Assembly (NCBI RefSeq): GCF_011398155.1
Contig: NZ_AP021888.1
Span: 2,392,001 to 2,456,000, forward strand
Source: Thiosulfativibrio zosterae
GTDB taxonomy: Bacteria > Pseudomonadota > Gammaproteobacteria > Thiomicrospirales > Thiomicrospiraceae
Length of the DNA: 64,000 nucleotides
Direction of reading: 5' to 3'
Positions 1 through 64,000 of this stretch are shown here, piece after piece (positions within the stretch are counted from its first letter, which is position 1; each line of letters opens with the position of its first letter). The notes below the pieces were generated by a model that saw nothing but the letters and a program-made list of their open reading frames with translations, was not told the DNA's origin and searched no databases. The translations under genes and the position numbers were made by a program.

Positions 1-1134
1 ACCAAAGTGATTCAGAATCGTGCCAATGAAATTCTCAAAAGCTATATGGATGACATCAATCTCATGCCATTAGAAGATGCCATGCAATCTGAATATGTCA
101 CGGCTCAAGACCTCATCACGCCTTATGTGCAAGACCTTGATAAGGTCGTCAATATGAAAGCCATAGCTGAAGCGGGCCTAAAATTAGGCATAGATCCACT
201 CGGCGGTGCGGCGATTGACTTCTGGAAACCCATTGCCGACACCTACGGTTTAAATCTAGAAATCGTCAACCCAAAAGTTGACCCAACCTTCTCATTTATG
301 AGTGTCGATAAAGACGGCAAAATCCGTATGGACTGCTCAAGTCCATATGCCATGGCCAGTTTGATTGATTTAAAAGACAACTACGACATCGCTTTTGGTA
401 ACGACCCAGATGTTGACCGTCACGGTATCGTGACCAAGTCAGCCGGTTTGATGAACCCTAACCATTATTTAGCCGTGGCGATTCAATACCTATTAACGCA
501 CCGCCCAGAATGGTCTGCCGATGTCAAAATTGGTAAAACGCTGGTGTCGAGTTCGATGATTGACCGCGTGGTCGCCTCTTTAGGTAAAAACCTTTCAGAA
601 GTACCTGTTGGCTTTAAATGGTTTGTGGATGGTTTGGTCAGCGGTGATTTTGCCTTCGGTGGTGAAGAATCTGCCGGTGCGTCTTTCTTGCGCATGGACG
701 GCACCACTTGGTCAACCGACAAGGACGGCATTATCATGAACTTGTTGGCTGCTGAAATTACGGCTGTAACAGGCAAAGACCCAGGACAACTCTACCAAGA
801 GTTGACCGCGCAATTTGGCAACCCTGTCTACACGCGTATTGATGCTCCCGCCAATCGTGAACAAAAAGCCATTTTAAGCAACCTGTCACCGGATATGGTT
901 AAAGCCTCTATGCTGGCCGGCGAAACCATCACCGCCAAACTGACGCATGCGCCAGGCAATGGTGCGGCCATTGGTGGTCTTAAAATCGTAACCGAAAACG
1001 GTTGGTTTGCGGCGCGTCCATCGGGCACAGAAGATATTTATAAAATCTATGCCGAAAGCTTTAAAGGCGAAGAGCACCTCAAGCAAATCGTAGAAGAGGC
1101 GCAAGCAATTGTTTTAGATGCCTTAAACGCATAA
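1..1134 (+). CDS. pgm: Phosphoglucomutase, 3' part (alpha-D-glucose-phosphate specific)
   Basis: The window opens inside this gene: the frame is already open at base 1, so the 377 residues seen are the C-terminal two thirds of a protein that is about 545 residues in the Escherichia coli Pgm family. The enzyme interconverts glucose 1-phosphate and glucose 6-phosphate in the cytosol, linking glycogen or polysaccharide synthesis with central metabolism. The metal-binding loop appears as DPDVDRHG, the sugar-binding loop as [10 protein letters not shown], and the phosphate-binding loop near the C terminus as [15 protein letters not shown]; these place it in the phosphohexomutase superfamily. The catalytic phosphoserine lies upstream of the window. 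A strong terminator follows 27 bases after the stop, so this is the end of a transcription unit. Confidence 0.93.
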
Positions 1135-1160
1135 TTCAACCCGTCAATCACTTCAATTCA

Positions 1161-1187
1161 AAGCGGCTTTTTAGCCGCTTTTTTTTC
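1161..1187 (+). terminator. Rho-independent terminator after pgm
   Basis: AAGCGGC and GCCGCTT pair across a short T-rich loop and are followed by an uninterrupted run of T. It sits just downstream of the phosphoglucomutase stop codon. Confidence 0.85.
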
Positions 1188-1296
1188 GCGAAAACCAGCC
1201 CCAAAACCCCTTTAACTCATAAATTTAATAAGGTTTTTAATTTTTATACAAAATCGCTTTAAAAATTATACTTGTTAGGGTTTAATACTAAATATT

Positions 1297-1992
1297 ATGT
1301 GTTTTAAAGGCTTGTTTTTTATGTCCCCCCTACGCACCGCAACTCTTTCTTTATTCACCACGCTTCTAGTGTCCGTTTTAAGTTTTATACCAACTGCTCA
1401 TGCCAATGATTCAGCCAAACCAGAATTCCAAGAAAAAATTGCCAATCCACAACTGCTCACTCAACTCAAACAAGGTGGCTTTGTGCTTTATATGCGCCAT
1501 GGCAACACCGACAACTCACGCCCAGACCGAGTGCCCAGCGTTGACTTAAATGACTGCAATACCCAGCGTGTTTTAAATGAGCTTGGACAAACCGTGACCA
1601 AACAAGTTGGAGTGTATGTGCGCCAAGCCGGCATTCCTGTGGGCGAGGTGTTTTCAAGCCCCATGTGCCGTGCCAAAAACTCGGCCTTGAATGCTTTTGG
1701 TCACTTCACTTTAGAGCCCGCCATTATGTATACCGGTGGCATGACCAGCGCCCAAAAAAAACCCGTATTGGCCAAAACGCGAGAATTGATTTCAAAGCCC
1801 GTGGCACCGGGCACCAATCGTTTCTTGGTGGCGCATGCGCCTAATATGATGGACTTAATGGGCTATTTCCCTAAAGAAGCCACCTTGGTTATTTTTAAAC
1901 CTAAAGGGCACAGTCAGTTTGACTATTTAGGCAGTATTCGCCCCCAAGATTGGTCAGAATTGCTTAAACCGACTGCTGCAACTCGTGAATAA
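1297..1992 (+). CDS. Exported histidine phosphatase superfamily protein
   Basis: A 231-residue protein of the histidine phosphatase (phosphoglycerate mutase-like) superfamily. The catalytic RHG triad motif is visible in LYMRHGNTDN, and the second histidine is probably that of VAHAPNMMD. A hydrophobic signal peptide ends near AHANDS, so the domain is expected to act in the periplasm; the substrate cannot be told from sequence. Two starts are possible: ATG at 1297, or ATG at 1321, which gives a more typical signal peptide (MSPLRTATLSLF). Neither has a good ribosome binding site. A TATACT hexamer at about 1267 could be its -10 box. No functional link to the neighbouring genes is apparent. Confidence 0.75.
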   Translation: MCFKGLFFMSPLRTATLSLFTTLLVSVLSFIPTAHANDSAKPEFQEKIANPQLLTQLKQGGFVLYMRHGNTDNSRPDRVPSVDLNDCNTQRVLNELGQTVTKQVGVYVRQAGIPVGEVFSSPMCRAKNSALNAFGHFTLEPAIMYTGGMTSAQKKPVLAKTRELISKPVAPGTNRFLVAHAPNMMDLMGYFPKEATLVIFKPKGHSQFDYLGSIRPQDWSELLKPTAATRE

Positions 1993-2048
1993 GTTTATCT
2001 CATCCAGACTGCAACACTTGAGCACGCTAAAAACCCTTTGATGACATC

Positions 2049-4199
2049 ATGAAAAAACCCAGCATATCTTCCCTAATCATTTTTCTACTGCCAGCACTGC
2101 TGGCTTTAGGCATTATGGGGCTGGTCAACCTTTATAGTTCAACCCACTTTATTGATACCGAACAAAGCAATCTGTCGCATATCGAAAAACACACTCAAAA
2201 TATGCGCATGACCCTTAACTTTATTCAGCAAACGGGTCAACTCCACAGCCGACTAGAAACACTGCTGGAAGCCGCCAAACAAAAAACGCAATCACAAGGG
2301 CAACTCTATCTCAGCCACACCAAAATTATCGATGAGTTGGCCAGTTTAGAACAACAGTTTCAACAACTTGAAAGCACCCTCAATCAATTGCCCAGTGACC
2401 AAATGGACCTAAAAAAATGGAAAGAGGGGTTTATCAAATTTAAACATTTTTGCATGATGGCTACGGACATCATCGCCATCGACCCCAGCACGGCGCAAAC
2501 CTACCTTAACTCTGCCCAAAAGTCGTTTTTTGATTTTTCATACCATGCTTATTTAGTGTCTGAACACCTCTCCAAACAAACCAATCAAACCATTAAAGAG
2601 TCCAAAACACTGTTAGAAGATTCCAAAAGTGTGCTTTATTTGATGTTTGCGTTAGCGTCTATGATTGCGCTATTAGTTGCCATTTTGGCAGCCCGCAAAC
2701 TCTCAGAATATCATCGCGACATACTTTCTTCACTCACGGCCTTAACCAATAACACCAAAAACATTCCAGAGCTTCCTAGAATTACTCAGTTGGTGTCAAA
2801 AACCCGTGGCGAAATTCAAAACCTTGGGCAGGCTGTTCTTAAATTTAGAGATGTCTTAATCTTGAATGAAGCTGAACAAAAGCATATTTTTGAATTGGCT
2901 TTTTGTGACACCCTTACCCAACTCCCCAACCGCTCCTCACTGCTTAAAAAGTTAAGCACCGAGCTTGAAGACTTAAAGCTCGCCAACAAACAAAACGCCC
3001 TATTCAAAATTAACCTGAATCGCTTTAAGTTATTTAATGATGGCATGGGGTATGAGTTTGGAGATGAACTCCTCAAACTGCTCGCACTACGCCTTAAACA
3101 TTTCGACCTGCCAGACATTGAATGCTTTAGAACCGGTGGCGACGAGTTTGTGATCAGAATTCCGTTTACCGCTGTCAACAACCAAGACCTATCGAGCCAC
3201 CTCAATTTACTGGCCGAAAGTTTGCATCATCATGTCAGCAAAGAATTCTCAATTGCCAACCACCGCATCAAAGTCACGGTGAATATCGGCATGACCCTCT
3301 ATCCTATGAGCGCCAATGACACGCCTTTAGAAGTGCTAAGGCACAGTATGATTGCACTGCATAAATCTAAAGAATTAGGGCAACGCCAAACGGTGATTTT
3401 TAACAGCGATCTTTTAAAATCCGCCAATGACAGCTTTGAAATTGAAAAAGACCTCGAAAAAGCGCTTAAAAATAACGAGCTGGTTTTTTATCTTCAAAGC
3501 CAAATTCACCCCACCAATAAGACCCACTTTGCCGAATCCTTGATTCGCTGGCATCACCCCACCAAAGGCATGATTTCTCCAATGGTTTTTATTGGCATTG
3601 CCGAAAAGTCAGACCTGATTGTTCAAATCGACCAATGGATGTTAACGCAAGCTTGTCACTTTATTGTGCAGCAAACGCTGTTGGGTAAAAGCGTGCATAT
3701 CTCGGTCAATATTTCTGGGCGCCATTTCACCAAACCTGATTTTATCGAAGAAATCGAAACCCTGATTGCCAAAACCGGCGTAGATGCCCACAAACTGACG
3801 CTTGAAATCACCGAAAGTGTTTTGGTGACAGACCTTGAAGATGTCATTGAAAAAATGCGCCATTTGCGCCGTTATGGCATACGCTTTTCGATTGATGATT
3901 TTGGCACGGGCTATTCGTCACTCGCCTATTTGAAAAAACTACCCGTGCACGAACTTAAAATAGACAAACTGTTTATTAATGAAATTGCCACCAACCCAGA
4001 CGACTTTAAATTGGTACGCGCCATTTTTGAAGTCGCCAAAACCTTTGACTTGAGCGTGGTGGTTGAAGGCGTTGAAGATGAGCACCAACTCGAAGTGCTT
4101 AACGGACTGGGCAAACCCATTATTCAAGGCTTTATCTACGCCAAACCCATTCCTGCGAATGACTGGGCCCAACAACTCACTGTTGCGCAAAGCGTTTAA
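2049..4199 (+). CDS. Membrane GGDEF-EAL protein (c-di-GMP turnover)
   Basis: A 716-residue inner-membrane signalling protein. An N-terminal membrane helix (about residues 7-29) and a second (about 190-212) bracket a mainly helical periplasmic segment that may sense a signal. A diguanylate cyclase domain follows with an intact GGDEF at residues 363-367; no RxxD inhibitory site is seen at the usual place before it. The C-terminal phosphodiesterase domain has ESL (496-498) in place of EAL, keeping the metal-binding glutamate, and retains the IDDFGTGYSSL loop and the ITES motif. Both activities are therefore possible; which one dominates cannot be decided. The gene converges with another GGDEF-EAL gene. 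Confidence 0.88.
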   Translation: MKKPSISSLIIFLLPALLALGIMGLVNLYSSTHFIDTEQSNLSHIEKHTQNMRMTLNFIQQTGQLHSRLETLLEAAKQKTQSQGQLYLSHTKIIDELASLEQQFQQLESTLNQLPSDQMDLKKWKEGFIKFKHFCMMATDIIAIDPSTAQTYLNSAQKSFFDFSYHAYLVSEHLSKQTNQTIKESKTLLEDSKSVLYLMFALASMIALLVAILAARKLSEYHRDILSSLTALTNNTKNIPELPRITQLVSKTRGEIQNLGQAVLKFRDVLILNEAEQKHIFELAFCDTLTQLPNRSSLLKKLSTELEDLKLANKQNALFKINLNRFKLFNDGMGYEFGDELLKLLALRLKHFDLPDIECFRTGGDEFVIRIPFTAVNNQDLSSHLNLLAESLHHHVSKEFSIANHRIKVTVNIGMTLYPMSANDTPLEVLRHSMIALHKSKELGQRQTVIFNSDLLKSANDSFEIEKDLEKALKNNELVFYLQSQIHPTNKTHFAESLIRWHHPTKGMISPMVFIGIAEKSDLIVQIDQWMLTQACHFIVQQTLLGKSVHISVNISGRHFTKPDFIEEIETLIAKTGVDAHKLTLEITESVLVTDLEDVIEKMRHLRRYGIRFSIDDFGTGYSSLAYLKKLPVHELKIDKLFINEIATNPDDFKLVRAIFEVAKTFDLSVVVEGVEDEHQLEVLNGLGKPIIQGFIYAKPIPANDWAQQLTVAQSV

Positions 4200-4233
4200 A
4201 CTCCAAAAGACGCTATTTTTAACGCAAATTTAA

Positions 4234-4243
4234 CCAGGCCTGG
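4234..4243. repeat. Dispersed palindrome CCAGGCCTGG, intergenic copy
   Basis: Extended context is AAATTTAACCAGGCCTGGTT followed by GTTTTTAG. It lies between two convergent genes and could also help termination, since it can fold back and is followed by T runs. Confidence 0.8.
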
Positions 4244-4284
4244 TTGTTTTTAGTCTTTTTTACACGCTTTTTAGGTGTTTTTTA

Positions 4285-6372
4285 TTAAGCCTTAGCGCTT
4301 AATAAAACCGACATTTCTGCTGCCGGCAAGGGCCTACTGTAGAAAAAGCCTTGAATGGTATCGCAGCCATTTTGCAAAATAAAATGCTGCTGTTCTGCCG
4401 TTTCAACGCCCTCAGCAATCAAACTCAACCCTAAACTTTTGCCTAAGGCGATGACCGCACGGGTAATGGCGGTGTCATCCTCATCCTCTGGAAGGTCACG
4501 AACAAAAGACTGGTCAATTTTTAACTTGTTAAGTGGTAGTTTTTTCAAATAAGACAAGGAAGAATAGCCTGTTCCAAAATCATCAATGGCAATCCCAAAC
4601 CCTAGCGCACGCAGTTGTTTAAGCATGGCGATTGCCTTATCTGGGTTTTGCATGATTTGACTTTCAGTCACCTCCAACATAATGCGCTCTGCTGCTACGC
4701 CATACTGCTTTAGCTGACTCGCTAAGACAACACTAAAATCTTCTCGCTCGAGTTGATGTGGCGCCACATTTAACGACAAAACGCCCCAATCTAATCCCGC
4801 AGTATCCCACTGAGCCACTTGTGAGATGGCCTGTTCCATCACCAAGCGATCCAAGGGGATAATCAGCCCTGTTTCTTCTGCCAGTGGAATAAATTGCGCG
4901 GGGCTCAAAAGCCCTAATTGAGGATGTCGCCAACGCACCAACGCTTCTAATCCGCTTAATCGCGCAACGCCGTTTATGATTTGCATTTGTGGCTGGTAAA
5001 AAACCTCAAACTCTTTTTTCTGAATGGCTGCACGCAAACTACTTTCTAAGGCGACTCGCTCTAACGCTTTTTGCGTCATTTCTTGGCTGTAAAATTGATA
5101 GTGATTTCTGCCGTCTGCTTTTGCTTTAAACAGCGCGGCATCGGCATTTTTGAGAATACTGTTGGCATCTAATCCATCATCTGGAAAAATAGCAACACCG
5201 ATACTCAAGGTCACATAAAAAACATGATCATCTATGATAATGGGCGCCGCCATCAAGTCGATATATTGCGATACCTTTTCCGCCAAACTGGCAATGCCTT
5301 TAATGTCTTGAATAATTAAACCAAACTCATCACCGCCCAAGCGCGCCAGTGTTTGCCCCTCGGAAACCAAGATAGAGAGCTTTTTTGCGATTTCAATTAA
5401 AACCAAATCGCCCACTTGGTGACCAATAGCATCATTAATCTCTTTAAAGTTATCTAAATCAAATACCAAAACAGCCACTTTGCTTTGGCTTTTTGTATTG
5501 GTATCAACTACCTTTTTTAAGCGATCCCAAAACAAATTACGATTGGGCAAACCGGTAAGCTCATCATAAAAAGCTTGGCGCTCCAACTGAACCTCTAAGG
5601 CTTTTTGAAGGGTAATATCTCGACCACTGCCCACCGTACCAATCAACTGACCTTGTGCATCAAACAAAGGGGCTTTATGCACATCTAGGTAACACAACTC
5701 ACCACGAATATTGCCATACTCTTCAAACGCCATAGCTTTCATGTTTTCTATGACCACTTCATCTGAGTTAAAACATAACTCACCAAAGGTGTGCCATGCC
5801 GGATTGTCGGCGTGTTTTTCACGCTCTCGTTGTGCAAAAAACATGTCGTTTTTGCCAATGGGTTCTTCAATATTATTGGCCATTAACAAGTTGTCGCAAA
5901 TGGCTTGATTTGCAAATAAATAGCGCCCTTCCAAATCTTTCGCCCACAACATATCGGGTAAATTATTGGTCAAAATACTTAAGAACTGCCCATCATTTAA
6001 GACGGCTTGGCACTCCAATTCTGAAGGCGCAGGCCCACCTAAAAACAAAATCAATGCGGCTTGATCATCGTCAGTAAATGGGTGTCTTGTAAAAAAATAC
6101 CGCACGCCATCCCAAACGATTGCAACGGATGCGTTTTCAACAGGGCTGTCTTCTGCTGAACTTTGAACCTTAACTTGCTGATTAAGAGATGTTGATTGTT
6201 TTGAAGGATGGAGCAACTCCCAAAGAAGAGAATCGGGTAGAATTTCGCAGGGGAAATTAGCTTGTTCAGCGAGTAATAATTTAACTGGCTCATTGCCATA
6301 GAGTAGCAGCGCTTTACCTTCTTGGGTATTTTTGACGACTAATTGCCACTGGCTCATAAACTTCCTTGTCAT
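4285..6372 (-). CDS. Cytosolic PAS-GGDEF-EAL protein
   Basis: A 695-residue protein with no evident membrane helix. The N-terminal 120 residues are not recognised. A PAS domain follows (about 142-260, starting near LPDMLWAKDLEGRYLFAN), of the kind that binds a small ligand or cofactor. The cyclase domain has GGDEF at 346-350 and the phosphodiesterase domain an intact EAL at 476-478 with IDDFGTGYSSL downstream, so it can in principle both make and degrade c-di-GMP. The first ATG has no ribosome binding site, whereas ATG at 6357 is preceded by AAGGAAG, so the protein may begin there (MSQWQLVVKN). It is convergent with the membrane GGDEF-EAL gene. Confidence 0.88.
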   Translation of the reverse strand: MTRKFMSQWQLVVKNTQEGKALLLYGNEPVKLLLAEQANFPCEILPDSLLWELLHPSKQSTSLNQQVKVQSSAEDSPVENASVAIVWDGVRYFFTRHPFTDDDQAALILFLGGPAPSELECQAVLNDGQFLSILTNNLPDMLWAKDLEGRYLFANQAICDNLLMANNIEEPIGKNDMFFAQREREKHADNPAWHTFGELCFNSDEVVIENMKAMAFEEYGNIRGELCYLDVHKAPLFDAQGQLIGTVGSGRDITLQKALEVQLERQAFYDELTGLPNRNLFWDRLKKVVDTNTKSQSKVAVLVFDLDNFKEINDAIGHQVGDLVLIEIAKKLSILVSEGQTLARLGGDEFGLIIQDIKGIASLAEKVSQYIDLMAAPIIIDDHVFYVTLSIGVAIFPDDGLDANSILKNADAALFKAKADGRNHYQFYSQEMTQKALERVALESSLRAAIQKKEFEVFYQPQMQIINGVARLSGLEALVRWRHPQLGLLSPAQFIPLAEETGLIIPLDRLVMEQAISQVAQWDTAGLDWGVLSLNVAPHQLEREDFSVVLASQLKQYGVAAERIMLEVTESQIMQNPDKAIAMLKQLRALGFGIAIDDFGTGYSSLSYLKKLPLNKLKIDQSFVRDLPEDEDDTAITRAVIALGKSLGLSLIAEGVETAEQQHFILQNGCDTIQGFFYSRPLPAAEMSVLLSAKA

Positions 6373-6560
6373 TCACTTTTTTAAAGTCCACCATTTTTAT
6401 TTAACTTGCTGTCTTTCGCCAATCAATTAATTCTATCCAGTAGTATCATGCCTTATCGATTAGCGATTTCGTCTTAAAAATAAGCGCCATTAAATATTCA
6501 TTTTTAAAACCACTAGAAGCGTAAAATAATGCTCTTTTTAACAGCGCTTGGAACCCACTC

Positions 6561-7490
6561 ATGACTCGCAGCTTAGTGTTGCAAACTGCTTTTTTAACGC
6601 TTGCATCTATCACCGCCTTTGCCGCCAATGCCGTGGTGTGTCGCTGGGCGTTAGACCATCAACTCATTGACCCTGTGAGCTTTACCAGCTTGCGCTTAGG
6701 TTCGGGCGCCGCCAGTTTGTTTTTGGTGATGACTTGGTTTCATTGGCGCAAAAAATCCAATCAAGCCGCCAGCTTAAACTCTGCCACAGAAACCGTTAGC
6801 CATGGTAGTTGGCGTGCGGCAATTATTTTATTTTTGTATGCCATTACCTTTTCTTACGGTTATGTTGCCATCAGCACCGCCACTGGTGCTTTATTATTGG
6901 CTGCCGTGGTGCAACTGACCATGATTGGCTATGCCGTCAAAAATGGCGACAAACTGCACACGGCAGAGTGGATTGGTGTAGGTCTTGCGCTGTTAGGCCT
7001 GTTGTATTTGGTCTATCCAAAACTCACCACGCCCTCTTGGTGGGGTTTGGTCATGGTCGTGGCATCGGCTTACACTTGGGCGCTTTATACGCTCAATGGA
7101 CGCAAATCACTTAACCCCTTGTCCGACACCGCATTTAATTTTTACCGCACTTTACCCATGATAACACTGGCCAGTACCTTGAGTTTGCTGTTTACCGAGC
7201 AAGTGTTTATCACCGAAAAAGGATTCCTATTGGCGATTATCTCAGGTGGTGTCACCACGGGACTGGGGTATATTTTATGGTACACCGCTTTGCCACGCAT
7301 CTCATCCAGTTTGGCTTCGGCTTCGCAATTGCTCGTGCCTTTATTGGCGGCTTTTGGCGCGGCTTGGATGATCAGTGAACCCATTACTTTGCGCTTTTTA
7401 ATCGCCGCCACCTTAATGCTCGGTGGCCTCGCCTTAGTTTTGCACGGACGCAATCAACACCGCAAAGCGGCGTTAAAAACGCCGGCTTAA
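6561..7490 (+). CDS. EamA-family (DMT superfamily) transporter
   Basis: A 309-residue integral membrane protein with about ten hydrophobic helices arranged as two EamA repeats, the usual build of drug/metabolite exporters such as RhaT- or YdcZ-like carriers. The N-terminal repeat begins FAANAVVCRWAL and the C-terminal repeat holds GLGYILWYTALPRISSSLASASQLLVPLLA (written here only as its position, about residues 240-265). The substrate is unknown. It is followed 30 bases downstream by a metallo-hydrolase gene and then by a second EamA gene; the three probably form one transcription unit. Confidence 0.82.
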   Translation: MTRSLVLQTAFLTLASITAFAANAVVCRWALDHQLIDPVSFTSLRLGSGAASLFLVMTWFHWRKKSNQAASLNSATETVSHGSWRAAIILFLYAITFSYGYVAISTATGALLLAAVVQLTMIGYAVKNGDKLHTAEWIGVGLALLGLLYLVYPKLTTPSWWGLVMVVASAYTWALYTLNGRKSLNPLSDTAFNFYRTLPMITLASTLSLLFTEQVFITEKGFLLAIISGGVTTGLGYILWYTALPRISSSLASASQLLVPLLAAFGAAWMISEPITLRFLIAATLMLGGLALVLHGRNQHRKAALKTPA

Positions 7491-7520
7491 AAGCGCCCAC
7501 TCAACTTTAAGGAAACTCAC

Positions 7521-8381
7521 ATGATCAAAATTACCTGTGTGGTCGAAAACTCCGTTAAACTCGGTTCACCCTTTTGGGGTGAACACGGCATGTCTGTGCT
7601 GATCGAAAACACCCAAACCCAAGAACGCATCCTGTTTGATACCGGACAATCGGGCGAGGTACTGTTGCACAATCTTGAACGCCTTAACATTACCCCCGAC
7701 AGCATTCAACAACTGGTGCTCAGCCACGGACATTATGACCACGCTGGCGGACTTTACGCTCTGCTGAAAGCACGCACGGCTGGTACAACCCTGCCTATTT
7801 ATGGTCATCCAGACATTTTCTCGGCACATTTTTCTACGCATCCCAATGGCCAGCTAAAACCGGTGATGATGCCCAAAACCCAAGCTGAACTCGAAGCCTT
7901 AGGCGCGCGCTGGGAGCTGAATGTCCAATCACAACCCATCACTGCCCAATTGTTTACCACAGGCGAAATTCCCAAACTTGAACCCTTGGAAAACTTTGGC
8001 GACGAACGCTTGGTGATTCAAAACCCTCAGAATCCAGATGAGCGTTTAAAAGACCCGATTAAAGATGACATGAGCTTGGTCATTCAAACCTCACAGGGTT
8101 TAATCGTGGTGTTAGGTTGCTGCCATGCGGGTGTCATCAATACCCTCAACCACATTGAGCAAGTCTTTGCCAATCAACCCATCTTAGCCATGATGGGCGG
8201 AACCCATTTGGCCAGTGCTTCAGAGGCCAGATTGCAAAAAACCGCCGAGCGCGTTGCGTCTATTCCACAAATCGGCTTTAGCCATTGCACGGGCATTGCG
8301 GTGATGGCGCGCTTTTTAGCACAAATGCCGCAACAAGCCTTTGTGTTTCAAGTGGGCACTGAGCTCACTTTTGCCCTGTAA
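7521..8381 (+). CDS. MBL-fold metallo-hydrolase, dihydropterin-related subgroup
   Basis: A 286-residue metallo-beta-lactamase-fold hydrolase. The metal-binding signature is HGHYDH in LSHGHYDHAGG, with a later histidine in GCCHAGVINT and another in FSHCTGIAVM. The overall pattern, including the start ITCVVENSV and GTHLASA, matches the group annotated as 7,8-dihydropterin-6-methyl-4-(beta-D-ribofuranosyl)aminobenzene-5'-phosphate synthase-like, whose cellular role is mostly unclear. It is cytosolic, as no signal peptide is present, and lies between two EamA transporter genes. A ribosome binding site (AAGGAAA) precedes the ATG. Confidence 0.78.
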   Translation: MIKITCVVENSVKLGSPFWGEHGMSVLIENTQTQERILFDTGQSGEVLLHNLERLNITPDSIQQLVLSHGHYDHAGGLYALLKARTAGTTLPIYGHPDIFSAHFSTHPNGQLKPVMMPKTQAELEALGARWELNVQSQPITAQLFTTGEIPKLEPLENFGDERLVIQNPQNPDERLKDPIKDDMSLVIQTSQGLIVVLGCCHAGVINTLNHIEQVFANQPILAMMGGTHLASASEARLQKTAERVASIPQIGFSHCTGIAVMARFLAQMPQQAFVFQVGTELTFAL

Positions 8382-8414
8382 TCCTTAACCATTGAAACAA
8401 CACCGGAGATTCTC

Positions 8415-9308
8415 ATTCCAACCAAACAGATTACCGCTCGCCCCCTCATCGTTTTATTTTTGTTGAGTTTTATTTGGGGCTATAACTGGGTCGTGATGAA
8501 AGACGGTCTGAGCGATAGTGCGCCTTTATGGTTTGGCTCTATTCGTACCATTGTGCCCGGCTTATTATTGATTTTGCTGTTGCCGCTGCTTAAAAAAAGC
8601 ATGACGCCACCGCCCATGCGTTTTGTATTGCCACTCGCGCTGTTGCAAACCACAGGTTTTGTTGGCTTTACCATGTTAGCACTTGAAGAAGGTGCGGTTG
8701 GCGCAACGGCGATTTTGGTATTCACCATGCCGATTTGGCTCACCTTGATGGCGCACACTTTTTTACATGAACGCCTCACCAAACGCCATTGGTTAGCCAT
8801 ACTGGTGGCGGCAGTTGGATTGTTTCTGATGATTGCGCCCTGGCAAACCCACCTGGCTTTAGCCGCCAGTTTATTTGCCCTGCTCTCAGGGATTGCATGG
8901 GCAGGCGGTTCACTGTGGCAAAAGAAATATGGGCCTTTATATCAACTCGACATGATTAATATCACCGCTTGGCAAATGCTGTTTGGCGGATTCTTTTTAC
9001 TGGCCAGTGCAATGTTGTTGGAAGACTATCGCATGAATTGGACACCGCATTTTGCATGGGTGGTGTTTTATAATCTAATTCCAGTGGGTGCGGTGGGTTG
9101 GTTGATGTGGTTTTATGTACTGCACAATTTACCGACCAAAGTCGCCGGCTTTGGCTCTTTGCTGATTCCAACCATAGGCGTTTTAGCCGCATGGATACAA
9201 CTGGGCGAAGAGCCAGATACCTTTGAATTTCTGGGTATCTTGTTTATTTTGACCGCCTTAGTGATGATTTTGTGGCCAACAAAATTATTTAAACCACCGA
9301 CTGCATAA
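8415..9308 (+). CDS. EamA-family transporter, apparently starting at ATT
   Basis: An EamA/DMT membrane protein with about ten helices, 297 residues if it starts at 8415. The frame contains no ATG, GTG or TTG before TTG at 8460, and a start there would cut into the first membrane helix and remove the usual basic cap. Upstream, codon ATT at 8415 is preceded by GGAG (8405-8408) at a six-base spacing and gives an N terminus IPTKQITARPLIVLFLL typical for the family. An ATT initiator is rare but known (Escherichia coli infC). The alternative is a mutated ATG with reduced expression, or the TTG start. Substrate unknown. It ends two bases before the convergent selO gene. Confidence 0.72.
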   Translation: MPTKQITARPLIVLFLLSFIWGYNWVVMKDGLSDSAPLWFGSIRTIVPGLLLILLLPLLKKSMTPPPMRFVLPLALLQTTGFVGFTMLALEEGAVGATAILVFTMPIWLTLMAHTFLHERLTKRHWLAILVAAVGLFLMIAPWQTHLALAASLFALLSGIAWAGGSLWQKKYGPLYQLDMINITAWQMLFGGFFLLASAMLLEDYRMNWTPHFAWVVFYNLIPVGAVGWLMWFYVLHNLPTKVAGFGSLLIPTIGVLAAWIQLGEEPDTFEFLGILFILTALVMILWPTKLFKPPTA

Positions 9309-9310
9309 CA

Positions 9311-10798
9311 CTAAGAAGAACAACTTAAAACAATATTTTTACACTGCGGCTTAGGCGGTTGTTGATAAGCCTGCAGTTCTGGGTAATTCTCAAACGGCTT
9401 TTGGAGTTTAGGCACCCAAAACTCTAACAAGGAAAAATCGCCCTGCTCGGCGGCTTCGATGATTTCTTGTGCAATGTAATTACGCAAATAAACCGCTGGA
9501 GAGTTGGCAAAAATCGTTGCGGCAATCTCAGATGGCGTTCGATTTTCTAGCGCCAAACGCGCTTGATAATCCAAAAACCAATCCTCAAACAAATGCGGTT
9601 GCGACAGCAAACCTCGCAACTGTTCATTATCCTTGCCAACACCACCAGCTAAGGCTCTAAAAAACAAATTAAAGTCCACACGCTGCTGATCCATCAACAC
9701 CAGCAAATTGCCAATGAATTGTTTGTCATGCTCTAAAACTGTTACACACCCTATTTTAGCCATCATGCGCTGGATATAAGTGGCATTGTAGGTTTCAATA
9801 TAGTGCGTCAACGCCTCATCCACCTGCGCCTCAGTCAGCAAATCTTTTAATGCATGCGCCAGCACCTGACAATTCCACAAACCAATTTTGGGCTGTTCGT
9901 TATAGGCATAACGCCCTTGGTCATCACTGTGATTACAAATATAACCAATTTGAAAATCGTCAAAAAATGCATAGGGCCCAAAATCAAAGGTTTCGCCCAA
10001 AATCGACATATTATCGGTATTCATCACCCCATGATTAAAGCCAACAGTTTGCCATGCGGCAATCATTTTGGCCGTGCGATGACACACTTCTTTAAGCAAA
10101 GCCGCGGCGGGATGCTCGGCGATTTTTAATTCGGGATAGTGCCAATTCAGCACCTGATTCAGCAACACCTGCAGATCCGCCTTCCCGCGACTGGCCGCCC
10201 ATTCAAAATGTCCAAAACGAATGTGCGATGGTGTTAAACGCAAAATCGTGGCACGCGGCTCACTGGTTTCGCGCCAAACGCGTTCAGTTGGATTGAACGA
10301 CGTGGCCAACCCCAAAGCTCGCGTGGTGGGCACACCCAATCCAAACAAAGCCTCACTGGCTAAGAGTTCCCGAATGGATGAGCGCAATACCGCCCGACCA
10401 TCGCCCCGGCGCGAATAAGGGGTGCGCCCAGCACCTTTAAGGTGGAAATCCCAAGTATTTGAAGCTAAATTTGACCAGGCCTGGTCATTTTTGGATGATT
10501 TTTGGGCATTTTCAGACTGGGTAAATTGCCCCAACAACATGCCCCGCCCATCCCCTAAATCGGGATTGTAATACCCAAATTGATGACCGGTATACTTATG
10601 CGCAATCGGCAACATACCCGCTTGCAACTGCTCGCCCGACAACAACCCCAAGAGCGCCTCATCACTTAAAGACAACCCCAAATCCTGCTGCAATGCCCGA
10701 TTCACAAACGCCAACTGCGCGCCTTGCATCACTTCAGGGCGCACTTCACTGTAAAAATGGGATGGGAGTTGGGTGTAGCGATTAATAAACATGTTCAA
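9311..10798 (-). CDS. selO: SelO-type protein adenylyltransferase (YdiU family)
   Basis: A 495-residue member of the SelO/YdiU pseudokinase family, which in studied cases transfers AMP from ATP to hydroxyl side chains of proteins and takes part in redox homeostasis. Family signatures visible are GDGRGMLLGQ, LKGAGRTPYSRRGDGRAVLR, GVMNTDNMSILGETFDFGPY and a C-terminal SCSS tail resembling the redox-active end of the family. Between the first two signatures there is an extra hydrophilic segment of about 17 residues (around QSENAQKSSKNDQAWSNLAS); its DNA contains the dispersed palindrome at 10475. The start follows the conserved NRYTQLP pattern closely. It lies 103 bases downstream of the anti-sigma gene on the same strand and might be read from the same promoter. 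Confidence 0.9.
   Translation of the reverse strand: MNMFINRYTQLPSHFYSEVRPEVMQGAQLAFVNRALQQDLGLSLSDEALLGLLSGEQLQAGMLPIAHKYTGHQFGYYNPDLGDGRGMLLGQFTQSENAQKSSKNDQAWSNLASNTWDFHLKGAGRTPYSRRGDGRAVLRSSIRELLASEALFGLGVPTTRALGLATSFNPTERVWRETSEPRATILRLTPSHIRFGHFEWAASRGKADLQVLLNQVLNWHYPELKIAEHPAAALLKEVCHRTAKMIAAWQTVGFNHGVMNTDNMSILGETFDFGPYAFFDDFQIGYICNHSDDQGRYAYNEQPKIGLWNCQVLAHALKDLLTEAQVDEALTHYIETYNATYIQRMMAKIGCVTVLEHDKQFIGNLLVLMDQQRVDFNLFFRALAGGVGKDNEQLRGLLSQPHLFEDWFLDYQARLALENRTPSEIAATIFANSPAVYLRNYIAQEIIEAAEQGDFSLLEFWVPKLQKPFENYPELQAYQQPPKPQCKNIVLSCSS
10475..10484. repeat. Dispersed palindrome CCAGGCCTGG inside selO
   Basis: Extended to GACCAGGCCTGGTC, a perfect 14-base palindrome, and read on the minus strand as Asp-Gln-Ala-Trp. 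It lies in the extra segment that interrupts the conserved SelO core. Confidence 0.8.
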
Positions 10799-10901
10799 TT
10801 CTCAAGATTAATTCCTGAGTATTTTACTAGGTTTCTTGTTTCACTATCATAGAAATGCAGTCATCTTTAAACTGGAGAGATGAACAGGAACCAACAGAGT
10901 T

Positions 10902-11588
10902 CTAAATTTTGATATAAGCCCAACCTTGTTTCATTTTATCGACAACTTCATCTATTGCAGCGGTATCAGATTTAACACCTTGCATTAATTGAATTTCACG
11001 CCCTTCAGTTTTGGCTCTTTCTAGGGCATTTTGACAAGCAACTAAGCGTAGATTATTGTATTGCGCCAACATTTTTTGAATGTCTTCTGAGCTCTCTGAG
11101 CGCGCATCAAACAACTGGATACCATGATAATTAGCAACAATTTCTACTTCCGCAGCAGGATGACTGCTGAGTAAATACTGAGTTTCCAATAAAGTTTTTT
11201 GCATTTTCACCGGGTCTTTAGAGTCTAAATGAACCACAAAGTTATGACTGGGCACTTGAGCAATTTGTTCAATGTTGCTGTTAGAGTTTAGTTGTTCTAT
11301 GAACATAAACCCTCCCAAACCTATGATGACACCCAGTAATAAGGAGGCCACTAAACTGGTTTTTTGACCTTGCATTATAGGCCGCTTATTTTCTATAAAC
11401 TTAGGGGTTGGAGGCGTAATTTGTCGATAAAAATTAACAATCTTTTGCTTGTTTGCGCGTAACTGATTGAGTTCTTCTGCCAGCTCAGGATTTTGAGCCA
11501 ATTCTTTTTCAAATAATTGGGTTTCAAGGGCAGATAATTCACCATCAAGGTAAGCATGAATATCAGAATTAGCAAAAGGAGATTTCAT
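10902..11588 (-). CDS. Anti-sigma factor with C-terminal DsrE-like domain
   Basis: A 228-residue single-pass membrane protein. Residues 1-60 resemble the cytosolic anti-sigma domain (HAYLDGELS at 11-19, then an acidic helical stretch), but the HxxxCxxC zinc motif is absent. A membrane helix spans about 77-98. The outer part (about 115-228) looks like a DsrE/DsrF-fold domain: VVHLDSKDP, VEIVANYHGIQLF, then LVACQNAL with Cys185, ending GWAYIKI. I infer that it holds the partner sigma factor at the membrane and that the periplasmic DsrE-like domain senses a signal, plausibly a sulfur compound through Cys185. The start overlaps the sigma stop codon by four bases (ATGA), so the pair is translationally coupled. 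The periplasmic placement of the domain follows from topology only. Confidence 0.72.
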   Translation of the reverse strand: MKSPFANSDIHAYLDGELSALETQLFEKELAQNPELAEELNQLRANKQKIVNFYRQITPPTPKFIENKRPIMQGQKTSLVASLLLGVIIGLGGFMFIEQLNSNSNIEQIAQVPSHNFVVHLDSKDPVKMQKTLLETQYLLSSHPAAEVEIVANYHGIQLFDARSESSEDIQKMLAQYNNLRLVACQNALERAKTEGREIQLMQGVKSDTAAIDEVVDKMKQGWAYIKI

Positions 11589-12169
11589 TTCTGACTCCGT
11601 AAATAAACAACTTTTTGGCTTTTTTTATGGGAATACTCTCTTTCTAAAAGAGATTTTAATTTACTTCGAGCTCGCGACAAACGCGACATAACCGTGCCCA
11701 CAGGTACCTCTAAAACACTGGCTGTTTCTTGATAGCTAAATCCCTGCAAATCAACTAAGGTGACCACTTCTCTTTGCTCAAAAGGCAAGCAACCTATGGC
11801 TTGATGGACCGTAAACTCAGTTTGTTGAGTAATACAATTGTCCTCGCAAGATTTAGCAAAATCAAAATGATCTATATCTTCCGTATCGGTAAATTGCCAC
11901 TGTTGATTATAACGCAGCCTGTCAATGTAAAGGTTGTGCAAAATTTTGCATAACCAAGGTTCTAAATCTTGCAAATTTTGGAGCTGATGTTGTTTTTCAA
12001 TCGCCTTTAACATGGCTTCTTGAACCAAATCCTGTGCCAAAGACTGCTGTTGGCTCCATGCCAAAGCCAAGCGGTATAGCTTTGCATATTGCATTTCTAA
12101 CAACTGGTTGAAATGGCTTTCTAACTTTCTTTTTCCGGTCCAGTTTATTAGGGAATTTCTCAATTTCAT
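11585..12169 (-). CDS. ECF (extracytoplasmic function) sigma factor
   Basis: A 194-residue sigma-70 family protein with the two-domain ECF build. Region 2 includes DLVQEAMLKAIEK and DLEPWLCKILHNLYIDRLR; region 4 includes QREVVTLVDLQGFSYQETA and VPVGTVMSRLSRARSKL, the DNA-recognition helix that should read the -35 element. The gene is followed without gap by its membrane-bound anti-sigma factor and is divergent from a gene for a secreted DsrE-like protein and a porin, the most likely targets. ECF operons are usually autoregulated; the 246-base divergent region is the place to look for the promoter. Confidence 0.9.
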   Translation of the reverse strand: MKLRNSLINWTGKRKLESHFNQLLEMQYAKLYRLALAWSQQQSLAQDLVQEAMLKAIEKQHQLQNLQDLEPWLCKILHNLYIDRLRYNQQWQFTDTEDIDHFDFAKSCEDNCITQQTEFTVHQAIGCLPFEQREVVTLVDLQGFSYQETASVLEVPVGTVMSRLSRARSKLKSLLEREYSHKKSQKVVYLRSQK

Positions 12170-12415
12170 TGCGCAATCACATCGTTAAAGTTTTCAGGTA
12201 TCCGCATTTAAAAAATGCACTTTTTTTGAGTCTATCCGAAAAAACACTTTGACTGCAACTATTTGTTTTTAATAAAGATATAACCATTTAATTAAATAAA
12301 AAAACCTTGTTGTGGCATAAAAATTATATCGATAAAAATTTGGAATAAACCTTTGAGAATCCCGTTATTAGGATGTGACATTAAAAATAAACCATCAATA
12401 ATGTGAGGTAAATTT
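12170..12415. promoter_or_regulatory. Divergent control region between ECF sigma and DsrE genes
   Basis: The 246-base AT-rich region carries an inverted repeat GCATTT AAA AAATGC (12204-12218) flanked by two direct copies of TATCCG (12200-12205 and 12233-12238). These lie within 70 bases of the sigma gene start and could be promoter or operator elements for it. On the other side, TGAGG at 12404-12408 is the ribosome binding site for the GTG start at 12416. No clear housekeeping promoter was recognised, in keeping with ECF control, but the -35/-10 pair could not be identified with confidence. Confidence 0.4.
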
Positions 12416-12877
12416 GTGAAAACTGTTAATCATACCCTAGCGGGGATCATGTTCATTTTGAGCTATCTGCTGGCATTTAATGTTCAAGCTGCTCAAAAAG
12501 AAGCCCCTTTGCCAGAAACCTTTGCCACTCATAAAGTGGTTTTACAAATCAGCGACCCCGATCCATTCAAACAAACTTTGGTTTTGAATGTAGCTGCCAA
12601 TCTTCAAAAATATTATGGACCTGAAGATGTTGATCTTGAAATCGTGGCTTTTGGGCCTGGACTAAGATTGATGCTCGATGGCAATTCAAATGCAAAACGT
12701 ATTAAATCAATGATGGATGGAGGCATTCGTTTCAGTGGCTGTGCAAATACGCTTGAAGGTTTTTCTAAGCAATTGGGTTACAAACCCGCACTACTAGAAG
12801 GTGTTCAAGTCATGCCTGCGGGCGCAGGACGCATACTGCAACTCAATGCGGCGGGTTATCAAATCCTTAAGCCTTAG
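12416..12877 (+). CDS. Secreted DsrE-family protein
   Basis: A 153-residue protein with a signal peptide ending at VQAAQKEA and a DsrE/DsrF-like domain (about 38-153). Recognisable parts are KVVLQISDPDPFKQTLVLN, the strand VDLEIVAFGPGLRLML, and the cysteine segment IRFSGCANTL with Cys109, which corresponds to LRLVACQNAL (Cys185) in the anti-sigma factor encoded divergently. Family members handle sulfur atoms or sit in sulfur-relay complexes; a periplasmic location is inferred here. It starts at GTG with TGAGG seven bases upstream. A porin gene follows after 74 bases, probably in one operon. I infer that this protein and the anti-sigma domain recognise the same compound or each other. Confidence 0.75.
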   Translation: MKTVNHTLAGIMFILSYLLAFNVQAAQKEAPLPETFATHKVVLQISDPDPFKQTLVLNVAANLQKYYGPEDVDLEIVAFGPGLRLMLDGNSNAKRIKSMMDGGIRFSGCANTLEGFSKQLGYKPALLEGVQVMPAGAGRILQLNAAGYQILKP

Positions 12878-12951
12878 TCATCAACTCTCAAAAGTTTTTT
12901 ACAACTTTGACGCTAAAACAAAAATAATAATATCTTGGAAGGATACGACCC

Positions 12952-14235
12952 ATGAATAACGAAGTTCAATCAACTCAAATTAAAAAAACCATGCTGGCAG
13001 CGGCCGTTGCAACCGCTTTAGTTGCCGGAAATGTTCAAGCCGCAAACTGGTTAATGCTGCAAGGCACAGAACCTGCCAACAGTGCCGAACGCGCTAAGGT
13101 TTGGGGGTTTGTGCAAGCTGAATATCAACAAACTGACGACACCCTTCTACCAAGTGGTAAAAAGGCTGCTTTCAACCAGTTAGCACCAGATTTAAGTACA
13201 TCATCAGGATTTAACATTAAAAGAGCGCGTATTGGCGTAAGAGGCGCTAATCTGCCTTTGGATTCAAAGGTAAATTACTTTTTACTGGCAGAGTTTGGGA
13301 ATAATGGAATTACTACCGGAGGCAATGCCGGCCCCGGACAAGTTTCCGATGCCAGCATTACGCTCAACCACATTCCAGGCGCGCGTATTCGTGTAGGACA
13401 ATTTAAAACGCCTGGCGTTGAAGAGAGCTTGCAAGCCGCACCTGTTTTTAATTATGTCAACTTTACGACGATGACTGACCGCATCATTAATGAACGCCAA
13501 TTCACTAGCTCTACAGGTAATACTGGGCGCAATGGTTCTAATAGTTCTTTCCGTGATATTGGTGTACAGGTGTTTGATGCTTTTGATGTTAAAGGCTATG
13601 AGCTGAGTTATGCCTTAATGTATGGCAATGGTAATGGCTTAAACCGCAGTGACAACAACAAATTCAAAGACTTATACACCTATGTATCCTTAGAAAAATA
13701 CTTTTCAGATGACAAAGGCCCTCGCGCCAAAAGCTTTAAGGTGTTTGCTTGGAATCAAGATGGTAAACGCACTTTATCCGACTTAGGTGACAAAAATCGC
13801 ACCAGAAGCGGCTTAGGAACCACCTTCTTCAATGGCAAGTTTAGAGCTGCGGCTGAATATATTACTGCAGATGGTATGATTTATGGGGGATCTTCAGGGG
13901 GTGGATTGCCCAGTGATGGCGCAACCTTTAGTGTTCAAGCTGACGAAAAAGCCAACGGCTATTACCTAGACTTAGGCTATCGTGTGATTCCAAAGCTAGA
14001 ACTTAAAGTGCGTTATGACACACTTAATAGTGGCACAGAAGTAGCAACGAATGAGCGCAAATTTACAACCACGACCATTGGGGGACAATATTTTATTAAC
14101 AAAAAAACGACCCTGTTAGTGGACTACGAAATGCGCGAAGCATCTGCACCAAATCTCGCATCAACGCACGCGGCTAATAAAATTTTAGATACGATGGACA
14201 ACCGTATCGCCATCCAATTAGGGGTAGTTTTCTAA
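12952..14235 (+). CDS. Outer-membrane porin, phosphate-selective (OprO/OprP-like) type
   Basis: A 427-residue beta-barrel porin. The signal peptide runs to about VQAANW. The mature protein begins with a strand KVWGFVQAEYQQTDD and has the family's SGFNIKRARIGVRG segment and VGQFKTPGVEES, followed by many alternating amphipathic strands and a C-terminal phenylalanine (QLGVVF), the signal for insertion by the BAM complex. It resembles the OprO/OprP porin group, but the selectivity cannot be inferred. A strong ribosome binding site (GGAAGGA) precedes the ATG and a clear terminator follows. Its place after the DsrE gene and opposite an ECF sigma factor suggests sigma-dependent expression, possibly in response to a sulfur species or envelope stress. 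Confidence 0.85.
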   Translation: MNNEVQSTQIKKTMLAAAVATALVAGNVQAANWLMLQGTEPANSAERAKVWGFVQAEYQQTDDTLLPSGKKAAFNQLAPDLSTSSGFNIKRARIGVRGANLPLDSKVNYFLLAEFGNNGITTGGNAGPGQVSDASITLNHIPGARIRVGQFKTPGVEESLQAAPVFNYVNFTTMTDRIINERQFTSSTGNTGRNGSNSSFRDIGVQVFDAFDVKGYELSYALMYGNGNGLNRSDNNKFKDLYTYVSLEKYFSDDKGPRAKSFKVFAWNQDGKRTLSDLGDKNRTRSGLGTTFFNGKFRAAAEYITADGMIYGGSSGGGLPSDGATFSVQADEKANGYYLDLGYRVIPKLELKVRYDTLNSGTEVATNERKFTTTTIGGQYFINKKTTLLVDYEMREASAPNLASTHAANKILDTMDNRIAIQLGVVF

Positions 14236-14275
14236 ACGACCACTTATTATTAATTTTTCACTTTTTTTAAATGAT

Positions 14276-14299
14276 AACCCCGCATTGCGGGGTTTTTTT
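14276..14299 (+). terminator. Rho-independent terminator after the porin gene
   Basis: AACCCCGC and GCGGGGTT pair around a two-base loop and are followed by seven T. It closes the DsrE-porin operon. Confidence 0.9.
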
Positions 14300-14421
14300 C
14301 ACCTTTTTAATAATGTCTACCCTCTTTTCCCCAAAGAGTGATTTCAGTTTTAACGCTCATTAATATGAACTTCTCCAATGAAGGCGTTAAAATCATTTAA
14401 AAGATTTCAGTGAGGGTGCTT

Positions 14422-15099
14422 ATGAGATTACTAACAACCATTTTAATGGGCTTTTTATTGGGTTTGGGTTTGATGAGTTGCAGCCTTAACTCGGAAAAGC
14501 CTGTTGTGCAAAATGTGCCGTTAAAAGGCACAACATGGCATTTGACGCATCAATATGACCCCAAAACTTTTGACGCAATCGGCGTGGATATTCAGGCGAG
14601 TTTGGTGTTGAGTGACGCAGGCTTTTCTATCAGTGGTTCGGATGGTTGCAATCGTTTTGTGGGCGCTTATCAGGGCGCTCAATCGGCAGATGGTCGCTTG
14701 AGTTTTTCAAGATTTTCCAGCACGCGCATGGCTTGTATTCATCATGCCGAACAAAGCCAAGCCTTTATGGCGGCCTTGAAGGGCGTGACCGAGCTTGAGT
14801 TGTATGGCAAAATTTTAACGCTCTATCAAGGCAATAAGCCGTTATTACGATTTAGCCCTGAAGCGCCTGCCAAACAAGTTCAACGGGTCAATTATCGCTG
14901 CGGCACAACGGATCTTAAAGTGCATTTTGAGGATCAAACCGCCTATTTAAATTGGTTGGATGAAGAGCAAATTTTGCCTTATGTTTTGTCGGCTTCAGGG
15001 ACCAAATATATGAATAACCAGCTGACTTTTTGGACCAAAGGTCGTAAAGCTTTCTTGATTTGGGACAAACAAAACCTAGCCTGCGAGCAACAAGATTAA
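14422..15099 (+). CDS. Lipoprotein with META and MliC-like domains
   Basis: A 225-residue lipoprotein. The lipobox is LMSC near residue 20, after a short hydrophobic signal. Residues about 35-150 form a META (HslJ-like) domain: GTTWHLT at the start, SGSDGCNRFVGAY in the middle and TRMACIHHAEQSQAF. The C-terminal third (YRCGTTDLKVHF to the end) looks like an MliC-type lysozyme-inhibitor domain with paired cysteines. ATG at 14422 is preferred over the GTG at 14410 because GAGGG lies just before it. The combination suggests an envelope-protection role, which is inference. It stands alone, with convergent methyltransferase downstream. Confidence 0.78.
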   Translation: MRLLTTILMGFLLGLGLMSCSLNSEKPVVQNVPLKGTTWHLTHQYDPKTFDAIGVDIQASLVLSDAGFSISGSDGCNRFVGAYQGAQSADGRLSFSRFSSTRMACIHHAEQSQAFMAALKGVTELELYGKILTLYQGNKPLLRFSPEAPAKQVQRVNYRCGTTDLKVHFEDQTAYLNWLDEEQILPYVLSASGTKYMNNQLTFWTKGRKAFLIWDKQNLACEQQD

Positions 15100-15133
15100 A
15101 AATCCTTTAAGGGTTTTGCGGGTTTTGCGATTT

Positions 15134-15865
15134 TTAAGGCTTGTGCGCCACAATTAAAACCAACTGCTCTATCACTGGCACGGTTGAGCGTTGGGGATAT
15201 TGGCTTTCAATTTCTAAAATGCCCGCCTCAATCTCTGCGTCACTAAAAGGGGCTAAATCCGACATAAAACGATTGCGGAGCATTTTGAACCACACGGGTT
15301 TGTCTAATTCAAATTCGTAGGTAGCCTGTTGAATATCAACCCTAAAACCCGCCAGACTCAATTCATCAGCCCAAACTTGCGCATCAGACTGATTTTGATA
15401 AAAAGCTTGTTTAGCCGCTTCAAAAAAGGGAATTTTTACCCGCCTGGGGCGCGTCACAATCAACAATCGACCCGCTGAATTGAGTTGGTTAAAAACGCCC
15501 TGCCAAACCGCAGGGCGGTCTTGGATGTGGTGCACAACTTCTTTAAATAACAATTTGTCGTAGTGACAATCGCGCAAGGCAAATTGATTGGCATCTTCAC
15601 ACAACACCTGCAATTGTGGATTTTGTGCCGCTACTTCTGCCATAGGTGCTGATGGTTCAACACAATAGGGTTTGGATAGCAAACCCGCTTGCTGCGCTAT
15701 CAAAAGGGTATAAGACCCTGTACCACCGCCGACATCCATCAGCAGATCTGCAGGCTGTAAAGCCAAGGCGTCTAAAATGGCATCTCGCATAAAGTCTTGA
15801 TAACCGGGCGTAAAGGCCCAAACATCGTTATAGACCTCCGCAATCTCATCAAAATGATTTTTCAT
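15134..15865 (-). CDS. Class I SAM-dependent methyltransferase
   Basis: A 243-residue soluble protein with the Rossmann-type methyltransferase fold. Motif I is LLMDVGGGTGSYTL (about residues 40-53), followed by an acidic residue in PYCVEPSAPM and the later LLFKEVVHHIQD motif. The substrate is not recognisable; small-molecule methylation is the usual role of this group. GGAG precedes the ATG. Downstream it converges with the META-domain lipoprotein gene, and upstream lies a repeat array, so it appears to be a single-gene unit. Confidence 0.8.
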   Translation of the reverse strand: MKNHFDEIAEVYNDVWAFTPGYQDFMRDAILDALALQPADLLMDVGGGTGSYTLLIAQQAGLLSKPYCVEPSAPMAEVAAQNPQLQVLCEDANQFALRDCHYDKLLFKEVVHHIQDRPAVWQGVFNQLNSAGRLLIVTRPRRVKIPFFEAAKQAFYQNQSDAQVWADELSLAGFRVDIQQATYEFELDKPVWFKMLRNRFMSDLAPFSDAEIEAGILEIESQYPQRSTVPVIEQLVLIVAHKP

Positions 15866-15897
15866 GGTTACTCCAACTGGGTTTTCAAGTGCTAAAG

Positions 15898-16395
15898 AAG
15901 GCTAAAGCCTTCGCCCCAAACAACAACTTTTCTAGCCCAAAAACTGCTTAAAGGCGAGCGAGGCATGCGTCAAAAGTTTTTGTCATTGTCTTTATCGTAA
16001 CTAAAATCTTTATGGGGCGCAGGCTTTAACCTGCTAGGGATTGCCAAAATGTGTAAGAAGGCTAAAGCCTTCGCCCCGAACAACAACTTTTCTAGCCCAA
16101 AAACTGCTTAAAGGCGAGTGTGGCATGCGTCAAAGGTTTTTGTCGTTATCGTGACCAAAAATCTTTATGGGGCGCAGGCTTTAGCCTGCCTAGGCTTGCA
16201 CAAATAACGTTTGAGAAGGCTAAAGCCTTCGCCCCGAACAACAACTTTTATAGTCCAAAAACTGCTTAAAGGCGAGTGTGGCATGCGTCAAAAGTTTTTC
16301 TCATAGTCGTTATACTGACTAAAATTTTTATGGGGCGCAGGCTTTAGCCTGCCAGGGATTGCCAAAATATTCAGGAAGGCTAAAGCCTTCGCCCC
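15898..16395. repeat. Tandem array of about 160-bp units carrying REP-like palindromes
   Basis: Three full units start at 15898, 16058 and 16216 (periods 160, 158 and 160) and a fourth begins at 16376 and stops after about 20 bases. Each unit opens with AAGGCTAAAGCCTTCGCCCC, itself a hairpin, and carries near its far end the inverse-like GGGGCGCAGGCTTTAGCCTG (16014, 16169, 16332), so the two ends of a unit can pair over about 135 bases. The internal part is also conserved between units (for example GGCATGCGTCAAAAG). The same end sequences recur at 57454 and 58065 around much shorter spacers. This has the form of a REP doublet (REPIN/BIME) that has been amplified in tandem; no transposase for it lies in the window. 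Nothing in the 620-base gap looks coding. Confidence 0.85.
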
Positions 16396-16444
16396 TGCAA
16401 ACACTTTTCTATGTCAAAACTGATGAAATACCCGCTAAAAATGA

Positions 16445-16454
16445 CCAGGCCTGG
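16445..16454. repeat. Dispersed palindrome CCAGGCCTGG, intergenic copy
   Basis: Found as AAATGACCAGGCCTGGTTG followed by TTTTTAGG, between the REP array and the FetB-like gene stop, where it may also act as a terminator for that gene on the other strand. Confidence 0.8.
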
Positions 16455-16486
16455 TTGTTTTTAGGTTGATTTTCACCTGTTTTTCG

Positions 16487-17290
16487 TTATTTTTGCTTAA
16501 CCAATTTATCCAATACCAAACGCTGTCTGTCGTCAAACAACCGCTTGCTGCCTAAGTGTAACGCAATCATCACGCCCGATGCGGTCGACAACACAATTAA
16601 AAGCATGACCATAATCTGATATTTGACCGCTTCCATCGGGTCTGCGCCCGCCAAAATTTGCCCAGTCATCATCCCCGGCAAGGAAACGATGCCCGCCGCC
16701 ACCAAAATATTAATCACTGGGATCAAGGCGGTGTGCAAAGATTGTTCGCGGATAAACGCAATGGATTGTTTGGCGGTTTTGCCCAACGCCAATTGTGCTT
16801 CGATTTGCGGTTTAAGTTGTACCGCTTGTTTGGTCAGGGTATCTAAACCCAATCCAACCGCGGTCATGCTGTTGCCCAACACCATTCCTAATAATGGAAT
16901 CGCATATTGCGGTTTGTACCAAGGTTCAGGCTGAATGACTAGGGTTAGCACCATGATGGTCACTACCAGAGCGGTCATAGACAAGGATAAGAGCCCCATT
17001 TTAAAACTGCCGTTGCTGGCAAACACATAGGTTTGACGCTTGCTGATTTCATAACCCGCAAAGCCCAACATCACCACACTGACCAGCGCAATCCAAATCC
17101 AATGGTCAGCATAAAACACCCAGCTGAGCCAAACGCCCATTAAGAGCAACTGGGCAATCATACGCACACTGGCAATCCACAATTGGCGGGTTTGCTGAAA
17201 ACCATTGAGCATCAACACCAACCCCAGTAAAAATACCAAGCTGGCTAAAAAGGTGAGGTCTAGGTAAGAAATCGAAATCATTGTCATCAT
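16487..17290 (-). CDS. FetB-like (UPF0014) ABC-type permease
   Basis: A 267-residue inner-membrane protein with about seven hydrophobic helices. The segment GLGLDTLTKQ and the central MLGFAGYEISKRQ and LVAAGIVSLPGMMTGQIL are characteristic of the UPF0014 family, whose Escherichia coli member FetB forms an iron exporter with the ATPase FetA. No FetA-type ATPase gene lies next to it, so the partner must be encoded elsewhere or the function differs. The start is uncertain between ATG codons at 17290 and 17284; neither has a clear ribosome binding site. It is divergent from the acyltransferase gene. Confidence 0.8.
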   Translation of the reverse strand: MMTMISISYLDLTFLASLVFLLGLVLMLNGFQQTRQLWIASVRMIAQLLLMGVWLSWVFYADHWIWIALVSVVMLGFAGYEISKRQTYVFASNGSFKMGLLSLSMTALVVTIMVLTLVIQPEPWYKPQYAIPLLGMVLGNSMTAVGLGLDTLTKQAVQLKPQIEAQLALGKTAKQSIAFIREQSLHTALIPVINILVAAGIVSLPGMMTGQILAGADPMEAVKYQIMVMLLIVLSTASGVMIALHLGSKRLFDDRQRLVLDKLVKQK

Positions 17291-17385
17291 TTGGTTAACT
17301 TTTTGTCATTTGTAATTCAAAAATGTGTCACACCCCTTTCAAATCACCACGGCAAACTGTGCCGATTCTGACCAAGGAGCTGTGC

Positions 17386-19113
17386 ATGAATATTGAACTG
17401 GCATTAAAAGAGAAATTCCCCAACTTTGAAAAAAAAGTCGGTGCCAAACTGGTGTTAAAAGTGCTCAAAGCGCTGCTGCACGAAAACGACATCAATCAAT
17501 TCATTGAACACCACCAACATCTTAAAGGCTTTGCCTTTTTAGATAAAGTGCTCGAACACTTTAATTTTAGCTATCAGGTCAACAGCCGAGATTACCACAA
17601 CATTCCCTCTGAAGGCCGCATCATCATTGTTGCCAATCACCCGATTGGGTCATTGGATGGGTTGGCTTTGTTAAAGCTGGTGCGCAGTATTCGCCCAGAT
17701 GTGCGCATTGTAGCCAATGATTTACTGGCTACCATCAAACCGCTGGAGTCTTTGTTTTTAACAGTCGACAACCTGTCTGAAAAAGCCAATCATAAAGCGC
17801 TGTTTAAAGCCATGACATCCGCCCTCGAAGCCGAACAAGCCGTGATTATTTTCCCCTCGGGCGAAGTGTCGCGTATCCGTCCGAATGGCGTGCGTGATGG
17901 CGCGTGGAAAACCGGATTTTTAAAACTCGCTGCAAAAACCAAAGCGCCGGTTTTACCCATCTATATTGATGCGCGCAATTCTGCGTTGTTTTATAGCCTA
18001 TCTGCCGTTTACAAACCGCTTGGCACGCTGATGCTAGTGCAAGAAATGTTTAACAAATCTCACCAAGAAATCGAGTTTCACATTGGTAAACCCTTTGCTT
18101 GGAAAACCATTGCCCAATCAGATGCGCAAGGCAAACAACTCGCCAATCAATTTCGCAAGCACCTCTATCGCTTAGACAAACCCAAAAAACTCAGCAAATA
18201 CCCATTTTTACAAACCCTAGAAACCGTTGCCCATCCTGTGGATCGTAAAGCGCTCAAGAAGGATCTGCAAAAGGCTGAGCTTCTTGGGCAAACCTCAGAC
18301 GGCAAAAAAATATTCTTATTTGATTACGAATCCGACTCAGCCGTGATGCAAGAAATAGGTCGGCTCAGAGAACTGACTTTTCGCACCGTGGAAGAAGGCA
18401 CGGGCAAGCGCACCGACCTAGATGCCTATGACAGCTATTATCGCCATTTGGTTTTATGGGACGACTTGGATTTAGAAATCGTTGGCGCTTATCGTATTGG
18501 CGAATGCGCCCATATCATTGCCCAAAAAGGCAAAGCTGGACTTTACACCAGCACCTTATTTGACCTAAACCCAGAGATGGATGCCTATTTAGAGAGCGCC
18601 TTAGAACTAGGACGCAGTTTTGTGCAACCGCGTTATTGGGGCAAACGCAGCTTAGACTATTTGTGGTTTGGCATAGGCGCTTATCTGGTGCGCCACCCAG
18701 AAATCAAAACCATGTTTGGCCCAGTGAGCCTATCAAATGCCTACCCTGCTTTAGCCAAAGAACTCATCAGCAGTTTCTACCTGCAACAATTTGGCGATGA
18801 CCGCCACCTAGCCACCGGCAAACGCCCCTTTAAACCCAGCAAGGCCACTTTGAGCATCAGCGAGGCGGAGTTTGCTGGTGACTACAAAGAAAGCTACAAA
18901 AAACTCAACACCCTGCTCGATTTAGAAGGTGTCAAAGTGCCAACCCTGTTCAAACAATACGCCGAACTCTGCGAAGACAAAGGCTGTCGTTTTATTGATT
19001 TTAGCATTGACCCAGACTTTGGCGACTGCATCGATGGCTTGATACTGGTCGATATTGCCAAAATTTTAGCCAAGAAAAAAGAACGCTATATGACGCCAAT
19101 GAAAGCACAGTAA
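17386..19113 (+). CDS. PlsC-type acyltransferase fused to GNAT-like (OlsB-like) domain
   Basis: A 575-residue protein with two acyl-transfer domains. Residues about 60-265 form a lysophospholipid acyltransferase domain with the catalytic HxxxxD as NHPIGSLD and the substrate motif FPSGEVSRI. Residues about 300-510 resemble the N-acyl amino acid synthase / OlsB-like group related to autoinducer synthases (REL-FRTVEEGTG, DDLDLEIVGAYRI, LELGRSFVQPRYWG). Together they suggest membrane lipid synthesis, for example of ornithine-type lipids, which is inferred. ATG at 17386 is chosen because AAGGAG sits seven bases upstream; a longer frame reaching back to 17323 lacks such a site. A known bacterial fusion architecture. 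Confidence 0.8.
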   Translation: MNIELALKEKFPNFEKKVGAKLVLKVLKALLHENDINQFIEHHQHLKGFAFLDKVLEHFNFSYQVNSRDYHNIPSEGRIIIVANHPIGSLDGLALLKLVRSIRPDVRIVANDLLATIKPLESLFLTVDNLSEKANHKALFKAMTSALEAEQAVIIFPSGEVSRIRPNGVRDGAWKTGFLKLAAKTKAPVLPIYIDARNSALFYSLSAVYKPLGTLMLVQEMFNKSHQEIEFHIGKPFAWKTIAQSDAQGKQLANQFRKHLYRLDKPKKLSKYPFLQTLETVAHPVDRKALKKDLQKAELLGQTSDGKKIFLFDYESDSAVMQEIGRLRELTFRTVEEGTGKRTDLDAYDSYYRHLVLWDDLDLEIVGAYRIGECAHIIAQKGKAGLYTSTLFDLNPEMDAYLESALELGRSFVQPRYWGKRSLDYLWFGIGAYLVRHPEIKTMFGPVSLSNAYPALAKELISSFYLQQFGDDRHLATGKRPFKPSKATLSISEAEFAGDYKESYKKLNTLLDLEGVKVPTLFKQYAELCEDKGCRFIDFSIDPDFGDCIDGLILVDIAKILAKKKERYMTPMKAQ

Positions 19114-19191
19114 GATCAAGTATTTTCAGCAAGCCTATTTAAGTTACAATGCGTCCTCTTTATTCAAAATCACTGATTAAGGGTCGCATTT

Positions 19192-19722
19192 ATGAAAGTT
19201 TTCTTTGCTCTTTTAGGTTTGTCTGCCATTTTACTAAGCGGTTGCACCGCGGTTCCCGATAAGGTCACGCCTGTGACGCCTTTTGAACTCTCGCGCTATT
19301 TGGGCACTTGGACAGAAATTGCGCGCTTAGATCACAGTTTTGAAAAAGACCTGATGCAAGTCACCGCCACCTATTCGATGCGCGAAGATGGCGGCGTTAA
19401 AGTGCTTAATCGTGGTGTCAATGTTAAAACCGGTGAAGCAAAAGAGGCCATAGGCAAAGCCTATTTTGTGGAAGATACGAATGTTGGGCGACTCAAGGTG
19501 TCGTTTTTTGGACCTTTCTATGGCGGTTATAACATTGCCAAGTTAGACGCTGATTATTCTATGGCACTGATTATTGGCCCTAATTTAGATTATGCGTGGA
19601 TTTTAGCGCGCAACCCCAACCCCAGTGCGGAACTGTGCCAAGCCTATTTTGCTAAGGCGCGCGACATCGGTATTAATCAAGCAGACTGGATAGCTGTACA
19701 AGGTTGTGGAAAAACAGAATGA
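19192..19722 (+). CDS. blc: Outer-membrane lipoprotein lipocalin
   Basis: A 176-residue bacterial lipocalin. The lipobox is LLSGC near residue 19, giving a lipid-anchored protein. The lipocalin GxW motif is seen in RYLGTWTEIARLDHSFEK, with later family segments YGGYNIAKLD and YAWILARNPNP. Such proteins bind fatty acids or lysophospholipids and are linked to membrane maintenance, which fits the acyltransferase gene upstream, although a functional link is inference. The stop overlaps the start of the next gene by four bases (ATGA), so the two are co-translated. Confidence 0.9.
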   Translation: MKVFFALLGLSAILLSGCTAVPDKVTPVTPFELSRYLGTWTEIARLDHSFEKDLMQVTATYSMREDGGVKVLNRGVNVKTGEAKEAIGKAYFVEDTNVGRLKVSFFGPFYGGYNIAKLDADYSMALIIGPNLDYAWILARNPNPSAELCQAYFAKARDIGINQADWIAVQGCGKTE

Positions 19723-20861
19723 GCCAAGCCTTAAAAGACCTTTATTCACCTGCCCTGATTCAAAGTTTGGCAGATGAAATTCAAATTCACTATGCGCAAT
19801 TTGATAAAAATGGCTTTAAAAATGCCATTTTGATGCCGCAAAACAACCAGCACCCTGAAGGGCATAAAACCTGGTCAAGTTTGAGCTTAAAACAGCGTGC
19901 CAGCCATATTACGCAGCAACTTAAAGCCTTTTTACCCGATGATTATGCGCAAGCCTTGCATTGCATCATTGAAGTGGCGCCCAAGTTTCAAGGCATGGAG
20001 TTTTATTTTTTCCCCGAATTTGTAGCGATGTTTGGCTTAGAAGAAGACTTTGAGTTGAATATGTTGGCGCTGGGATATTTAACCGAATTTTCGACCGCTG
20101 AGTTTGCGGTGCGCCCATTTATTGAGCAAGACCCCGCACGCATGCTGGCGCAAGCCATGTTGTGGACCAAATCAGAAAATGAACACCATCGTCGTTTAGC
20201 CTCAGAGGGATTTCGTCCGCGCTTGCCTTGGGCACATCAACTCAAACTGTTTAAAGAAAATCCTCGAATGCTGTTACCCGTATTAGAAATGCTCAAAACC
20301 GACGAGTCTTTGTATGTGCGCAAAAGTGTCGCCAACTGTTTGAATGACATCAGCAAAGACCACCCAGATTTGGTGAAAGACCTCACGCAAAAATGGCAAC
20401 GCCTGCCTAAGCGTAAAAAAGACGCGTCAGTCAATCCAAATACGCAATGGATTTTAAAACATGCCAACCGCACCCTGTTAAAACGCAGTGACGATATGGC
20501 GTTGAAATTGTTCGGGTTTGATGAACATGAGCATTTAAAAATTCGGGCTTTTAAGGCAGAAAAACAAGTTGCCATTGGCGACTTTATTCACTTTGAATTT
20601 AGCCTAGGTAGCAAACAAGCTCTGGGCAAATTGCGGGTAGAGTTTGAAATTACCTTTGTGAAAGCGCGCGGCAAAACCAGCAGCAAACGGTTTTTCATCA
20701 GCGAATTAGAAGAAATCGGTCGCAAAAAATCTTTTCAGAAACGCTTTGAATTGGCGCAACGCACCACCCGAAAACTGTATCCAGGTCACCACAGCTTGAG
20801 TATTTTGGTGAATGGTCAAGTACTAAAAACCCATGCGTTTATCTTGACCGAAGCGCCCTAA
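19719..20861 (+). CDS. DNA alkylation repair (AlkD-like HEAT-repeat) protein
   Basis: A 380-residue helical protein. The middle part matches AlkD-like HEAT-repeat glycosylases: ARMLAQAMLWTKSENEHHRRLASEGFRPRLPW is represented by the short motif SEGFRPRLPW at about 165-174, then DESLYVRKSVANCLND and WILKHANRTLLKR. AlkD proteins remove alkylated bases without base flipping. The C-terminal 120 residues (after about 255) form an extra beta-rich domain found in a longer subgroup. Start chosen at 19719, where ATG overlaps the lipocalin stop. Repair activity is known for the family and not shown here. Confidence 0.82.
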   Translation: MSQALKDLYSPALIQSLADEIQIHYAQFDKNGFKNAILMPQNNQHPEGHKTWSSLSLKQRASHITQQLKAFLPDDYAQALHCIIEVAPKFQGMEFYFFPEFVAMFGLEEDFELNMLALGYLTEFSTAEFAVRPFIEQDPARMLAQAMLWTKSENEHHRRLASEGFRPRLPWAHQLKLFKENPRMLLPVLEMLKTDESLYVRKSVANCLNDISKDHPDLVKDLTQKWQRLPKRKKDASVNPNTQWILKHANRTLLKRSDDMALKLFGFDEHEHLKIRAFKAEKQVAIGDFIHFEFSLGSKQALGKLRVEFEITFVKARGKTSSKRFFISELEEIGRKKSFQKRFELAQRTTRKLYPGHHSLSILVNGQVLKTHAFILTEAP

Positions 20862-20876
20862 GTCATCCATTGGGCA

Positions 20877-20912
20877 TAAAAAAACCGCCCAAGCCAAAGG
20901 CAGGGGCGGTTC
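20877..20912 (-). terminator. Rho-independent terminator for the aminotransferase gene
   Basis: On the minus strand AACCGCCCC pairs with the later GGGCGGTT, followed by seven T. It lies 34 bases after the aminotransferase stop and between convergent genes. Confidence 0.85.
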
Positions 20913-20945
20913 AAGGAGTAAACTTGTTGCTGTATTTAGCTCAGG

Positions 20946-22061
20946 TTACTTGCCTAAAACTTTTTTCAATGCAGAGGTACAGAATAAAACATTCTCTTCT
21001 TTCGCAGAGAAGCCCATCAAACCAATACGCCAAACTTTTCCAGCCAAAGCACCCAGTCCGGCACCGATTTCTAGGTTATAAGTGTTTAACAATTCCGCAC
21101 GAACTGCCGCATCATCAACACCTTCTGGAATCCAAACTGAGTTCAATTGTGGCAAGCGAACCGCTTCATCCACCACAAACTTAATTCCCAACTCCGTCAA
21201 TCCTGCTTTTAATTTCTCGTGCATGGCGGCGTGACGCGCCCAAGAATTCTCTAACCCTTCTTCTTTCAACATCACCAAAGATTCATGCAAAGCATATAAC
21301 CCATTCACTGGCGCGGTGTGGTGATAAGTACGCTTAGCACCTTGTCCCCAATAACCCATGACTAGGTTTAAATCTAAGAACCAGCTTTGTACTTTAGTTT
21401 TACGGTTGCGCACTTTGTGTAAGGCACGCTCGTTGAAGCTGATTGGCGACAAACCAGGCGTACAAGACAGACATTTTTGCGTGCCAGAATAGATGGCATC
21501 AACGCCCCACTCATCCACACGCAACTCAACACCGGCTAAACCGGTTACCGAATCAACGATGGTTAAACAGTCGTGCTTGTGCGCAATTTCACACAGGGTT
21601 TTCACATCTGAGCAAGCGCCCGTTGAAGTTTCAGCGTGCACAAACGCCACAATCTTAGCATCTGGATTGGCTTGCAAAGCGGCTTCTACTTTTTCAGGCG
21701 AAACAGCCATGCCCCAGTCATCTTCAACCAATACTGCAACACCACCGCAACGCTCAACATTTTCTTTCATACGCATACCAAACACACCGTTGATACACAC
21801 AATCACCTTGTCACCTGGCTCGACCAAATTCACAAAAGCGGTTTCCATACCCGCAGAACCGGGGGCTGAAACCGGCATGGTCATTTCGTTTTCGGTTTGG
21901 AAAGCGTATTTCAACAACTGCTTAACTTCATCCATCATGCGAACAAATTCTGGGTCTAAATGGCCAATGGTTGGGCGAGCCATTGCTGATAGAATACGAG
22001 GATGAACATCAGATGGACCAGGCCCCATGAGGGTACGCACAGGTGGATTGAATGACTGCAT
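20946..22061 (-). CDS. Serine/alanine-glyoxylate aminotransferase (class V, PLP)
   Basis: A 371-residue PLP enzyme of the class V aminotransferase family. It begins with the family pattern MGPGPSDVHPRIL, has the cofactor aspartate in VDSVTGLAGVELR and the Schiff-base lysine in SGTQKCLSCTPGL, and ends with the usual KVWRIGLMG segment. The enzyme converts glyoxylate to glycine using alanine or serine. It is divergent from glcDEF, which make glyoxylate from glycolate, so the genes together recover carbon from 2-phosphoglycolate in an organism using Rubisco, which is inference. Substrate preference between alanine and serine is not resolvable from sequence. Confidence 0.88.
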   Translation of the reverse strand: MQSFNPPVRTLMGPGPSDVHPRILSAMARPTIGHLDPEFVRMMDEVKQLLKYAFQTENEMTMPVSAPGSAGMETAFVNLVEPGDKVIVCINGVFGMRMKENVERCGGVAVLVEDDWGMAVSPEKVEAALQANPDAKIVAFVHAETSTGACSDVKTLCEIAHKHDCLTIVDSVTGLAGVELRVDEWGVDAIYSGTQKCLSCTPGLSPISFNERALHKVRNRKTKVQSWFLDLNLVMGYWGQGAKRTYHHTAPVNGLYALHESLVMLKEEGLENSWARHAAMHEKLKAGLTELGIKFVVDEAVRLPQLNSVWIPEGVDDAAVRAELLNTYNLEIGAGLGALAGKVWRIGLMGFSAKEENVLFCTSALKKVLGK

Positions 22062-22148
22062 AAAATTTCCTTTTACTAAGTTTGCTATCCGTCAAGAATA
22101 ACTTTTATATTTTTTTAAAAAAATGATTAAAAATTGATTTGCCTCAAT

Positions 22149-22154
22149 TATAAT
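22149..22154 (+). promoter_or_regulatory. -10 box TATAAT immediately before glcD
   Basis: A perfect TATAAT ends seven bases before the glcD ATG, and no ribosome binding site is visible between them. Transcription would start at or next to the ATG, so the message may be leaderless. No good -35 hexamer was found at 16-18 bases upstream. Confidence 0.45.
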
Positions 22155-22161
22155 AGTAAAA

Positions 22162-23598
22162 ATGAACCTAATTCAAGAATTATCAAAAAGCTTTTCCAAG
22201 GAGAAGCTCATCATCGATGATGAACAAAAAGCGCCGTTTGAATGTGACGGCCTGTCTGCCTATCGAGAAACCCCTTTGGCGGTTGTACTGCCCACCACCC
22301 ACGAAGAAATCAAAACCGCCCTTGCCATTTGTCGCAAACATAAGGCACCTGTCATCACGCGTGGCTCTGGCACAGGCTTAGCGGGTGGCGCTTTGCCGTT
22401 GCATAATGGCGTGGTTTTAGGGCTTTCAAAAATGAACCGCATTCTCAAAGTCGACCCCTTGGCACGCACCGCTGTCTTAGAACCCGGCGTGCGCAATGTG
22501 GTGGTCAGCCAAACGGTTGCGCCCTATGGTTTGTATTATGCGCCCGACCCTTCATCGCAAGTTGCCTGTTCGATTGGGGGCAATGTTGCCGAAAACTCAG
22601 GTGGCGTGCACTGCTTAAAATACGGACTGACTGTGCACAATGTATTGTCGATTACCATTATCAATATGGAAGGCGAAACCATTGTATTTGATGAAAAAGA
22701 CGATGGCGTTGATCTATTGGCTTTGCTTAATGGCTCAGAAGGTCTATTGGGCATTATTGTCGAAATCAAAGTAAAACTTCTCCCCAAACCCGATACCGCA
22801 CAACTGGTGATGGCTGGCTTTAAATCCATCAGTGCTTGCGCCGATGCGGTGACCAGCGTGTTAGAGCAAGGCATTATTCCGGCAGGCTTAGAGATGATGG
22901 ATAAATTCTCGATTAAAGCCGCTGAAGAATATGCCAAGGTGGGCTATCCACTCGAAGCCGAAGCTTTATTATTGTGCGAAGTGGATGGCAGTTTTGATCA
23001 AGTGGCCGAGGACACTCAGCGCATTTCAGACATTTTAATTGGCAGTGGCGCCAGCTCCATTCAAGTTTCCAACTCAGAAGCAGAACGCATTGCGCTTTGG
23101 CAAGGCCGCAAAAATGCCTTCCCTGCGGTGGGGCGTTTTTCGCCTGACTATTACTGCATGGACGGCACCATTCCGCGTAAACGCTTGGCCTATGTGTTGC
23201 AAGAAATCCGCAAACTGTCTGACAAATATCAGCTAGAAGTCGCCAATGTATTTCATGCCGGTGACGGCAATTTGCACCCGTTGATTTTGTACGATGCAAA
23301 TATTCCGGGTCAACTCCACGAAACCGAAAAATTTGGCGCCGAGATTCTTAAGTTGTGTTTAGAAGTGGGCGGCACCATCACCGGTGAGCATGGCGTGGGC
23401 ATTGAAAAACTTGACTCTATGTGCCATCAATTTGCTGACCCAGAGTTGGAAATTTTTCATGCCATTAAACAGGTGTTTGATGAAACCGGCCTAATGAACC
23501 CCGGCAAAGCGATACCGACCCTGCACCGCTGTGCCGAAGTTGGTCAAATGCATGTCCACAATAATCAACTGCCCTTCCCGCACTTGGAGCGTTTTTAA
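22162..23598 (+). CDS. glcD: Glycolate oxidase subunit GlcD (FAD-binding)
   Basis: A 478-residue FAD-linked oxidase of the GlcD/lactate dehydrogenase family. The PP-loop appears as TRGSGTGLAGGALP, with CSIGGNVAENSGG and the C-terminal NVFHAGDGNLHPL and GEHGVG motifs. GlcD, GlcE and GlcF form a membrane-associated complex oxidising glycolate to glyoxylate and passing electrons to the quinone pool. The gene is followed by glcE with one base overlap (TAATG). The upstream region suggests a leaderless start. In a chemoautotroph the substrate would come from Rubisco oxygenation. Confidence 0.92.
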   Translation: MNLIQELSKSFSKEKLIIDDEQKAPFECDGLSAYRETPLAVVLPTTHEEIKTALAICRKHKAPVITRGSGTGLAGGALPLHNGVVLGLSKMNRILKVDPLARTAVLEPGVRNVVVSQTVAPYGLYYAPDPSSQVACSIGGNVAENSGGVHCLKYGLTVHNVLSITIINMEGETIVFDEKDDGVDLLALLNGSEGLLGIIVEIKVKLLPKPDTAQLVMAGFKSISACADAVTSVLEQGIIPAGLEMMDKFSIKAAEEYAKVGYPLEAEALLLCEVDGSFDQVAEDTQRISDILIGSGASSIQVSNSEAERIALWQGRKNAFPAVGRFSPDYYCMDGTIPRKRLAYVLQEIRKLSDKYQLEVANVFHAGDGNLHPLILYDANIPGQLHETEKFGAEILKLCLEVGGTITGEHGVGIEKLDSMCHQFADPELEIFHAIKQVFDETGLMNPGKAIPTLHRCAEVGQMHVHNNQLPFPHLERF

Positions 23599-24554
23599 TG
23601 CACAACGCCTTCACCCAACAGCTCTCCGAACAGATCAAAACCGCTGTGTCTGAAAAGCGCATGCTGCAAGTGGCCGCCAGTCACAGCAAGGTGCCTTTAG
23701 CGCAAGATATTGAAGAGGTTTCGCTGAGTGATTATAGTGGCATTATTGAATATGAACCCTCAGAGTTAGTGGTCACCGTAAAAGCCGGCACCAAACTTTC
23801 CGACCTCAGTGCTGCACTGGCCGAACGCAAACAAATGCTGGGATTTGAACCACCAGAATATGGCGACTCCACCATTGGCGGCACTTATGCTTGTGCGCTG
23901 ACCGGCCCTTCGCGCCCATTTCGTGGGGTATTGCGCGATTTTGTACTCGGCACCAAGTTAATTGATGGTCGTGGGCAGTTGCTGACCTTTGGCGGACAAA
24001 TGATGAAAAATGTCGCCGGTTATGATGTGTCACGCATGCTGGCAGGCTCTAAAGGTTCTATGGCGGTGGTTACGCAACTCAGTTTAAAAGTGCTGCCACT
24101 GGTCGAAGAAATCACTTATCGTAAAGAAATGCCTGAACAAGACGCGATTATTTTGATGAACCAAATGGCGGGCACAACCTTGCCTTTATCCGGCTGTGCT
24201 TATTATCAAGGGCATTTTTATTATCGCGTTTTCGGCAAACACCCCAAACAAAACAACGAAGCGGTTGATAACCACATTTGGAAAATTCTCAATCCGTTTA
24301 TGCCCAAACTAGAACCTCAGCAAAAATTATGGCGCGTCGATACCGAAGGCCCAGCAGATTCTATTCCTGGTACACTGGCGGTGGGTATGTGCGGTCAACG
24401 CCGTTGGGTTTTGAGTGATACGGCGCCTGCGCCCTACGCCACTTTATGGCAGCGTTATTTTGCGCCCCGCGACAATGTGCCACCGCCAGTGGCCAAGATC
24501 AAAGCTGGGCTCAAAAATGTTTTTGACCCCCATCACATTTTCAAAACCCTTTAA
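23598..24554 (+). CDS. glcE: Glycolate oxidase subunit GlcE (FAD-binding)
   Basis: A 318-residue protein with an N-terminal FAD-binding domain shorter than that of GlcD. Typical features are VTVKAGTKLSDLSAAL, FEPPEYGDSTIGGTYAC, GQMMKNVAGYDVSRML and the C-terminal end FDPHHIF. Its start overlaps the glcD stop by one base, and glcF follows after 13 bases. It is the second flavoprotein of the glycolate oxidase complex; its length is slightly below that of Escherichia coli GlcE (350 residues). Confidence 0.9.
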   Translation: MHNAFTQQLSEQIKTAVSEKRMLQVAASHSKVPLAQDIEEVSLSDYSGIIEYEPSELVVTVKAGTKLSDLSAALAERKQMLGFEPPEYGDSTIGGTYACALTGPSRPFRGVLRDFVLGTKLIDGRGQLLTFGGQMMKNVAGYDVSRMLAGSKGSMAVVTQLSLKVLPLVEEITYRKEMPEQDAIILMNQMAGTTLPLSGCAYYQGHFYYRVFGKHPKQNNEAVDNHIWKILNPFMPKLEPQQKLWRVDTEGPADSIPGTLAVGMCGQRRWVLSDTAPAPYATLWQRYFAPRDNVPPPVAKIKAGLKNVFDPHHIFKTL

Positions 24555-24567
24555 CAGATACGACTTT

Positions 24568-25764
24568 ATGCAAACCAACCTCCCCCAAGACTTGCTCGCA
24601 ACCCCAAAAGGTCAAACTGCTGACAAGATTTTGCGTTCTTGTGTGCATTGCGGTTTTTGCTTGTCGGCCTGTCCAACCTACGGCATCTTGGGCGACGAAC
24701 TCGACTCGCCGCGCGGGCGTATCTATTTAATTAAGCAAGCCTTAGAAGGCAATGCTGTTTCTGCCAATACCCTGAACCACTTGGATCGCTGCCTGACTTG
24801 TCGCTCCTGCGAAACCACCTGCCCGTCAGGCGTGGAATATAGCCATTTACTGGATATAGGTCGTGAAGTGGTCGAAGCCAAAGCCCCTCGCCCGCTCTAT
24901 CAAAAACTGATGCGCTTTGGCTTGCGCAAAACACTCACCATGCCTTGGTTATTTAACAGCCTAGTGAAATTGGCACCTTGGGTCAAACATTCCAAAGCAG
25001 ACTCAGAGCTCAAACAATTTGTACAAGCCGCACAATTGGCCAATCAAGCCAACCCTGAACAGCGCCAAGTCTTATTAATTGCCGGTTGCGTACAACCCGC
25101 TCTGGCACCCAACATTAATCTTGCCACCATTAAAGTGTTGCACCAGTTAGGCATAGGCGTGCTTGAAACACCCCAAAGCCAATGCTGTGGCTCAGTCAGC
25201 CACCACTTATCGGGCGGCACAGACACGCTCACCCAGGTCAAACGCAATATCGATGCTTGGATTGCCGAGCTCGACCGCGGTGTTGAAGCGATTATTTCCA
25301 ACACCAGCGGTTGCGGCGTGATGATTAAAGATTATGGCCATCTGTTAAAAGACGATGCCGACTATGCAGCCAAAGCCAAGCGCATCAGCGCAGCCACGCT
25401 AGATATTTCGGAGTTCTTGCTTAAACAAGACTTGACCATATTTAAACGCACCACCGAAAATGCCATTGTTTTTCAATCGCCTTGTACCTTGCAACACGGT
25501 CAAAAACTACCAGGCCTGGTTGAAAAAACCTTAATAGACCTAGGTTTTAAACTCAATTTCGTGGCCGACAGCCACCTATGTTGTGGCTCGGCAGGTACCT
25601 ACTCTATTTTTCAACCCGAACTCTCAAATAAACTGCGGGACAATAAGCTGAACGCGCTTTTAAAAGAAGCCCCAGCAACCATTGTCACCGCCAATATCGG
25701 CTGTTTAATGCACCTCCAAAAGGGGACGCAAACACCCGTCAAACATTGGATAGAACTGCTCTAG
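24568..25764 (+). CDS. glcF: Glycolate oxidase iron-sulfur subunit GlcF
   Basis: A 398-residue protein with two 4Fe-4S ferredoxin motifs, CVHCGFCLSACP (about residues 25-36) and CLTCRSCETTCP (about 75-86), and two CCG domains (QCCGSVSHH and LCCGSAGTY) as in heterodisulfide-reductase-like electron carriers. It takes electrons from the flavins of GlcD and GlcE. The start at 24568 fits the family; a longer frame runs back into glcE but is not plausible. The dispersed palindrome at 25510 is within the gene and encodes Pro-Gly-Leu. Confidence 0.92.
   Translation: MQTNLPQDLLATPKGQTADKILRSCVHCGFCLSACPTYGILGDELDSPRGRIYLIKQALEGNAVSANTLNHLDRCLTCRSCETTCPSGVEYSHLLDIGREVVEAKAPRPLYQKLMRFGLRKTLTMPWLFNSLVKLAPWVKHSKADSELKQFVQAAQLANQANPEQRQVLLIAGCVQPALAPNINLATIKVLHQLGIGVLETPQSQCCGSVSHHLSGGTDTLTQVKRNIDAWIAELDRGVEAIISNTSGCGVMIKDYGHLLKDDADYAAKAKRISAATLDISEFLLKQDLTIFKRTTENAIVFQSPCTLQHGQKLPGLVEKTLIDLGFKLNFVADSHLCCGSAGTYSIFQPELSNKLRDNKLNALLKEAPATIVTANIGCLMHLQKGTQTPVKHWIELL
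25510..25519. repeat. Dispersed palindrome CCAGGCCTGG inside glcF
   Basis: Read in a frame giving Leu-Pro-Gly-Leu-Val, different from the Asp-Gln-Ala-Trp frame used in selO and purT. Confidence 0.8.
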
Positions 25765-25790
25765 CCGTTCCATAACCTTAGGATTTAATC

Positions 25791-27467
25791 ATGTCTGATA
25801 TTGAAATCGCACAACGCGCCAAAATGCAACCCATCATCCAGCTGGCCGCTGAAAAATTTGGCATTCCCGCCCAAGACCTCGACCCTTACGGACACTACAA
25901 AGCCAAATTGTCTTTGGAATATGTCGATAGCTTGTCGCATCAAAATTCCATGGGCAAATTGATTTTAGTTACCGCCATTAGCCCCACGCCAGCGGGTGAA
26001 GGCAAAACCACCACCACCGTTGGCTTGGGTGATGCACTCAATCGCATTGGCAAAAAAGCCATGATTTGTTTACGCGAACCCTCTCTAGGCCCTTGCTTTG
26101 GCATGAAAGGCGGCGCGGCAGGCGGCGGTTACTCACAGGTCGTGCCAATGGAAGACATCAATTTACACTTTACCGGTGACTTTCACGCCATCGGCGTGGC
26201 GCACAATTTATTGTCGGCGATGATTGACAACCATATTAACCACGGCAATGCGCTCGACATCGATCCGCGCCGCATCAAATGGAAACGCGTGGTTGACATG
26301 AATGACCGCGCTTTGCGCCAAATCACCGTGGGTCAAGGCGGCCCAGCCAACGGCTATTTGAGAGAAGATGGATTTGATATCGTTGTGGCCTCTGAAGTCA
26401 TGGCAATTTTATGCCTCGCCACCAACCGTGCAGACCTGAAAGAACGCTTAGGGCGCATAGTGATTGGTTACAAATCAGACCGTGTAACGCCTGTTTATGC
26501 CAGTGACCTAAAAGCACAGGGTGCCATGGCGGCCTTATTAAAAGATGCCATTAAACCGAACATTGTCCAAACCTTAGAGAACAATCTAGCCATCGTGCAC
26601 GGCGGCCCTTTCGCCAATATCGCCCACGGCTGTAATTCGGTGACCGCCACCCAAACGGCTCTAAGACTGGCTGATTATGCTGTTACCGAAGCAGGGTTTG
26701 GTGCGGACCTTGGGGCTGAAAAATTCATTAACATTAAATGTCGTGCCGCTAAACTGTCGCCCTCTGCGGTGGTTTTAGTCGCCACCGTGCGTGCCTTAAA
26801 ATTTCACGGCGGTGTTGCCAAAGACCACCTCAATCAAGAAAACTTGGATGCCTTAAAAGTGGGCTTTGCCAACCTAGAGCGCCATATTCATAATGTCACA
26901 CAAAACTACAAACTGCCTTGCGTGGTGTGCTTAAACCACTTCACCCATGACACAGATGACGAAACGGCCATGGTGGTTGCCAAATGTGCTGAATTGGGTG
27001 TGAAGTGCGTTATTTCAAAACATTGGGCCAAAGGCGGAGAAGGGGCTGAAGAACTGGCTCACAGCGTTTTAGAATTGATTGCAGACGAAACGCCCAAGCT
27101 GGAATTTTTATACGACGACAAACTGCCGTTACGCGACAAAATCGAAACCATTGCCACCCGTTTATATGGCGCCTCTGGCATCGTCATGAGCGACAAAATC
27201 GAAGCAGAATTAAAAGAATTGCAAGCCAACTATGGCGAATTGCCAATTTGTATGGCTAAAACGCAAATGTCCTTTTCAACCAACCCTGCCACACGCGGCG
27301 CGCCCTCTGGGCACACAGTGGAAATCAGCGGTCTAAAACTTGAAAATGGCGCAGGCTTTATTGTTGCCATCGCTGGCAATATGATGACCATGCCAGGACT
27401 GCCCAAAGTGCCCACTGCCGAAAAAATCGACATAGACGACAATGGTGTGATTACTGGTTTATTTTAA
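25791..27467 (+). CDS. fhs: Formate-tetrahydrofolate ligase
   Basis: A 558-residue enzyme, the usual family length. It joins formate and tetrahydrofolate with ATP to give 10-formyl-THF. The ATP-binding P-loop is seen as [10 protein letters not shown], followed by [20 protein letters not shown], and near the C terminus [10 protein letters not shown]. It follows glcF after 26 bases and probably belongs to the same unit. With purT next door, formate enters purine synthesis and the C1 pool; formate could arise from glyoxylate decarboxylation, an inference. Confidence 0.95.
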
Positions 27468-27494
27468 ACCCCTCACACTTTCCACCTAAATACG

Positions 27495-27520
27495 AGCGGG
27501 CATTTTTGGCCCGCTTTGTC
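27495..27520 (+). terminator. Terminator between fhs and purT
   Basis: AGCGGGC pairs with GCCCGCT around a short T-rich loop, followed by TTG. The T tract is weak. A TATAAT hexamer at 27521 directly downstream may serve purT. Confidence 0.65.
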
Positions 27521-27559
27521 TATAATGGAGGTCTCGTTTTCAATCATCAGGAACCTCTT

Positions 27560-28750
27560 ATGTCGACCATCGGAACCCCATTTTCTGCAAGCGCAACCAA
27601 AATTTTACTGCTAGGCTCAGGCGAGCTCGGTAAAGAAGTTGCCATTGAAGCGCAACGCCTAGGGCTTGAAGTGATTGCTTGCGACCGTTATGAAAACGCG
27701 CCAGCCATGCAAGTGGCAGACCGCAGTTATACCCTTAGCATGTTAGATGGTGCCGCCTTGCGCAAGGTGATTGAAGCCGAAAAACCCGATTACATCATTC
27801 CAGAAATTGAAGCCATTGCGACTGACACCCTTGCCGAATTGGAAGCAGAGGGTTTTAACATTGTGCCCACTGCCAAAGCCACCCAACTCACCATGAACCG
27901 CGAAGGCATTCGTCGTTTAGCCGCTGAAACCCTTGGGCTACAAACCTCTCGTTTTGAATTTGCCGCCACCAAAGCTGACTTTGATGCCGCCATTGAACGC
28001 ATTGGTATGCCCTGTGTGGTGAAACCCATTATGAGTTCGTCGGGTAAAGGGCAAAGCGTCATTAAAACCGCGGCAGATATTGACCAGGCCTGGGCTTATG
28101 CGCAAGAAGGCGGCCGCGCCGGACAAGGCAAGGTGATTATCGAGGGGTTTGTGGATTTTGATTATGAAATCACGCTGCTCACCATTCGTCATATTAATGG
28201 CATCAGTTTTTGCGCCCCGATTGGTCACCATCAAGAAGATGGCGATTATCGTCAATCTTGGCAACCGCATCCAATGACCGCAAAAGCGCTACAGTCTGCT
28301 GAGCATATGGCAAAACTGGTTGTTAATGAGTTGTGCGGTGAAAAGGGTCGTGGACTGTTTGGCGTTGAATTATTTGTGAAAGGTGATGAGGTCATTTTCA
28401 GTGAAGTGTCGCCGCGCCCCCACGACACGGGCATGGTTACCTTAATCTCGCAAGACTTGTCTGAATTTGCTCTACACTTACGCGCCATTTTAGGCTTGCC
28501 GATTCCCAATATCACCCAACACGGCAACTGTGCATCCAGTGTTATTTTGCCGACCGGCCATTCCACGCAAACTCAATTTGGCAATTTAGCAGACGCTTTG
28601 AATGAACCCGACACCCAAATTCGTTTATTTGGCAAACCAGAAATCGCTGGACGCCGTCGCATGGGCGTTGCCCTAGCCAGAGCAGAAACGGTGGAATTGG
28701 CTGTTGAAAAAGCCAATCGTGTTGCCGGTAAAGTGACAATTACTTTCTAG
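27560..28750 (+). CDS. purT: Formate-dependent GAR transformylase PurT
   Basis: A 396-residue ATP-grasp enzyme that makes formyl-GAR from formate, ATP and GAR in purine synthesis, without folate. The N terminus [21 protein letters not shown] is represented by [10 protein letters not shown], and other signatures are [24 protein letters not shown] and [13 protein letters not shown]. Start chosen at 27560 after an AGGA; a longer frame begins at 27506 inside the terminator-promoter region. It lies after fhs, so both ATP-dependent formate-using enzymes are adjacent. A copy of the palindrome is inside the gene at 28084. Confidence 0.93.
28084..28093. repeat. Dispersed palindrome CCAGGCCTGG inside purT
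   Basis: Found as GACCAGGCCTGGGC, encoding Asp-Gln-Ala-Trp-Ala; the right flank departs from the extended consensus. Confidence 0.7.
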
Positions 28751-28789
28751 GCGACCTTTAAATTCATTTAAATTACCTGTCAAAAAAAC

Positions 28790-28830
28790 CATCACTTTCT
28801 AAATTTAACGATTATTTTTAGAAAGTGATG
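28790..28830. repeat. 14-base inverted repeat between purT and the FliS-like gene
   Basis: CATCACTTTCTAAA and TTTAGAAAGTGATG are perfect inverted arms separated by 13 bases. On the minus strand it is followed by GGTTTTTTTG, like a terminator, but no minus-strand gene lies nearby; for the plus strand it may end purT transcription or act as an operator. Confidence 0.6.
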
Positions 28831-28923
28831 TTTCAAAATAAAATTATAAAAACCATATTTTTCAAATAGTTAAACTAAAAACCCTTTCTTTTTACAATCC
28901 ATTCATTTTCAACAATCATCATT

Positions 28924-28939
28924 TGGCACGCCTTTCGCT
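28924..28939 (+). promoter_or_regulatory. Sigma-54-like promoter
   Basis: TGGCACGCCTTTCGCT matches the -24/-12 consensus TGGCACGRNNNTTGCW at all but two places and keeps the ten-base spacing between the GG and GC elements. It stands 55 bases before the start of the FliS-like gene. Confidence 0.6.
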
Positions 28940-28994
28940 AATCGGTAAACAAGCTAAAAACTTTAATCCGTATTCTTTAAAAGAGGACATGATC

Positions 28995-29429
28995 ATGACA
29001 ATGAATCAAATTATCGCTGAGGAAATCAAAGCACCCATCCTACAAGATTACCGTCGTAATCCTGACATGGAAAACCACCTAGCCGACAACCCTAAAAAAA
29101 CGGTTTTGCTATTATTGCAAGGCGTTGTTGACAAGGGTAACTTGGCAAAAGTTTGCCACCAGAGCCAAGCCCTGGTTGAAAAAGGCTTTCACCTAGGTCG
29201 CATGACCACTATTTTAGACGCCTTGCGTGACCGTTTATTATTTACGAAAGACACACCTTTAGCTTATGATTTAGAAGAACTTTATCGTTATGCCGATAAG
29301 TCTGTACAAGAAGCCGTATTTGAAAAAGATACTTTTTATCTAGACAGCGCCATCGAGATTTTGACGGAACTGCGCGACGCCTGGTTAGAGATGATGCACG
29401 AAACGGGTCAACTAGACGCAGACGCTTAA
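28995..29429 (+). CDS. FliS-like helical chaperone
   Basis: A 144-residue soluble all-helical protein. The helix pattern resembles the flagellin export chaperone FliS: NPKKTVLLLLQGVVDKGNLAK, then RMTTILDALRDRL, AYDLEELYRYADKSVQEA and EILTELRDAWLEM near the end, at about the usual length of 130. FliS binds unassembled flagellin in the cytosol. The gene is not next to flagellar genes in this window, but the sigma-54-like promoter upstream fits polar flagellar regulation. Three in-frame ATG codons occur (28989, 28995, 29001); 28995 is favoured by GAGGA eight bases upstream. The identification rests on pattern only. Confidence 0.5.
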   Translation: MTMNQIIAEEIKAPILQDYRRNPDMENHLADNPKKTVLLLLQGVVDKGNLAKVCHQSQALVEKGFHLGRMTTILDALRDRLLFTKDTPLAYDLEELYRYADKSVQEAVFEKDTFYLDSAIEILTELRDAWLEMMHETGQLDADA

Positions 29430-29462
29430 GTCAACAACCTCCATATCATGATTCTTTTGAAG

Positions 29463-29492
29463 AGGCACCCGCCTAAAAATGGGTGCCTTTTT
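29463..29492 (+). terminator. Rho-independent terminator after the FliS-like gene
   Basis: AGGCACCC pairs with GGGTGCCT across ten bases and is followed by five T, 33 bases after the stop codon. Confidence 0.88.
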
Positions 29493-29560
29493 CATTTGTG
29501 AAAACAACAACAAAGTGTAGAATAACTCACTTATTTAAATTTAGCGGTTCCAGGTGGTTC

Positions 29561-30145
29561 ATGGCTTTAAAAAACTCTACAAATACTTTCGGTTTAGTTT
29601 CGCGCGCTAATCACTGGATTACGGCTTTTGCATTTATTCTTGCCATTATGGTGGGCATCTACGCGGAAAATTGGATGGAAAAAGGGCCTGAACGCTCAGA
29701 AATGTTTCAATTACATTTCAGCTTAGGGGTATCCATTTTTGCCTTAATGATGATTCGCTTGATTTGGCTAAAAATATCGCCCAACCCACAGCCCATTGGC
29801 GATAACCGCAAAGAAATTGTCTTGGCTCACATAGTAAAAGGTTTTTTATATTTAGCGATGCTGGTGCTACCGATTTCAGGCTATATCATGGTGTCTTTAA
29901 AAGGCATTGACATTAATGTGTTTGGCCAATTTGTACTGCCTAATCTTTTTGGTGAAGACAAAGAATCAACGCTAAAAGCCATTGCCAAATTTATACACGT
30001 AAATGGCGTTTATTTCATCATGGCAATCTTAGCCCTTCACATTGCGGGCGCACTTAAGCACCACATTATCTTAAAAGACAATACCCTTTTAAGAATGCTT
30101 GGTCGCTCACCCAGCGCCGCAAACGAAGAAACAAAATCATCGTAA
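29561..30145 (+). CDS. Cytochrome b561-family diheme membrane protein
   Basis: A 194-residue four-helix membrane protein of the bacterial cytochrome b561 (CybB) family, which moves electrons between quinones and periplasmic or oxygen-related acceptors. Candidate heme ligands are His in SRANHWITAF (helix 1), FQLHFSLG (helix 2), KFIHVNGVYF (helix 3-4) and LALHIAGALKHH. Start chosen at 29561 after CAGGTGG. It is a single-gene unit between a terminator and rpoH. Confidence 0.85.
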   Translation: MALKNSTNTFGLVSRANHWITAFAFILAIMVGIYAENWMEKGPERSEMFQLHFSLGVSIFALMMIRLIWLKISPNPQPIGDNRKEIVLAHIVKGFLYLAMLVLPISGYIMVSLKGIDINVFGQFVLPNLFGEDKESTLKAIAKFIHVNGVYFIMAILALHIAGALKHHIILKDNTLLRMLGRSPSAANEETKSS

Positions 30146-30252
30146 ATCATTAAGTTAAGATGACCACTTGAACGGCATCTTGACAAAAATGCTATAATGA
30201 TTATATTAGTTAAATATTATATGCTTTATATCAATTTTAGAAGGAGCGTTAC

Positions 30253-31116
30253 ATGACCGAAAGACTCGTTCCCGTCGTTAATAACTTAACGCCTGGACAG
30301 AATTTAGAAAGTTATTTGCACACCATTCAAGCCTTACCGCTACTGACTTCAGATGAAGAGCGTGCGTTGGCTGAAAAAATTTATTACCAAGAAGACTTGG
30401 TAGCGGCTCGTCAGCTTATTTTGTCTTCGTTGCGTTTTGTGGTTCCGATTGCCCGAAGCTACAACGGCTATGGCTTGCCGCTTGCAGACCTCATTCAAGA
30501 AGGCAACATTGGTTTGATGAAAGCGGTTAAACGCTTTAATCCGGCAGAAAATGTTCGCTTAATGACCTTTGCCGTGCATTGGGTGCGTGCTGAAATTAAT
30601 GAGTTTGTGATTAAAAACTGGCGCATAGTCAAAACCGCAACCACCAAAGCGCAACGCAAATTGTTTTTCAAACTTAAAAGCACCAAAAATGCTTTAGAGT
30701 GGTTTGGCGATAAAGATGCACAGCGCGTTGCAGATGAATTGGGTGTCACCAAAAAAGATGTGCTTGAAATGGAAATGCGTTTATACGGTCAAGACTTGTC
30801 GGTTGAATTAAACCAAGAAGACCAAGATGATGTCCCTAAACAACAAGCGCAATTCCCAGCTTTAATCAGCAAAGAACTTGACCCTGAAATGGCTTTAATT
30901 CAAGCCACTCAGGTGGATTATGAAACGCGTTTAATGCAAAAAGCCATGGCCGATTTGGATGACCGCAGCCGCGATATTATTAATTTGCGCTGGTTAACGG
31001 ACGACAAAATTGGCTTGAAAGAACTGTCTGAAAAGTATGGGATTTCGATGGAACGCGTGCGCCAAATTGAACAACAAGCACTCAAAAAACTAAAATCGCA
31101 TTTTATAGCAGCTTAA
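30253..31116 (+). CDS. rpoH: Heat-shock sigma factor RpoH (sigma-32)
   Basis: A 287-residue group 3 sigma factor of the RpoH family. Region 2 is visible in PIARSYNGYGLPLADLIQEGNIGLMKAVKRF (core: LADLIQEGNIGLMKAV) and MTFAVHWVRAEINEFV; the RpoH box in TTKAQRKLFFKLK (about 130-142), which is specific to this group; and region 4 in LKELSEKYGISMERVRQIEQQAL. It directs RNA polymerase to heat-shock promoters. A TTGAAC-19-TATAAT pair at 30168-30198 may be its promoter, and AAGGAG precedes the ATG. It is not next to ftsYEX, the common neighbours in Enterobacteria. Confidence 0.94.
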   Translation: MTERLVPVVNNLTPGQNLESYLHTIQALPLLTSDEERALAEKIYYQEDLVAARQLILSSLRFVVPIARSYNGYGLPLADLIQEGNIGLMKAVKRFNPAENVRLMTFAVHWVRAEINEFVIKNWRIVKTATTKAQRKLFFKLKSTKNALEWFGDKDAQRVADELGVTKKDVLEMEMRLYGQDLSVELNQEDQDDVPKQQAQFPALISKELDPEMALIQATQVDYETRLMQKAMADLDDRSRDIINLRWLTDDKIGLKELSEKYGISMERVRQIEQQALKKLKSHFIAA

Positions 31117-31130
31117 CGCTAGCGCAAACC

Positions 31131-31156
31131 TAACCCCGCTTTCACAGCGGGGTTTT
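31131..31156 (+). terminator. Rho-independent terminator after rpoH
   Basis: AACCCCGCT and AGCGGGGTT pair around a TTCAC loop and are followed by TTTA, 14 bases after the rpoH stop. Confidence 0.85.
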
Positions 31157-31174
31157 ACTTTCAAGAGGCGATCA

Positions 31175-31876
31175 GTGCCCTATCCCACCAAAGAAATCGA
31201 CTTTCCTAAAATGCCCGTTTTTGTTTTGGGCAGTTTAATGACCTTTATTGCCGGCTATATCAACAGCTCTATGCTCATAGAGTTCGCCATGCCGGTTAGC
31301 CAAATGACGGGCATCGCCTCTCGCATCAGTGATGCCAGCATCCATTTGGAATACAGTGATTTATTGAATGCTGGCATGATTTTATTGGGCTTTTTCATCG
31401 GCGCCATGCTGTCGGGTTGGATGATCGGACATCGTCAGTATCACCAAGATCGCTCTTATGGTTATGCCTTATTATGTGTCAGCTTATTACTAACCATTGC
31501 CACCTTGTTTAGTTATGTGCAATCAGAACTCTCAGTATTTTTAGCCGCCATGGCCTGTGGATTACAAAATGCCTTAGTTGCCAGTTACCGAGGGCTGCAA
31601 ATTCGAACCACCCATATGACGGGCATAGTGACTGACCTAGCGGCGTTCACCGGCATATGGCTCAAAACGCATGCGCCTTGGACTTGGCAACCCTACTTGC
31701 TCATTTGCCTGTTAATCAGCTTTATTGTGGGCGGAATCATTGGCACGCTGATCTATCGCGAACTGCCCAACATCACCTTAATTTTCCCTGGCATCGTCAT
31801 GGCTATACTCGGCATCCTTTATCTAAAACAGGTTTCAATAAACCTTAGCGCAAACTCGACACATAATATACAATAG
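31175..31876 (+). CDS. YoaK-family (DUF1275) membrane protein
   Basis: A 233-residue integral membrane protein with about six helices. It has the family features AGYINSSMLIEF near the start, the loop VSQMTGIASRIS, and CGLQNALVASYRGLQIRTTHMTGIVTDL (core: LQNALVASYRG, RTTHMTGIVTDL). The function of this family is unknown. It starts at GTG at 31175, with AAGAGGCG upstream, directly after the rpoH terminator. The ovothiol genes follow after 33 bases with their own ribosome binding site. Confidence 0.85.
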   Translation: MPYPTKEIDFPKMPVFVLGSLMTFIAGYINSSMLIEFAMPVSQMTGIASRISDASIHLEYSDLLNAGMILLGFFIGAMLSGWMIGHRQYHQDRSYGYALLCVSLLLTIATLFSYVQSELSVFLAAMACGLQNALVASYRGLQIRTTHMTGIVTDLAAFTGIWLKTHAPWTWQPYLLICLLISFIVGGIIGTLIYRELPNITLIFPGIVMAILGILYLKQVSINLSANSTHNIQ

Positions 31877-31909
31877 TTATACAAGACCATTTAGTGACCT
31901 GGAGAGAAG

Positions 31910-34051
31910 ATGATTCGCCGAGAAGATTTACCCGCAAAACCTGTCAATCTGAATCAAGGAACCGTAGCAGCCAAGCGTGCGGAAATAAAAGCCTACTTTA
32001 ACCAGACCTATACCACTTACGAGAGTTTGTTTGAAACCCTCGCCAGTGATGCTGCCTTTTATGAGCGCCCCTGTTCATTACGTCATCCGCTGATATTTTA
32101 TTTTGGTCACACCGCTACCTTCTTCACCAATAAGTTGATTTTGGCTAAACTTTTGCCCAAGCGTATCAACCCTAAAATTGAATCGACTTGCGCAATAGGC
32201 GTTGATGAAATGTCATGGGATGACCTGAATGACGCCCACTACGATTGGCCTAGCGTGACCGAAGTGCGCAACTATCGTAAAGCAGTGCAAGCTGCCGTTA
32301 ACCAATTGATTGATACCGTTGAATTTAGCTTGCCGATTGATTGGCAAAGCCCTATGTGGCCAATTATGATGGGCATTGAACACGAGCGCATTCACCTTGA
32401 AACCTCCTCCGTGTTGATTCGCCAACTGCCCATCAGTTCTGTGAAATCCAGTCCTTTATATCCAGTTTGCCCACAAAACGGCACGGCACCCAGCAATCAA
32501 TGCCTCAGCGTGCCGGCAGGCCTGGTTAAAATTGACCATCAAGACCCCGCTCAAAGCTACGGTTGGGACAATGAATATGGTCACCATCAAGCCGATGTTG
32601 CTGAATTTAAAGCCTCGCAATTTTTAGTAAGTAATCAAGAATATCTTGAGTTTGTGGAAGCCGGCGGCTATGACACTCCCGATTATTGGTCGGACGAAGG
32701 CAACCGTTGGCGTTTATTTTCGCCGGTCAAACATCCGACTTTTTGGGTTAAAAACAACCATACCCTAAAGGGCATAAAGGCCTGGTCATTGCGCTGCATG
32801 ACCGAAGAAATTGCCATGCCGTGGGATTGGCCAGTTGAGGTGAACTTTTTAGAAGCAGAAGCCTTTTGTCGTTGGAAAGCCTTGCAAACCGGCTTGCCGA
32901 TTCGTCTGCCCAGTGAAGACGAATATCTGCGCTTAGCTGATTTTACTCAAGCGCAAAAATCCATTGCTCAAGCCAATGTAAACTTGCAACACTTTGCCTC
33001 CTCCACCCCCGTTACCCAATTTAAAACGGGCGAGTTTTATGATGTGGTTGGTAATGTGTGGCAATGGACACAAACCCCCATTTATCCGTTTGATGGTTTT
33101 AAAGTGCATCCTTTGTATGACGATTTCACCACCCCGACCTTTGATAATAAACACAATATTTTCAAAGGTGGCAGTTGGATTTCCAGCGGCAATGAAATCA
33201 ATGGCCATTCGCGTTATGCGTTTCGTCGTCACTTTTTTCAACACGCGGGATTTCGTTATGTGGAATCTGCAACCCCGGTGCAAACTGAATTTGCGGTTTA
33301 TGAAACCGATGCTGATATTATCCAAGCCTGCGAAGCTCATTATGGCGAGAGCGTTTTAGGCATCGGTAATTTTCAACAAGCCTATGCGCACTTGGCACAA
33401 CAGGCCATTCAAGCGGATGCAAATTTGGAGAGCAAATCCGATTTAAAGATATTGGAAGTGGGCTGTTCTGTCGGGCGTGCCGCGTTTGAATTGGCTAAAA
33501 CTGGGGCATCCGTCACTGCATTGGATTTTTCAGCGCGCTTTATTCAAGTGGCAAACCAACTCCAAGAAACCGGAAGCGTGCATTACACCTTACCGTTAGA
33601 AGGCGAGATTGTCGATTTTAAAGAGCAAAGTTTAGCCGCTTTAGGGCTGGCAGAATGTGCACACCAGGTGCAGTTTTTACAACAGGACGCCGCTAACTTA
33701 AAAGACATATTTATTGGCTATGACCTAATTGTATCGGCCAATCATCTAGAAACCATGGCCAATCCGCAAGCGTTTTTGAAACAATGCCACGAGCGTTTAA
33801 ATGCCGGCGGTTTATTGTTGATTGGCAGTACCTATCAATGGCCTGATAAACATCAAGCCAATTGGTTGGGCGGCTATAAAGATGCACATTCGGGTGAGAA
33901 TGTCACCAGCCTAGAGGGTATCACCGAGTTGTTACAGGGGCATTTTGAATTGGTCAACGCCCCTTTGTCTTTGCCATTGATCAAGCGCCACAACCAACGC
34001 CACTTTGACTACGAATTGTCTGAGTTCACTCTGTGGAAAAAGAAAGCCTAA
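31910..34051 (+). CDS. ovoA: 5-histidylcysteine sulfoxide synthase / methyltransferase OvoA
   Basis: A 713-residue ovothiol synthase with three parts in the order known for OvoA. The N-terminal DinB-like domain (about 20-190) carries the iron-binding histidines, seen in FGHTATFF and the HxxxH-type EHERIHLET motif. The FGE-sulfatase-like middle domain (about 215-455) has SNQEYLEFVEAGGYD, AEAFCRWKA and FKGGSWISS. The C-terminal SAM methyltransferase (about 500-713) has motif I as LEVGCSVGRAAFELA. It couples cysteine to C5 of histidine with oxygen and later methylates the imidazole nitrogen, giving a strong redox-active thiol. The stop overlaps the next start by one base. Confidence 0.93.
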   Translation: MIRREDLPAKPVNLNQGTVAAKRAEIKAYFNQTYTTYESLFETLASDAAFYERPCSLRHPLIFYFGHTATFFTNKLILAKLLPKRINPKIESTCAIGVDEMSWDDLNDAHYDWPSVTEVRNYRKAVQAAVNQLIDTVEFSLPIDWQSPMWPIMMGIEHERIHLETSSVLIRQLPISSVKSSPLYPVCPQNGTAPSNQCLSVPAGLVKIDHQDPAQSYGWDNEYGHHQADVAEFKASQFLVSNQEYLEFVEAGGYDTPDYWSDEGNRWRLFSPVKHPTFWVKNNHTLKGIKAWSLRCMTEEIAMPWDWPVEVNFLEAEAFCRWKALQTGLPIRLPSEDEYLRLADFTQAQKSIAQANVNLQHFASSTPVTQFKTGEFYDVVGNVWQWTQTPIYPFDGFKVHPLYDDFTTPTFDNKHNIFKGGSWISSGNEINGHSRYAFRRHFFQHAGFRYVESATPVQTEFAVYETDADIIQACEAHYGESVLGIGNFQQAYAHLAQQAIQADANLESKSDLKILEVGCSVGRAAFELAKTGASVTALDFSARFIQVANQLQETGSVHYTLPLEGEIVDFKEQSLAALGLAECAHQVQFLQQDAANLKDIFIGYDLIVSANHLETMANPQAFLKQCHERLNAGGLLLIGSTYQWPDKHQANWLGGYKDAHSGENVTSLEGITELLQGHFELVNAPLSLPLIKRHNQRHFDYELSEFTLWKKKA

Positions 34052-35241
34052 TGCCAAGCCCTGCAGTCATTTTTGACTTTGATCGGGTTTGGGACAGAAG
34101 CGGCACCGACGCTGAAAAATATGATGCCCGCCAAGCGGTGTTTGGCACAACAGATGTCATTCCCCTGTGGGTGGCTGACATGGATTTTGCGACCCCTGAC
34201 TTTATCATTGAGGCGCTCAAAAATCGTTTAGAGCATCCTCTCTTGGGATATACGCTGATGTCGGAGGCTTTATACCAAGCCGTCATCGACTGGCAGGCGC
34301 AACAGGATTATCACCTAGAGGCGTCACAGATTTGTTGGACCCATAATGTCGCCAATGGTTTTCACCTTGCGGTGCAAGCCTTCACCCAGGTGGGTGACGC
34401 CATTTTGGTTCAGCCTCCCATTTACCCGCCTTTTTTAAAAGCCCCTGAACTCAATGACCGCCGCTGCATAGAATCACCTTTGGTGTTAGAAAAGGGTCAA
34501 TATCACATCGACTTTGCCGCCTTTGAAAGCCAAATTCAACGCCATCACATCAAACTATTTTTATTTAGCCATCCGCAAAATCCCTCGGGGCGAGTTTGGC
34601 AACCAGATGAATTGCTTAAATTAGGGCAGATTTGTATCAAACATCAAGTCATTATCGTGTCTGATGAAATTCACTCAGACCTAGTTTATCCACCCTTTAA
34701 ACATGTCCCGTTGGCCAGTTTATCGCCAGACATCGCCCAAAACACCGTCACGCTCAGCTCGCCCGGCAAAACCTTTAACCTAGGCGGCTTGCAAATTGGC
34801 TATGCCATCATCGCTAACCCGGTTTTAAAAAAAGCGTTTGAGCGCGTGAGTCAACGCCTAAAAATCCAAGACCTCAATGTCATGGGCGCCGTGGCCTTAC
34901 AAGCTGCCTATTCTGACTTAGGCCGCGAGTACAAAAAGCAACTGGTGACCTATTTGAATAACAATATTCAAACGGTGCTCGATTTTTTTGCTGAACAGGC
35001 TCCGCAAGTCAAAGTGATGCGTCCGCAGGCTACTTATTTAATCTGGATCGACTTTTCTGCGCTCTTTAATGCCCAAGAAGACCTCCAGGCCTGGTTAATT
35101 TTTAAGGCCAAATTGGGTTTAGGCAGTGGCATCAACTTTGGCGAGGCAGGCAGAGGATTTATGCGTATGAATATTGCGCTACCAAAAAGTCAATTACAAC
35201 AAGCACTTAGTCAATTAAAGTCCGCCCTGCACACTCTTTAA
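34051..35241 (+). CDS. ovoB: PLP-dependent C-S lyase, probable OvoB
   Basis: A 396-residue PLP enzyme of the MalY/PatB group. Signatures are PLWVADMDFATP, HPLLGYTLM, HPQNPSGRVW, VSDEIHSDLVY and the Schiff-base lysine in SSPGKTFNLGG. MalY/PatB enzymes cleave C-S bonds. The ATG overlaps the ovoA stop by one base (TAATG), so the two are co-translated. I infer that it performs the second step of ovothiol synthesis, cleaving the histidylcysteine sulfoxide to 5-thiohistidine, although general cystathionine beta-lyase activity is also possible. The palindrome occurs within the gene at 35085. Confidence 0.83.
   Translation: MPSPAVIFDFDRVWDRSGTDAEKYDARQAVFGTTDVIPLWVADMDFATPDFIIEALKNRLEHPLLGYTLMSEALYQAVIDWQAQQDYHLEASQICWTHNVANGFHLAVQAFTQVGDAILVQPPIYPPFLKAPELNDRRCIESPLVLEKGQYHIDFAAFESQIQRHHIKLFLFSHPQNPSGRVWQPDELLKLGQICIKHQVIIVSDEIHSDLVYPPFKHVPLASLSPDIAQNTVTLSSPGKTFNLGGLQIGYAIIANPVLKKAFERVSQRLKIQDLNVMGAVALQAAYSDLGREYKKQLVTYLNNNIQTVLDFFAEQAPQVKVMRPQATYLIWIDFSALFNAQEDLQAWLIFKAKLGLGSGINFGEAGRGFMRMNIALPKSQLQQALSQLKSALHTL
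35085..35094. repeat. Dispersed palindrome CCAGGCCTGG inside ovoB
   Basis: Found as CTCCAGGCCTGGTTAATTTTT, encoding Leu-Gln-Ala-Trp-Leu near the C-terminal end of the lyase. Confidence 0.75.
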
Positions 35242-35261
35242 AACACCCTCAAAAATTAATG

Positions 35262-35338
35262 TTTGAAAATTTCAAAAATTCGCTAAAATCTGAGGCTACG
35301 AGTCATCCCGAAGATGGGTACGCTTGACACTTATTTTT
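35262..35338 (+). promoter_or_regulatory. Possible promoter, operator and structured leader of potF
   Basis: TTTGAAA A TTTCAAA (35262-35276) is an operator-like inverted repeat, followed by TAAAAT at 35284. Downstream, GTCA at 35302 can pair with TGAC at 35325 around an inner CCC/GGG pairing, followed by a T-rich run (TTATTTTTT). The arrangement recalls a leader with a terminator-like hairpin, but I could not assign it to a known riboswitch class. Confidence 0.3.
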
Positions 35339-35362
35339 TCAAAATTTTTATGAGATATCACC

Positions 35363-36466
35363 ATGAAAAATTGGCTTTCCCCTTTAAAAACGTTAACAGC
35401 CGCCCTTGCATTGAGCGTGACTTTACAAGCGCAAGCGCAAGAAGAACTCCATGTTTATAACTGGTCAGATTATATTGCTGAAGACACCTTAAAAAACTTT
35501 GAAGACAAAACCGGTATCAAGGTCATTTATGATGTGTACGACTCAAACGAAGTGCTAGAAGCCAAATTATTAGCCGGTCAAAGTGGTTATGACCTAGCCT
35601 TCCCAACGGCGCGCCCATTTGTTGAGCGCCATATTAAGGCTGGCATTTACCAAAAAATCGATAAATCAAAATTATCAAATTACGGCAACCTTGACCCAGT
35701 GATTTTAAAATCGCTCACGGACATCGACCCAGGCAATGCCTATGCGGTGCCTTATATGTGGGGAACTACTGGGATTGGGATTAATGTCAAAAAAGTGAAA
35801 GCCATTTTAGGCGATGACATGCCTTTAGACACTTGGGCGTTGTTTTTTGACCCTAAAATTGTCGCTAAACTGTCTACTTGTGGCGTTTCTTTAATGGATG
35901 ATGCAACAGAGGTTTTTGCTGCCGCTCACGCCTACAAGGGTGAACCTACCGATGATTTCAGCAAAGCCAACATTGAAAAAGCCACGGAAACCTTGATGGC
36001 GATTCGCCCCAATATCCGTTACTTCCATTCTTCGCAATACATCAACGACCTAGCCAATGGGGATACCTGTGTCGCACAAGGCTATTCTGGCGATATTTTA
36101 CAAGCCAGAGATCGTGCTGATGAAGCCAAAAATGGTGTCGAAATCGCTTATTTAGTGCCTAAAGAAGGTGCGGTCGTTTGGACAGATACCATGGTTATTC
36201 CAAAAGATGCGCCAAATCCTAAAGCCGCTTTACAGTTTATCAACTATTTATTACAACCTGAAGTGATTGCCCCTATCTCTAACTTTGTGGCCTATGCCAA
36301 CGCCAATGCCAAAGCCTTGCCTTTAGTTGATGAAAGCATTCGCAATGACCCAGGTATCTATCCCTCAGACGCAACCCGTGAACATTTCATGGTGTTAAAA
36401 GCCCCTTCTGACAAACAAGCGCGTAATTTAAACCGTGCTTGGACACGCATTAAAACTGGCCAATAA
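35363..36466 (+). CDS. potF: Polyamine ABC transporter, periplasmic binding protein
   Basis: A 367-residue substrate-binding protein of the PotD/PotF group. The signal peptide ends at QAQAQEELHV; the mature protein begins with the typical LHVYNWSDYIAEDTLKNFE pattern (core: YNWSDYIAEDTL). Other family features are VPYMWGTTGIGIN, QGYSGDILQARDRA and the C-terminal LNRAWTRIK. It should capture putrescine or a related polyamine for the PotGHI permease encoded next. It is the first gene of the potFGHI cluster; the ATPase gene follows after 122 bases. Confidence 0.92.
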   Translation: MKNWLSPLKTLTAALALSVTLQAQAQEELHVYNWSDYIAEDTLKNFEDKTGIKVIYDVYDSNEVLEAKLLAGQSGYDLAFPTARPFVERHIKAGIYQKIDKSKLSNYGNLDPVILKSLTDIDPGNAYAVPYMWGTTGIGINVKKVKAILGDDMPLDTWALFFDPKIVAKLSTCGVSLMDDATEVFAAAHAYKGEPTDDFSKANIEKATETLMAIRPNIRYFHSSQYINDLANGDTCVAQGYSGDILQARDRADEAKNGVEIAYLVPKEGAVVWTDTMVIPKDAPNPKAALQFINYLLQPEVIAPISNFVAYANANAKALPLVDESIRNDPGIYPSDATREHFMVLKAPSDKQARNLNRAWTRIKTGQ

Positions 36467-36588
36467 TCGCCAGCCAACCTGCTTATCTGAGTCGTTGCCA
36501 TAACGACTCAGTCAAACTGTCTTTTCATAGCAGTCAAAATTGAGTAAAATTTTGACCTCTTAAACTTTTCTACAAGTGAACAATCCAC

Positions 36589-37746
36589 ATGACAGATGCA
36601 CCTTTTAACGACGCAACCCCCTTTGCCGAGATTCAATCGTCAGAAAATGATCCGATTGTTCACATTGACAAGGTCACCAAAACCTTTGGTAATGTGTATG
36701 CGGTGGATGATGTCAGTTTAAAAATTTACCAAGGTGAGTTTTTTTCACTGCTTGGCGGTTCTGGTTGCGGCAAAACCACCTTACTTCGCATGCTGGCTGG
36801 CTTTGAAAAACCGACCACCGGTCGCATTTATTTGGATGGTCAAGATGTGACCGATTTACCGCCTTATGAACGCCCACTTAACATTATGCTGCAGTCCTAT
36901 GCGTTGTTTCCGCACATGACCGTTGCCGACAATATTGCATTTGGTCTTAAGCAAGAATCCATGCCCAAAGCTTTGCGCCAAGAGCGGGTGCGCGAAATGA
37001 TGGCCTTGGTGCAAATTGAAAAACTCGCCAATCGCAAACCCCATCAACTGTCAGGTGGACAAAAACAGCGCGTTGCTTTGGCACGCTCTTTAGCCAAACA
37101 CCCCAAAATTTTATTGCTCGACGAACCGCTCGGCGCACTCGATAAACGCCTGCGTGAACAAACCCAGTTTGAACTGGTCAATATCCAAGAACGCCTCGGC
37201 ATTACCTTTATCGTGGTCACCCACGACCAAGAAGAAGCCATGACCATGTCTTCGCGTATTGCGCTGATGAACGAAGGGCGTGTTATGCAGGTCGACAGTC
37301 CGCGTCGCTTGTATGAATATCCGTCTTCGCGTTACAGTGCCGAATTTATTGGATCCATTAACCTGTTTGCAGGCACCGTGATTTCGCAAGAAGATAATTT
37401 GGTATTGATTGATTGCGAAGAAGCCGGCACTCAAATCAGTGTGCAACACTCTCAGCCACTGGTGAGCGGTATGGATGTCACTGTTGCCGTGCGCCCCGAA
37501 AAAGTGCGCCTAAGCTCAGAGCTGGACAAAACGCTTGCCCCCCATGCACCTAACCAACTGCAAGGGGTTATCAAAGAGATTGCCTATTTAGGCGATGTGT
37601 CTATTTATCATGTGGACTTGCCCAGCGGTAAACGGGTGCAATTTACCCAATCAAACGTGCAAGCCCTTGCCGAACAACCCTTAAACTGGGACGATCAAGT
37701 TAATATCAGCTGGCAAGCCAACGCCTGCAGCTTGTTGGTTGAATAA
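36589..37746 (+). CDS. potG: Polyamine ABC transporter, ATP-binding protein
   Basis: A 385-residue ABC ATPase with Walker A GGSGCGKTT, signature LSGGQKQRVALARSLA, Walker B ILLLDEPLGALD and the switch histidine in VVTHDQEEA. The C-terminal TOBE domain (about 300-385) is usual for the spermidine/putrescine/iron group. It powers uptake through PotH and PotI. The next gene's ATG lies directly after its stop codon. Confidence 0.94.
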   Translation: MTDAPFNDATPFAEIQSSENDPIVHIDKVTKTFGNVYAVDDVSLKIYQGEFFSLLGGSGCGKTTLLRMLAGFEKPTTGRIYLDGQDVTDLPPYERPLNIMLQSYALFPHMTVADNIAFGLKQESMPKALRQERVREMMALVQIEKLANRKPHQLSGGQKQRVALARSLAKHPKILLLDEPLGALDKRLREQTQFELVNIQERLGITFIVVTHDQEEAMTMSSRIALMNEGRVMQVDSPRRLYEYPSSRYSAEFIGSINLFAGTVISQEDNLVLIDCEEAGTQISVQHSQPLVSGMDVTVAVRPEKVRLSSELDKTLAPHAPNQLQGVIKEIAYLGDVSIYHVDLPSGKRVQFTQSNVQALAEQPLNWDDQVNISWQANACSLLVE

Positions 37747-37747
37747 T

Positions 37748-38662
37748 ATGTCGGCAGTTACTCTATCACTTAAAAACAAGCCCTGGGGCAAACTCGCACT
37801 CATAGGTACGCCCTGGTTTTGGTTGGCACTGTTTTTTGCACTGCCGTTTTTATTCGTTTTAAAAATCAGCCTCTCTGAAGCGGCGCTGATGCAGCCGCCC
37901 TATATGCCGTTTATCCGCGACATTGAAGACGGCTTAGTGACCCTGGCAATCAACTTTGGCAACTATGCGATTTTATTTGAAGACCCGCTGTACCGCACCG
38001 CACTCGAAAACTCGGTCACCATTGCCGGTATTTCAACCCTCATCGCTTTATTGATTGGTTACCCCATGGCCTACGCCATTGCCAAAGCACCGCAACATTG
38101 GCGTTTGCCACTGTTAATGCTCATTATCCTGCCGTTTTGGACTTCTTTTTTAATTCGGGTGTATGCCTGGATTGGCATTCTTAAAAATAACGGCCTCATC
38201 AATAACTTTTTAATGTGGCTGGGTATTACCGACCAACCCATCGAAATGCTCTACACCCCAATTGCGGTGTATGTGGGCATTGTTTATTCCTATTTACCCT
38301 TTGTCATTTTGCCGCTCTATGCCACGCTGATTCGCATGGACGACTCCTTACTCGAAGCGGCGGCCGACCTAGGTTGTAAACCTTGGAAGCAGTTTTTAAC
38401 CATTACCCTACCGCTATCGATGCCTGGCATTATTGCTGGTGGAATGCTGGTATTTATTCCTGTGATGGGTGAATTTGTTATCCCAGATTTGTTGGGTGGC
38501 CCCAACTCTTTGATGATAGGTAAACTCATGTGGACTGAGTTTTTTAATAACAAAGATTGGCCGGTGGCATCTGCCTTGGCAGTGGTGTTGCTCACGGTTT
38601 TAATCATTCCGTTTGTGCTGTGGCAACACTATGAACGGCGTCAGGAGGAGAAATCACTGTGA
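37748..38662 (+). CDS. potH: Polyamine ABC transporter permease PotH
   Basis: A 304-residue inner-membrane permease with six helices and the EAA loop LEAAADLGCKPWKQF that contacts the ATPase. The start at 37748 is a normal ATG one base after the potG stop; a longer frame from a TTG at 37739 is not supported. The stop overlaps the potI start by four bases (GTGA). Confidence 0.92.
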   Translation: MSAVTLSLKNKPWGKLALIGTPWFWLALFFALPFLFVLKISLSEAALMQPPYMPFIRDIEDGLVTLAINFGNYAILFEDPLYRTALENSVTIAGISTLIALLIGYPMAYAIAKAPQHWRLPLLMLIILPFWTSFLIRVYAWIGILKNNGLINNFLMWLGITDQPIEMLYTPIAVYVGIVYSYLPFVILPLYATLIRMDDSLLEAAADLGCKPWKQFLTITLPLSMPGIIAGGMLVFIPVMGEFVIPDLLGGPNSLMIGKLMWTEFFNNKDWPVASALAVVLLTVLIIPFVLWQHYERRQEEKSL

Positions 38663-39489
38663 AAAAAAATCGCTTTCCTCTGCTTTTGACGCTCTTGGTG
38701 TTTGGGTATGCCTTTTTATATGGCCCCATTTTAAGTCTGATTATTTACTCTTTTAACGAAAGCCGACTGGTGACCGTTTGGGGTGGTTGGAGTACTAAAT
38801 GGTATGGCGAGCTCATGCAAAACCAAGCCATTTTGGATGCCGCACTCCTGAGTTTAAAAATCGCCGCCATCAGCGCCAGCTTTGCGGTGATTTTAGGGAC
38901 CATGGCCGCCTTGGCATTGGTGAGATTTAAACGCTTTAAAGGCAAAACCGCTTTAGAAATTATGGTCGCCGCCCCCATGGTAATGCCCGATGTGATTTTA
39001 GGCTTAGCCTTATTACTGCTGTTTGTAGCGATGAGTGACTTTATTGGCTGGCCCGATGGCCGCGGACAAACCACCATTGCCCTCGCACACACCACCTTTG
39101 CGCTGGCTTATGTCACCGTGGTGGTGCGTTCGCGCATTGCCCATTTAGATCAAAGCCTAGAAGAAGCCGCCATGGATTTAGGTGCAAAACCGCTCAAAGT
39201 CTTTTTTGCCATTACCCTACCCATTATTGCGCCTGCCTTGGTGGCGGGTTGGTTGCTGGCATTTACCTTGTCGCTAGATGATTTAGTCGTCGCCAGTTTC
39301 GTGTCTGGCCCTGGTTCAACCACCTTGCCCATGGTGGTCTATTCCAGTGTCCGCTTAGGCGTAAGCCCGCAAATTAATGCACTCGCCACCCTGATTGTTG
39401 TGCTGGTGAGCTTGGCAGTGGCCATCGCCGGTTATGTGATGTATCGCCAAGAAAAACAAAAGCAGGCAGAGATAAACGCAGGCAACTAA
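38659..39489 (+). CDS. potI: Polyamine ABC transporter permease PotI
   Basis: A 276-residue inner-membrane permease with six helices and the EAA loop LEEAAMDLGAKPLKVF. It starts at GTG preceded by a strong AGGAGG. It pairs with PotH to form the channel of the putrescine importer. A terminator that includes the dispersed palindrome ends the operon. Confidence 0.92.
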   Translation: MKKNRFPLLLTLLVFGYAFLYGPILSLIIYSFNESRLVTVWGGWSTKWYGELMQNQAILDAALLSLKIAAISASFAVILGTMAALALVRFKRFKGKTALEIMVAAPMVMPDVILGLALLLLFVAMSDFIGWPDGRGQTTIALAHTTFALAYVTVVVRSRIAHLDQSLEEAAMDLGAKPLKVFFAITLPIIAPALVAGWLLAFTLSLDDLVVASFVSGPGSTTLPMVVYSSVRLGVSPQINALATLIVVLVSLAVAIAGYVMYRQEKQKQAEINAGN

Positions 39490-39510
39490 AAAAAGGGCTT
39501 TTAAACGCAA

Positions 39511-39557
39511 AAAGGCGCTAAATTTAACCAGGCCTGGTTAGATTTAGCGCCTTTTTT
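39511..39557. terminator. Terminator built around a CCAGGCCTGG palindrome
   Basis: AAAGGCGCTAAAT (39511-39523) pairs with ATTTAGCGCCTTT (39542-39554), and between them TTAACCA GGCC TGGTTAG extends the stem almost to the centre; six T follow. It lies after potI and before a convergent gene, so it may work in both directions. The core copy CCAGGCCTGG is at 39528-39537. Confidence 0.85.
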
Positions 39558-39591
39558 GGTTTATTAACCCATATTTAGATTAATTTAGACT

Positions 39592-40131
39592 TTATTTTGG
39601 CTGGTCTAATGCGCCAATTCTGGCAACCGTATAATCACCCGTTTGGGTATTTAATTCGTAGATATTAAAGTTGGTATTAATATCAAACGTATTCAAACGG
39701 CTTGCATAGTTGGTAGACAAACTGCCTTCTGGCGAATGCACACGATGGAAAACATGAATACCCCAGCCTAAAATAGCCGCACCTTCATAAATGGTTTCAC
39801 CATTGTGCTTAATGCCTTGTTGCGACACTTCAAACTTTTCAATCTGACCATGCGCTTTAGAATACAACTCCACCAAACGCTTACCTTGATGCACCACCAA
39901 TTTGTCTTCTTGGTCGGTATGCATATACCAAAACCAGGTATCGTTGCCTGCAATTAAAGGACTTTTCCCGCCTGGCTCATGAATTACCAAGTCAATTCCA
40001 GACAAACCTTCCAACACCCCTTCGACGCTGTAAAAGTTCACTTTTGGCGTTGCACGCAGTGGCTTTAGAGGGATAATAAAACACAAATTTTCAATATAGG
40101 TCTGACGTTGACCCACTTCAATAGACAACAT
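39592..40131 (-). CDS. Conserved hypothetical protein, possibly cupin-like
   Basis: A 179-residue soluble protein of unknown function with no signal peptide. It is rich in predicted beta strands, with HEPGGKSPLIAGNDTWFWYMH, KLVVHQGKRLVELYS and VFHRVHSPEGSLSTNYASR; the spread of histidines and strands recalls a cupin-type barrel, but this is a weak guess. ATG is preceded by TAAGGAG. It is divergent from the signalling genes that follow and convergent with potFGHI. Confidence 0.7.
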   Translation of the reverse strand: MLSIEVGQRQTYIENLCFIIPLKPLRATPKVNFYSVEGVLEGLSGIDLVIHEPGGKSPLIAGNDTWFWYMHTDQEDKLVVHQGKRLVELYSKAHGQIEKFEVSQQGIKHNGETIYEGAAILGWGIHVFHRVHSPEGSLSTNYASRLNTFDINTNFNIYELNTQTGDYTVARIGALDQPK

Positions 40132-40383
40132 GGCACTAAGCTCCTTAACAAGCTCAAATTAATTTAAAAATAATGCTGCCACACCGTTGTGCCAAGCTAA
40201 TATAAGATTTCGCTAATGTATCATATTTTGGCTCATCAAATATGCTGAAAATTGCATATTTTTCAGCTTCTTATACAACTATACCCTTACCATTACTACT
40301 GATTTACTGGATTCAGTTTCTAAAACAAAGCATTTTGAAGTATCATTATTAACGTTATTTAATACTGAGAAAGACGCAGCTTT
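40132..40383. other. 252-base divergent intergenic region
   Basis: AT-rich spacer between the hypothetical gene and the CheY-like gene. It holds an inverted repeat GCTGAAAA / TTTTCAGC (40244-40251 and 40260-40267) that could be an operator, as neither neighbour ends here. No convincing promoter pair or coding sequence was seen. Confidence 0.4.
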
Positions 40384-40758
40384 ATGAATTCGAGTTTAAA
40401 ATTTTTAATTGTGGATGACATGCCGCAAATGTGCAAAATCATTTACTCTATTTTGACTGACCTTGGCTGGAAAAACATTACCATCGCTACTAGCGGTGAA
40501 AAGGCCTTAAAGCTCTTACAAGAAAAAGAATTCGATGTCATGCTACTGGACAACAATATGCCGGGCATGGAAGGTTTAGAGGTCTTAGAACAACTGCAAA
40601 AATTGAACATTACCACTAAACCTAAAGTGATGATGTTAACCGCTGATCGAAAAATGACCACTGTCCAAGCAGCGATTAAACTTGGGGTATCTGACTTTTT
40701 GGTTAAACCTTTTAAACCGCAAACTCTGCTTGAAAAGATAGAAAAACTTGGCTTGTAA
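40384..40758 (+). CDS. Single-domain response regulator (CheY-like)
   Basis: A 124-residue stand-alone receiver domain. The acidic pair is VDDMPQMCK, the phospho-acceptor Asp lies in VMLLDNNMPGM (about residue 55), the threonine in MMLTADRK and the lysine in FLVKPF, so phosphorylation should be possible. No output domain is attached. It lies 60 bases before the hybrid kinase gene and probably receives phosphate from it, an inference from position. Confidence 0.9.
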   Translation: MNSSLKFLIVDDMPQMCKIIYSILTDLGWKNITIATSGEKALKLLQEKEFDVMLLDNNMPGMEGLEVLEQLQKLNITTKPKVMMLTADRKMTTVQAAIKLGVSDFLVKPFKPQTLLEKIEKLGL

Positions 40759-40818
40759 ATGAAGCACTTCATTTAACCACCCAAAATTTACTTTTGTCTG
40801 GAAAGGAAACCTAAAACC

Positions 40819-42870
40819 ATGAGCCAAGAAAATCCATTGATTGCAGAAATTCGAACGCTGCAAACAAATTTTGAAGCCCTAACCAGCAAACTCAGTAAAG
40901 ACATTCACCGCCATGACAAAATTATGGCGCGCAGTGATAAACGCCAAAAACGCGAATATGATGAACTTCAACAGCGCCTCACCGAAATCGAAGCGCTGCA
41001 CGCCGAACTCCAACAAGCCAACCAACAACTCGAGAAAAAAGTTGAAGAGCGCACCCTAGAATTAAACGCTGCCCTGCTCAAAGCGGAAGAAGCCACCAAA
41101 GCCAAATCTGAGTTTTTGGCCAATATGAGCCATGAAATTCGCACGCCCATGAATGCCATTATCGGCATGGCCTACTTAGCTCTGCAAACCAACCTTGACC
41201 CCAAACAACGTAATTATGTTTCTAAAGTCCATAAAGCCGGTGAAAATTTGCTGGGCATTATTAATGACATTCTCGACTTCTCAAAAATTGAAGCGGGCAA
41301 ACTCTCCATGGAAAGCATCCCACTGAATTTAGAAGAAGCACTGGAACACTTTTCAACCATCATTGGCGTCAAGGCTGAAGAGAAAAATCTTGCGATTGTG
41401 TTTGAGGTTGCGCCCAATGTCCCCAAAGACTTAATGGGCGACCCTCTTCGCTTGGGGCAAATATTGCTCAATCTTGGCAGCAACGCCATCAAGTTTACCG
41501 ACCAAGGTCAAGTCACACTTAGCATCGACTTAGTAGAGTCTACTGCGGACAGTGTCATGCTCCACTTTGCGGTACAGGATTCTGGTATCGGCATGACACC
41601 AGAGCAATGCGCCAAACTTTTTAAGTCTTTCAGCCAAGCGGATACGTCCACTACCCGAAAATATGGCGGCACAGGACTTGGGTTAGCCATTTCCAAAACA
41701 CTGGTTGAATTGATGCAGGGTAAAATTTGGGTTGAAAGTGAAGCTGGAAAAGGCTCAACCTTTCACTTTCATGCGCAATTCGCACGCCAAACTGAGGCAG
41801 ACTTACAAAAGCTCATGGCGGATGCCTCTGAAACCGCTCAATTAGAAACGGCTATCTTATCTCTATCTGGTGCTCGACTCTTATTAGTTGAGGACAACAC
41901 CATGAACCAAGAGTTAGCTGCCGAACTGCTGGCGCATATTGGCGTGCAGATTGTCATCGCCAATCATGGGCAAGAAGCCCTGGATATTCTTGCTCAAGAT
42001 GCCGATTTTGATGCCGTTTTGATGGATTGCCAAATGCCAGTAATGGATGGTTTTGTCGCTACTAAACATATCAAAGGCAATCCAACCTTTGAACAACTGC
42101 CGGTCATCGCGATGACCGCCAACACCTTTGCCGACCGTGAAAGCGAATTTTCAGATGCCGGCATGATTGATTATGTGGGTAAACCGATACATCCTCAATC
42201 CCTTTATAAAACCTTGACCAAATGGGTCAAAATCAATACAGAACGCCAGCAAAGCGCCCCTTTACAAAACACATCCAGTGCCCTAGAGACATCAATAATC
42301 ATCGACCTCAGCAATTTCAGCGGCATCAATATCGATGAAGCTCTGACCTTTTTCAATGGCTCTGAAAATTTATTGAGCCGCAACTTAAAGCGCTTTAGCC
42401 AAGATTATGCGCATGCATTGGCGGACTTGACCGATTTAATGGCCAAAGACGACCTTGCCGGTAGTATACGACACGCCCATATGCTTAAAGGTTTAACCGC
42501 AACTTTGGGCATGCAAGCCATCAGTGCCGATTTCGGGGCATTAGAAAACGGATTGTTAGCCAATCAAAACACCCAAGACATTCAAATCCCAGAAAATCTA
42601 GTGACGGCCTATGGCGAGATGATTAGTCAACTGACAGAACATTTTGCACAAGATACTCAAACTGCTCAGATGAATGAAACCCCTTGGTCGACGATCAAAA
42701 GCCAGCTAATTCAGATGTGTGAAGATTTTAGCGGTGAAACCTTTGAGTATTTCGAAACGCATCAAACCAGCATTCAAAACGCAGTTACACTTGAAGATTT
42801 TGAGTACTTAAAACAGACGATTAATGACTTTGAATTTGATGAGGCACTTGAACGACTGCAAAGTTTGTAA
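40819..42870 (+). CDS. Soluble hybrid histidine kinase (HisKA-HATPase-REC-HPt)
   Basis: A 683-residue kinase with no membrane helix or recognised sensor domain. Order: N-terminal coiled coil (1-95), HisKA with the phospho-His105 in [14 protein letters not shown], HATPase (N box [10 protein letters not shown] boxes SGIGM and [10 protein letters not shown]), receiver with Asp403 in [11 protein letters not shown], and HPt with His554 in HMLKG. Residues 5-51 align without gaps with residues 7-53 of the convergent HD-GYP protein (shared core [12 protein letters not shown]). The same coiled coil may dock both proteins onto one partner, probably the SiaC-like protein encoded nearby. It is preceded by GGAAAGGA. 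Confidence 0.9.
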
Positions 42871-42888
42871 AACATTAGACCTCTATAT

Positions 42889-42917
42889 AAAAAGCCGCTA
42901 TTTTTAGCGGCTTTTTA
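42889..42917. terminator. Bidirectional terminator between convergent signalling genes
   Basis: AAAAAGCCGCTA pairs with TAGCGGCTTTTT around a short T loop; A and T runs flank both sides, so it can end both the hybrid kinase and the HD-GYP transcripts. Confidence 0.9.
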
Positions 42918-42941
42918 AATGGCTTTACTCGTGCAAAGGTC

Positions 42942-43742
42942 TCAATGAATCTCATCTCGCAAACGATCTCGAATGGCTAAAAACTCATCTAGATGTTCAA
43001 AGAAGATATCGACCAATTGCGGATCAAAATGCTGTCCACGCTCCTCACGAAACAGTTTGAAAATTTTTTCATCTTCCCAAGCTTTTTTGTAACAACGGTC
43101 ACTGCCTAAGGCATCGAACACATCCGCTATGGCGGTAATTCTGCCGTAGATATGAATGTCTTCACCGGCTAAACCTCTCGGATAGCCTGTGCCGTTATAT
43201 TTTTCATGATGTTCGTACGCCAGAGTCGCAGCCATTTTTAACAGTGGACGTTGCGAATGTTTAAGCATTTCATAACTGAGTTGCGCATGCGATTTCATAA
43301 TTTCATACTCTTCATCGTTAAAGCGCCCAGGTTTGTTTAAAATCGCATCCGCAATCGCAACTTTACCAATATCGTGCATCGGACTGGCCTGTTTCAGCAT
43401 TTCCGCTTCTTTTTCATCCATACCGTAGTATTTGGCCAATAAGTAAGAATATTCTGCCACCCGCTTTACATGGTTGCCGGTTTCTTTACTACGACTTTCA
43501 CCTATGGCCCCCATGGTAAAGACCACTTCTTTTTGAGTTTCTTCTATTTCTTGTTGGAGCGCCTTTACTTCAGCAAAACGAGCTTGAAGCTCATCATATT
43601 CTTGCTTTTGGCGTTTATCGCTGCGAGCCATAATCTTATCGTTACGATGGATGTCTTTAATCATTTTTTCAGACATGGCTAGAAACTCTTTTTTAAGAGC
43701 CTCTATCTCCGCAATCAATGGATTTTGATTATCATCACTCAT
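42942..43742 (-). CDS. HD-GYP c-di-GMP phosphodiesterase with SiaD-like stalk
   Basis: A 266-residue soluble protein. Residues 1-72 form a coiled coil nearly identical in its core ([12 protein letters not shown]) to that of the hybrid kinase encoded opposite. Residues 73-266 form an HD-GYP domain with HD at 123-124 (MHDIGK), HHE at 178-180 and GYP at 186-188, so c-di-GMP hydrolysis to GMP is likely. It follows the siaC-like gene by 18 bases as the last gene of the operon, the position held in Pseudomonas aeruginosa by the diguanylate cyclase gene siaD. The N-terminal stalk is inferred to be the SiaC contact. Confidence 0.88.
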   Translation of the reverse strand: MSDDNQNPLIAEIEALKKEFLAMSEKMIKDIHRNDKIMARSDKRQKQEYDELQARFAEVKALQQEIEETQKEVVFTMGAIGESRSKETGNHVKRVAEYSYLLAKYYGMDEKEAEMLKQASPMHDIGKVAIADAILNKPGRFNDEEYEIMKSHAQLSYEMLKHSQRPLLKMAATLAYEHHEKYNGTGYPRGLAGEDIHIYGRITAIADVFDALGSDRCYKKAWEDEKIFKLFREERGQHFDPQLVDIFFEHLDEFLAIRDRLRDEIH

Positions 43743-43760
43743 GATTCAACTCTTCTGAAA

Positions 43761-44144
43761 TTAAACGGTCACTAGCTTGATGCTCAGGTCAGGAAAATCA
43801 TCAATAAAATCTTCGCCAGCTTCCATGGCACTTTCGTTTTCTTCGTCATAACACCAGTCAATGGTAATACCGACCGAATCTTTGTGTTCGTTGAGTAAAT
43901 CAAAGAAATCAAAAAACAACTTTGAACTACTGGAGTTAAAGTAGGTAATTTCAAATTTAACCTTTAGAGATGGCACGCTGTCTTGTACGAAATAATCGGT
44001 CAACCAAACCATTACAGGCTTGTAAAACTCAAAGGTGTTTTCTGGGTAAGACTTGCCTTTAATCTCTATCTGCCCCTCAGGACTCATCTTAATGCTTGGG
44101 GTATATTGTGTTTCTTCTATTAACAATTCATTCATGGCAATCAA
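43761..44144 (-). CDS. siaC: SiaC-like regulatory phosphoprotein (DUF1987)
   Basis: A 127-residue small cytosolic protein of the SiaC/DUF1987 family, in which a phosphorylatable Thr/Ser lies in a fold related to anti-anti-sigma factors. Family features include IEETQYTPSIKMSPEGQIEIKG (core: TPSIKMSPEG), YPENTFEFYKPVMVWL and FEITYFNSSSSKLFFDFFDLL (core: ITYFNSSSSK). In Pseudomonas, unphosphorylated SiaC activates SiaD; SiaB phosphorylates and SiaA dephosphorylates it. Its start overlaps the siaB stop by four bases. Start could also be at the second methionine (MNELLIEE). Confidence 0.82.
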   Translation of the reverse strand: MIAMNELLIEETQYTPSIKMSPEGQIEIKGKSYPENTFEFYKPVMVWLTDYFVQDSVPSLKVKFEITYFNSSSSKLFFDFFDLLNEHKDSVGITIDWCYDEENESAMEAGEDFIDDFPDLSIKLVTV

Positions 44145-44695
44145 TCACCCTTCTTCATAGGCACTATGGCTTTTAAATTAAAAAAATACTTATTATTTTC
44201 AGCGGGAGAAAACGAGTACTCTAGCCGTTCACAGCGTTTCGCAATTTCATAAAACCCTATACCGCCGCCAACATCATGTTTATCGCGACCACTTTTGCGC
44301 AATTCACGATAGCGTTTTTTGATTTCATCATTACTCATACCCTGCAATTCGGCCAGTTTAGGTTCCATTTTTTCCATGTCGCTGACATCGACAACATTTT
44401 GACTTTCTACATAATAATACTCAGGCAGGCGTTTTCCAACCAAAATTATGCCCTCAGGCTTTCTGGAGTTATCGAGAGCTGTTAAATCTCTTGAGTAATT
44501 CATCATATTCTGCGCCATCTCTATAAAAATCGTATAGATATGCGCTGAAACGCCTAAGTTTAATCCGCCATAATCAGTTTCTTGTTCCAAAGAAGTCATC
44601 ATCGCTGAAATCAGTGATTGTGATAAAAAGCCGGTATAGGCTAAAAACACAATCCCTTCTTTATCGGTTAACTCTTTAATGGATTGTATATTCAT
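44141..44695 (-). CDS. siaB: SiaB-like protein kinase
   Basis: A 184-residue protein of the SiaB family, GHKL-type kinases that phosphorylate SiaC. The N box appears as IEMAQNMMNYS (Glu59, Asn63, Asn66) and a glycine-rich G box as DVGGGIGFYEIA (about 147-158). It lies between the phosphatase gene and siaC with overlapping codons, so stoichiometric expression is expected. Confidence 0.8.
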   Translation of the reverse strand: MNIQSIKELTDKEGIVFLAYTGFLSQSLISAMMTSLEQETDYGGLNLGVSAHIYTIFIEMAQNMMNYSRDLTALDNSRKPEGIILVGKRLPEYYYVESQNVVDVSDMEKMEPKLAELQGMSNDEIKKRYRELRKSGRDKHDVGGGIGFYEIAKRCERLEYSFSPAENNKYFFNLKAIVPMKKGD

Positions 44696-44750
44696 ACGTC
44701 GTAAATCCCCCTACTTGTCATTCTAAACTGGCTCACAACATGCAACATTG

Positions 44751-47210
44751 CTAAATGGTAAACCCTATAACCGTCACATCATCATTTCTAATTTCATCAC
44801 CTTGATAGTCATCCAACACCGTCAACAAGTGTTGTTTTTGCGCCATCATGGTTAAATGCATTGAGTCATTGAGCGTTTGAAGATAGCGCTTACGACTGAA
44901 CGGAAAGCCTTTAGCCCCACCATTTTGGTCCAAATAACCATCAGTTGTGACATAAAACTTCATACCCTTACTGACAGATATTTCATGTTCAGTAAACTCA
45001 TAATTGGCATCCGACTTCTTATACCCAATTGAATGGCGATTGCCTTTGATTTCTTGCATGGCATTATCCTGCCAAACATGCAATGCCGTTTCGGCACCCG
45101 CAAATCGCAACAGTTTTCGCTGGCGGTCATAATATAAAATTGCGCCATCGAAGCCCGCATTACTGATGCTGTCAATGGTTTCTTGTTTGAGCAAACGTTT
45201 CAGCGTTTGGTTAAAAAGTGCCAAAACATCTTTAGGATGCACTTCACCTTGCAAATGCTTAACACTGGCCACAATTTGTTGTTCAACAGCTTTAACCAAC
45301 ATGGTGACAAACGCGCCAGGCACTCCGTGTCCTGTACAATCAATCACCATCAATAGGCATTCATCTTCGTGTCTGAGTTGGGTAAAGAAATAAATATCGC
45401 CCCCCACCAAGTCTTTAGGTTGCCACAAACAAAAATAGTCGCTGAACATCGTTTGAAATAAGTCATCCTCTGGAATCAATGCTTTTTGAATGAGAGAAGC
45501 ATATTCAATCGACTCTCGCGTGTGCCGATGAATACGCTCAACTTCTTTTTTGGCTTGTTCTAAGTCTAACAACATATTAGTGGTTGCTCTGCGACCGTCT
45601 TGCAAAGAAAGCATCTGCTTGTGCATTAAGTCTTGCAAAGATAAGCGTTCTCTTATGTCACGCGCACTTAAAATAAGCGTTTGACGCCCACCAAAGTCTG
45701 CAAAAAAATAAGAAACATCAACAGGAACTTTTGAACCGTCTGCGCAAGAGAAATGGGTTTCTTTATGAATAATGACCTCATCGGCTAGGCGCATAATCAT
45801 GCCCTGCAAATTATCCAGACTAGAATCCATCTCAATAATCGGCAAGTTCAACAATTGCCCATTTTCATACCCTAAAACTTCATAAGCGGTTTCGTCGGCA
45901 TAGCTAATCAAACCCGATTTTGGGTTAACCCAAAAAACAATATCAGGAGATTTATCAACCACAAACTCAATAAATCTTAAGCGTTGTTCGGCCCGAGCTC
46001 TGTCGTCAATATCACTTAAAACCATCAAGTAACTTTGCTGCTGATTTTGAGAAACTGAACAACAGGAAACCTCCGCCATAAAGCGTCTTTCTTGCGAGGT
46101 TTGAGCTGGCATTTTAAGCACCGAAAAATCAGATAAGTCCGTGAGTTCCGGTAAAAAACGCGCTATCGAATGATTGAGGAGATCAACATTGGCAACCTCA
46201 AGCAAAGACTTGGCCGCAGGGTTAGCAAATTCAATACAGCCCTCTTTATTAATCAGCAAAAGACCAAATGGTAACGCTGCCATCATCTGTTGGTTAAAGT
46301 GGTTATATTCATCCATTTTTTGTTGCGCTAACTGAATCTGAACCAGTCCGTCATAAAGTTCTCGCATTTCAAAATCGACCAACTCAAGGGGTTCGTTTGA
46401 CTTTTTCCCTTGAGCCAACGCTTGGGTAAACGCCAATAGTTGAGCGATGGGCATCATCAAACGCGTTCTAAGTAAGCGATTCGAATAAAGTAAGATGTAA
46501 CTGGAAAACACTAAAATTTGGAGCAATAAAATCCCTGACATTGCCCAAACCCAGTATTGGTAAAGCATTTTTTCAGTGTCGGTTCGTTGATTCACGGCAG
46601 CAATAAACTGATCAATATTGTTTTGGATTTTTTGCAGTTCATCCATATAAAGAGCGCTGAATAAAAGGTCAATCGGCAGTGTTCCTTCAGACACATCCGG
46701 CAATTTGCCTTGTGCCGTTAAATCCATGGCTTTTTCCTCTAGCGTTACAAGGGTCATGGACAATCTTTCGGCCTCTGCAATTAAAGCCAGTTCATTCGGC
46801 TTTAACTGAAAATATTCAAACCATTCTTGACTGGAAACCAAATCGCCTCGTTCGGGCAGTAACCCTGCCGTCGCCAATTGGTGCAATCGATTATCATCTA
46901 ATACCTCAGATGCAACCAACCCCTGACGCATATTGACGATGTCCCAATAGCGTTTTTTATAGAGTTCGTTATGGGTGATGACGTAACTTCTGGCAAAGTT
47001 AGTGAGTTTGGCAGAAGACTCTTTAAGCTCTAAGGCCAACATCACCGATCGAAATTGTTGATGACTGGTTGCCTCTAATTTGTTTTGAAAAAACACCAAT
47101 GCCAAAATAAGCATCAAAAACACCACTAAACCTGCAGAAACGATTGAGGTGCTTTGCTTTAGACTGTCTAAAATAGAAGAGGGTTGATGGGCACTATTCT
47201 GCGATGTCAT
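44751..47210 (-). CDS. siaA: SiaA-like membrane PP2C phosphatase with PAS domains
   Basis: An 819-residue inner-membrane protein. Helices at about 22-41 and 215-238 enclose a periplasmic helical domain; a HAMP-like segment follows, then two PAS domains (about 295-400 and 418-535), a coiled coil, and a C-terminal SpoIIE-type PP2C phosphatase domain with KDLVGGDIYFF and the metal-binding IDCTGHGVPGAF (Asp624). It is expected to dephosphorylate SiaC. It is longer than Pseudomonas SiaA, mainly through the PAS domains. Its start overlaps the end of the upstream receptor gene by 17 bases. Confidence 0.85.
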   Translation of the reverse strand: MTSQNSAHQPSSILDSLKQSTSIVSAGLVVFLMLILALVFFQNKLEATSHQQFRSVMLALELKESSAKLTNFARSYVITHNELYKKRYWDIVNMRQGLVASEVLDDNRLHQLATAGLLPERGDLVSSQEWFEYFQLKPNELALIAEAERLSMTLVTLEEKAMDLTAQGKLPDVSEGTLPIDLLFSALYMDELQKIQNNIDQFIAAVNQRTDTEKMLYQYWVWAMSGILLLQILVFSSYILLYSNRLLRTRLMMPIAQLLAFTQALAQGKKSNEPLELVDFEMRELYDGLVQIQLAQQKMDEYNHFNQQMMAALPFGLLLINKEGCIEFANPAAKSLLEVANVDLLNHSIARFLPELTDLSDFSVLKMPAQTSQERRFMAEVSCCSVSQNQQQSYLMVLSDIDDRARAEQRLRFIEFVVDKSPDIVFWVNPKSGLISYADETAYEVLGYENGQLLNLPIIEMDSSLDNLQGMIMRLADEVIIHKETHFSCADGSKVPVDVSYFFADFGGRQTLILSARDIRERLSLQDLMHKQMLSLQDGRRATTNMLLDLEQAKKEVERIHRHTRESIEYASLIQKALIPEDDLFQTMFSDYFCLWQPKDLVGGDIYFFTQLRHEDECLLMVIDCTGHGVPGAFVTMLVKAVEQQIVASVKHLQGEVHPKDVLALFNQTLKRLLKQETIDSISNAGFDGAILYYDRQRKLLRFAGAETALHVWQDNAMQEIKGNRHSIGYKKSDANYEFTEHEISVSKGMKFYVTTDGYLDQNGGAKGFPFSRKRYLQTLNDSMHLTMMAQKQHLLTVLDDYQGDEIRNDDVTVIGFTI

Positions 47211-49614
47211 ACAAAGCCTCTTTACCTGATGCCACTAACAGCGCATTAATTTGTTGTTTAAGTTCAATCATTTTCAACTCACGCCCAACGGCAACATCGG
47301 TAAAGCGTGTCAATTCTTCCATCTGCGCTTCAATCTGCTGTTGAATACGCTGTTTTTCACTGATGTCCTTAAAGACAATAACAATCCCATCCCAACCCTT
47401 GTCGGTTTTCATGGGAATAGACTCAATTTCGGCCACAAACTTTTCACCCGATTGGCGCGCAAGGGTAATTTGTGCGGTGCGTTTTTCGCCATATACCAAG
47501 GCATGAGTCACCCCAACCTCCAACATGGCCTGAGTATCTTTGCCAAAAAGAGCGTCTGCGACCTGCTTGCCAATTAAAACCTCCACAGATTCATAACCCA
47601 ACAAAGTGGTGGCGGCAGGATTGGCAAAGGTAATCATGCCCTGCTCATCTACCCCTAAAATACCATCATCCACTGCCTCAATTAAAAGGCGCATTCGCAA
47701 CTCTGTTTCAATCGCCAACTCTTCCACTTGTTTGCGCACCAACAAATCAATCGAAAAACGTAAAGCGATTGACAGCTCTCTAATGACATTCTTTAAATAT
47801 TCTCGTTGCTCATCATTCAAAGGGTCTGACAGTCCCAATTCCAAAACACCACAAGAACTTTCACCATAAGCAATCGGCAATAACAAAGCACTTTTAAGTG
47901 AGGCATGCTGCTCAGATAAGTGAGCCGATTCAACGCTCCAAGGATTATGGACATCCACAGGCACTTCTTTGGTCATAATTTTTTGAATTAACATTTGCTT
48001 GTCAGATGACAGCAGATGTGACGCAGATTGTGCCCCCACATTTGACAAAACCTGCAAGCCGTCGTTGGGCAAAATACTGTAAATACTGGCTAAAGGAACT
48101 TCTAAGAACAGCATAATTTCTGCCAGTGCCAACTCCGCCAAACTAAAAGGCGACTCACTTGATTTGATGGCCGACAAAAATCGGGCGTTAGCATCCACCA
48201 AACGTAATTCGGATTCTAATTTCAGGGCAGCAAAATGCTTTTCCGTTTCATCTTGCATTAAAGACACATAGCCGGTTAAAGATTTTTGGTCGTCAAAAAC
48301 CGGCGAAATCGTTAGGTCTGCCCAAAATGCCGAGTCATCCTGACGACGATCAACCAGTTGCCCGCGCCAAGTTTGTCCAGACCTTAAACTGTTTTTTAAA
48401 TCCTTACGAATGTCTACATCAGTTAAATCACTACTCAACACCGAAGGTTTTTTACCAATCAATCTGTCTGCAGAATAACCCGTGATGCGTTCTAAAGCTG
48501 CATTTACCCATCTTATGTTTTGCTGGCTATCGGTCATCATAACGCCCGTCGGGCTGTTCACAATCGCACTGCTTAGCATGCTTAGACGATGACGCACTTC
48601 TTTTTGCTGACGGAATTGTTGATATTGCCAAGTTGCCAACCAACCCAGTAAACCAAAGATTACAAAGGCAATCGCAAGAATGATTGCTCTAGCCTTAGCA
48701 CTCACAAATTGACCTTGCGGCTCTAACATCAACAAATGCCAAGCACCATTCACGTCCGCCAAATCCACCGTTTGGCTTTTGGCTAGATACATCTGCTCAC
48801 CCCACAAAATACTTTGGGTAAATGCATGACTTTGCTCTGCTTGAAGATTTGGATTGGGAGCCCAGGAAAAAGGCAAATAGGCAATTTTATTCTTATCAAA
48901 ATAGTTACCAAATTGTTTTAATTTTTTAATGGCATCAACTTGTTCTGGCGTGACCTCACTTGAAAGGTGATACAGATATTGTAAATTTGTGGCACTAAAA
49001 ACAATGCCTTGTGGTGATAAGAGAAATGCCTCACCGCGTTGATAAGACTTTAACAAGCTATCGATAAAACCAACACCTTGCTTAATCATAACAACCCCTA
49101 AAACAGCTGAAGTATGCGAGGTTGTTTGATAGATGGGGGCTGCATAATAAATGCCACGCGTGTTGGATTTACTCCCAACCGCTGGATAAATGCTAATAGA
49201 ACCTTGAATAGCTTGTTTAAAATAGGGTCTAAAATCAACCCGGTAACCAGTTCGCCCCTTGCCCTTAATGCTTTGCTGCGCAACAATCATCCCCATGCTG
49301 TCAATCGCATAGGCGCCTTGCGCTAAAAACATATCGCGAATGACTTCAAGATGCTCTATGGTTTGATCGGAGTTTTCAGGCACCCGCTTTTGCACCTGCT
49401 GCTTGATATGATGATCCGCCAGCCCCAAAGTTCGTAAAGCACCGAAACCTTGATAACCCAAAGTAACCGTTTCCAGTTGACGACCAAAATCTTCACTCAA
49501 CTGGTCCAGCTTTTCGGTCTGTTGCTGGTCTTTTTCAGTTTGAAAAATATCCAACACACCCAGCGTTAAAACCGTTCCTAAACAAGCAAAAACCAAACTG
49601 AAAAGCCAATTCAT
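47194..49614 (-). CDS. Cache/PAS/GAF/PAS receptor lacking an output domain
   Basis: An 806-residue membrane receptor. A helix at about 3-21 and another at about 306-328 enclose a double-Cache-like periplasmic domain (FRPYFKQAIQGSISIYPAVGSKS region around 110-135). Inside, a PAS (about 345-460), a GAF (about 480-620) and a second PAS (about 635-745) follow, then a coiled coil with VGRELKMIELKQQIN. Such a coiled coil usually leads into a histidine kinase, but here the protein ends with no catalytic domain. It overlaps siaA by 17 bases, so it probably hands its signal to the phosphatase. The ligand is unknown. Confidence 0.82.
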   Translation of the reverse strand: MNWLFSLVFACLGTVLTLGVLDIFQTEKDQQQTEKLDQLSEDFGRQLETVTLGYQGFGALRTLGLADHHIKQQVQKRVPENSDQTIEHLEVIRDMFLAQGAYAIDSMGMIVAQQSIKGKGRTGYRVDFRPYFKQAIQGSISIYPAVGSKSNTRGIYYAAPIYQTTSHTSAVLGVVMIKQGVGFIDSLLKSYQRGEAFLLSPQGIVFSATNLQYLYHLSSEVTPEQVDAIKKLKQFGNYFDKNKIAYLPFSWAPNPNLQAEQSHAFTQSILWGEQMYLAKSQTVDLADVNGAWHLLMLEPQGQFVSAKARAIILAIAFVIFGLLGWLATWQYQQFRQQKEVRHRLSMLSSAIVNSPTGVMMTDSQQNIRWVNAALERITGYSADRLIGKKPSVLSSDLTDVDIRKDLKNSLRSGQTWRGQLVDRRQDDSAFWADLTISPVFDDQKSLTGYVSLMQDETEKHFAALKLESELRLVDANARFLSAIKSSESPFSLAELALAEIMLFLEVPLASIYSILPNDGLQVLSNVGAQSASHLLSSDKQMLIQKIMTKEVPVDVHNPWSVESAHLSEQHASLKSALLLPIAYGESSCGVLELGLSDPLNDEQREYLKNVIRELSIALRFSIDLLVRKQVEELAIETELRMRLLIEAVDDGILGVDEQGMITFANPAATTLLGYESVEVLIGKQVADALFGKDTQAMLEVGVTHALVYGEKRTAQITLARQSGEKFVAEIESIPMKTDKGWDGIVIVFKDISEKQRIQQQIEAQMEELTRFTDVAVGRELKMIELKQQINALLVASGKEALYDIAE

Positions 49615-49920
49615 TCTAAATTCCGCAAGGTAACTTCCCTAAAAATCATTAAAAGACCAATCGTCATTCTAGCACTTGTCGTAAGGTTGTTTGATTAGAA
49701 AAATTTTATCAATTCATTCGTATTTATTCGGTAAGTATCCTTTTCAAAAAACTCAATGCTTCTTAAGACGCTGCTTTTAAAGGTTAACAAACCTAAAAAC
49801 TTCCACAGCGCAACACAATTCCTTTTGTACCTTTCATAAATTATTTCTATCAAGTTACATCTATTTATCCCTACTCTAAGTGCTAGAATCCCTAATTATT
49901 TAATTCTGGAAACCTCTCCA
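49615..49920. other. 306-base divergent intergenic region
   Basis: AT-rich region between the signalling operon and the Clp-FtsH gene. TAGAAT at 49884 may be a -10 box for the latter; no -35 at a normal distance was found. Nothing coding was seen. Confidence 0.4.
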
Positions 49921-52689
49921 ATGCGCAAGTTGCTGCTCACAGCCAAGTGGTTCGCTCAACAAAACCAAGCCTCTGAAATTCAAATCTCTCATTTAAAACA
50001 AGCGCTCAGCCAACTTGATATCATTGATCACAAAGCCTCTGAAAAACTCCAAACCTTGTTTAAAGCGCAACAAGTCACCTGGCCAGAGCCAGCAACCTCA
50101 CCAGAACAACCTGATTTAGATGCCGTTGCCAGCCAACCGAGAATCCCTTATCAAGATGCTGTCCACCAAATGGTTTTGCAACTCGAAGCCTTAGGATTTG
50201 GGCTTTCAAAGGTCATCAGTGAGCAACGCACCGCTGCACCTCAAGCAGGCAAGCACTTGCAAGCCCTGACTGAAGTAGCCGAAGTTAAAGCCCTGCTCAG
50301 CAGCAAAGTCTTTGACCAAGAAATGGCGGTAGAAGCCATTTCAGATGCGGTGATGCAAATGAGCTGGCAAGGCATCGCCAATCGACCTAGAGCCAGTTTT
50401 TTCTTTCTAGGGCCGCCTGCCACAGGTAAAACCTATCTTGCCCAACTGCTCGGGCAAGGTTTACAAGGTTATGCCTTTAAAGCGTTTGATATGACGCAAT
50501 ATGTGTCAGAAGAAGAAGGCTTTGGACTCACAGGCTTGCGCAAAGGTTACGCCAATGCGGGTGTAGGCACTTTAACCGAGTTTGTCAAACACAACCCCAA
50601 AAGCATTTTGGTGTTTGATGAGGTAGAAAAAACGCATACTCGCGTGCAATCGAGTTTATTGCGTCTGTTCTCAGAAGGTTTTCTGCAAGACGCTTTTTCC
50701 AATGAAGATATCGATTTTCGCCAAACCTTAGTCATTTTCACCTCTAATTTGGGCTCGGAACTTTATAGTAATAAAACCTTTGTCAGTCAGTTACAACAGC
50801 AACCCCATCAAGCCCGTGAAACGCTATTAGAAGTTATTCGCCGTGAAAAGAAAGTTGAGAAGGGTCACGAGGTCAATGCCATCTCGCCTGAAATGTTGTC
50901 GCGTATTTCACAGGGTAGCATTATTCTGTTTAACCGTTTGAGCCTAGCAGGTTTAACACGCATTGCCGAAAACCAAGTCAAACAAGACATTCAGCGTTTT
51001 GAAAAGGCAATGGGACTAGCGCTAAAAAACCCACAAAGCCTAGCTTTAGCGCAGATGGTGGTCTTGTCCTTTGCGCCTAGCTTTGATGTTCGCGCGCTGA
51101 AAGCTCGCACGGCGGATTTAATCATCGACCCGATCACCGATTATCTGCTCGACAATCCTGGCATTGAATTGACTCAACTCGCTATTGGTTTAGACAGTGA
51201 TGTATTAGCCTTTTTAGAGACCCATCAACCCCTTGATAGCTTGATTAAACAACTCACCCACAAGCACCAGCGCTTGAGCACAACCTTTGAAATACAACAG
51301 TCAGGCAAGCAACTGCATTTGGTTTTTAAGCATCCGCAGATAGAAAAACTGTCGCGCGGTGATGACTATGGCGATGCTTCTGGTATTCAAGTGGCACTGC
51401 CAGAAGTGAGTTTTGTCGATATTGCGGGCCATGATGTGATTAAGCGCCGTTTAAAAGAAGTGATTGACCAAATCCACCAAACCGAAAAACTCAAATCCTT
51501 AGGCGTAAGTTTGCCTAAGGGTATGTTGCTGTACGGCCCACCTGGCACCGGTAAAACCCTATTAGCAAAAGCGTTTTCAAATGAAGCGGGTTTGCCCTTT
51601 ATTGCTTGCTCGGGCAACGACCTGCTGAGCGAAGGGTTTATCAAAAAACTCTTTAGCCGTGCGCGCGAATATGCCCCTGCCTTGATTTTTATAGATGAAA
51701 TAGATGCCTTGCCCAAACGCGGTAAAGCGGGCGCCTATGCTGATGCGTTGGTGAATCGTTTACTGGTAGAGCTCGATGGCTTTAGCAAAAATGGCGATGA
51801 TATTTTTGTGATGGCGGCGACGAATCGTAAAGACAAAATCGACAGTGCCATTGTGCGTTCGGGGCGTATAGATTTGCATTTAGAAGTGCCGCACTTAGAT
51901 AAGGGTGCGCGCCGCTGGTTCTTGGAAAAGTTTTTGAACCATCCTAACTTTGCGCCCGACATCAATATCGATCGTTTACTGACTTTTACAGCCGGTTTAT
52001 CCGGTGCGGATATGCAAAAAATTCACCGTGAATCGGTGCTGGAATCGATTCGCCAAAACATTGATATTATTCCTGAAAGTTTGGTGCTAGAACAAATCAA
52101 CACCCTTAAATATGGCCAACCACTCAGCTTGGCAGAAAGTGATCAGCGTCTCAAAGAAACGGCTTATCACGAAGCAGGTCATGCGGTGATTTCGATGGTT
52201 TTGTTACCAGAACGCAAAATTGAACAACTCACCGTCGTGCCTAGAAGCAATGCTTTAGGCATGGTTTCGTTTGATGTGGAAGAAGCCGTCGACTACCACA
52301 AAGATTATCTCTTTAACCTAACCTGTGTTGCCTTAGCCGGACGGGTTGCGCAAGTCAAAGCCACAGGGCCCAAAGGGCTTGACTCTGGCGCATCTGGCGA
52401 CCTAAGACAAGCCATGCGTTATGCTTATTTAGCCATCGCTGAATGGGGCATGAGTGATGCGTTGCCCAACATAAGTCCTGCGGCGCTGCGACAGCAAACT
52501 CAGCAAGATTGGTTTGTGCAAGAAACTGAGGCGCAAATTCGCCAATGGATGGCCGATGCCACCCTGAAAACCCAATCCTTGGTTGAACAATATATGCCCG
52601 CAATCGAAGCCATTACCCAAGATGTGTTGCAAAAAGAAATTTTAGATGCAGCGCAACTACAAACCCACCTTTCCAACTCAGCTCACTAA
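49921..52689 (+). CDS. ClpA-type AAA / FtsH-type AAA / M41 protease fusion
   Basis: A 922-residue soluble protein with an unusual order. Residues 1-140 are helical, with a short Clp-N-like start. A ClpA/B D2-type AAA module follows with Walker A GPPATGKT (164-171) and Walker B FDEVEK (Asp233-Glu234). A linker leads to an FtsH-like AAA with Walker A GPPGTGKT (539-546), Walker B FIDEIDAL (Asp592-Glu593) and SGRIDLHL, and then to an M41 zinc peptidase with HEAGH (750-754) and the third ligand Asp827 in SGDLRQAM. All catalytic residues are intact. Unlike FtsH, no membrane helix is present. It should be an ATP-driven protease with two motors; substrates are unknown. Two YbjN-like proteins and a membrane protein follow in the same direction. 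Confidence 0.88.
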   Translation: MRKLLLTAKWFAQQNQASEIQISHLKQALSQLDIIDHKASEKLQTLFKAQQVTWPEPATSPEQPDLDAVASQPRIPYQDAVHQMVLQLEALGFGLSKVISEQRTAAPQAGKHLQALTEVAEVKALLSSKVFDQEMAVEAISDAVMQMSWQGIANRPRASFFFLGPPATGKTYLAQLLGQGLQGYAFKAFDMTQYVSEEEGFGLTGLRKGYANAGVGTLTEFVKHNPKSILVFDEVEKTHTRVQSSLLRLFSEGFLQDAFSNEDIDFRQTLVIFTSNLGSELYSNKTFVSQLQQQPHQARETLLEVIRREKKVEKGHEVNAISPEMLSRISQGSIILFNRLSLAGLTRIAENQVKQDIQRFEKAMGLALKNPQSLALAQMVVLSFAPSFDVRALKARTADLIIDPITDYLLDNPGIELTQLAIGLDSDVLAFLETHQPLDSLIKQLTHKHQRLSTTFEIQQSGKQLHLVFKHPQIEKLSRGDDYGDASGIQVALPEVSFVDIAGHDVIKRRLKEVIDQIHQTEKLKSLGVSLPKGMLLYGPPGTGKTLLAKAFSNEAGLPFIACSGNDLLSEGFIKKLFSRAREYAPALIFIDEIDALPKRGKAGAYADALVNRLLVELDGFSKNGDDIFVMAATNRKDKIDSAIVRSGRIDLHLEVPHLDKGARRWFLEKFLNHPNFAPDINIDRLLTFTAGLSGADMQKIHRESVLESIRQNIDIIPESLVLEQINTLKYGQPLSLAESDQRLKETAYHEAGHAVISMVLLPERKIEQLTVVPRSNALGMVSFDVEEAVDYHKDYLFNLTCVALAGRVAQVKATGPKGLDSGASGDLRQAMRYAYLAIAEWGMSDALPNISPAALRQQTQQDWFVQETEAQIRQWMADATLKTQSLVEQYMPAIEAITQDVLQKEILDAAQLQTHLSNSAH

Positions 52690-52698
52690 GGAGCCCCT

Positions 52699-53211
52699 AT
52701 GTCCATAGAACAAAGCCTTATCAAATCTTACTTAGACGAAATTGGTGTTAATTACCACGAAAAAGACGAAGACACCATTGTGTTTCCTTATACAGGTGAT
52801 GAAGATTCAAAAATCATGGTGGTTTGCCGCATTATGGAAGACGGTGAATACTTTAAAATGCACACCATTAAACACCTAGACGACCTGATGGACAATGTGG
52901 CTGATGATAAGAAAAATGCCCTTAAAGATTGGATGCTCTATGAAAACTATAAAACCAAAACTGGTTCTTGGGAATATGATCCATCGGATAACGACATCCA
53001 CTTTTCTGTGGAATACCCCATTGAAGATGGCTCTTTAACCATGAAGCAATTCACGCGTGGTTTTGCCGTTGTGATTAAGTCTGCAGACAAAATCCCAGAA
53101 ATGAAAAAAATCTTGGGCTTAGTCTCAGGTGAAGTGGACGAAAAAGAACGCAAACGCCAAGAGTTATTGCGTCAATTACAAGAATTAGAAAGTGGCTCTG
53201 GCAGCATCTAA
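52699..53211 (+). CDS. YbjN-like small acidic protein 1
   Basis: A 170-residue soluble acidic protein. The pattern of strands and helices (IVFPYTGDEDSKIMVVCRI, WEYDPSDNDIHFSVEYPIEDGSLT) resembles the YbjN / type III chaperone-like fold, which is judged by pattern only. The motif PIEDGSLTMKQ recurs as PIEDGSFTAKQ in the protein encoded two genes on, so the two are probably paralogues. The last 25 residues are charged and helical and end in a glycine/serine tail. The gene starts 9 bases after the protease stop with a strong AAGGAG, which suggests a role as substrate adaptor or target of the protease; this is inference. Confidence 0.7.
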   Translation: MSIEQSLIKSYLDEIGVNYHEKDEDTIVFPYTGDEDSKIMVVCRIMEDGEYFKMHTIKHLDDLMDNVADDKKNALKDWMLYENYKTKTGSWEYDPSDNDIHFSVEYPIEDGSLTMKQFTRGFAVVIKSADKIPEMKKILGLVSGEVDEKERKRQELLRQLQELESGSGSI

Positions 53212-53231
53212 TCATTAAGATTTACCCTCTA

Positions 53232-53257
53232 AAACCTTTGCTTGCAAAGGTTTTTTT
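53232..53257 (+). terminator. Terminator inside the protease cluster
   Basis: AACCTTTG and CAAAGGTT pair around CTTG and are followed by seven T, between the two YbjN-like genes. It could attenuate expression of the downstream genes or close the first unit. Confidence 0.82.
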
Positions 53258-53272
53258 GTTCAGGAGAACCCC

Positions 53273-53845
53273 ATGGCAATTTCACTCGCCGATGTTCAGG
53301 CGCATATGGACGGCTTAAGCTGGAAATACAAAAGTAACCCAAAAGATGGTTCTAAAACCGATGGACACTTGGTCACCGGTTTTCCCACCGAAACCTATCA
53401 AGACAAAGATGGTGACAACTATTTAAGTATTGCCATTGCAGTCGATGAAAATGGCGAGCGCATTCGCTTTATGACCCCAGCCCTTTATAACTGCAAACAT
53501 CCGCAATATCGCAAAGCCTTTTTTGAAGTGGCCATGAGCAAAGCCTTGTCACTCAAACTGTGTCATTTTGATTATGACCACAGCGATGGTGAAATACGCA
53601 TGATCAATGAAATTCCCATTGAAGACGGAAGCTTTACCGCCAAGCAACTCGAACGGATAATTCGTGCCATGGTGCGTCTTGCCGATAATAACCACGAAGA
53701 TTTATATGCCGCCATCACCACGGGTGCGTTGCCGATGTTAGATTACAAAACCGACATCGCTCATGAAGTCAGCCAAATGAGCACCGATGATCAACTGGAA
53801 CTGCTTGTTGAAATCAAGAAACGCCGCCGAGGAGCCCAATCATGA
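53273..53845 (+). CDS. YbjN-like small protein 2
   Basis: A 190-residue soluble protein. The core (YLSIAIAVDENGERIRFMTPALYNC, then FDYDHSDGEIRMINEIPIEDGSFT) follows the same layout as the preceding protein, including the shared PIEDGS motif, so a common fold is likely. The C-terminal 35 residues form a charged helix (SQMSTDDQLELLVEIKKRRR). AGGAG precedes the ATG. Its stop overlaps the next start by four bases. Function unknown. Confidence 0.68.
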   Translation: MAISLADVQAHMDGLSWKYKSNPKDGSKTDGHLVTGFPTETYQDKDGDNYLSIAIAVDENGERIRFMTPALYNCKHPQYRKAFFEVAMSKALSLKLCHFDYDHSDGEIRMINEIPIEDGSFTAKQLERIIRAMVRLADNNHEDLYAAITTGALPMLDYKTDIAHEVSQMSTDDQLELLVEIKKRRRGAQS

Positions 53846-55161
53846 GCCGCGCAACTAAACAAACTTCTCAAACGACCCAACAGGGTGGGGAATTTCTGCG
53901 CTTTAAAAAAGGCATTTGGCAGTTTGTTATTTTATCGAGCATTTTGTTTTCAGGCGCGACCGCACTTTTTCTAACGGTGCCCGGCTTAGAAGCAACGGTT
54001 GGATTTGAGCGCTGGGGTGATCTTGCCGACAGTTTTAACCTTATCTTAGGATTACCCATTGCCTTTGCTGGTGCTTATGTCGCCATCATTATTGCGCAAC
54101 GCGCCACCGACATTGCAGAGCGCCAGCAAACACAAGATAACTTTAACTACTATCAAGGGCTGCACGAAGAAGTCATCGACAACTACTTTGCCATCGCCAA
54201 AGCCACCTCACGCTTAGTGTCGGCTTCGAATCGTTTTGAAGAAACTTTTAATGGTGTTTTACAACAGCACACCCAAAACAAATATCGCGTCATCAGCTTT
54301 TTAGACGATGAACAACTGCAAAAATTCATTGCCAAACTGCTCGACAAAAATGTGGATGGTTTAACCGACCGCCTTGAAAACCATTACGAACAAGTTAAAG
54401 AAGCCATTCTGGATTTCACCGAAACGCTCGATGAAGCCTTTAAACACGCCATCGTTAACGAAACTTGGTTGCTCTCCAATGAAGATAAGGCAAAACACTC
54501 TTTGGTGCTGAAAGCCTTGCTCAATGAAGGCCTTATGGGACAAGACAATCACCCAACCAACTTTGCTAACTGGCTAATTAATGCCAAAGACGACATCTTA
54601 GAACGCCTAGATTTACAAGTCACCAATGCCCAAAACGACACCCACCCTCTGCTGCCCTATTGTTATTATTTGGCAAAGTTAAACGATCTAGATAACCAAC
54701 AGTGGCAACTCAAAGAAGCGCACAAAGAAGTGTTACTGGCGGGTTACTTTTTACTGGTGCGCCCTCGCGAAAACCAAAAGGGCTTTTTTAACCTAGGGTG
54801 CTTATTGTTATTGGATTTATTAAATGCCATGCCCAGTTCACAGCATGTGGCTTTGGCTTTTGCACAACGCCGTGCGCAAATGCTGCAAATTCAGGACAAT
54901 ACCCAAACCTCTACCGGCCTGAGCCAAGCGCAACATGAGTTCACTCAACTGGATGATAAAACCAAACAACTGTTTATTCGCTTGGCAGAAAATGTTCAAT
55001 TAGGCCATTATGCGCCGCGCATTCGCCGTGCTTATGACTGGTTAAACAGTCACATTGACCAAACCGCTTTGCCCTTTTTGGATATCCAACTCGAACTGCA
55101 CAGCAAAGCCAGTGACTATGAAGATACCCTCAGCTTAAAACTCGAGAAATCTGAAAATTAA
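53842..55161 (+). CDS. Membrane protein of unknown function
   Basis: A 439-residue protein with two N-terminal membrane helices (about 29-50 and 66-88) and a long cytosolic helical part with no recognised domain. The start overlaps the stop of the preceding gene (ATGA), so it is part of the protease cluster. The cytosolic part may serve as a platform at the membrane for the soluble protease, which is speculation from context. The nearby sequences do not show a known transporter or receptor motif. Confidence 0.75.
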   Translation: MSRATKQTSQTTQQGGEFLRFKKGIWQFVILSSILFSGATALFLTVPGLEATVGFERWGDLADSFNLILGLPIAFAGAYVAIIIAQRATDIAERQQTQDNFNYYQGLHEEVIDNYFAIAKATSRLVSASNRFEETFNGVLQQHTQNKYRVISFLDDEQLQKFIAKLLDKNVDGLTDRLENHYEQVKEAILDFTETLDEAFKHAIVNETWLLSNEDKAKHSLVLKALLNEGLMGQDNHPTNFANWLINAKDDILERLDLQVTNAQNDTHPLLPYCYYLAKLNDLDNQQWQLKEAHKEVLLAGYFLLVRPRENQKGFFNLGCLLLLDLLNAMPSSQHVALAFAQRRAQMLQIQDNTQTSTGLSQAQHEFTQLDDKTKQLFIRLAENVQLGHYAPRIRRAYDWLNSHIDQTALPFLDIQLELHSKASDYEDTLSLKLEKSEN

Positions 55162-55234
55162 ATCCCACGCGAAGTCATTTTATTTAAGGCCATTTTGGCT
55201 ATAATAAATACTTAGTCGTGTGGGAATCAGCATT

Positions 55235-55582
55235 ATGGCAGGTCGTACTTTTAACACTGAAAAAGAACAGCAATTCATCGGAATGTTGATGAAAATGCCG
55301 ATGGCAGATCGCCAAAAAGAGTTATTAAAATGTGACCTTAACTCCCTTGCTAAAGCCATGAAGGACTATTCAAACCCGCAAATCGAAGCCTTTGCCTTAG
55401 CGCTACCGCGTCACTTGCGAGCTGAGTTTGCCAAGACCGTTAAAATGCACAAGGGCGAAATCCCTTTCCCTAAAAAGAAAGTGGTGCGCCGCACCATTCA
55501 AAAACATCACTATGCGCAAGCGGTGGTTGCAGTGGCTGTGATTATTATTCTGATTTTTTATCTCGATTGGTTTATGCCCTAA
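55235..55582 (+). CDS. Small tail-anchored protein of unknown function
   Basis: A 115-residue protein with a cytosolic helical part and one membrane helix at the C terminus (about 91-111, VVAVAVIIILIFYLDWF), the layout of a tail-anchored protein. A basic stretch (KKKVVRRTIQKHH) precedes the helix. ATG at 55235 is chosen over GTG at 55220. TATAAT at 55200 could be its own -10 box, so it may be separate from the protease cluster. No family recognised. Confidence 0.65.
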   Translation: MAGRTFNTEKEQQFIGMLMKMPMADRQKELLKCDLNSLAKAMKDYSNPQIEAFALALPRHLRAEFAKTVKMHKGEIPFPKKKVVRRTIQKHHYAQAVVAVAVIIILIFYLDWFMP

Positions 55583-55616
55583 AAGCTTAAAACTCGCCCT
55601 AAAAACCTCTAAAAAT

Positions 55617-55630
55617 AACCAGGTCTGGTT
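55617..55630. repeat. Dispersed palindrome, one-base variant AACCAGGTCTGGTT
   Basis: Intergenic copy with the same flanks (AAAAAT before, GTTTTTAAG after) as the copies at 4234 and 16445, 34 bases after the tail-anchored gene. Confidence 0.65.
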
Positions 55631-55738
55631 GTTTTTAAGCCTAAAACTACGGCAATTAACCCTTAAAAACCTTTAGCTTTACTCGGTTTTGTTGAGCGTT
55701 TGGCTTATAATGCATTTTTATTTTAAGAACCTATCCCT

Positions 55739-56191
55739 ATGAAACAGCGACTCTCTTTTGGACTCATGACCTTACTGCTGGGCAGTTTTGTGTTTTTATC
55801 GGGTTGTTTTGCGCCAGACCAGCCGTCTGATGAACAAATTCAAAGCCAAGCCAAAGCTTTTTATAACCAGCTACAACCCAGCTTATTTGAAGCGGTTAGC
55901 ATTGAAAAAACCAATGGCTATAAGCAAAACGACACCCATTATGTCGCAGAACTGACGCTAATTGTGCGCGCCAAACAAAGTTTAGAAAGCTATATTAATT
56001 CCATCACCCATGACCCAAGCCTTTCCCCCTTAGAGAAGATGACCAGCGGGATGCAGGCAGGTTTAATGAAATTGTCGATGGCCGATTTTGACGAAAACGA
56101 CACCTTTGAATACCACAAAAATTACCTATTTATTAAAACCGACAAGGGTTGGCTCTTAAAGAAAGACCTAACCGACGACCATAACCCCTAG
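55739..56191 (+). CDS. Small lipoprotein of unknown function
   Basis: A 150-residue lipoprotein with signal peptide and lipobox LSGC near residue 22. The mature part has mixed strands and helices with FYNQLQPSLFEAVSIEK and YLFIKTDKGWLLK and is not recognised. TATAAT at 55706 may be its -10 box. It is nine bases before luxS, so the three genes to mtn may be transcribed together. Confidence 0.75.
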   Translation: MKQRLSFGLMTLLLGSFVFLSGCFAPDQPSDEQIQSQAKAFYNQLQPSLFEAVSIEKTNGYKQNDTHYVAELTLIVRAKQSLESYINSITHDPSLSPLEKMTSGMQAGLMKLSMADFDENDTFEYHKNYLFIKTDKGWLLKKDLTDDHNP

Positions 56192-56200
56192 GAGTAAACC

Positions 56201-56731
56201 ATGCCCTTATTAGACAGCTTTACCGTTGACCACAAAATTATGAACGCCCCAGCGGTGCGCGTTGCCAAAACCATGACCACGCCGAGTGGTGACACCATCA
56301 CGGTTTTTGATTTACGCTTTAACAAACCCAATGAATCGATGATGGGCGAAAAAGGGATTCATACCCTAGAGCATCTATTTGCTGGCTTTATCCGTAACCA
56401 CCTAAATGCCAAAGATGTCGAAATCATTGATGTTTCACCGATGGGATGTCGCACAGGCTTTTACATGAGCTTAATTGGCACACCTGATGAAAAGCGTGTG
56501 GGCGATGCTTGGATGGCGGCAATGCACGATGTCTTAAAGGTAGAAAAAATGGAAGAGATTCCAGAGTTAAACGAATACCAGTGCGGCACCTACCAAATGC
56601 ACTCGCTTGAAGAAGCCAAAGAAATTGCCCAAGACATTATCAATAAAGGCATAGGCGTTAATAAAAATGCAGACATCGCTTTAAGCAAAGAAATTTTGGC
56701 AGAACTTGGCAATGATGTGAGCGTGCTATGA
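56201..56731 (+). CDS. luxS: S-ribosylhomocysteine lyase LuxS
   Basis: A 176-residue LuxS enzyme, the usual length. The metal ligands are in HTLEHLFAG (His, Glu-His) and the cysteine of [18 protein letters not shown] holds the catalytic cysteine. It converts S-ribosylhomocysteine to homocysteine and the autoinducer-2 precursor DPD. TAGGAG precedes the ATG. The stop overlaps the start of mtn by four bases, joining the two successive steps of the SAH detoxification path. Confidence 0.96.
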
Positions 56732-57432
56732 AGATAGCGATTATAGGTGCTATGGAAGAGGAAGTCGCTCTTCTGCGCAGTCACATCAGCAATCCAAAAG
56801 TCGAAACGCACGCTAAATTTGAATATACCGCCGGGCAAATTGGCGCGCTTGAAGTGGTTTTATTACGCTCAGGCATCGGCAAGGTGAATGCCGCGGTCAG
56901 TACAGCTTTATTGCTTGACCGCTATCAACCCGACTATGTGATTAACACCGGCACAGCCGGTGGTTTTCACGCCGATTTAAATGTCGGTGACATCGTCATC
57001 AGTCAAAGTGTGTGCCATCACGATGTGGATGTCACGCCTTTTGGTTATGAGCACGGGCAAGTACCAGGGTCTCCAGCGTGTTTTTTACCAGATGCAGGCC
57101 TGGTTAAAATTGCCCAAGAATCCATAGAAGCCTTACAAGAAGTGGCCCATATGCACGGTTTAATTGCCACGGGTGATCGTTTTATGTACGACCCTGCCGA
57201 TGTGCAAACCACTCGGGATAAGTTCCCCAGCATGATTGCTTGTGAGATGGAAGCGGCAGCCATAGCGCAAACTTGCCATTCAATGGATGTGCCATTTGTG
57301 ATTATCCGCTCTTTATCGGATATTGCGGGTAAAGAAAATGCCGTGACCTTTGAGCAATACCTAGAGCAAGCAGCCACCCATTCGGCTAAGTTGATTTTAG
57401 AAATGCTCAAACGCATTTCGCTAAACGCTTAG
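56728..57432 (+). CDS. mtn: 5'-methylthioadenosine/S-adenosylhomocysteine nucleosidase
   Basis: A 234-residue nucleosidase of the Pfs family. Features are [12 protein letters not shown] at the start, [12 protein letters not shown], the substrate-binding [10 protein letters not shown] and [13 protein letters not shown]. It releases adenine from SAH or methylthioadenosine, giving S-ribosylhomocysteine for LuxS. It is translationally coupled to luxS. A REP-like palindrome pair follows 22 bases downstream. Confidence 0.95.
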
Positions 57433-57451
57433 TCTTGTCTGATAAAGCATC

Positions 57452-57514
57452 TGAAGGCTAACGCCTTCGCCCCTTTTCATATCAAAAATCATGGGGCGCA
57501 GGCTTTAGCCTGCT
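57452..57514. repeat. REP-like palindrome pair (short form), copy 1
   Basis: AAGGCTAACGCCTTCGCCCC (57454-57473) and GGGGCGCAGGCTTTAGCCTG (from 57493) face each other across 19 bases. It is the same element as the ends of the 160-bp units at 15898. Confidence 0.85.
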
Positions 57515-57551
57515 TTCACCTTAAATCAAAAAACCTTTTGCGATTCTTTTA

Positions 57552-58045
57552 TTAAGGTCGCTTTTGTAATTTGCATATCTAAATTAGGTTTTGTGCCTAG
57601 CGCCCTTGTTACTTTTTGGGTCCCCAAAAAGTAACCAAAAAGTCGACCCTCTCATCATTTCTATGCCCCTAAACTCAGGACTGGAAAGTGGCGAACTCGC
57701 TTCGCTCAAACAGCGCCACTTTTTCTCCAGTCCTTTCGTTAAGGGGCATCACGAAATGATTCAAAGGGGAGCTTTAGGCATTCTGACAAAGCAGTTTGCT
57801 CTAACAGAAGAAAACCCCAATCCCCCTTGAAGACAATTCGTAAGCCCTCTTAGTGAAGGCGCCAGATAAACAGCTGCGCATGTTTGAGCGAAGCGAGTTC
57901 GCAGCTGTCTGGCGACAAGCTTAGAGGGCTAGAATTGGCTGAGTGGGGTCGCCTTTTTTGGTGACTTTTTTGGCGAAGCAAAAAAGTTACATGGGCGCAG
58001 GTCAATAATTTGTTTCAGGAATACTAAGTGCAAAAGCGACCTTAA
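57552..58045. repeat. 494-bp structured non-coding element with 15-base terminal inverted repeats
   Basis: TTAAGGTCGCTTTTG (57552-57566) and CAAAAGCGACCTTAA (58031-58045) are perfect inverted ends. About 100 bases inside each end also pair imperfectly. Within lie a perfect palindrome with 13-base arms GTTACTTTTTGGG / CCCAAAAAGTAAC (57608-57635), a hairpin at about 57653-57762 and a hairpin at 57843-57930. The loops of the two hairpins hold a 21-base sequence (57691-57711) and its exact reverse complement (57882-57902). No credible protein is encoded. It lies between two REP-like pairs and looks like a MITE or other structured repeat. Confidence 0.75.
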
Positions 58046-58062
58046 AATAAACCAGAATGATT

Positions 58063-58124
58063 AGAAGGCTAAAGCCTTCGCCCCTTTAATATGCTTTGCT
58101 TGGGGCGCAGGCTTTAGCCTGCTT
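58063..58124. repeat. REP-like palindrome pair (short form), copy 2
   Basis: AAGGCTAAAGCCTTCGCCCC (58065-58084) and GGGGCGCAGGCTTTAGCCTG (from 58102) face each other across 17 bases, just beyond the structured element and 14 bases from the chemoreceptor stop. Confidence 0.85.
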
Positions 58125-58137
58125 TCCCATTACACCT

Positions 58138-61035
58138 TTAAAAATCAGACCACTCATCACTATTATTTTGCACTGGCTTGGCAGGTTTTGGCGCGGCTAA
58201 GGCTGGCGCTTTTTCTGGCTTTTTAGCTGCCGATGCGGCGGCTGGGCTAGGTAAAGGCTTGGCACTTGCGGGTGCTTTTGACGCCTGCACTTTTTTAGAA
58301 GGTTTGGGTCTTTCATAATGTGCGGTATGCGCTTGCCCCGTTTTAAAATAAGACATGGTTTGTTTTAGGGTATGCGCCTCATGATTCAAACTTTCTGCGG
58401 CGGCACTGGTTTCTTCTACCAACGCGGCGTTTTGCTGGGTTACCGAGTCGATTTGCGAAATCGCTTGATGCACCTGACGAACCCCCTCTGCTTGTTCAGC
58501 AGAAGCCTTGGCGATTTGCATAATCATCAGGCTTACTTGGTCTGTCATGGTGTTAATTTCTGAGAGCATTTCACCCGATTGCGAAGCCAAAACAGAACCC
58601 TGTGCAATGCGTTCGGCCGTTTGACTGATGAGCAATTTAATGTCTTTAGCCGCATCGGCCGATTTTTGGGCTAGGTTGCGCACTTCGCCAGCCACCACGG
58701 CAAATCCGCGACCATGTTCACCCGCTCTAGCCGCTTCTACTGCGGCATTCAAAGCCAATAAATTGGTTTGGAAAGCGATGCCATCAATCAAATTGACAAT
58801 GTCTGTAATGCGGTTACTGGAGTCTTCAATGGCACTCATGGCGGTAATGGTTTGCTGCATTAAAGAAACACCATTATGTGTTTTGTTTTTAACATCTTCT
58901 GCCATACTAGAGGCTTGTTGAGCATTTTCGCTGTTACTGGCGACTTGCGAGCTCATTTCATCCATCGTTGCCGATGTTTGCTCTAAAGCCGCCGCTTGCT
59001 CTTGCACACGCTGACTTAAATCACCTGAACCTTGCGAGACTTCAGCCGAAGCACCGCTCACCACATCTGATGTATCTATTGCAATATTGACCACTTCTTT
59101 AACTTTAACCGATGAGTAATTGATGGCATTTTTTAAATCATGCATTTGGCCTTTAAAAGTTCCGGCAGGCAATTCCATGGTTAAATCGCCCGCCGCTTGC
59201 GCCGCAACCACTTGGCTGATGGCTCCTATGGCATAACCGAGTGAATCCATCGCATCGTTAAAGTTATCTTTCATGGTAGCCAATGCACCCAAAGCATCTG
59301 CTTCTACGCGAGAGTTGAAGTCACCTTGTTGTAAGAAATGCATTGATTTATTAATGTCTTCCACAACATCATTTAAAGCGGTTAAGGCTTGCTTGGCATT
59401 CTTGAGAATAACGCCATATTCTCCTGGCGCGCGCGTATTGACTTCAACATCAAAGCGACCTTGTGCAAGGGATTCCATAGCCCCAAGAATTTCGGTCATG
59501 ACAATTTGGATATTGTCTGCAGAAGCGTTGACGGAGTTTTTAAGCTCGGCTAAATCACCTTGCATATCACTGGTGATTTTCACCGAAAAATTACCTTGTG
59601 CCACTGCGCCAATGCTGTGATTCACTTCGGTCAGGGCAACATCAATACTCGACAACATCACATTTAAAGACTCACTGGCTTTGCCGATTTCATCTTGTGA
59701 AACCACCTCAACACGCTCTTTAAAGTTAAAACTGCGCCCAACTTGTGTCATTTTGTCAGCCAAGGCAATAATCGGTTTTGCCATTCTCAGTGCAAAGGCA
59801 TAAGCCGCCAAACCAATGATGATTGCGCCCAATAGCCCAATAATGAGCACCAGCATTTGCATTTGGTGACTGGAAGCAAAGGCTTCTGCCACATCAATCT
59901 CAACCAATAAGCCCCAAGAATTGCCACCCAACATAATGGGGGTGTAAGCCGACACCACAGGGTTGCCATTGTAATCAATAATTTCATCTAAACCAGTTTT
60001 GCCGGCCAACACCGCTTGTGCGGCTTGAGTATCCACCATGCCTTTTTGAGGGTTTCTAAAAGACGCAACCACCGTGTGGTTTTCTGGGTCTAAGTAAGAA
60101 TCGGAGCGCATTAATTTGTCGCTACCAATCAAATAACTTTCGCCGGTTTCTCCCATGCCCGATCTTTGCGACATGACCTGAGTAATGGTGTCCAGAGGCA
60201 TTTGGAAAATAAGCGTTCCTACGCGCTGACCCTTTTCAAAAATGGGGGTTGATGCAAATCCAGCGGGTGCGTCGTAAGAAGGTGTGTAAAGTGCCATATC
60301 GGTAAAATACGCTTGTCCATCATCCAAACGCAGGGCTTTGCGATAGGCTTCTGCCAAACCGGTGTTTTTCCAGGGGCCACTGGTTAAAGAAGTGGCAAAG
60401 TCTAGTTCTTTAAACACGGTGTAAACCACCTTGCCATCATTGTTCACTAAAAAGATGTCGTATAAACCAAACTTTTGCAAAAACTCATTAAACCACGCAT
60501 GGTATTGATTGTAGCTTTGCGCATACAGCGACGAACCGGGCATTTGTACAAGATTGTTTTTGCTACCCAATGGCTCAGGGTTTTGGGCAATGAGCGCGGC
60601 TTGCATCATGATGGCCTGAGGCGATAATTGATTGAAGAAGGAGTCTATATCCAGTTTTTGATTATTTTGTTCTTGATATTGCTTACCAAACTGATTTTGC
60701 CAATACCCTAAGATAGCGGCTTTGCTGTCGGCCAGGTCACGATCAGTGAATTGATTATCGTCTTTAAAACGCTCCATGCCCTCACCAAATTGAGCTAAGG
60801 CCATTTGAGTATTCGGGTTTTTGGCAACCGTGGTGAGTTGATTTTCAAGAGTCGAAAAATAACGCTCAATTGAAGCTTTTTTGATGTCCCTCACGGCTTC
60901 TAGCTTTTGCTTAACACTGTCGTTCAAAGCCTGACTGGAATTCACCAGGCTTATCACACTGATCAGCGCAAAGGGTAATAAACCGGCTGCTAAAAGTGAC
61001 AAGATTAATTTTTGTTTTAAGCTAAGCGTGGACAT
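58138..61035 (-). CDS. Methyl-accepting chemotaxis protein with Cache sensor
   Basis: A 965-residue chemoreceptor. A helix at about 9-31 and another at about 393-416 enclose a large double-Cache periplasmic domain (about 35-390). HAMP-type segments follow, at least two in series (about 418-660), then the coiled-coil signalling domain with the conserved tip [25 protein letters not shown] (core: [14 protein letters not shown]). A Pro/Ala/Lys-rich tether leads to a C-terminal EWSDF, matching the xWxxF CheR/CheB docking pentapeptide. It should bind a ligand outside and control CheA. AGGAG precedes the ATG. Confidence 0.92.
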
Positions 61036-61370
61036 TTAAACATCTCCTAATTGAGATAGGTTTGGTAAAGATTGTTTTTTGATTGTTTTATTACCTGTGG
61101 CACTTCATCGAATAACAGAAAGCTAAGGCCAAAAAACGAAAGCAATAAAAGCAACAAAAGCCATAAATGGCTGACAACCCTCCCTTAATCGCCGTTGATT
61201 AGAGGAGAGAACTAGAAAAGGCACATAAATTTTAGAATGTTGAAATATATACTACAGCACTACAAAGCTTAGACACAATAAAAGTTTTCTATTCGGGACA
61301 CATAAAATTTATCACCCAACAAAAACTAATTACAAATGCGTAATCCTTGTAAAATCAAGGCGAATAAGCC
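61036..61370. other. 335-base intergenic region
   Basis: AT-rich upstream region of the chemoreceptor gene, which also lies after the stop-free start side of the next minus-strand gene. I found no clear sigma-28 or sigma-54 promoter, terminator or coding sequence here. Confidence 0.4.
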
Positions 61371-62879
61371 TTATAAAGAGAAGATTTTACTGAAATTTTC
61401 AACGGCAACTGGTTGCGCCCATAGGTCACCCTGACCGATAAGACACCCCATCTCGACCAATTGTTTGACCTGAGATTTTGCCTCAATACCCGGGCAAATC
61501 AAACAAATATCTAAAGCCTTACTCATCTGCACAAACGCCTTTAAACACTTCTGCCCCGAGGCGGTTTTTAACTGTTTTTTTAACCAGGCCTGGTCAAATT
61601 TAAGCTCTTGCACCGGTAAATCCGCCAACAAAGTCATATCAACCGCTAAAGCACCTAAACCTGATAGCGTAAGTTGATAGCCCAAGTCAGCCAGTTTTTG
61701 AAGCATCTCGATGCTATTGTGCTCTTGACTTGTCACTGACTCTAAAGAAAACTCTAGTTGCACTTGTGACTGAGTCACGCCATAAAAGGCCATGCGCGTG
61801 GCTAACAGCGTTTCAAATGAGGGTTCTTGCCATAAAACAGGCAACACAGCAATGGTCACCACCAAATCCTGTTGGGCGACTGACCAGCGTTGACTGTAAT
61901 ACAATCCGCTATCCAACAGCCACAAAGCCAACGGCAAGGCAGCAGTCTGTTTGTTAAGCGGATTTTGCCATGCGGCAAAATCGTTACTCGGCAAAGGCGC
62001 ATCTTGCCAGTTTAAATATAAACTGGCGCCCACCAGGCGGTTTTGCTTTAAATCCATCTGAGGGTTGGCTTGAATGCCAAACGAACCCTGCGCCATGGCG
62101 ACTTCAAACAAGGTTGCAATATTGGCTTGTTGAGAGGCTGAGTCTGAAAGGATTGGCTCAAAAAAACGAAAGGTTTTCTTACCCTCACTTTTTGAGATAT
62201 ATAAGGCTTGGTCGGCTTTTTCTATCAGCTCGGTGGTGGTTTTGGCATCCCTCGGAAAACGCGCAATACCAATACTACTAGAGGTAATCACCGCTTGACG
62301 ATTGATACAATAAGGACGCGCAATTTCATAAATAATACGCTCACAAACTCGTTCGATGATTTCAACGCTATCGGTATCCGTGAGCAAAGCAACAAACTCA
62401 TCGCCCCCTAAACGGCTCACAATATCGCCTTCTCGCACTGAAGACAAAAGTCGAGCGCTCACATGGCGCAGCAACTCGTCCCCTATGCCGTGACCCAAGT
62501 TATCATTGACGCCTTTAAAACCATCCAAGTCTAAAAACAACAAGGAAAATGGGTGCTGAAATTCGTCATGACGCCGCACCAACTGGTCAAGGGTTTCTTG
62601 TAAGTGGGCACGGTTCGGTAAATGGGTTAGGGCATCAAAATGCGCTTTGCGATAGAGTTCGGCAGTGCGGCTTTGCACTTGCGCTTCGATGAGATCACTG
62701 ACATCGTGCGCTTGTGAAAAACGGTTTTGTAATTTGTTAAACAGCGTTTTCAGGTTAAATTTGGGTTGCCGACGATTGCGCTGAATTTCTGCTTGGCGAA
62801 ACTTTTCAACGGCTGAAAGTGTTGGGCGCTCCGAGCGCTCAGCAACCGTAGCGGTTTCTGTTTTTGCGAGTTCAATCAT
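61371..62879 (-). CDS. Diguanylate cyclase with degenerate EAL domain
   Basis: A 502-residue cytosolic protein without recognised sensor. After a basic helical N terminus (1-75), a GGDEF domain follows with intact GGDEF at 158-162, so cyclase activity is likely. The C-terminal domain has the size and helix pattern of an EAL domain, but the EAL motif is lost (ASLYLNW at that place) and the IDDFGTG loop is replaced by LSGLGAL, so it cannot hydrolyse c-di-GMP and may bind it or a partner. A copy of the palindrome at 61584 encodes Asp-Gln-Ala-Trp. AAAGGAG precedes the ATG. Confidence 0.87.
   Translation of the reverse strand: MIELAKTETATVAERSERPTLSAVEKFRQAEIQRNRRQPKFNLKTLFNKLQNRFSQAHDVSDLIEAQVQSRTAELYRKAHFDALTHLPNRAHLQETLDQLVRRHDEFQHPFSLLFLDLDGFKGVNDNLGHGIGDELLRHVSARLLSSVREGDIVSRLGGDEFVALLTDTDSVEIIERVCERIIYEIARPYCINRQAVITSSSIGIARFPRDAKTTTELIEKADQALYISKSEGKKTFRFFEPILSDSASQQANIATLFEVAMAQGSFGIQANPQMDLKQNRLVGASLYLNWQDAPLPSNDFAAWQNPLNKQTAALPLALWLLDSGLYYSQRWSVAQQDLVVTIAVLPVLWQEPSFETLLATRMAFYGVTQSQVQLEFSLESVTSQEHNSIEMLQKLADLGYQLTLSGLGALAVDMTLLADLPVQELKFDQAWLKKQLKTASGQKCLKAFVQMSKALDICLICPGIEAKSQVKQLVEMGCLIGQGDLWAQPVAVENFSKIFSL
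61584..61593. repeat. Dispersed palindrome CCAGGCCTGG inside the GGDEF gene
   Basis: Found as AACCAGGCCTGGTCAAATTT, read on the minus strand as Phe-Asp-Gln-Ala-Trp, where related EAL domains usually have Ile-Asp-Gln-Ser-Phe, without change in length. Confidence 0.8.
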
Positions 62880-63092
62880 CTTGTGGCTCCTTTAACCCAG
62901 GCTATTTTTAAAATATGGGTCAAAACTGTTAAAGATTTTTTATGGCTTGCCGTTACATTAAGCAATTTTGTTAAAAACGAACAAAGCAAACTCAGTGCCA
63001 AGCAGCAAGCCACCTTTTTTTGCTAAACACGCCCTACACCCCAAAATTCTCTGCCAATCATGATTAAGGGCAACTTATAACCCTTGCGCTTA

Positions 63093-63121
63093 TTGAAACT
63101 CTCAGCAAAACTCGCTATATT
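63093..63121 (+). promoter_or_regulatory. Sigma-70 promoter of the rhodanese gene
   Basis: TTGAAA (63093-63098) and TATATT (63116-63121) are 17 bases apart, with the start codon 25 bases further on behind TTGGAG. Confidence 0.55.
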
Positions 63122-63146
63122 GAAATTCCATGCTTTGGAGAAGCCC

Positions 63147-64000
63147 ATGAACCAAAAACTGTTAGACCTTTTGAGTCGTAACTCACTGATTTTTGTCATC
63201 AGTCTGAGCTTTGCTCTCTTAAGCATGAGTGCCACTCAAGCCGCAGAATCTGAATTGCGCATTTCCCCCCAGGCTTTGCAAAAACAGCTAGACCAGTTTG
63301 TTATTTTAGACGCTCGGCCCGCCAGCGATTACCTAGTCAGCCATATACCAGGTGCATTAAACTTTCCGGTTGCAGACACCTATGCCCATAAAGCCACGAA
63401 TGGCAAAATCATCGAACCCCAAGCCATGCAAGCCAAGCTCAGAAGTTTGGGGATTAGCGTCAATCAACCGGTGGTGGTCTATGACCAAGGCCAATTATTA
63501 GATGCGGCGCGCTTGTTTTGGGCATTAGAAGTTTACGGACTCAATCAGGTTAAATTATTAAACCAAGGGTTTGCCGGTTGGCAAAAAGCACAATTGGCCA
63601 CCGATGCCACCTTGCCAAAGGTAACGCCTAGTGATTATGTGACCAACATTCAATCAAACCGCTTGGCCACACGATTTACCACCCTATTAGCCAGCAAAAA
63701 CCCCAACCAAATTATTATTGATGCCCGCCCAGAAGACGCCTATTTAGGCAAGGTATCTTCGGCCAAACGCTATGGTCACATTTTAAGTGCCATCAATATT
63801 CCAGCGTCGCACAATCTGACCCAGGATAATGACTTGTCTAATTTGCAATCCTTAGCAGAATTAAAGTCACTTTACCAAGCCATTCCGCACACCAGCAAAG
63901 TGATTATTTATTGTGCAATCGGCAGAATTTCGTCCACTAACTATTTGGCTTTGCGAGAATTGGGCTATGATGTTGCCAACTACGATGCGTCTTGGAATGA
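63147..64000 (+). CDS. Periplasmic tandem-rhodanese sulfurtransferase, 5' part
   Basis: The gene runs off the right edge; 284 complete codons are seen. A signal peptide ends near TQAAESEL. Two rhodanese domains follow: the first (about 35-150; LDARPASDYLVSHIPGAL) has no cysteine at its active-site position (VVYDQGQ), and the second (about 175-284) has the catalytic Cys in IIYCAIGRISS, the normal arrangement for thiosulfate or 3-mercaptopyruvate sulfurtransferases. The end YDASWNE fits the family terminus, so little is missing. It should move sulfane sulfur outside the inner membrane, fitting a sulfur oxidiser. TTGGAG precedes the ATG. Confidence 0.88.
   Translation, partial: MNQKLLDLLSRNSLIFVISLSFALLSMSATQAAESELRISPQALQKQLDQFVILDARPASDYLVSHIPGALNFPVADTYAHKATNGKIIEPQAMQAKLRSLGISVNQPVVVYDQGQLLDAARLFWALEVYGLNQVKLLNQGFAGWQKAQLATDATLPKVTPSDYVTNIQSNRLATRFTTLLASKNPNQIIIDARPEDAYLGKVSSAKRYGHILSAINIPASHNLTQDNDLSNLQSLAELKSLYQAIPHTSKVIIYCAIGRISSTNYLALRELGYDVANYDASWN

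Follow-up and report, generated by a model that had tools for sequence, protein, structure and literature searches.

Why should an anti-sigma factor carry a DsrE domain outside the inner membrane, facing an operon for a secreted DsrE-like protein and a porin? The question is raised by a locus at positions 10902-14235 of the window, the 64,000-nt stretch of DNA that was analysed (Thiosulfativibrio zosterae, NZ_AP021888.1 of GCF_011398155.1, 2,392,001-2,456,000, forward strand). The extracytoplasmic sensing and carriage of thiosulfate, polysulfide and stored sulfur are poorly known in sulfur oxidisers. The original prediction, made from the sequence alone, was that this anti-sigma factor senses a periplasmic sulfur species and that porin synthesis is the output.

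Gene layout and the two DsrE domains

By the list of open reading frames and the sequence, all four genes of the locus lie as first placed. A sigma/anti-sigma pair on the minus strand is divergent from a plus-strand pair encoding the secreted DsrE-like protein and the porin, and the start of the anti-sigma gene overlaps the sigma gene by 4 bp. The sigma factor (194 aa; 11585..12169, minus) matched Pfam Sigma70_r2 (3e-11) and r4_2 (1.6e-17), as well as TIGR02937 above its cut-off; with regions 2 and 4, no region 3 and a small size, it meets the criteria for an ECF sigma factor. The outer-membrane porin (427 aa; 12952..14235, plus) is tentatively placed in an OprO/OprP-like family through its homologues, 11 of the 25 aligned members matching Porin_O_P (best 1.3e-12) and the window porin itself falling below threshold. 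A PDB sequence search with the porin family yielded no informative match, and both the anion type of this porin and its substrate are inferred. A terminator-like hairpin with a T run, read from the sequence, lies 3' of the porin gene (14276..14299, plus); an Rfam scan of the 64-kb window returned no match. The predicted four-gene arrangement held, with the coordinates and both cysteines confirmed, and it is not a product of chance, as dozens of genomes have it amid differing flanking genes.

The anti-sigma factor (228 aa; 10902..11588, minus) had been predicted to comprise a cytosolic part, one membrane helix and an outer DsrE-like domain, and this description held as well. The cytosolic part spans residues 1-57 (11418..11588, minus; helices 7-14, 20-32 and 34-57 in the AlphaFold secondary structure), the single membrane helix residues 79-98 (11295..11354, minus; hydropathy 2.5 over 19 residues, K/R-rich on its N-terminal side), and the periplasmic DsrE-fold domain residues 117-228 (10905..11240, minus). 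At the N-terminus, zf-HC2 family matches were seen in 28 of 32 anti-sigma members, weak for the window member, and RseA_N matched weakly in three of the 32. No Cys pair with the spacing of the HxxxCxxC zinc motif occurs in 37 anti-sigma members, and the ZAS criterion is not met; those for a Class I anti-sigma factor (N-terminal ASD helices, a membrane helix and an adjoining cognate sigma gene) are. That the protein binds and holds its sigma factor is inferred, there being no binding data.

A profile search of the outer domain against the PDB (hmmsearch) retrieved 1l1s, which is MTH1491 (E=1.2e-17), and 2pd2 (5e-10), and Foldseek superposed its AlphaFold model on 1l1s with a TM score of 0.88 and on A. 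vinosum DsrE with 0.65. The secreted protein (153 aa; 12416..12877, plus; signal peptide to about residue 25) retrieved the same two entries (4e-19 and 6e-9), and its model was likewise given a DsrE fold by Foldseek. Single-sequence Pfam DsrE scans of both proteins stayed below cut-off (E=0.0018 and 0.024). The models are modest, with two to three input sequences each and mean pLDDT of 62 and 66, so the fold claim rests mainly on the profiles; the model of the outer domain agrees with them, and that domain is a DsrE fold. An unrelated fold of the outer domain had been set beforehand as a refuting outcome; the check found DsrE, and the reading is not refuted.

Cys185 (LVACQNAL; codon TGT, 11034..11036, minus), the predicted active cysteine and the sole cysteine of the window anti-sigma factor, lies where a strand of the DsrE domain ends. 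Cys109 of the secreted protein (FSGCANTL; codon TGT, 12740..12742, plus) had been placed at the matching site, and it does occupy the same DsrE position. A cysteine is present there in 71/71 anti-sigma factors and in 79/81 secreted homologues, both exceptions being ORFs whose sequence at the site is not that of DsrE, and the conserved cysteine of both proteins aligns with a cysteine of MTH1491. The host genome has no DsrA above cut-off, and the criterion of DsrEFH accompanied by DsrAB (reverse Dsr pathway) is not met.

A conserved promoter and an association with Sox

The DsrE/porin operon is preceded by an ECF-type promoter, GGAATAA-N14-CGTTA (12342..12367, plus), which is conserved in relatives. 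The motif GGAATAA-N14/15-CGT[T/C] was found in 43 of 62 leaders of this operon (29 of 32 within the host family), compared to 2 of 339 leaders of other genes, with 0.05 expected in shuffles. ORFs were called as the longest frame, which is error-prone in GC-rich loci, so the counts outside the host family are rough and probably low. The motif also stands before the DsrE gene in tandem arrangements and directly before the porin gene at two loci (L094 and L095), and it persists where the arrangement and the flanking genes have changed. In the host genome the 17 loose matches do not exceed the reversed control, which gave 53, and a wider regulon is for that reason not claimed. Only the site at 12342..12367 is both intergenic and well placed; the remaining matches were rejected as promoters, as each is intragenic, overlaps a start or has no start after it. 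A sigma70-like promoter for the sigma/anti-sigma genes themselves, TTGCAG-18 bp-TAGACT (12229..12258, minus), was chosen by eye without statistics, and similar elements occur in relatives. Control of the DsrE/porin operon by the sigma factor is well supported by the conserved promoter, in the absence of expression data. The predicted control of porin synthesis is supported by the same promoter, but the porin alone was too narrow a target: the sigma factor appears to act on the whole DsrE/porin operon, joined in some lineages by the sox operon or a SoxB-like gene.

Many Gammaproteobacteria have the module, with varied genes around it. In a sample of 370 genomes SoxB was present in 67 of 68 carriers versus 89 of 302 non-carriers (p=1e-28, a value that overstates independence, as the genomes are related); with one genome per family the counts were 10 of 11 and 15 of 69. 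The module is not required for Sox, since 89 of the 156 SoxB genomes of the sample lack it. In two genomes of one family (L227 and L233), whose GC-rich gene calls were set by hand, a soxXYZAB operon begins with the sigma/anti-sigma genes, the same motif standing before the sigma gene, and the DsrE-porin genes are divergent from it; soxXYZAB is probably a co-transcribed target in this family. Elsewhere (L226) the genes behind DsrE-porin encode a thioredoxin-like protein and a TsuA-like transporter, the latter below the cut-off of its model, with soxAB alongside. Some copies have a SoxB-like protein as divergent target and no adjoining porin. In the host genome soxB lies about 1.1 Mb from the module, with no motif match seen near it and no sox linkage. 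GlnE (L098, L212) and YidC/MnmE (L096) were rejected as module parts, being ordinary chromosomal neighbours. The suggested link to sulfur oxidisers held, both by the SoxB counts and by the physical linkage in L227 and L233, and the arrangement, sought in other sulfur oxidisers, proved recurrent in thiosulfate oxidisers.

A putative sulfur switch and its rivals

Gene anatomy, both DsrE folds, the invariant cysteine, the conserved promoter and arrangement and the Sox association are shown. We read the module as an ECF switch dedicated to periplasmic sulfur that runs the DsrE/porin operon, which we regard as likely (probability about 0.7) without expression, binding or chemical data. At rest, the anti-sigma factor would tie the sigma factor to the inner membrane, the binding itself being inferred. 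Periplasmic reduced sulfur (thiosulfate, tetrathionate, polysulfide or sulfane sulfur) would modify or bind Cys185, which it may reach directly or via the secreted DsrE protein. The predicted sensing of periplasmic sulfur is supported to this extent, with the sensed species and the chemistry at Cys185 remaining inferred. The anti-sigma factor would then release the sigma factor or be degraded, a step also inferred, and the freed sigma factor would transcribe the divergent operon from GGAATAA-N14-CGTTA, supplying secreted DsrE and a porin putatively suited to anions. Cysteines of the DsrE type carry persulfide (DsrE-Cys78, PMC3397948) or thiosulfonate (DsrE3A, PMC4175335). Neither thiosulfate nor glutathione persulfide gave sulfur directly to DsrEFH of A. 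vinosum (PMC3397948), and the transfer may therefore require a donor protein. A bolder version is possible: the secreted DsrE protein may be a periplasmic sulfur carrier that passes persulfide or thiosulfonate to Cys185, the relay itself being the signal, the porin importing the sulfur substrate and the whole forming a sulfur-loading feedback circuit.

The rival that survives best, though unlikely, is an envelope-stress switch, in which the DsrE domain serves for docking, the secreted DsrE protein is RseB-like, and the state of porin or envelope is watched rather than sulfur. In its favour, the module is usually paired with a porin, the secreted protein, as a homologue of the sensor domain, could bind the sensor in the way that RseB binds RseA, and the single-helix layout is RseA-like, with the weak RseA_N matches noted above. 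Against it stand the invariance of an active-type cysteine in both proteins, the near-total SoxB association together with the position heading soxXYZAB, and the SoxB-like divergent targets that lack an adjoining porin. We also find it improbable that the stimulus at Cys185 is an oxidant, sulfite or a soft metal (arsenite, for example), with the operon being protective in sulfidic habitats. Lone exposed cysteines are as a rule reactive; Thioalkalivibrio shows changes in DsrE/F-like genes when exposed to arsenite (PMC6620896), and sulfite-responsive ECF26 systems exist (PMC3511301). Yet both proteins have the cysteine where DsrE binds sulfur, an indication of sulfur transfer; in one family soxXYZAB is probably co-transcribed as a target, and the module has no detoxification genes. 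That the sigma factor controls genes elsewhere, with the adjoining operon independent and its closeness incidental, is very unlikely: the short motif is genome-wide no commoner than in the reversed control, but its enrichment at the operon leaders (43/62 vs 2/339) is kept despite changed arrangement and flanks.

The proposed sulfur switch among known systems

Among Gammaproteobacteria that have the Sox pathway the module is common, and its recurrence in thiosulfate oxidisers and its place at the head of a sox operon suggest a so far undescribed extracytoplasmic sulfur sensing. If the reading is true, the sensor of this ECF system would have the fold of a sulfur carrier, and DsrE proteins would have a signalling or carrier role in the periplasm. 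The reading can be tested through its sensor residue, which is named, the soluble homologue, the single promoter and the porin.

Both module proteins share their fold and Cys position with the MTH1491-like branch (1l1s, 2pd2) of the DsrE/DsrF family (PF02635). DsrEFH and TusBCD are cytoplasmic, whereas the DsrE proteins of the module are predicted to be extracytoplasmic, one of them fused to a membrane anti-sigma factor. Like the Class I (ASD) anti-sigma factors RseA and RskA, the latter has a helical cytosolic N-terminus, one membrane helix, an outer C-terminal domain and a gene behind that of the sigma factor; unlike theirs, its outer domain is DsrE. No DsrE anti-sigma factor was found in the open-access literature searched, which leaves most subscription journals uncovered. 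In Sulfurovum indicum a dsrE near sox, described as periplasmic, is up on thiosulfate and porins are up on S0 (PMC10045233); the relevant sections mention no sigma/anti-sigma link, and homology to the module DsrE is not established. RpoE1/RpoE4 of Sinorhizobium meliloti (ECF26) likewise tie an ECF and anti-sigma factor to the oxidation of a sulfur compound (sorT) through a small local regulon, but with a COG5662 anti-sigma factor and targets that include sorT, not DsrE/porin; they are thought to respond to sulfite formed inside the cell (PMC3511301). SqrR and BigR also respond to reactive sulfur species (PMC9995734, PMC5823870); these are DNA-binding repressors, whereas the proposed sensor of the module faces the periplasm.

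Anatomy of the module and its two DsrE domains

The anti-sigma gene (10902-11588, minus strand), read from the sequence of the window, shares 4 bp with the 3' end of the ECF sigma gene (11585-12169, minus strand), whose product contains regions 2 and 4. A gap of 246 bp separates the sigma gene from the divergent gene for the secreted protein (12416-12877; 153 aa, GTG start), which faces away from the sigma/anti-sigma pair and is joined in the same direction by the gene for a 427-aa porin (12952-14235), with a terminator-like hairpin on its 3' side. Beyond the porin, 14410-15099 encodes a META plus MliC (lysozyme inhibitor) lipoprotein that likely belongs to a separate unit. The host is a Thiomicrospira-like sulfur oxidiser with a single 2.65-Mb genome, its nearest named relatives being Thiomicrospira sp. 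WB1 and a Thiotrichales MAG; SoxB is present in this genome, and no DsrA scored above cut-off in it. Two more secreted DsrE-like proteins with a cysteine, both distant relatives of the operon protein, are encoded in the same genome (C1:1202527-1202991, locus L002, and C1:2058998-2059264, locus L003); a ferredoxin-like gene directly follows the L003 gene.

In single-sequence scans, the anti-sigma and the secreted protein both score under the Pfam DsrE cut-off. Profiles of relatives leave little doubt as to the DsrE identity of both domains: residues 117-228 of the anti-sigma match MTH1491 (1l1s, E=1.2e-17) and ST0148 (2pd2, E=5e-10), and the secreted protein matches the same structures (4e-19 and 6e-9, respectively). 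The AlphaFold models, which were built from few sequences, gave these same structures as top Foldseek matches, with TM-scores to 1l1s by target length of 0.88 (anti-sigma) and 0.71 (secreted protein); A. vinosum DsrE (from DsrEFH) was also matched by the anti-sigma model (0.65). When the DsrE domains are placed on a tree, one branch (support 0.996) splits the anti-sigma domains from the secreted ones, the sole misplaced entry being a wrongly called ORF.

A single hydrophobic helix (residues 79-98) with basic residues ahead of it predicts that the anti-sigma has its N-terminal part in the cytosol and its DsrE domain outside. Cys185 is located in the model at a strand end, directly ahead of a helix. 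As it is the sole cysteine of the protein, HxxxCxxC-type zinc binding and an internal disulfide are both impossible. This cysteine is invariant in the 71 anti-sigmas compared, and 79 of the 81 secreted homologues have its counterpart; the remaining two are ORFs whose sequence at that place is not DsrE-like.

Conserved arrangement and promoter

We searched 143 relatives and fetched the neighbourhoods. In most carriers of the family, the sigma/anti-sigma-DsrE pair is divergent from the porin gene and one or two genes for secreted DsrE, with flanking genes that vary between genera. In one genus DsrE follows sigma and anti-sigma in tandem, and in another the porin is directly opposite the pair. 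A second set of 40 loci, picked solely by the anti-sigma, showed the same arrangement in other families. The 67 readable pairs in total include 43 with divergent DsrE, 4 with divergent porin and 8 with tandem DsrE. The full-length anti-sigma-DsrE was confined to the same class (299 genomes of the phylum sampled). Relatives (such as loci L066 and L073) often carry, between DsrE and porin, another secreted DsrE of about 163 aa, likewise with the cysteine; the window lacks it. One genome (L071:6370-6729) holds a second DsrE/porin copy without sigma genes, which is probably decaying, since a TGA interrupts its DsrE frame.

Nearly all family members have GGAATAA, 14-15 bp and CGTT upstream of DsrE. 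Counted as GGAATA-N14..16-CGT[CT], the motif precedes 43 of 62 DsrE/porin operon leaders (29/32 within the family; shuffled-sequence expectation, 0.05 of 62) and just 2 of 339 other leaders. Both of these exceptions are genes for SoxB-like 5'-nucleotidase proteins, and each is divergent from a sigma/anti-sigma-DsrE pair. These 5'-nucleotidase/metallophosphoesterase proteins of 710-724 aa (L215:1789-3960 and L219:4494-6623) mark a porin-free form of the module. In the tandem arrangement the motif still accompanies DsrE. It also precedes 22 of 71 sigma genes (20/42 outside the family, 2/29 inside), and thus many lineages seem to autoregulate; unlike these, the window sigma gene seems to use a sigma70-like promoter, as read by eye. 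The loose pattern occurs 17 times in the window genome, below the reversed-control count and nearly always inside genes, and the match ahead of DsrE is the intergenic, well-placed one. The evidence for control is therefore the conservation at the DsrE site; the genome-wide pattern search of this genome shows no wider regulon.

Association with Sox

Among 370 genomes of the class, SoxB was found in 67 of the 68 with a full-length anti-sigma-DsrE and in 89 of the 302 without (Fisher p=1e-28). With one genome per family, SoxB accompanied 10/11 carriers against 15/69 (p=2e-5); the corresponding counts for secreted DsrE by itself were 22/25 and 3/55. Relatedness of the genomes inflates all these statistics.

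Physical linkage to sox is more direct evidence than this co-occurrence. Two genomes of one family (G214, locus L227, and G317, locus L233) have promoter, sigma, anti-sigma-DsrE, soxX, soxY, soxZ, soxA and soxB on one strand (soxZ of L227 was identified by eye), with DsrE and porin divergent from them. The pair stands at the head of a soxXYZAB operon (L227:118-6400, and L233) and is a candidate for transcriptional control of Sox. In a third genome (locus L226), one side holds soxA, soxB and an additional DsrE. On the other side, DsrE-porin is followed by genes for a thioredoxin-like protein and a TsuA-like transporter (L226:8050-9833), the transporter scoring under the TsuA model cut-off. Elsewhere, a SulP permease (L097:6712-8871) comes after one paralogous sigma/anti-sigma-DsrE pair.

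A putative sulfur-sensing circuit and its precedents

Gene anatomy, folds, cysteine conservation, promoter and Sox association are shown; the mechanism that would connect them is inferred. A periplasmic sulfur species would load Cys185, the donor perhaps being the secreted DsrE or a Sox protein; the anti-sigma would then be altered or degraded, and the sigma factor would transcribe DsrE and porin. The secreted DsrE may be a carrier, a competitor (buffer) or a co-sensor. Porin_O_P is matched by 11 of 25 aligned porins, many of whose arginines are invariant, which is compatible with a possible, inferred anion channel; if the porin admits sulfur anions, the module would form a supply circuit. Rival readings take the module as a response to general thiol stress or to envelope stress.

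Some DsrE chemistry is established in other systems. The DsrE cysteine of DsrEFH takes up persulfide sulfur and then hands sulfur on, without direct uptake from thiosulfate or glutathione persulfide (PMC3397948), and the reaction of Metallosphaera DsrE3A with tetrathionate yields a Cys-S-thiosulfonate (PMC4175335). The open-access literature searched yielded no description of an anti-sigma with a DsrE domain, nor of this operon; the individual parts are of known kinds, and the sensor fusion and the sox tie are, as far as checked there, undescribed. The nearest functional precedent for the module is the ECF26 pair of S. meliloti, which responds to sulfite (PMC3511301).
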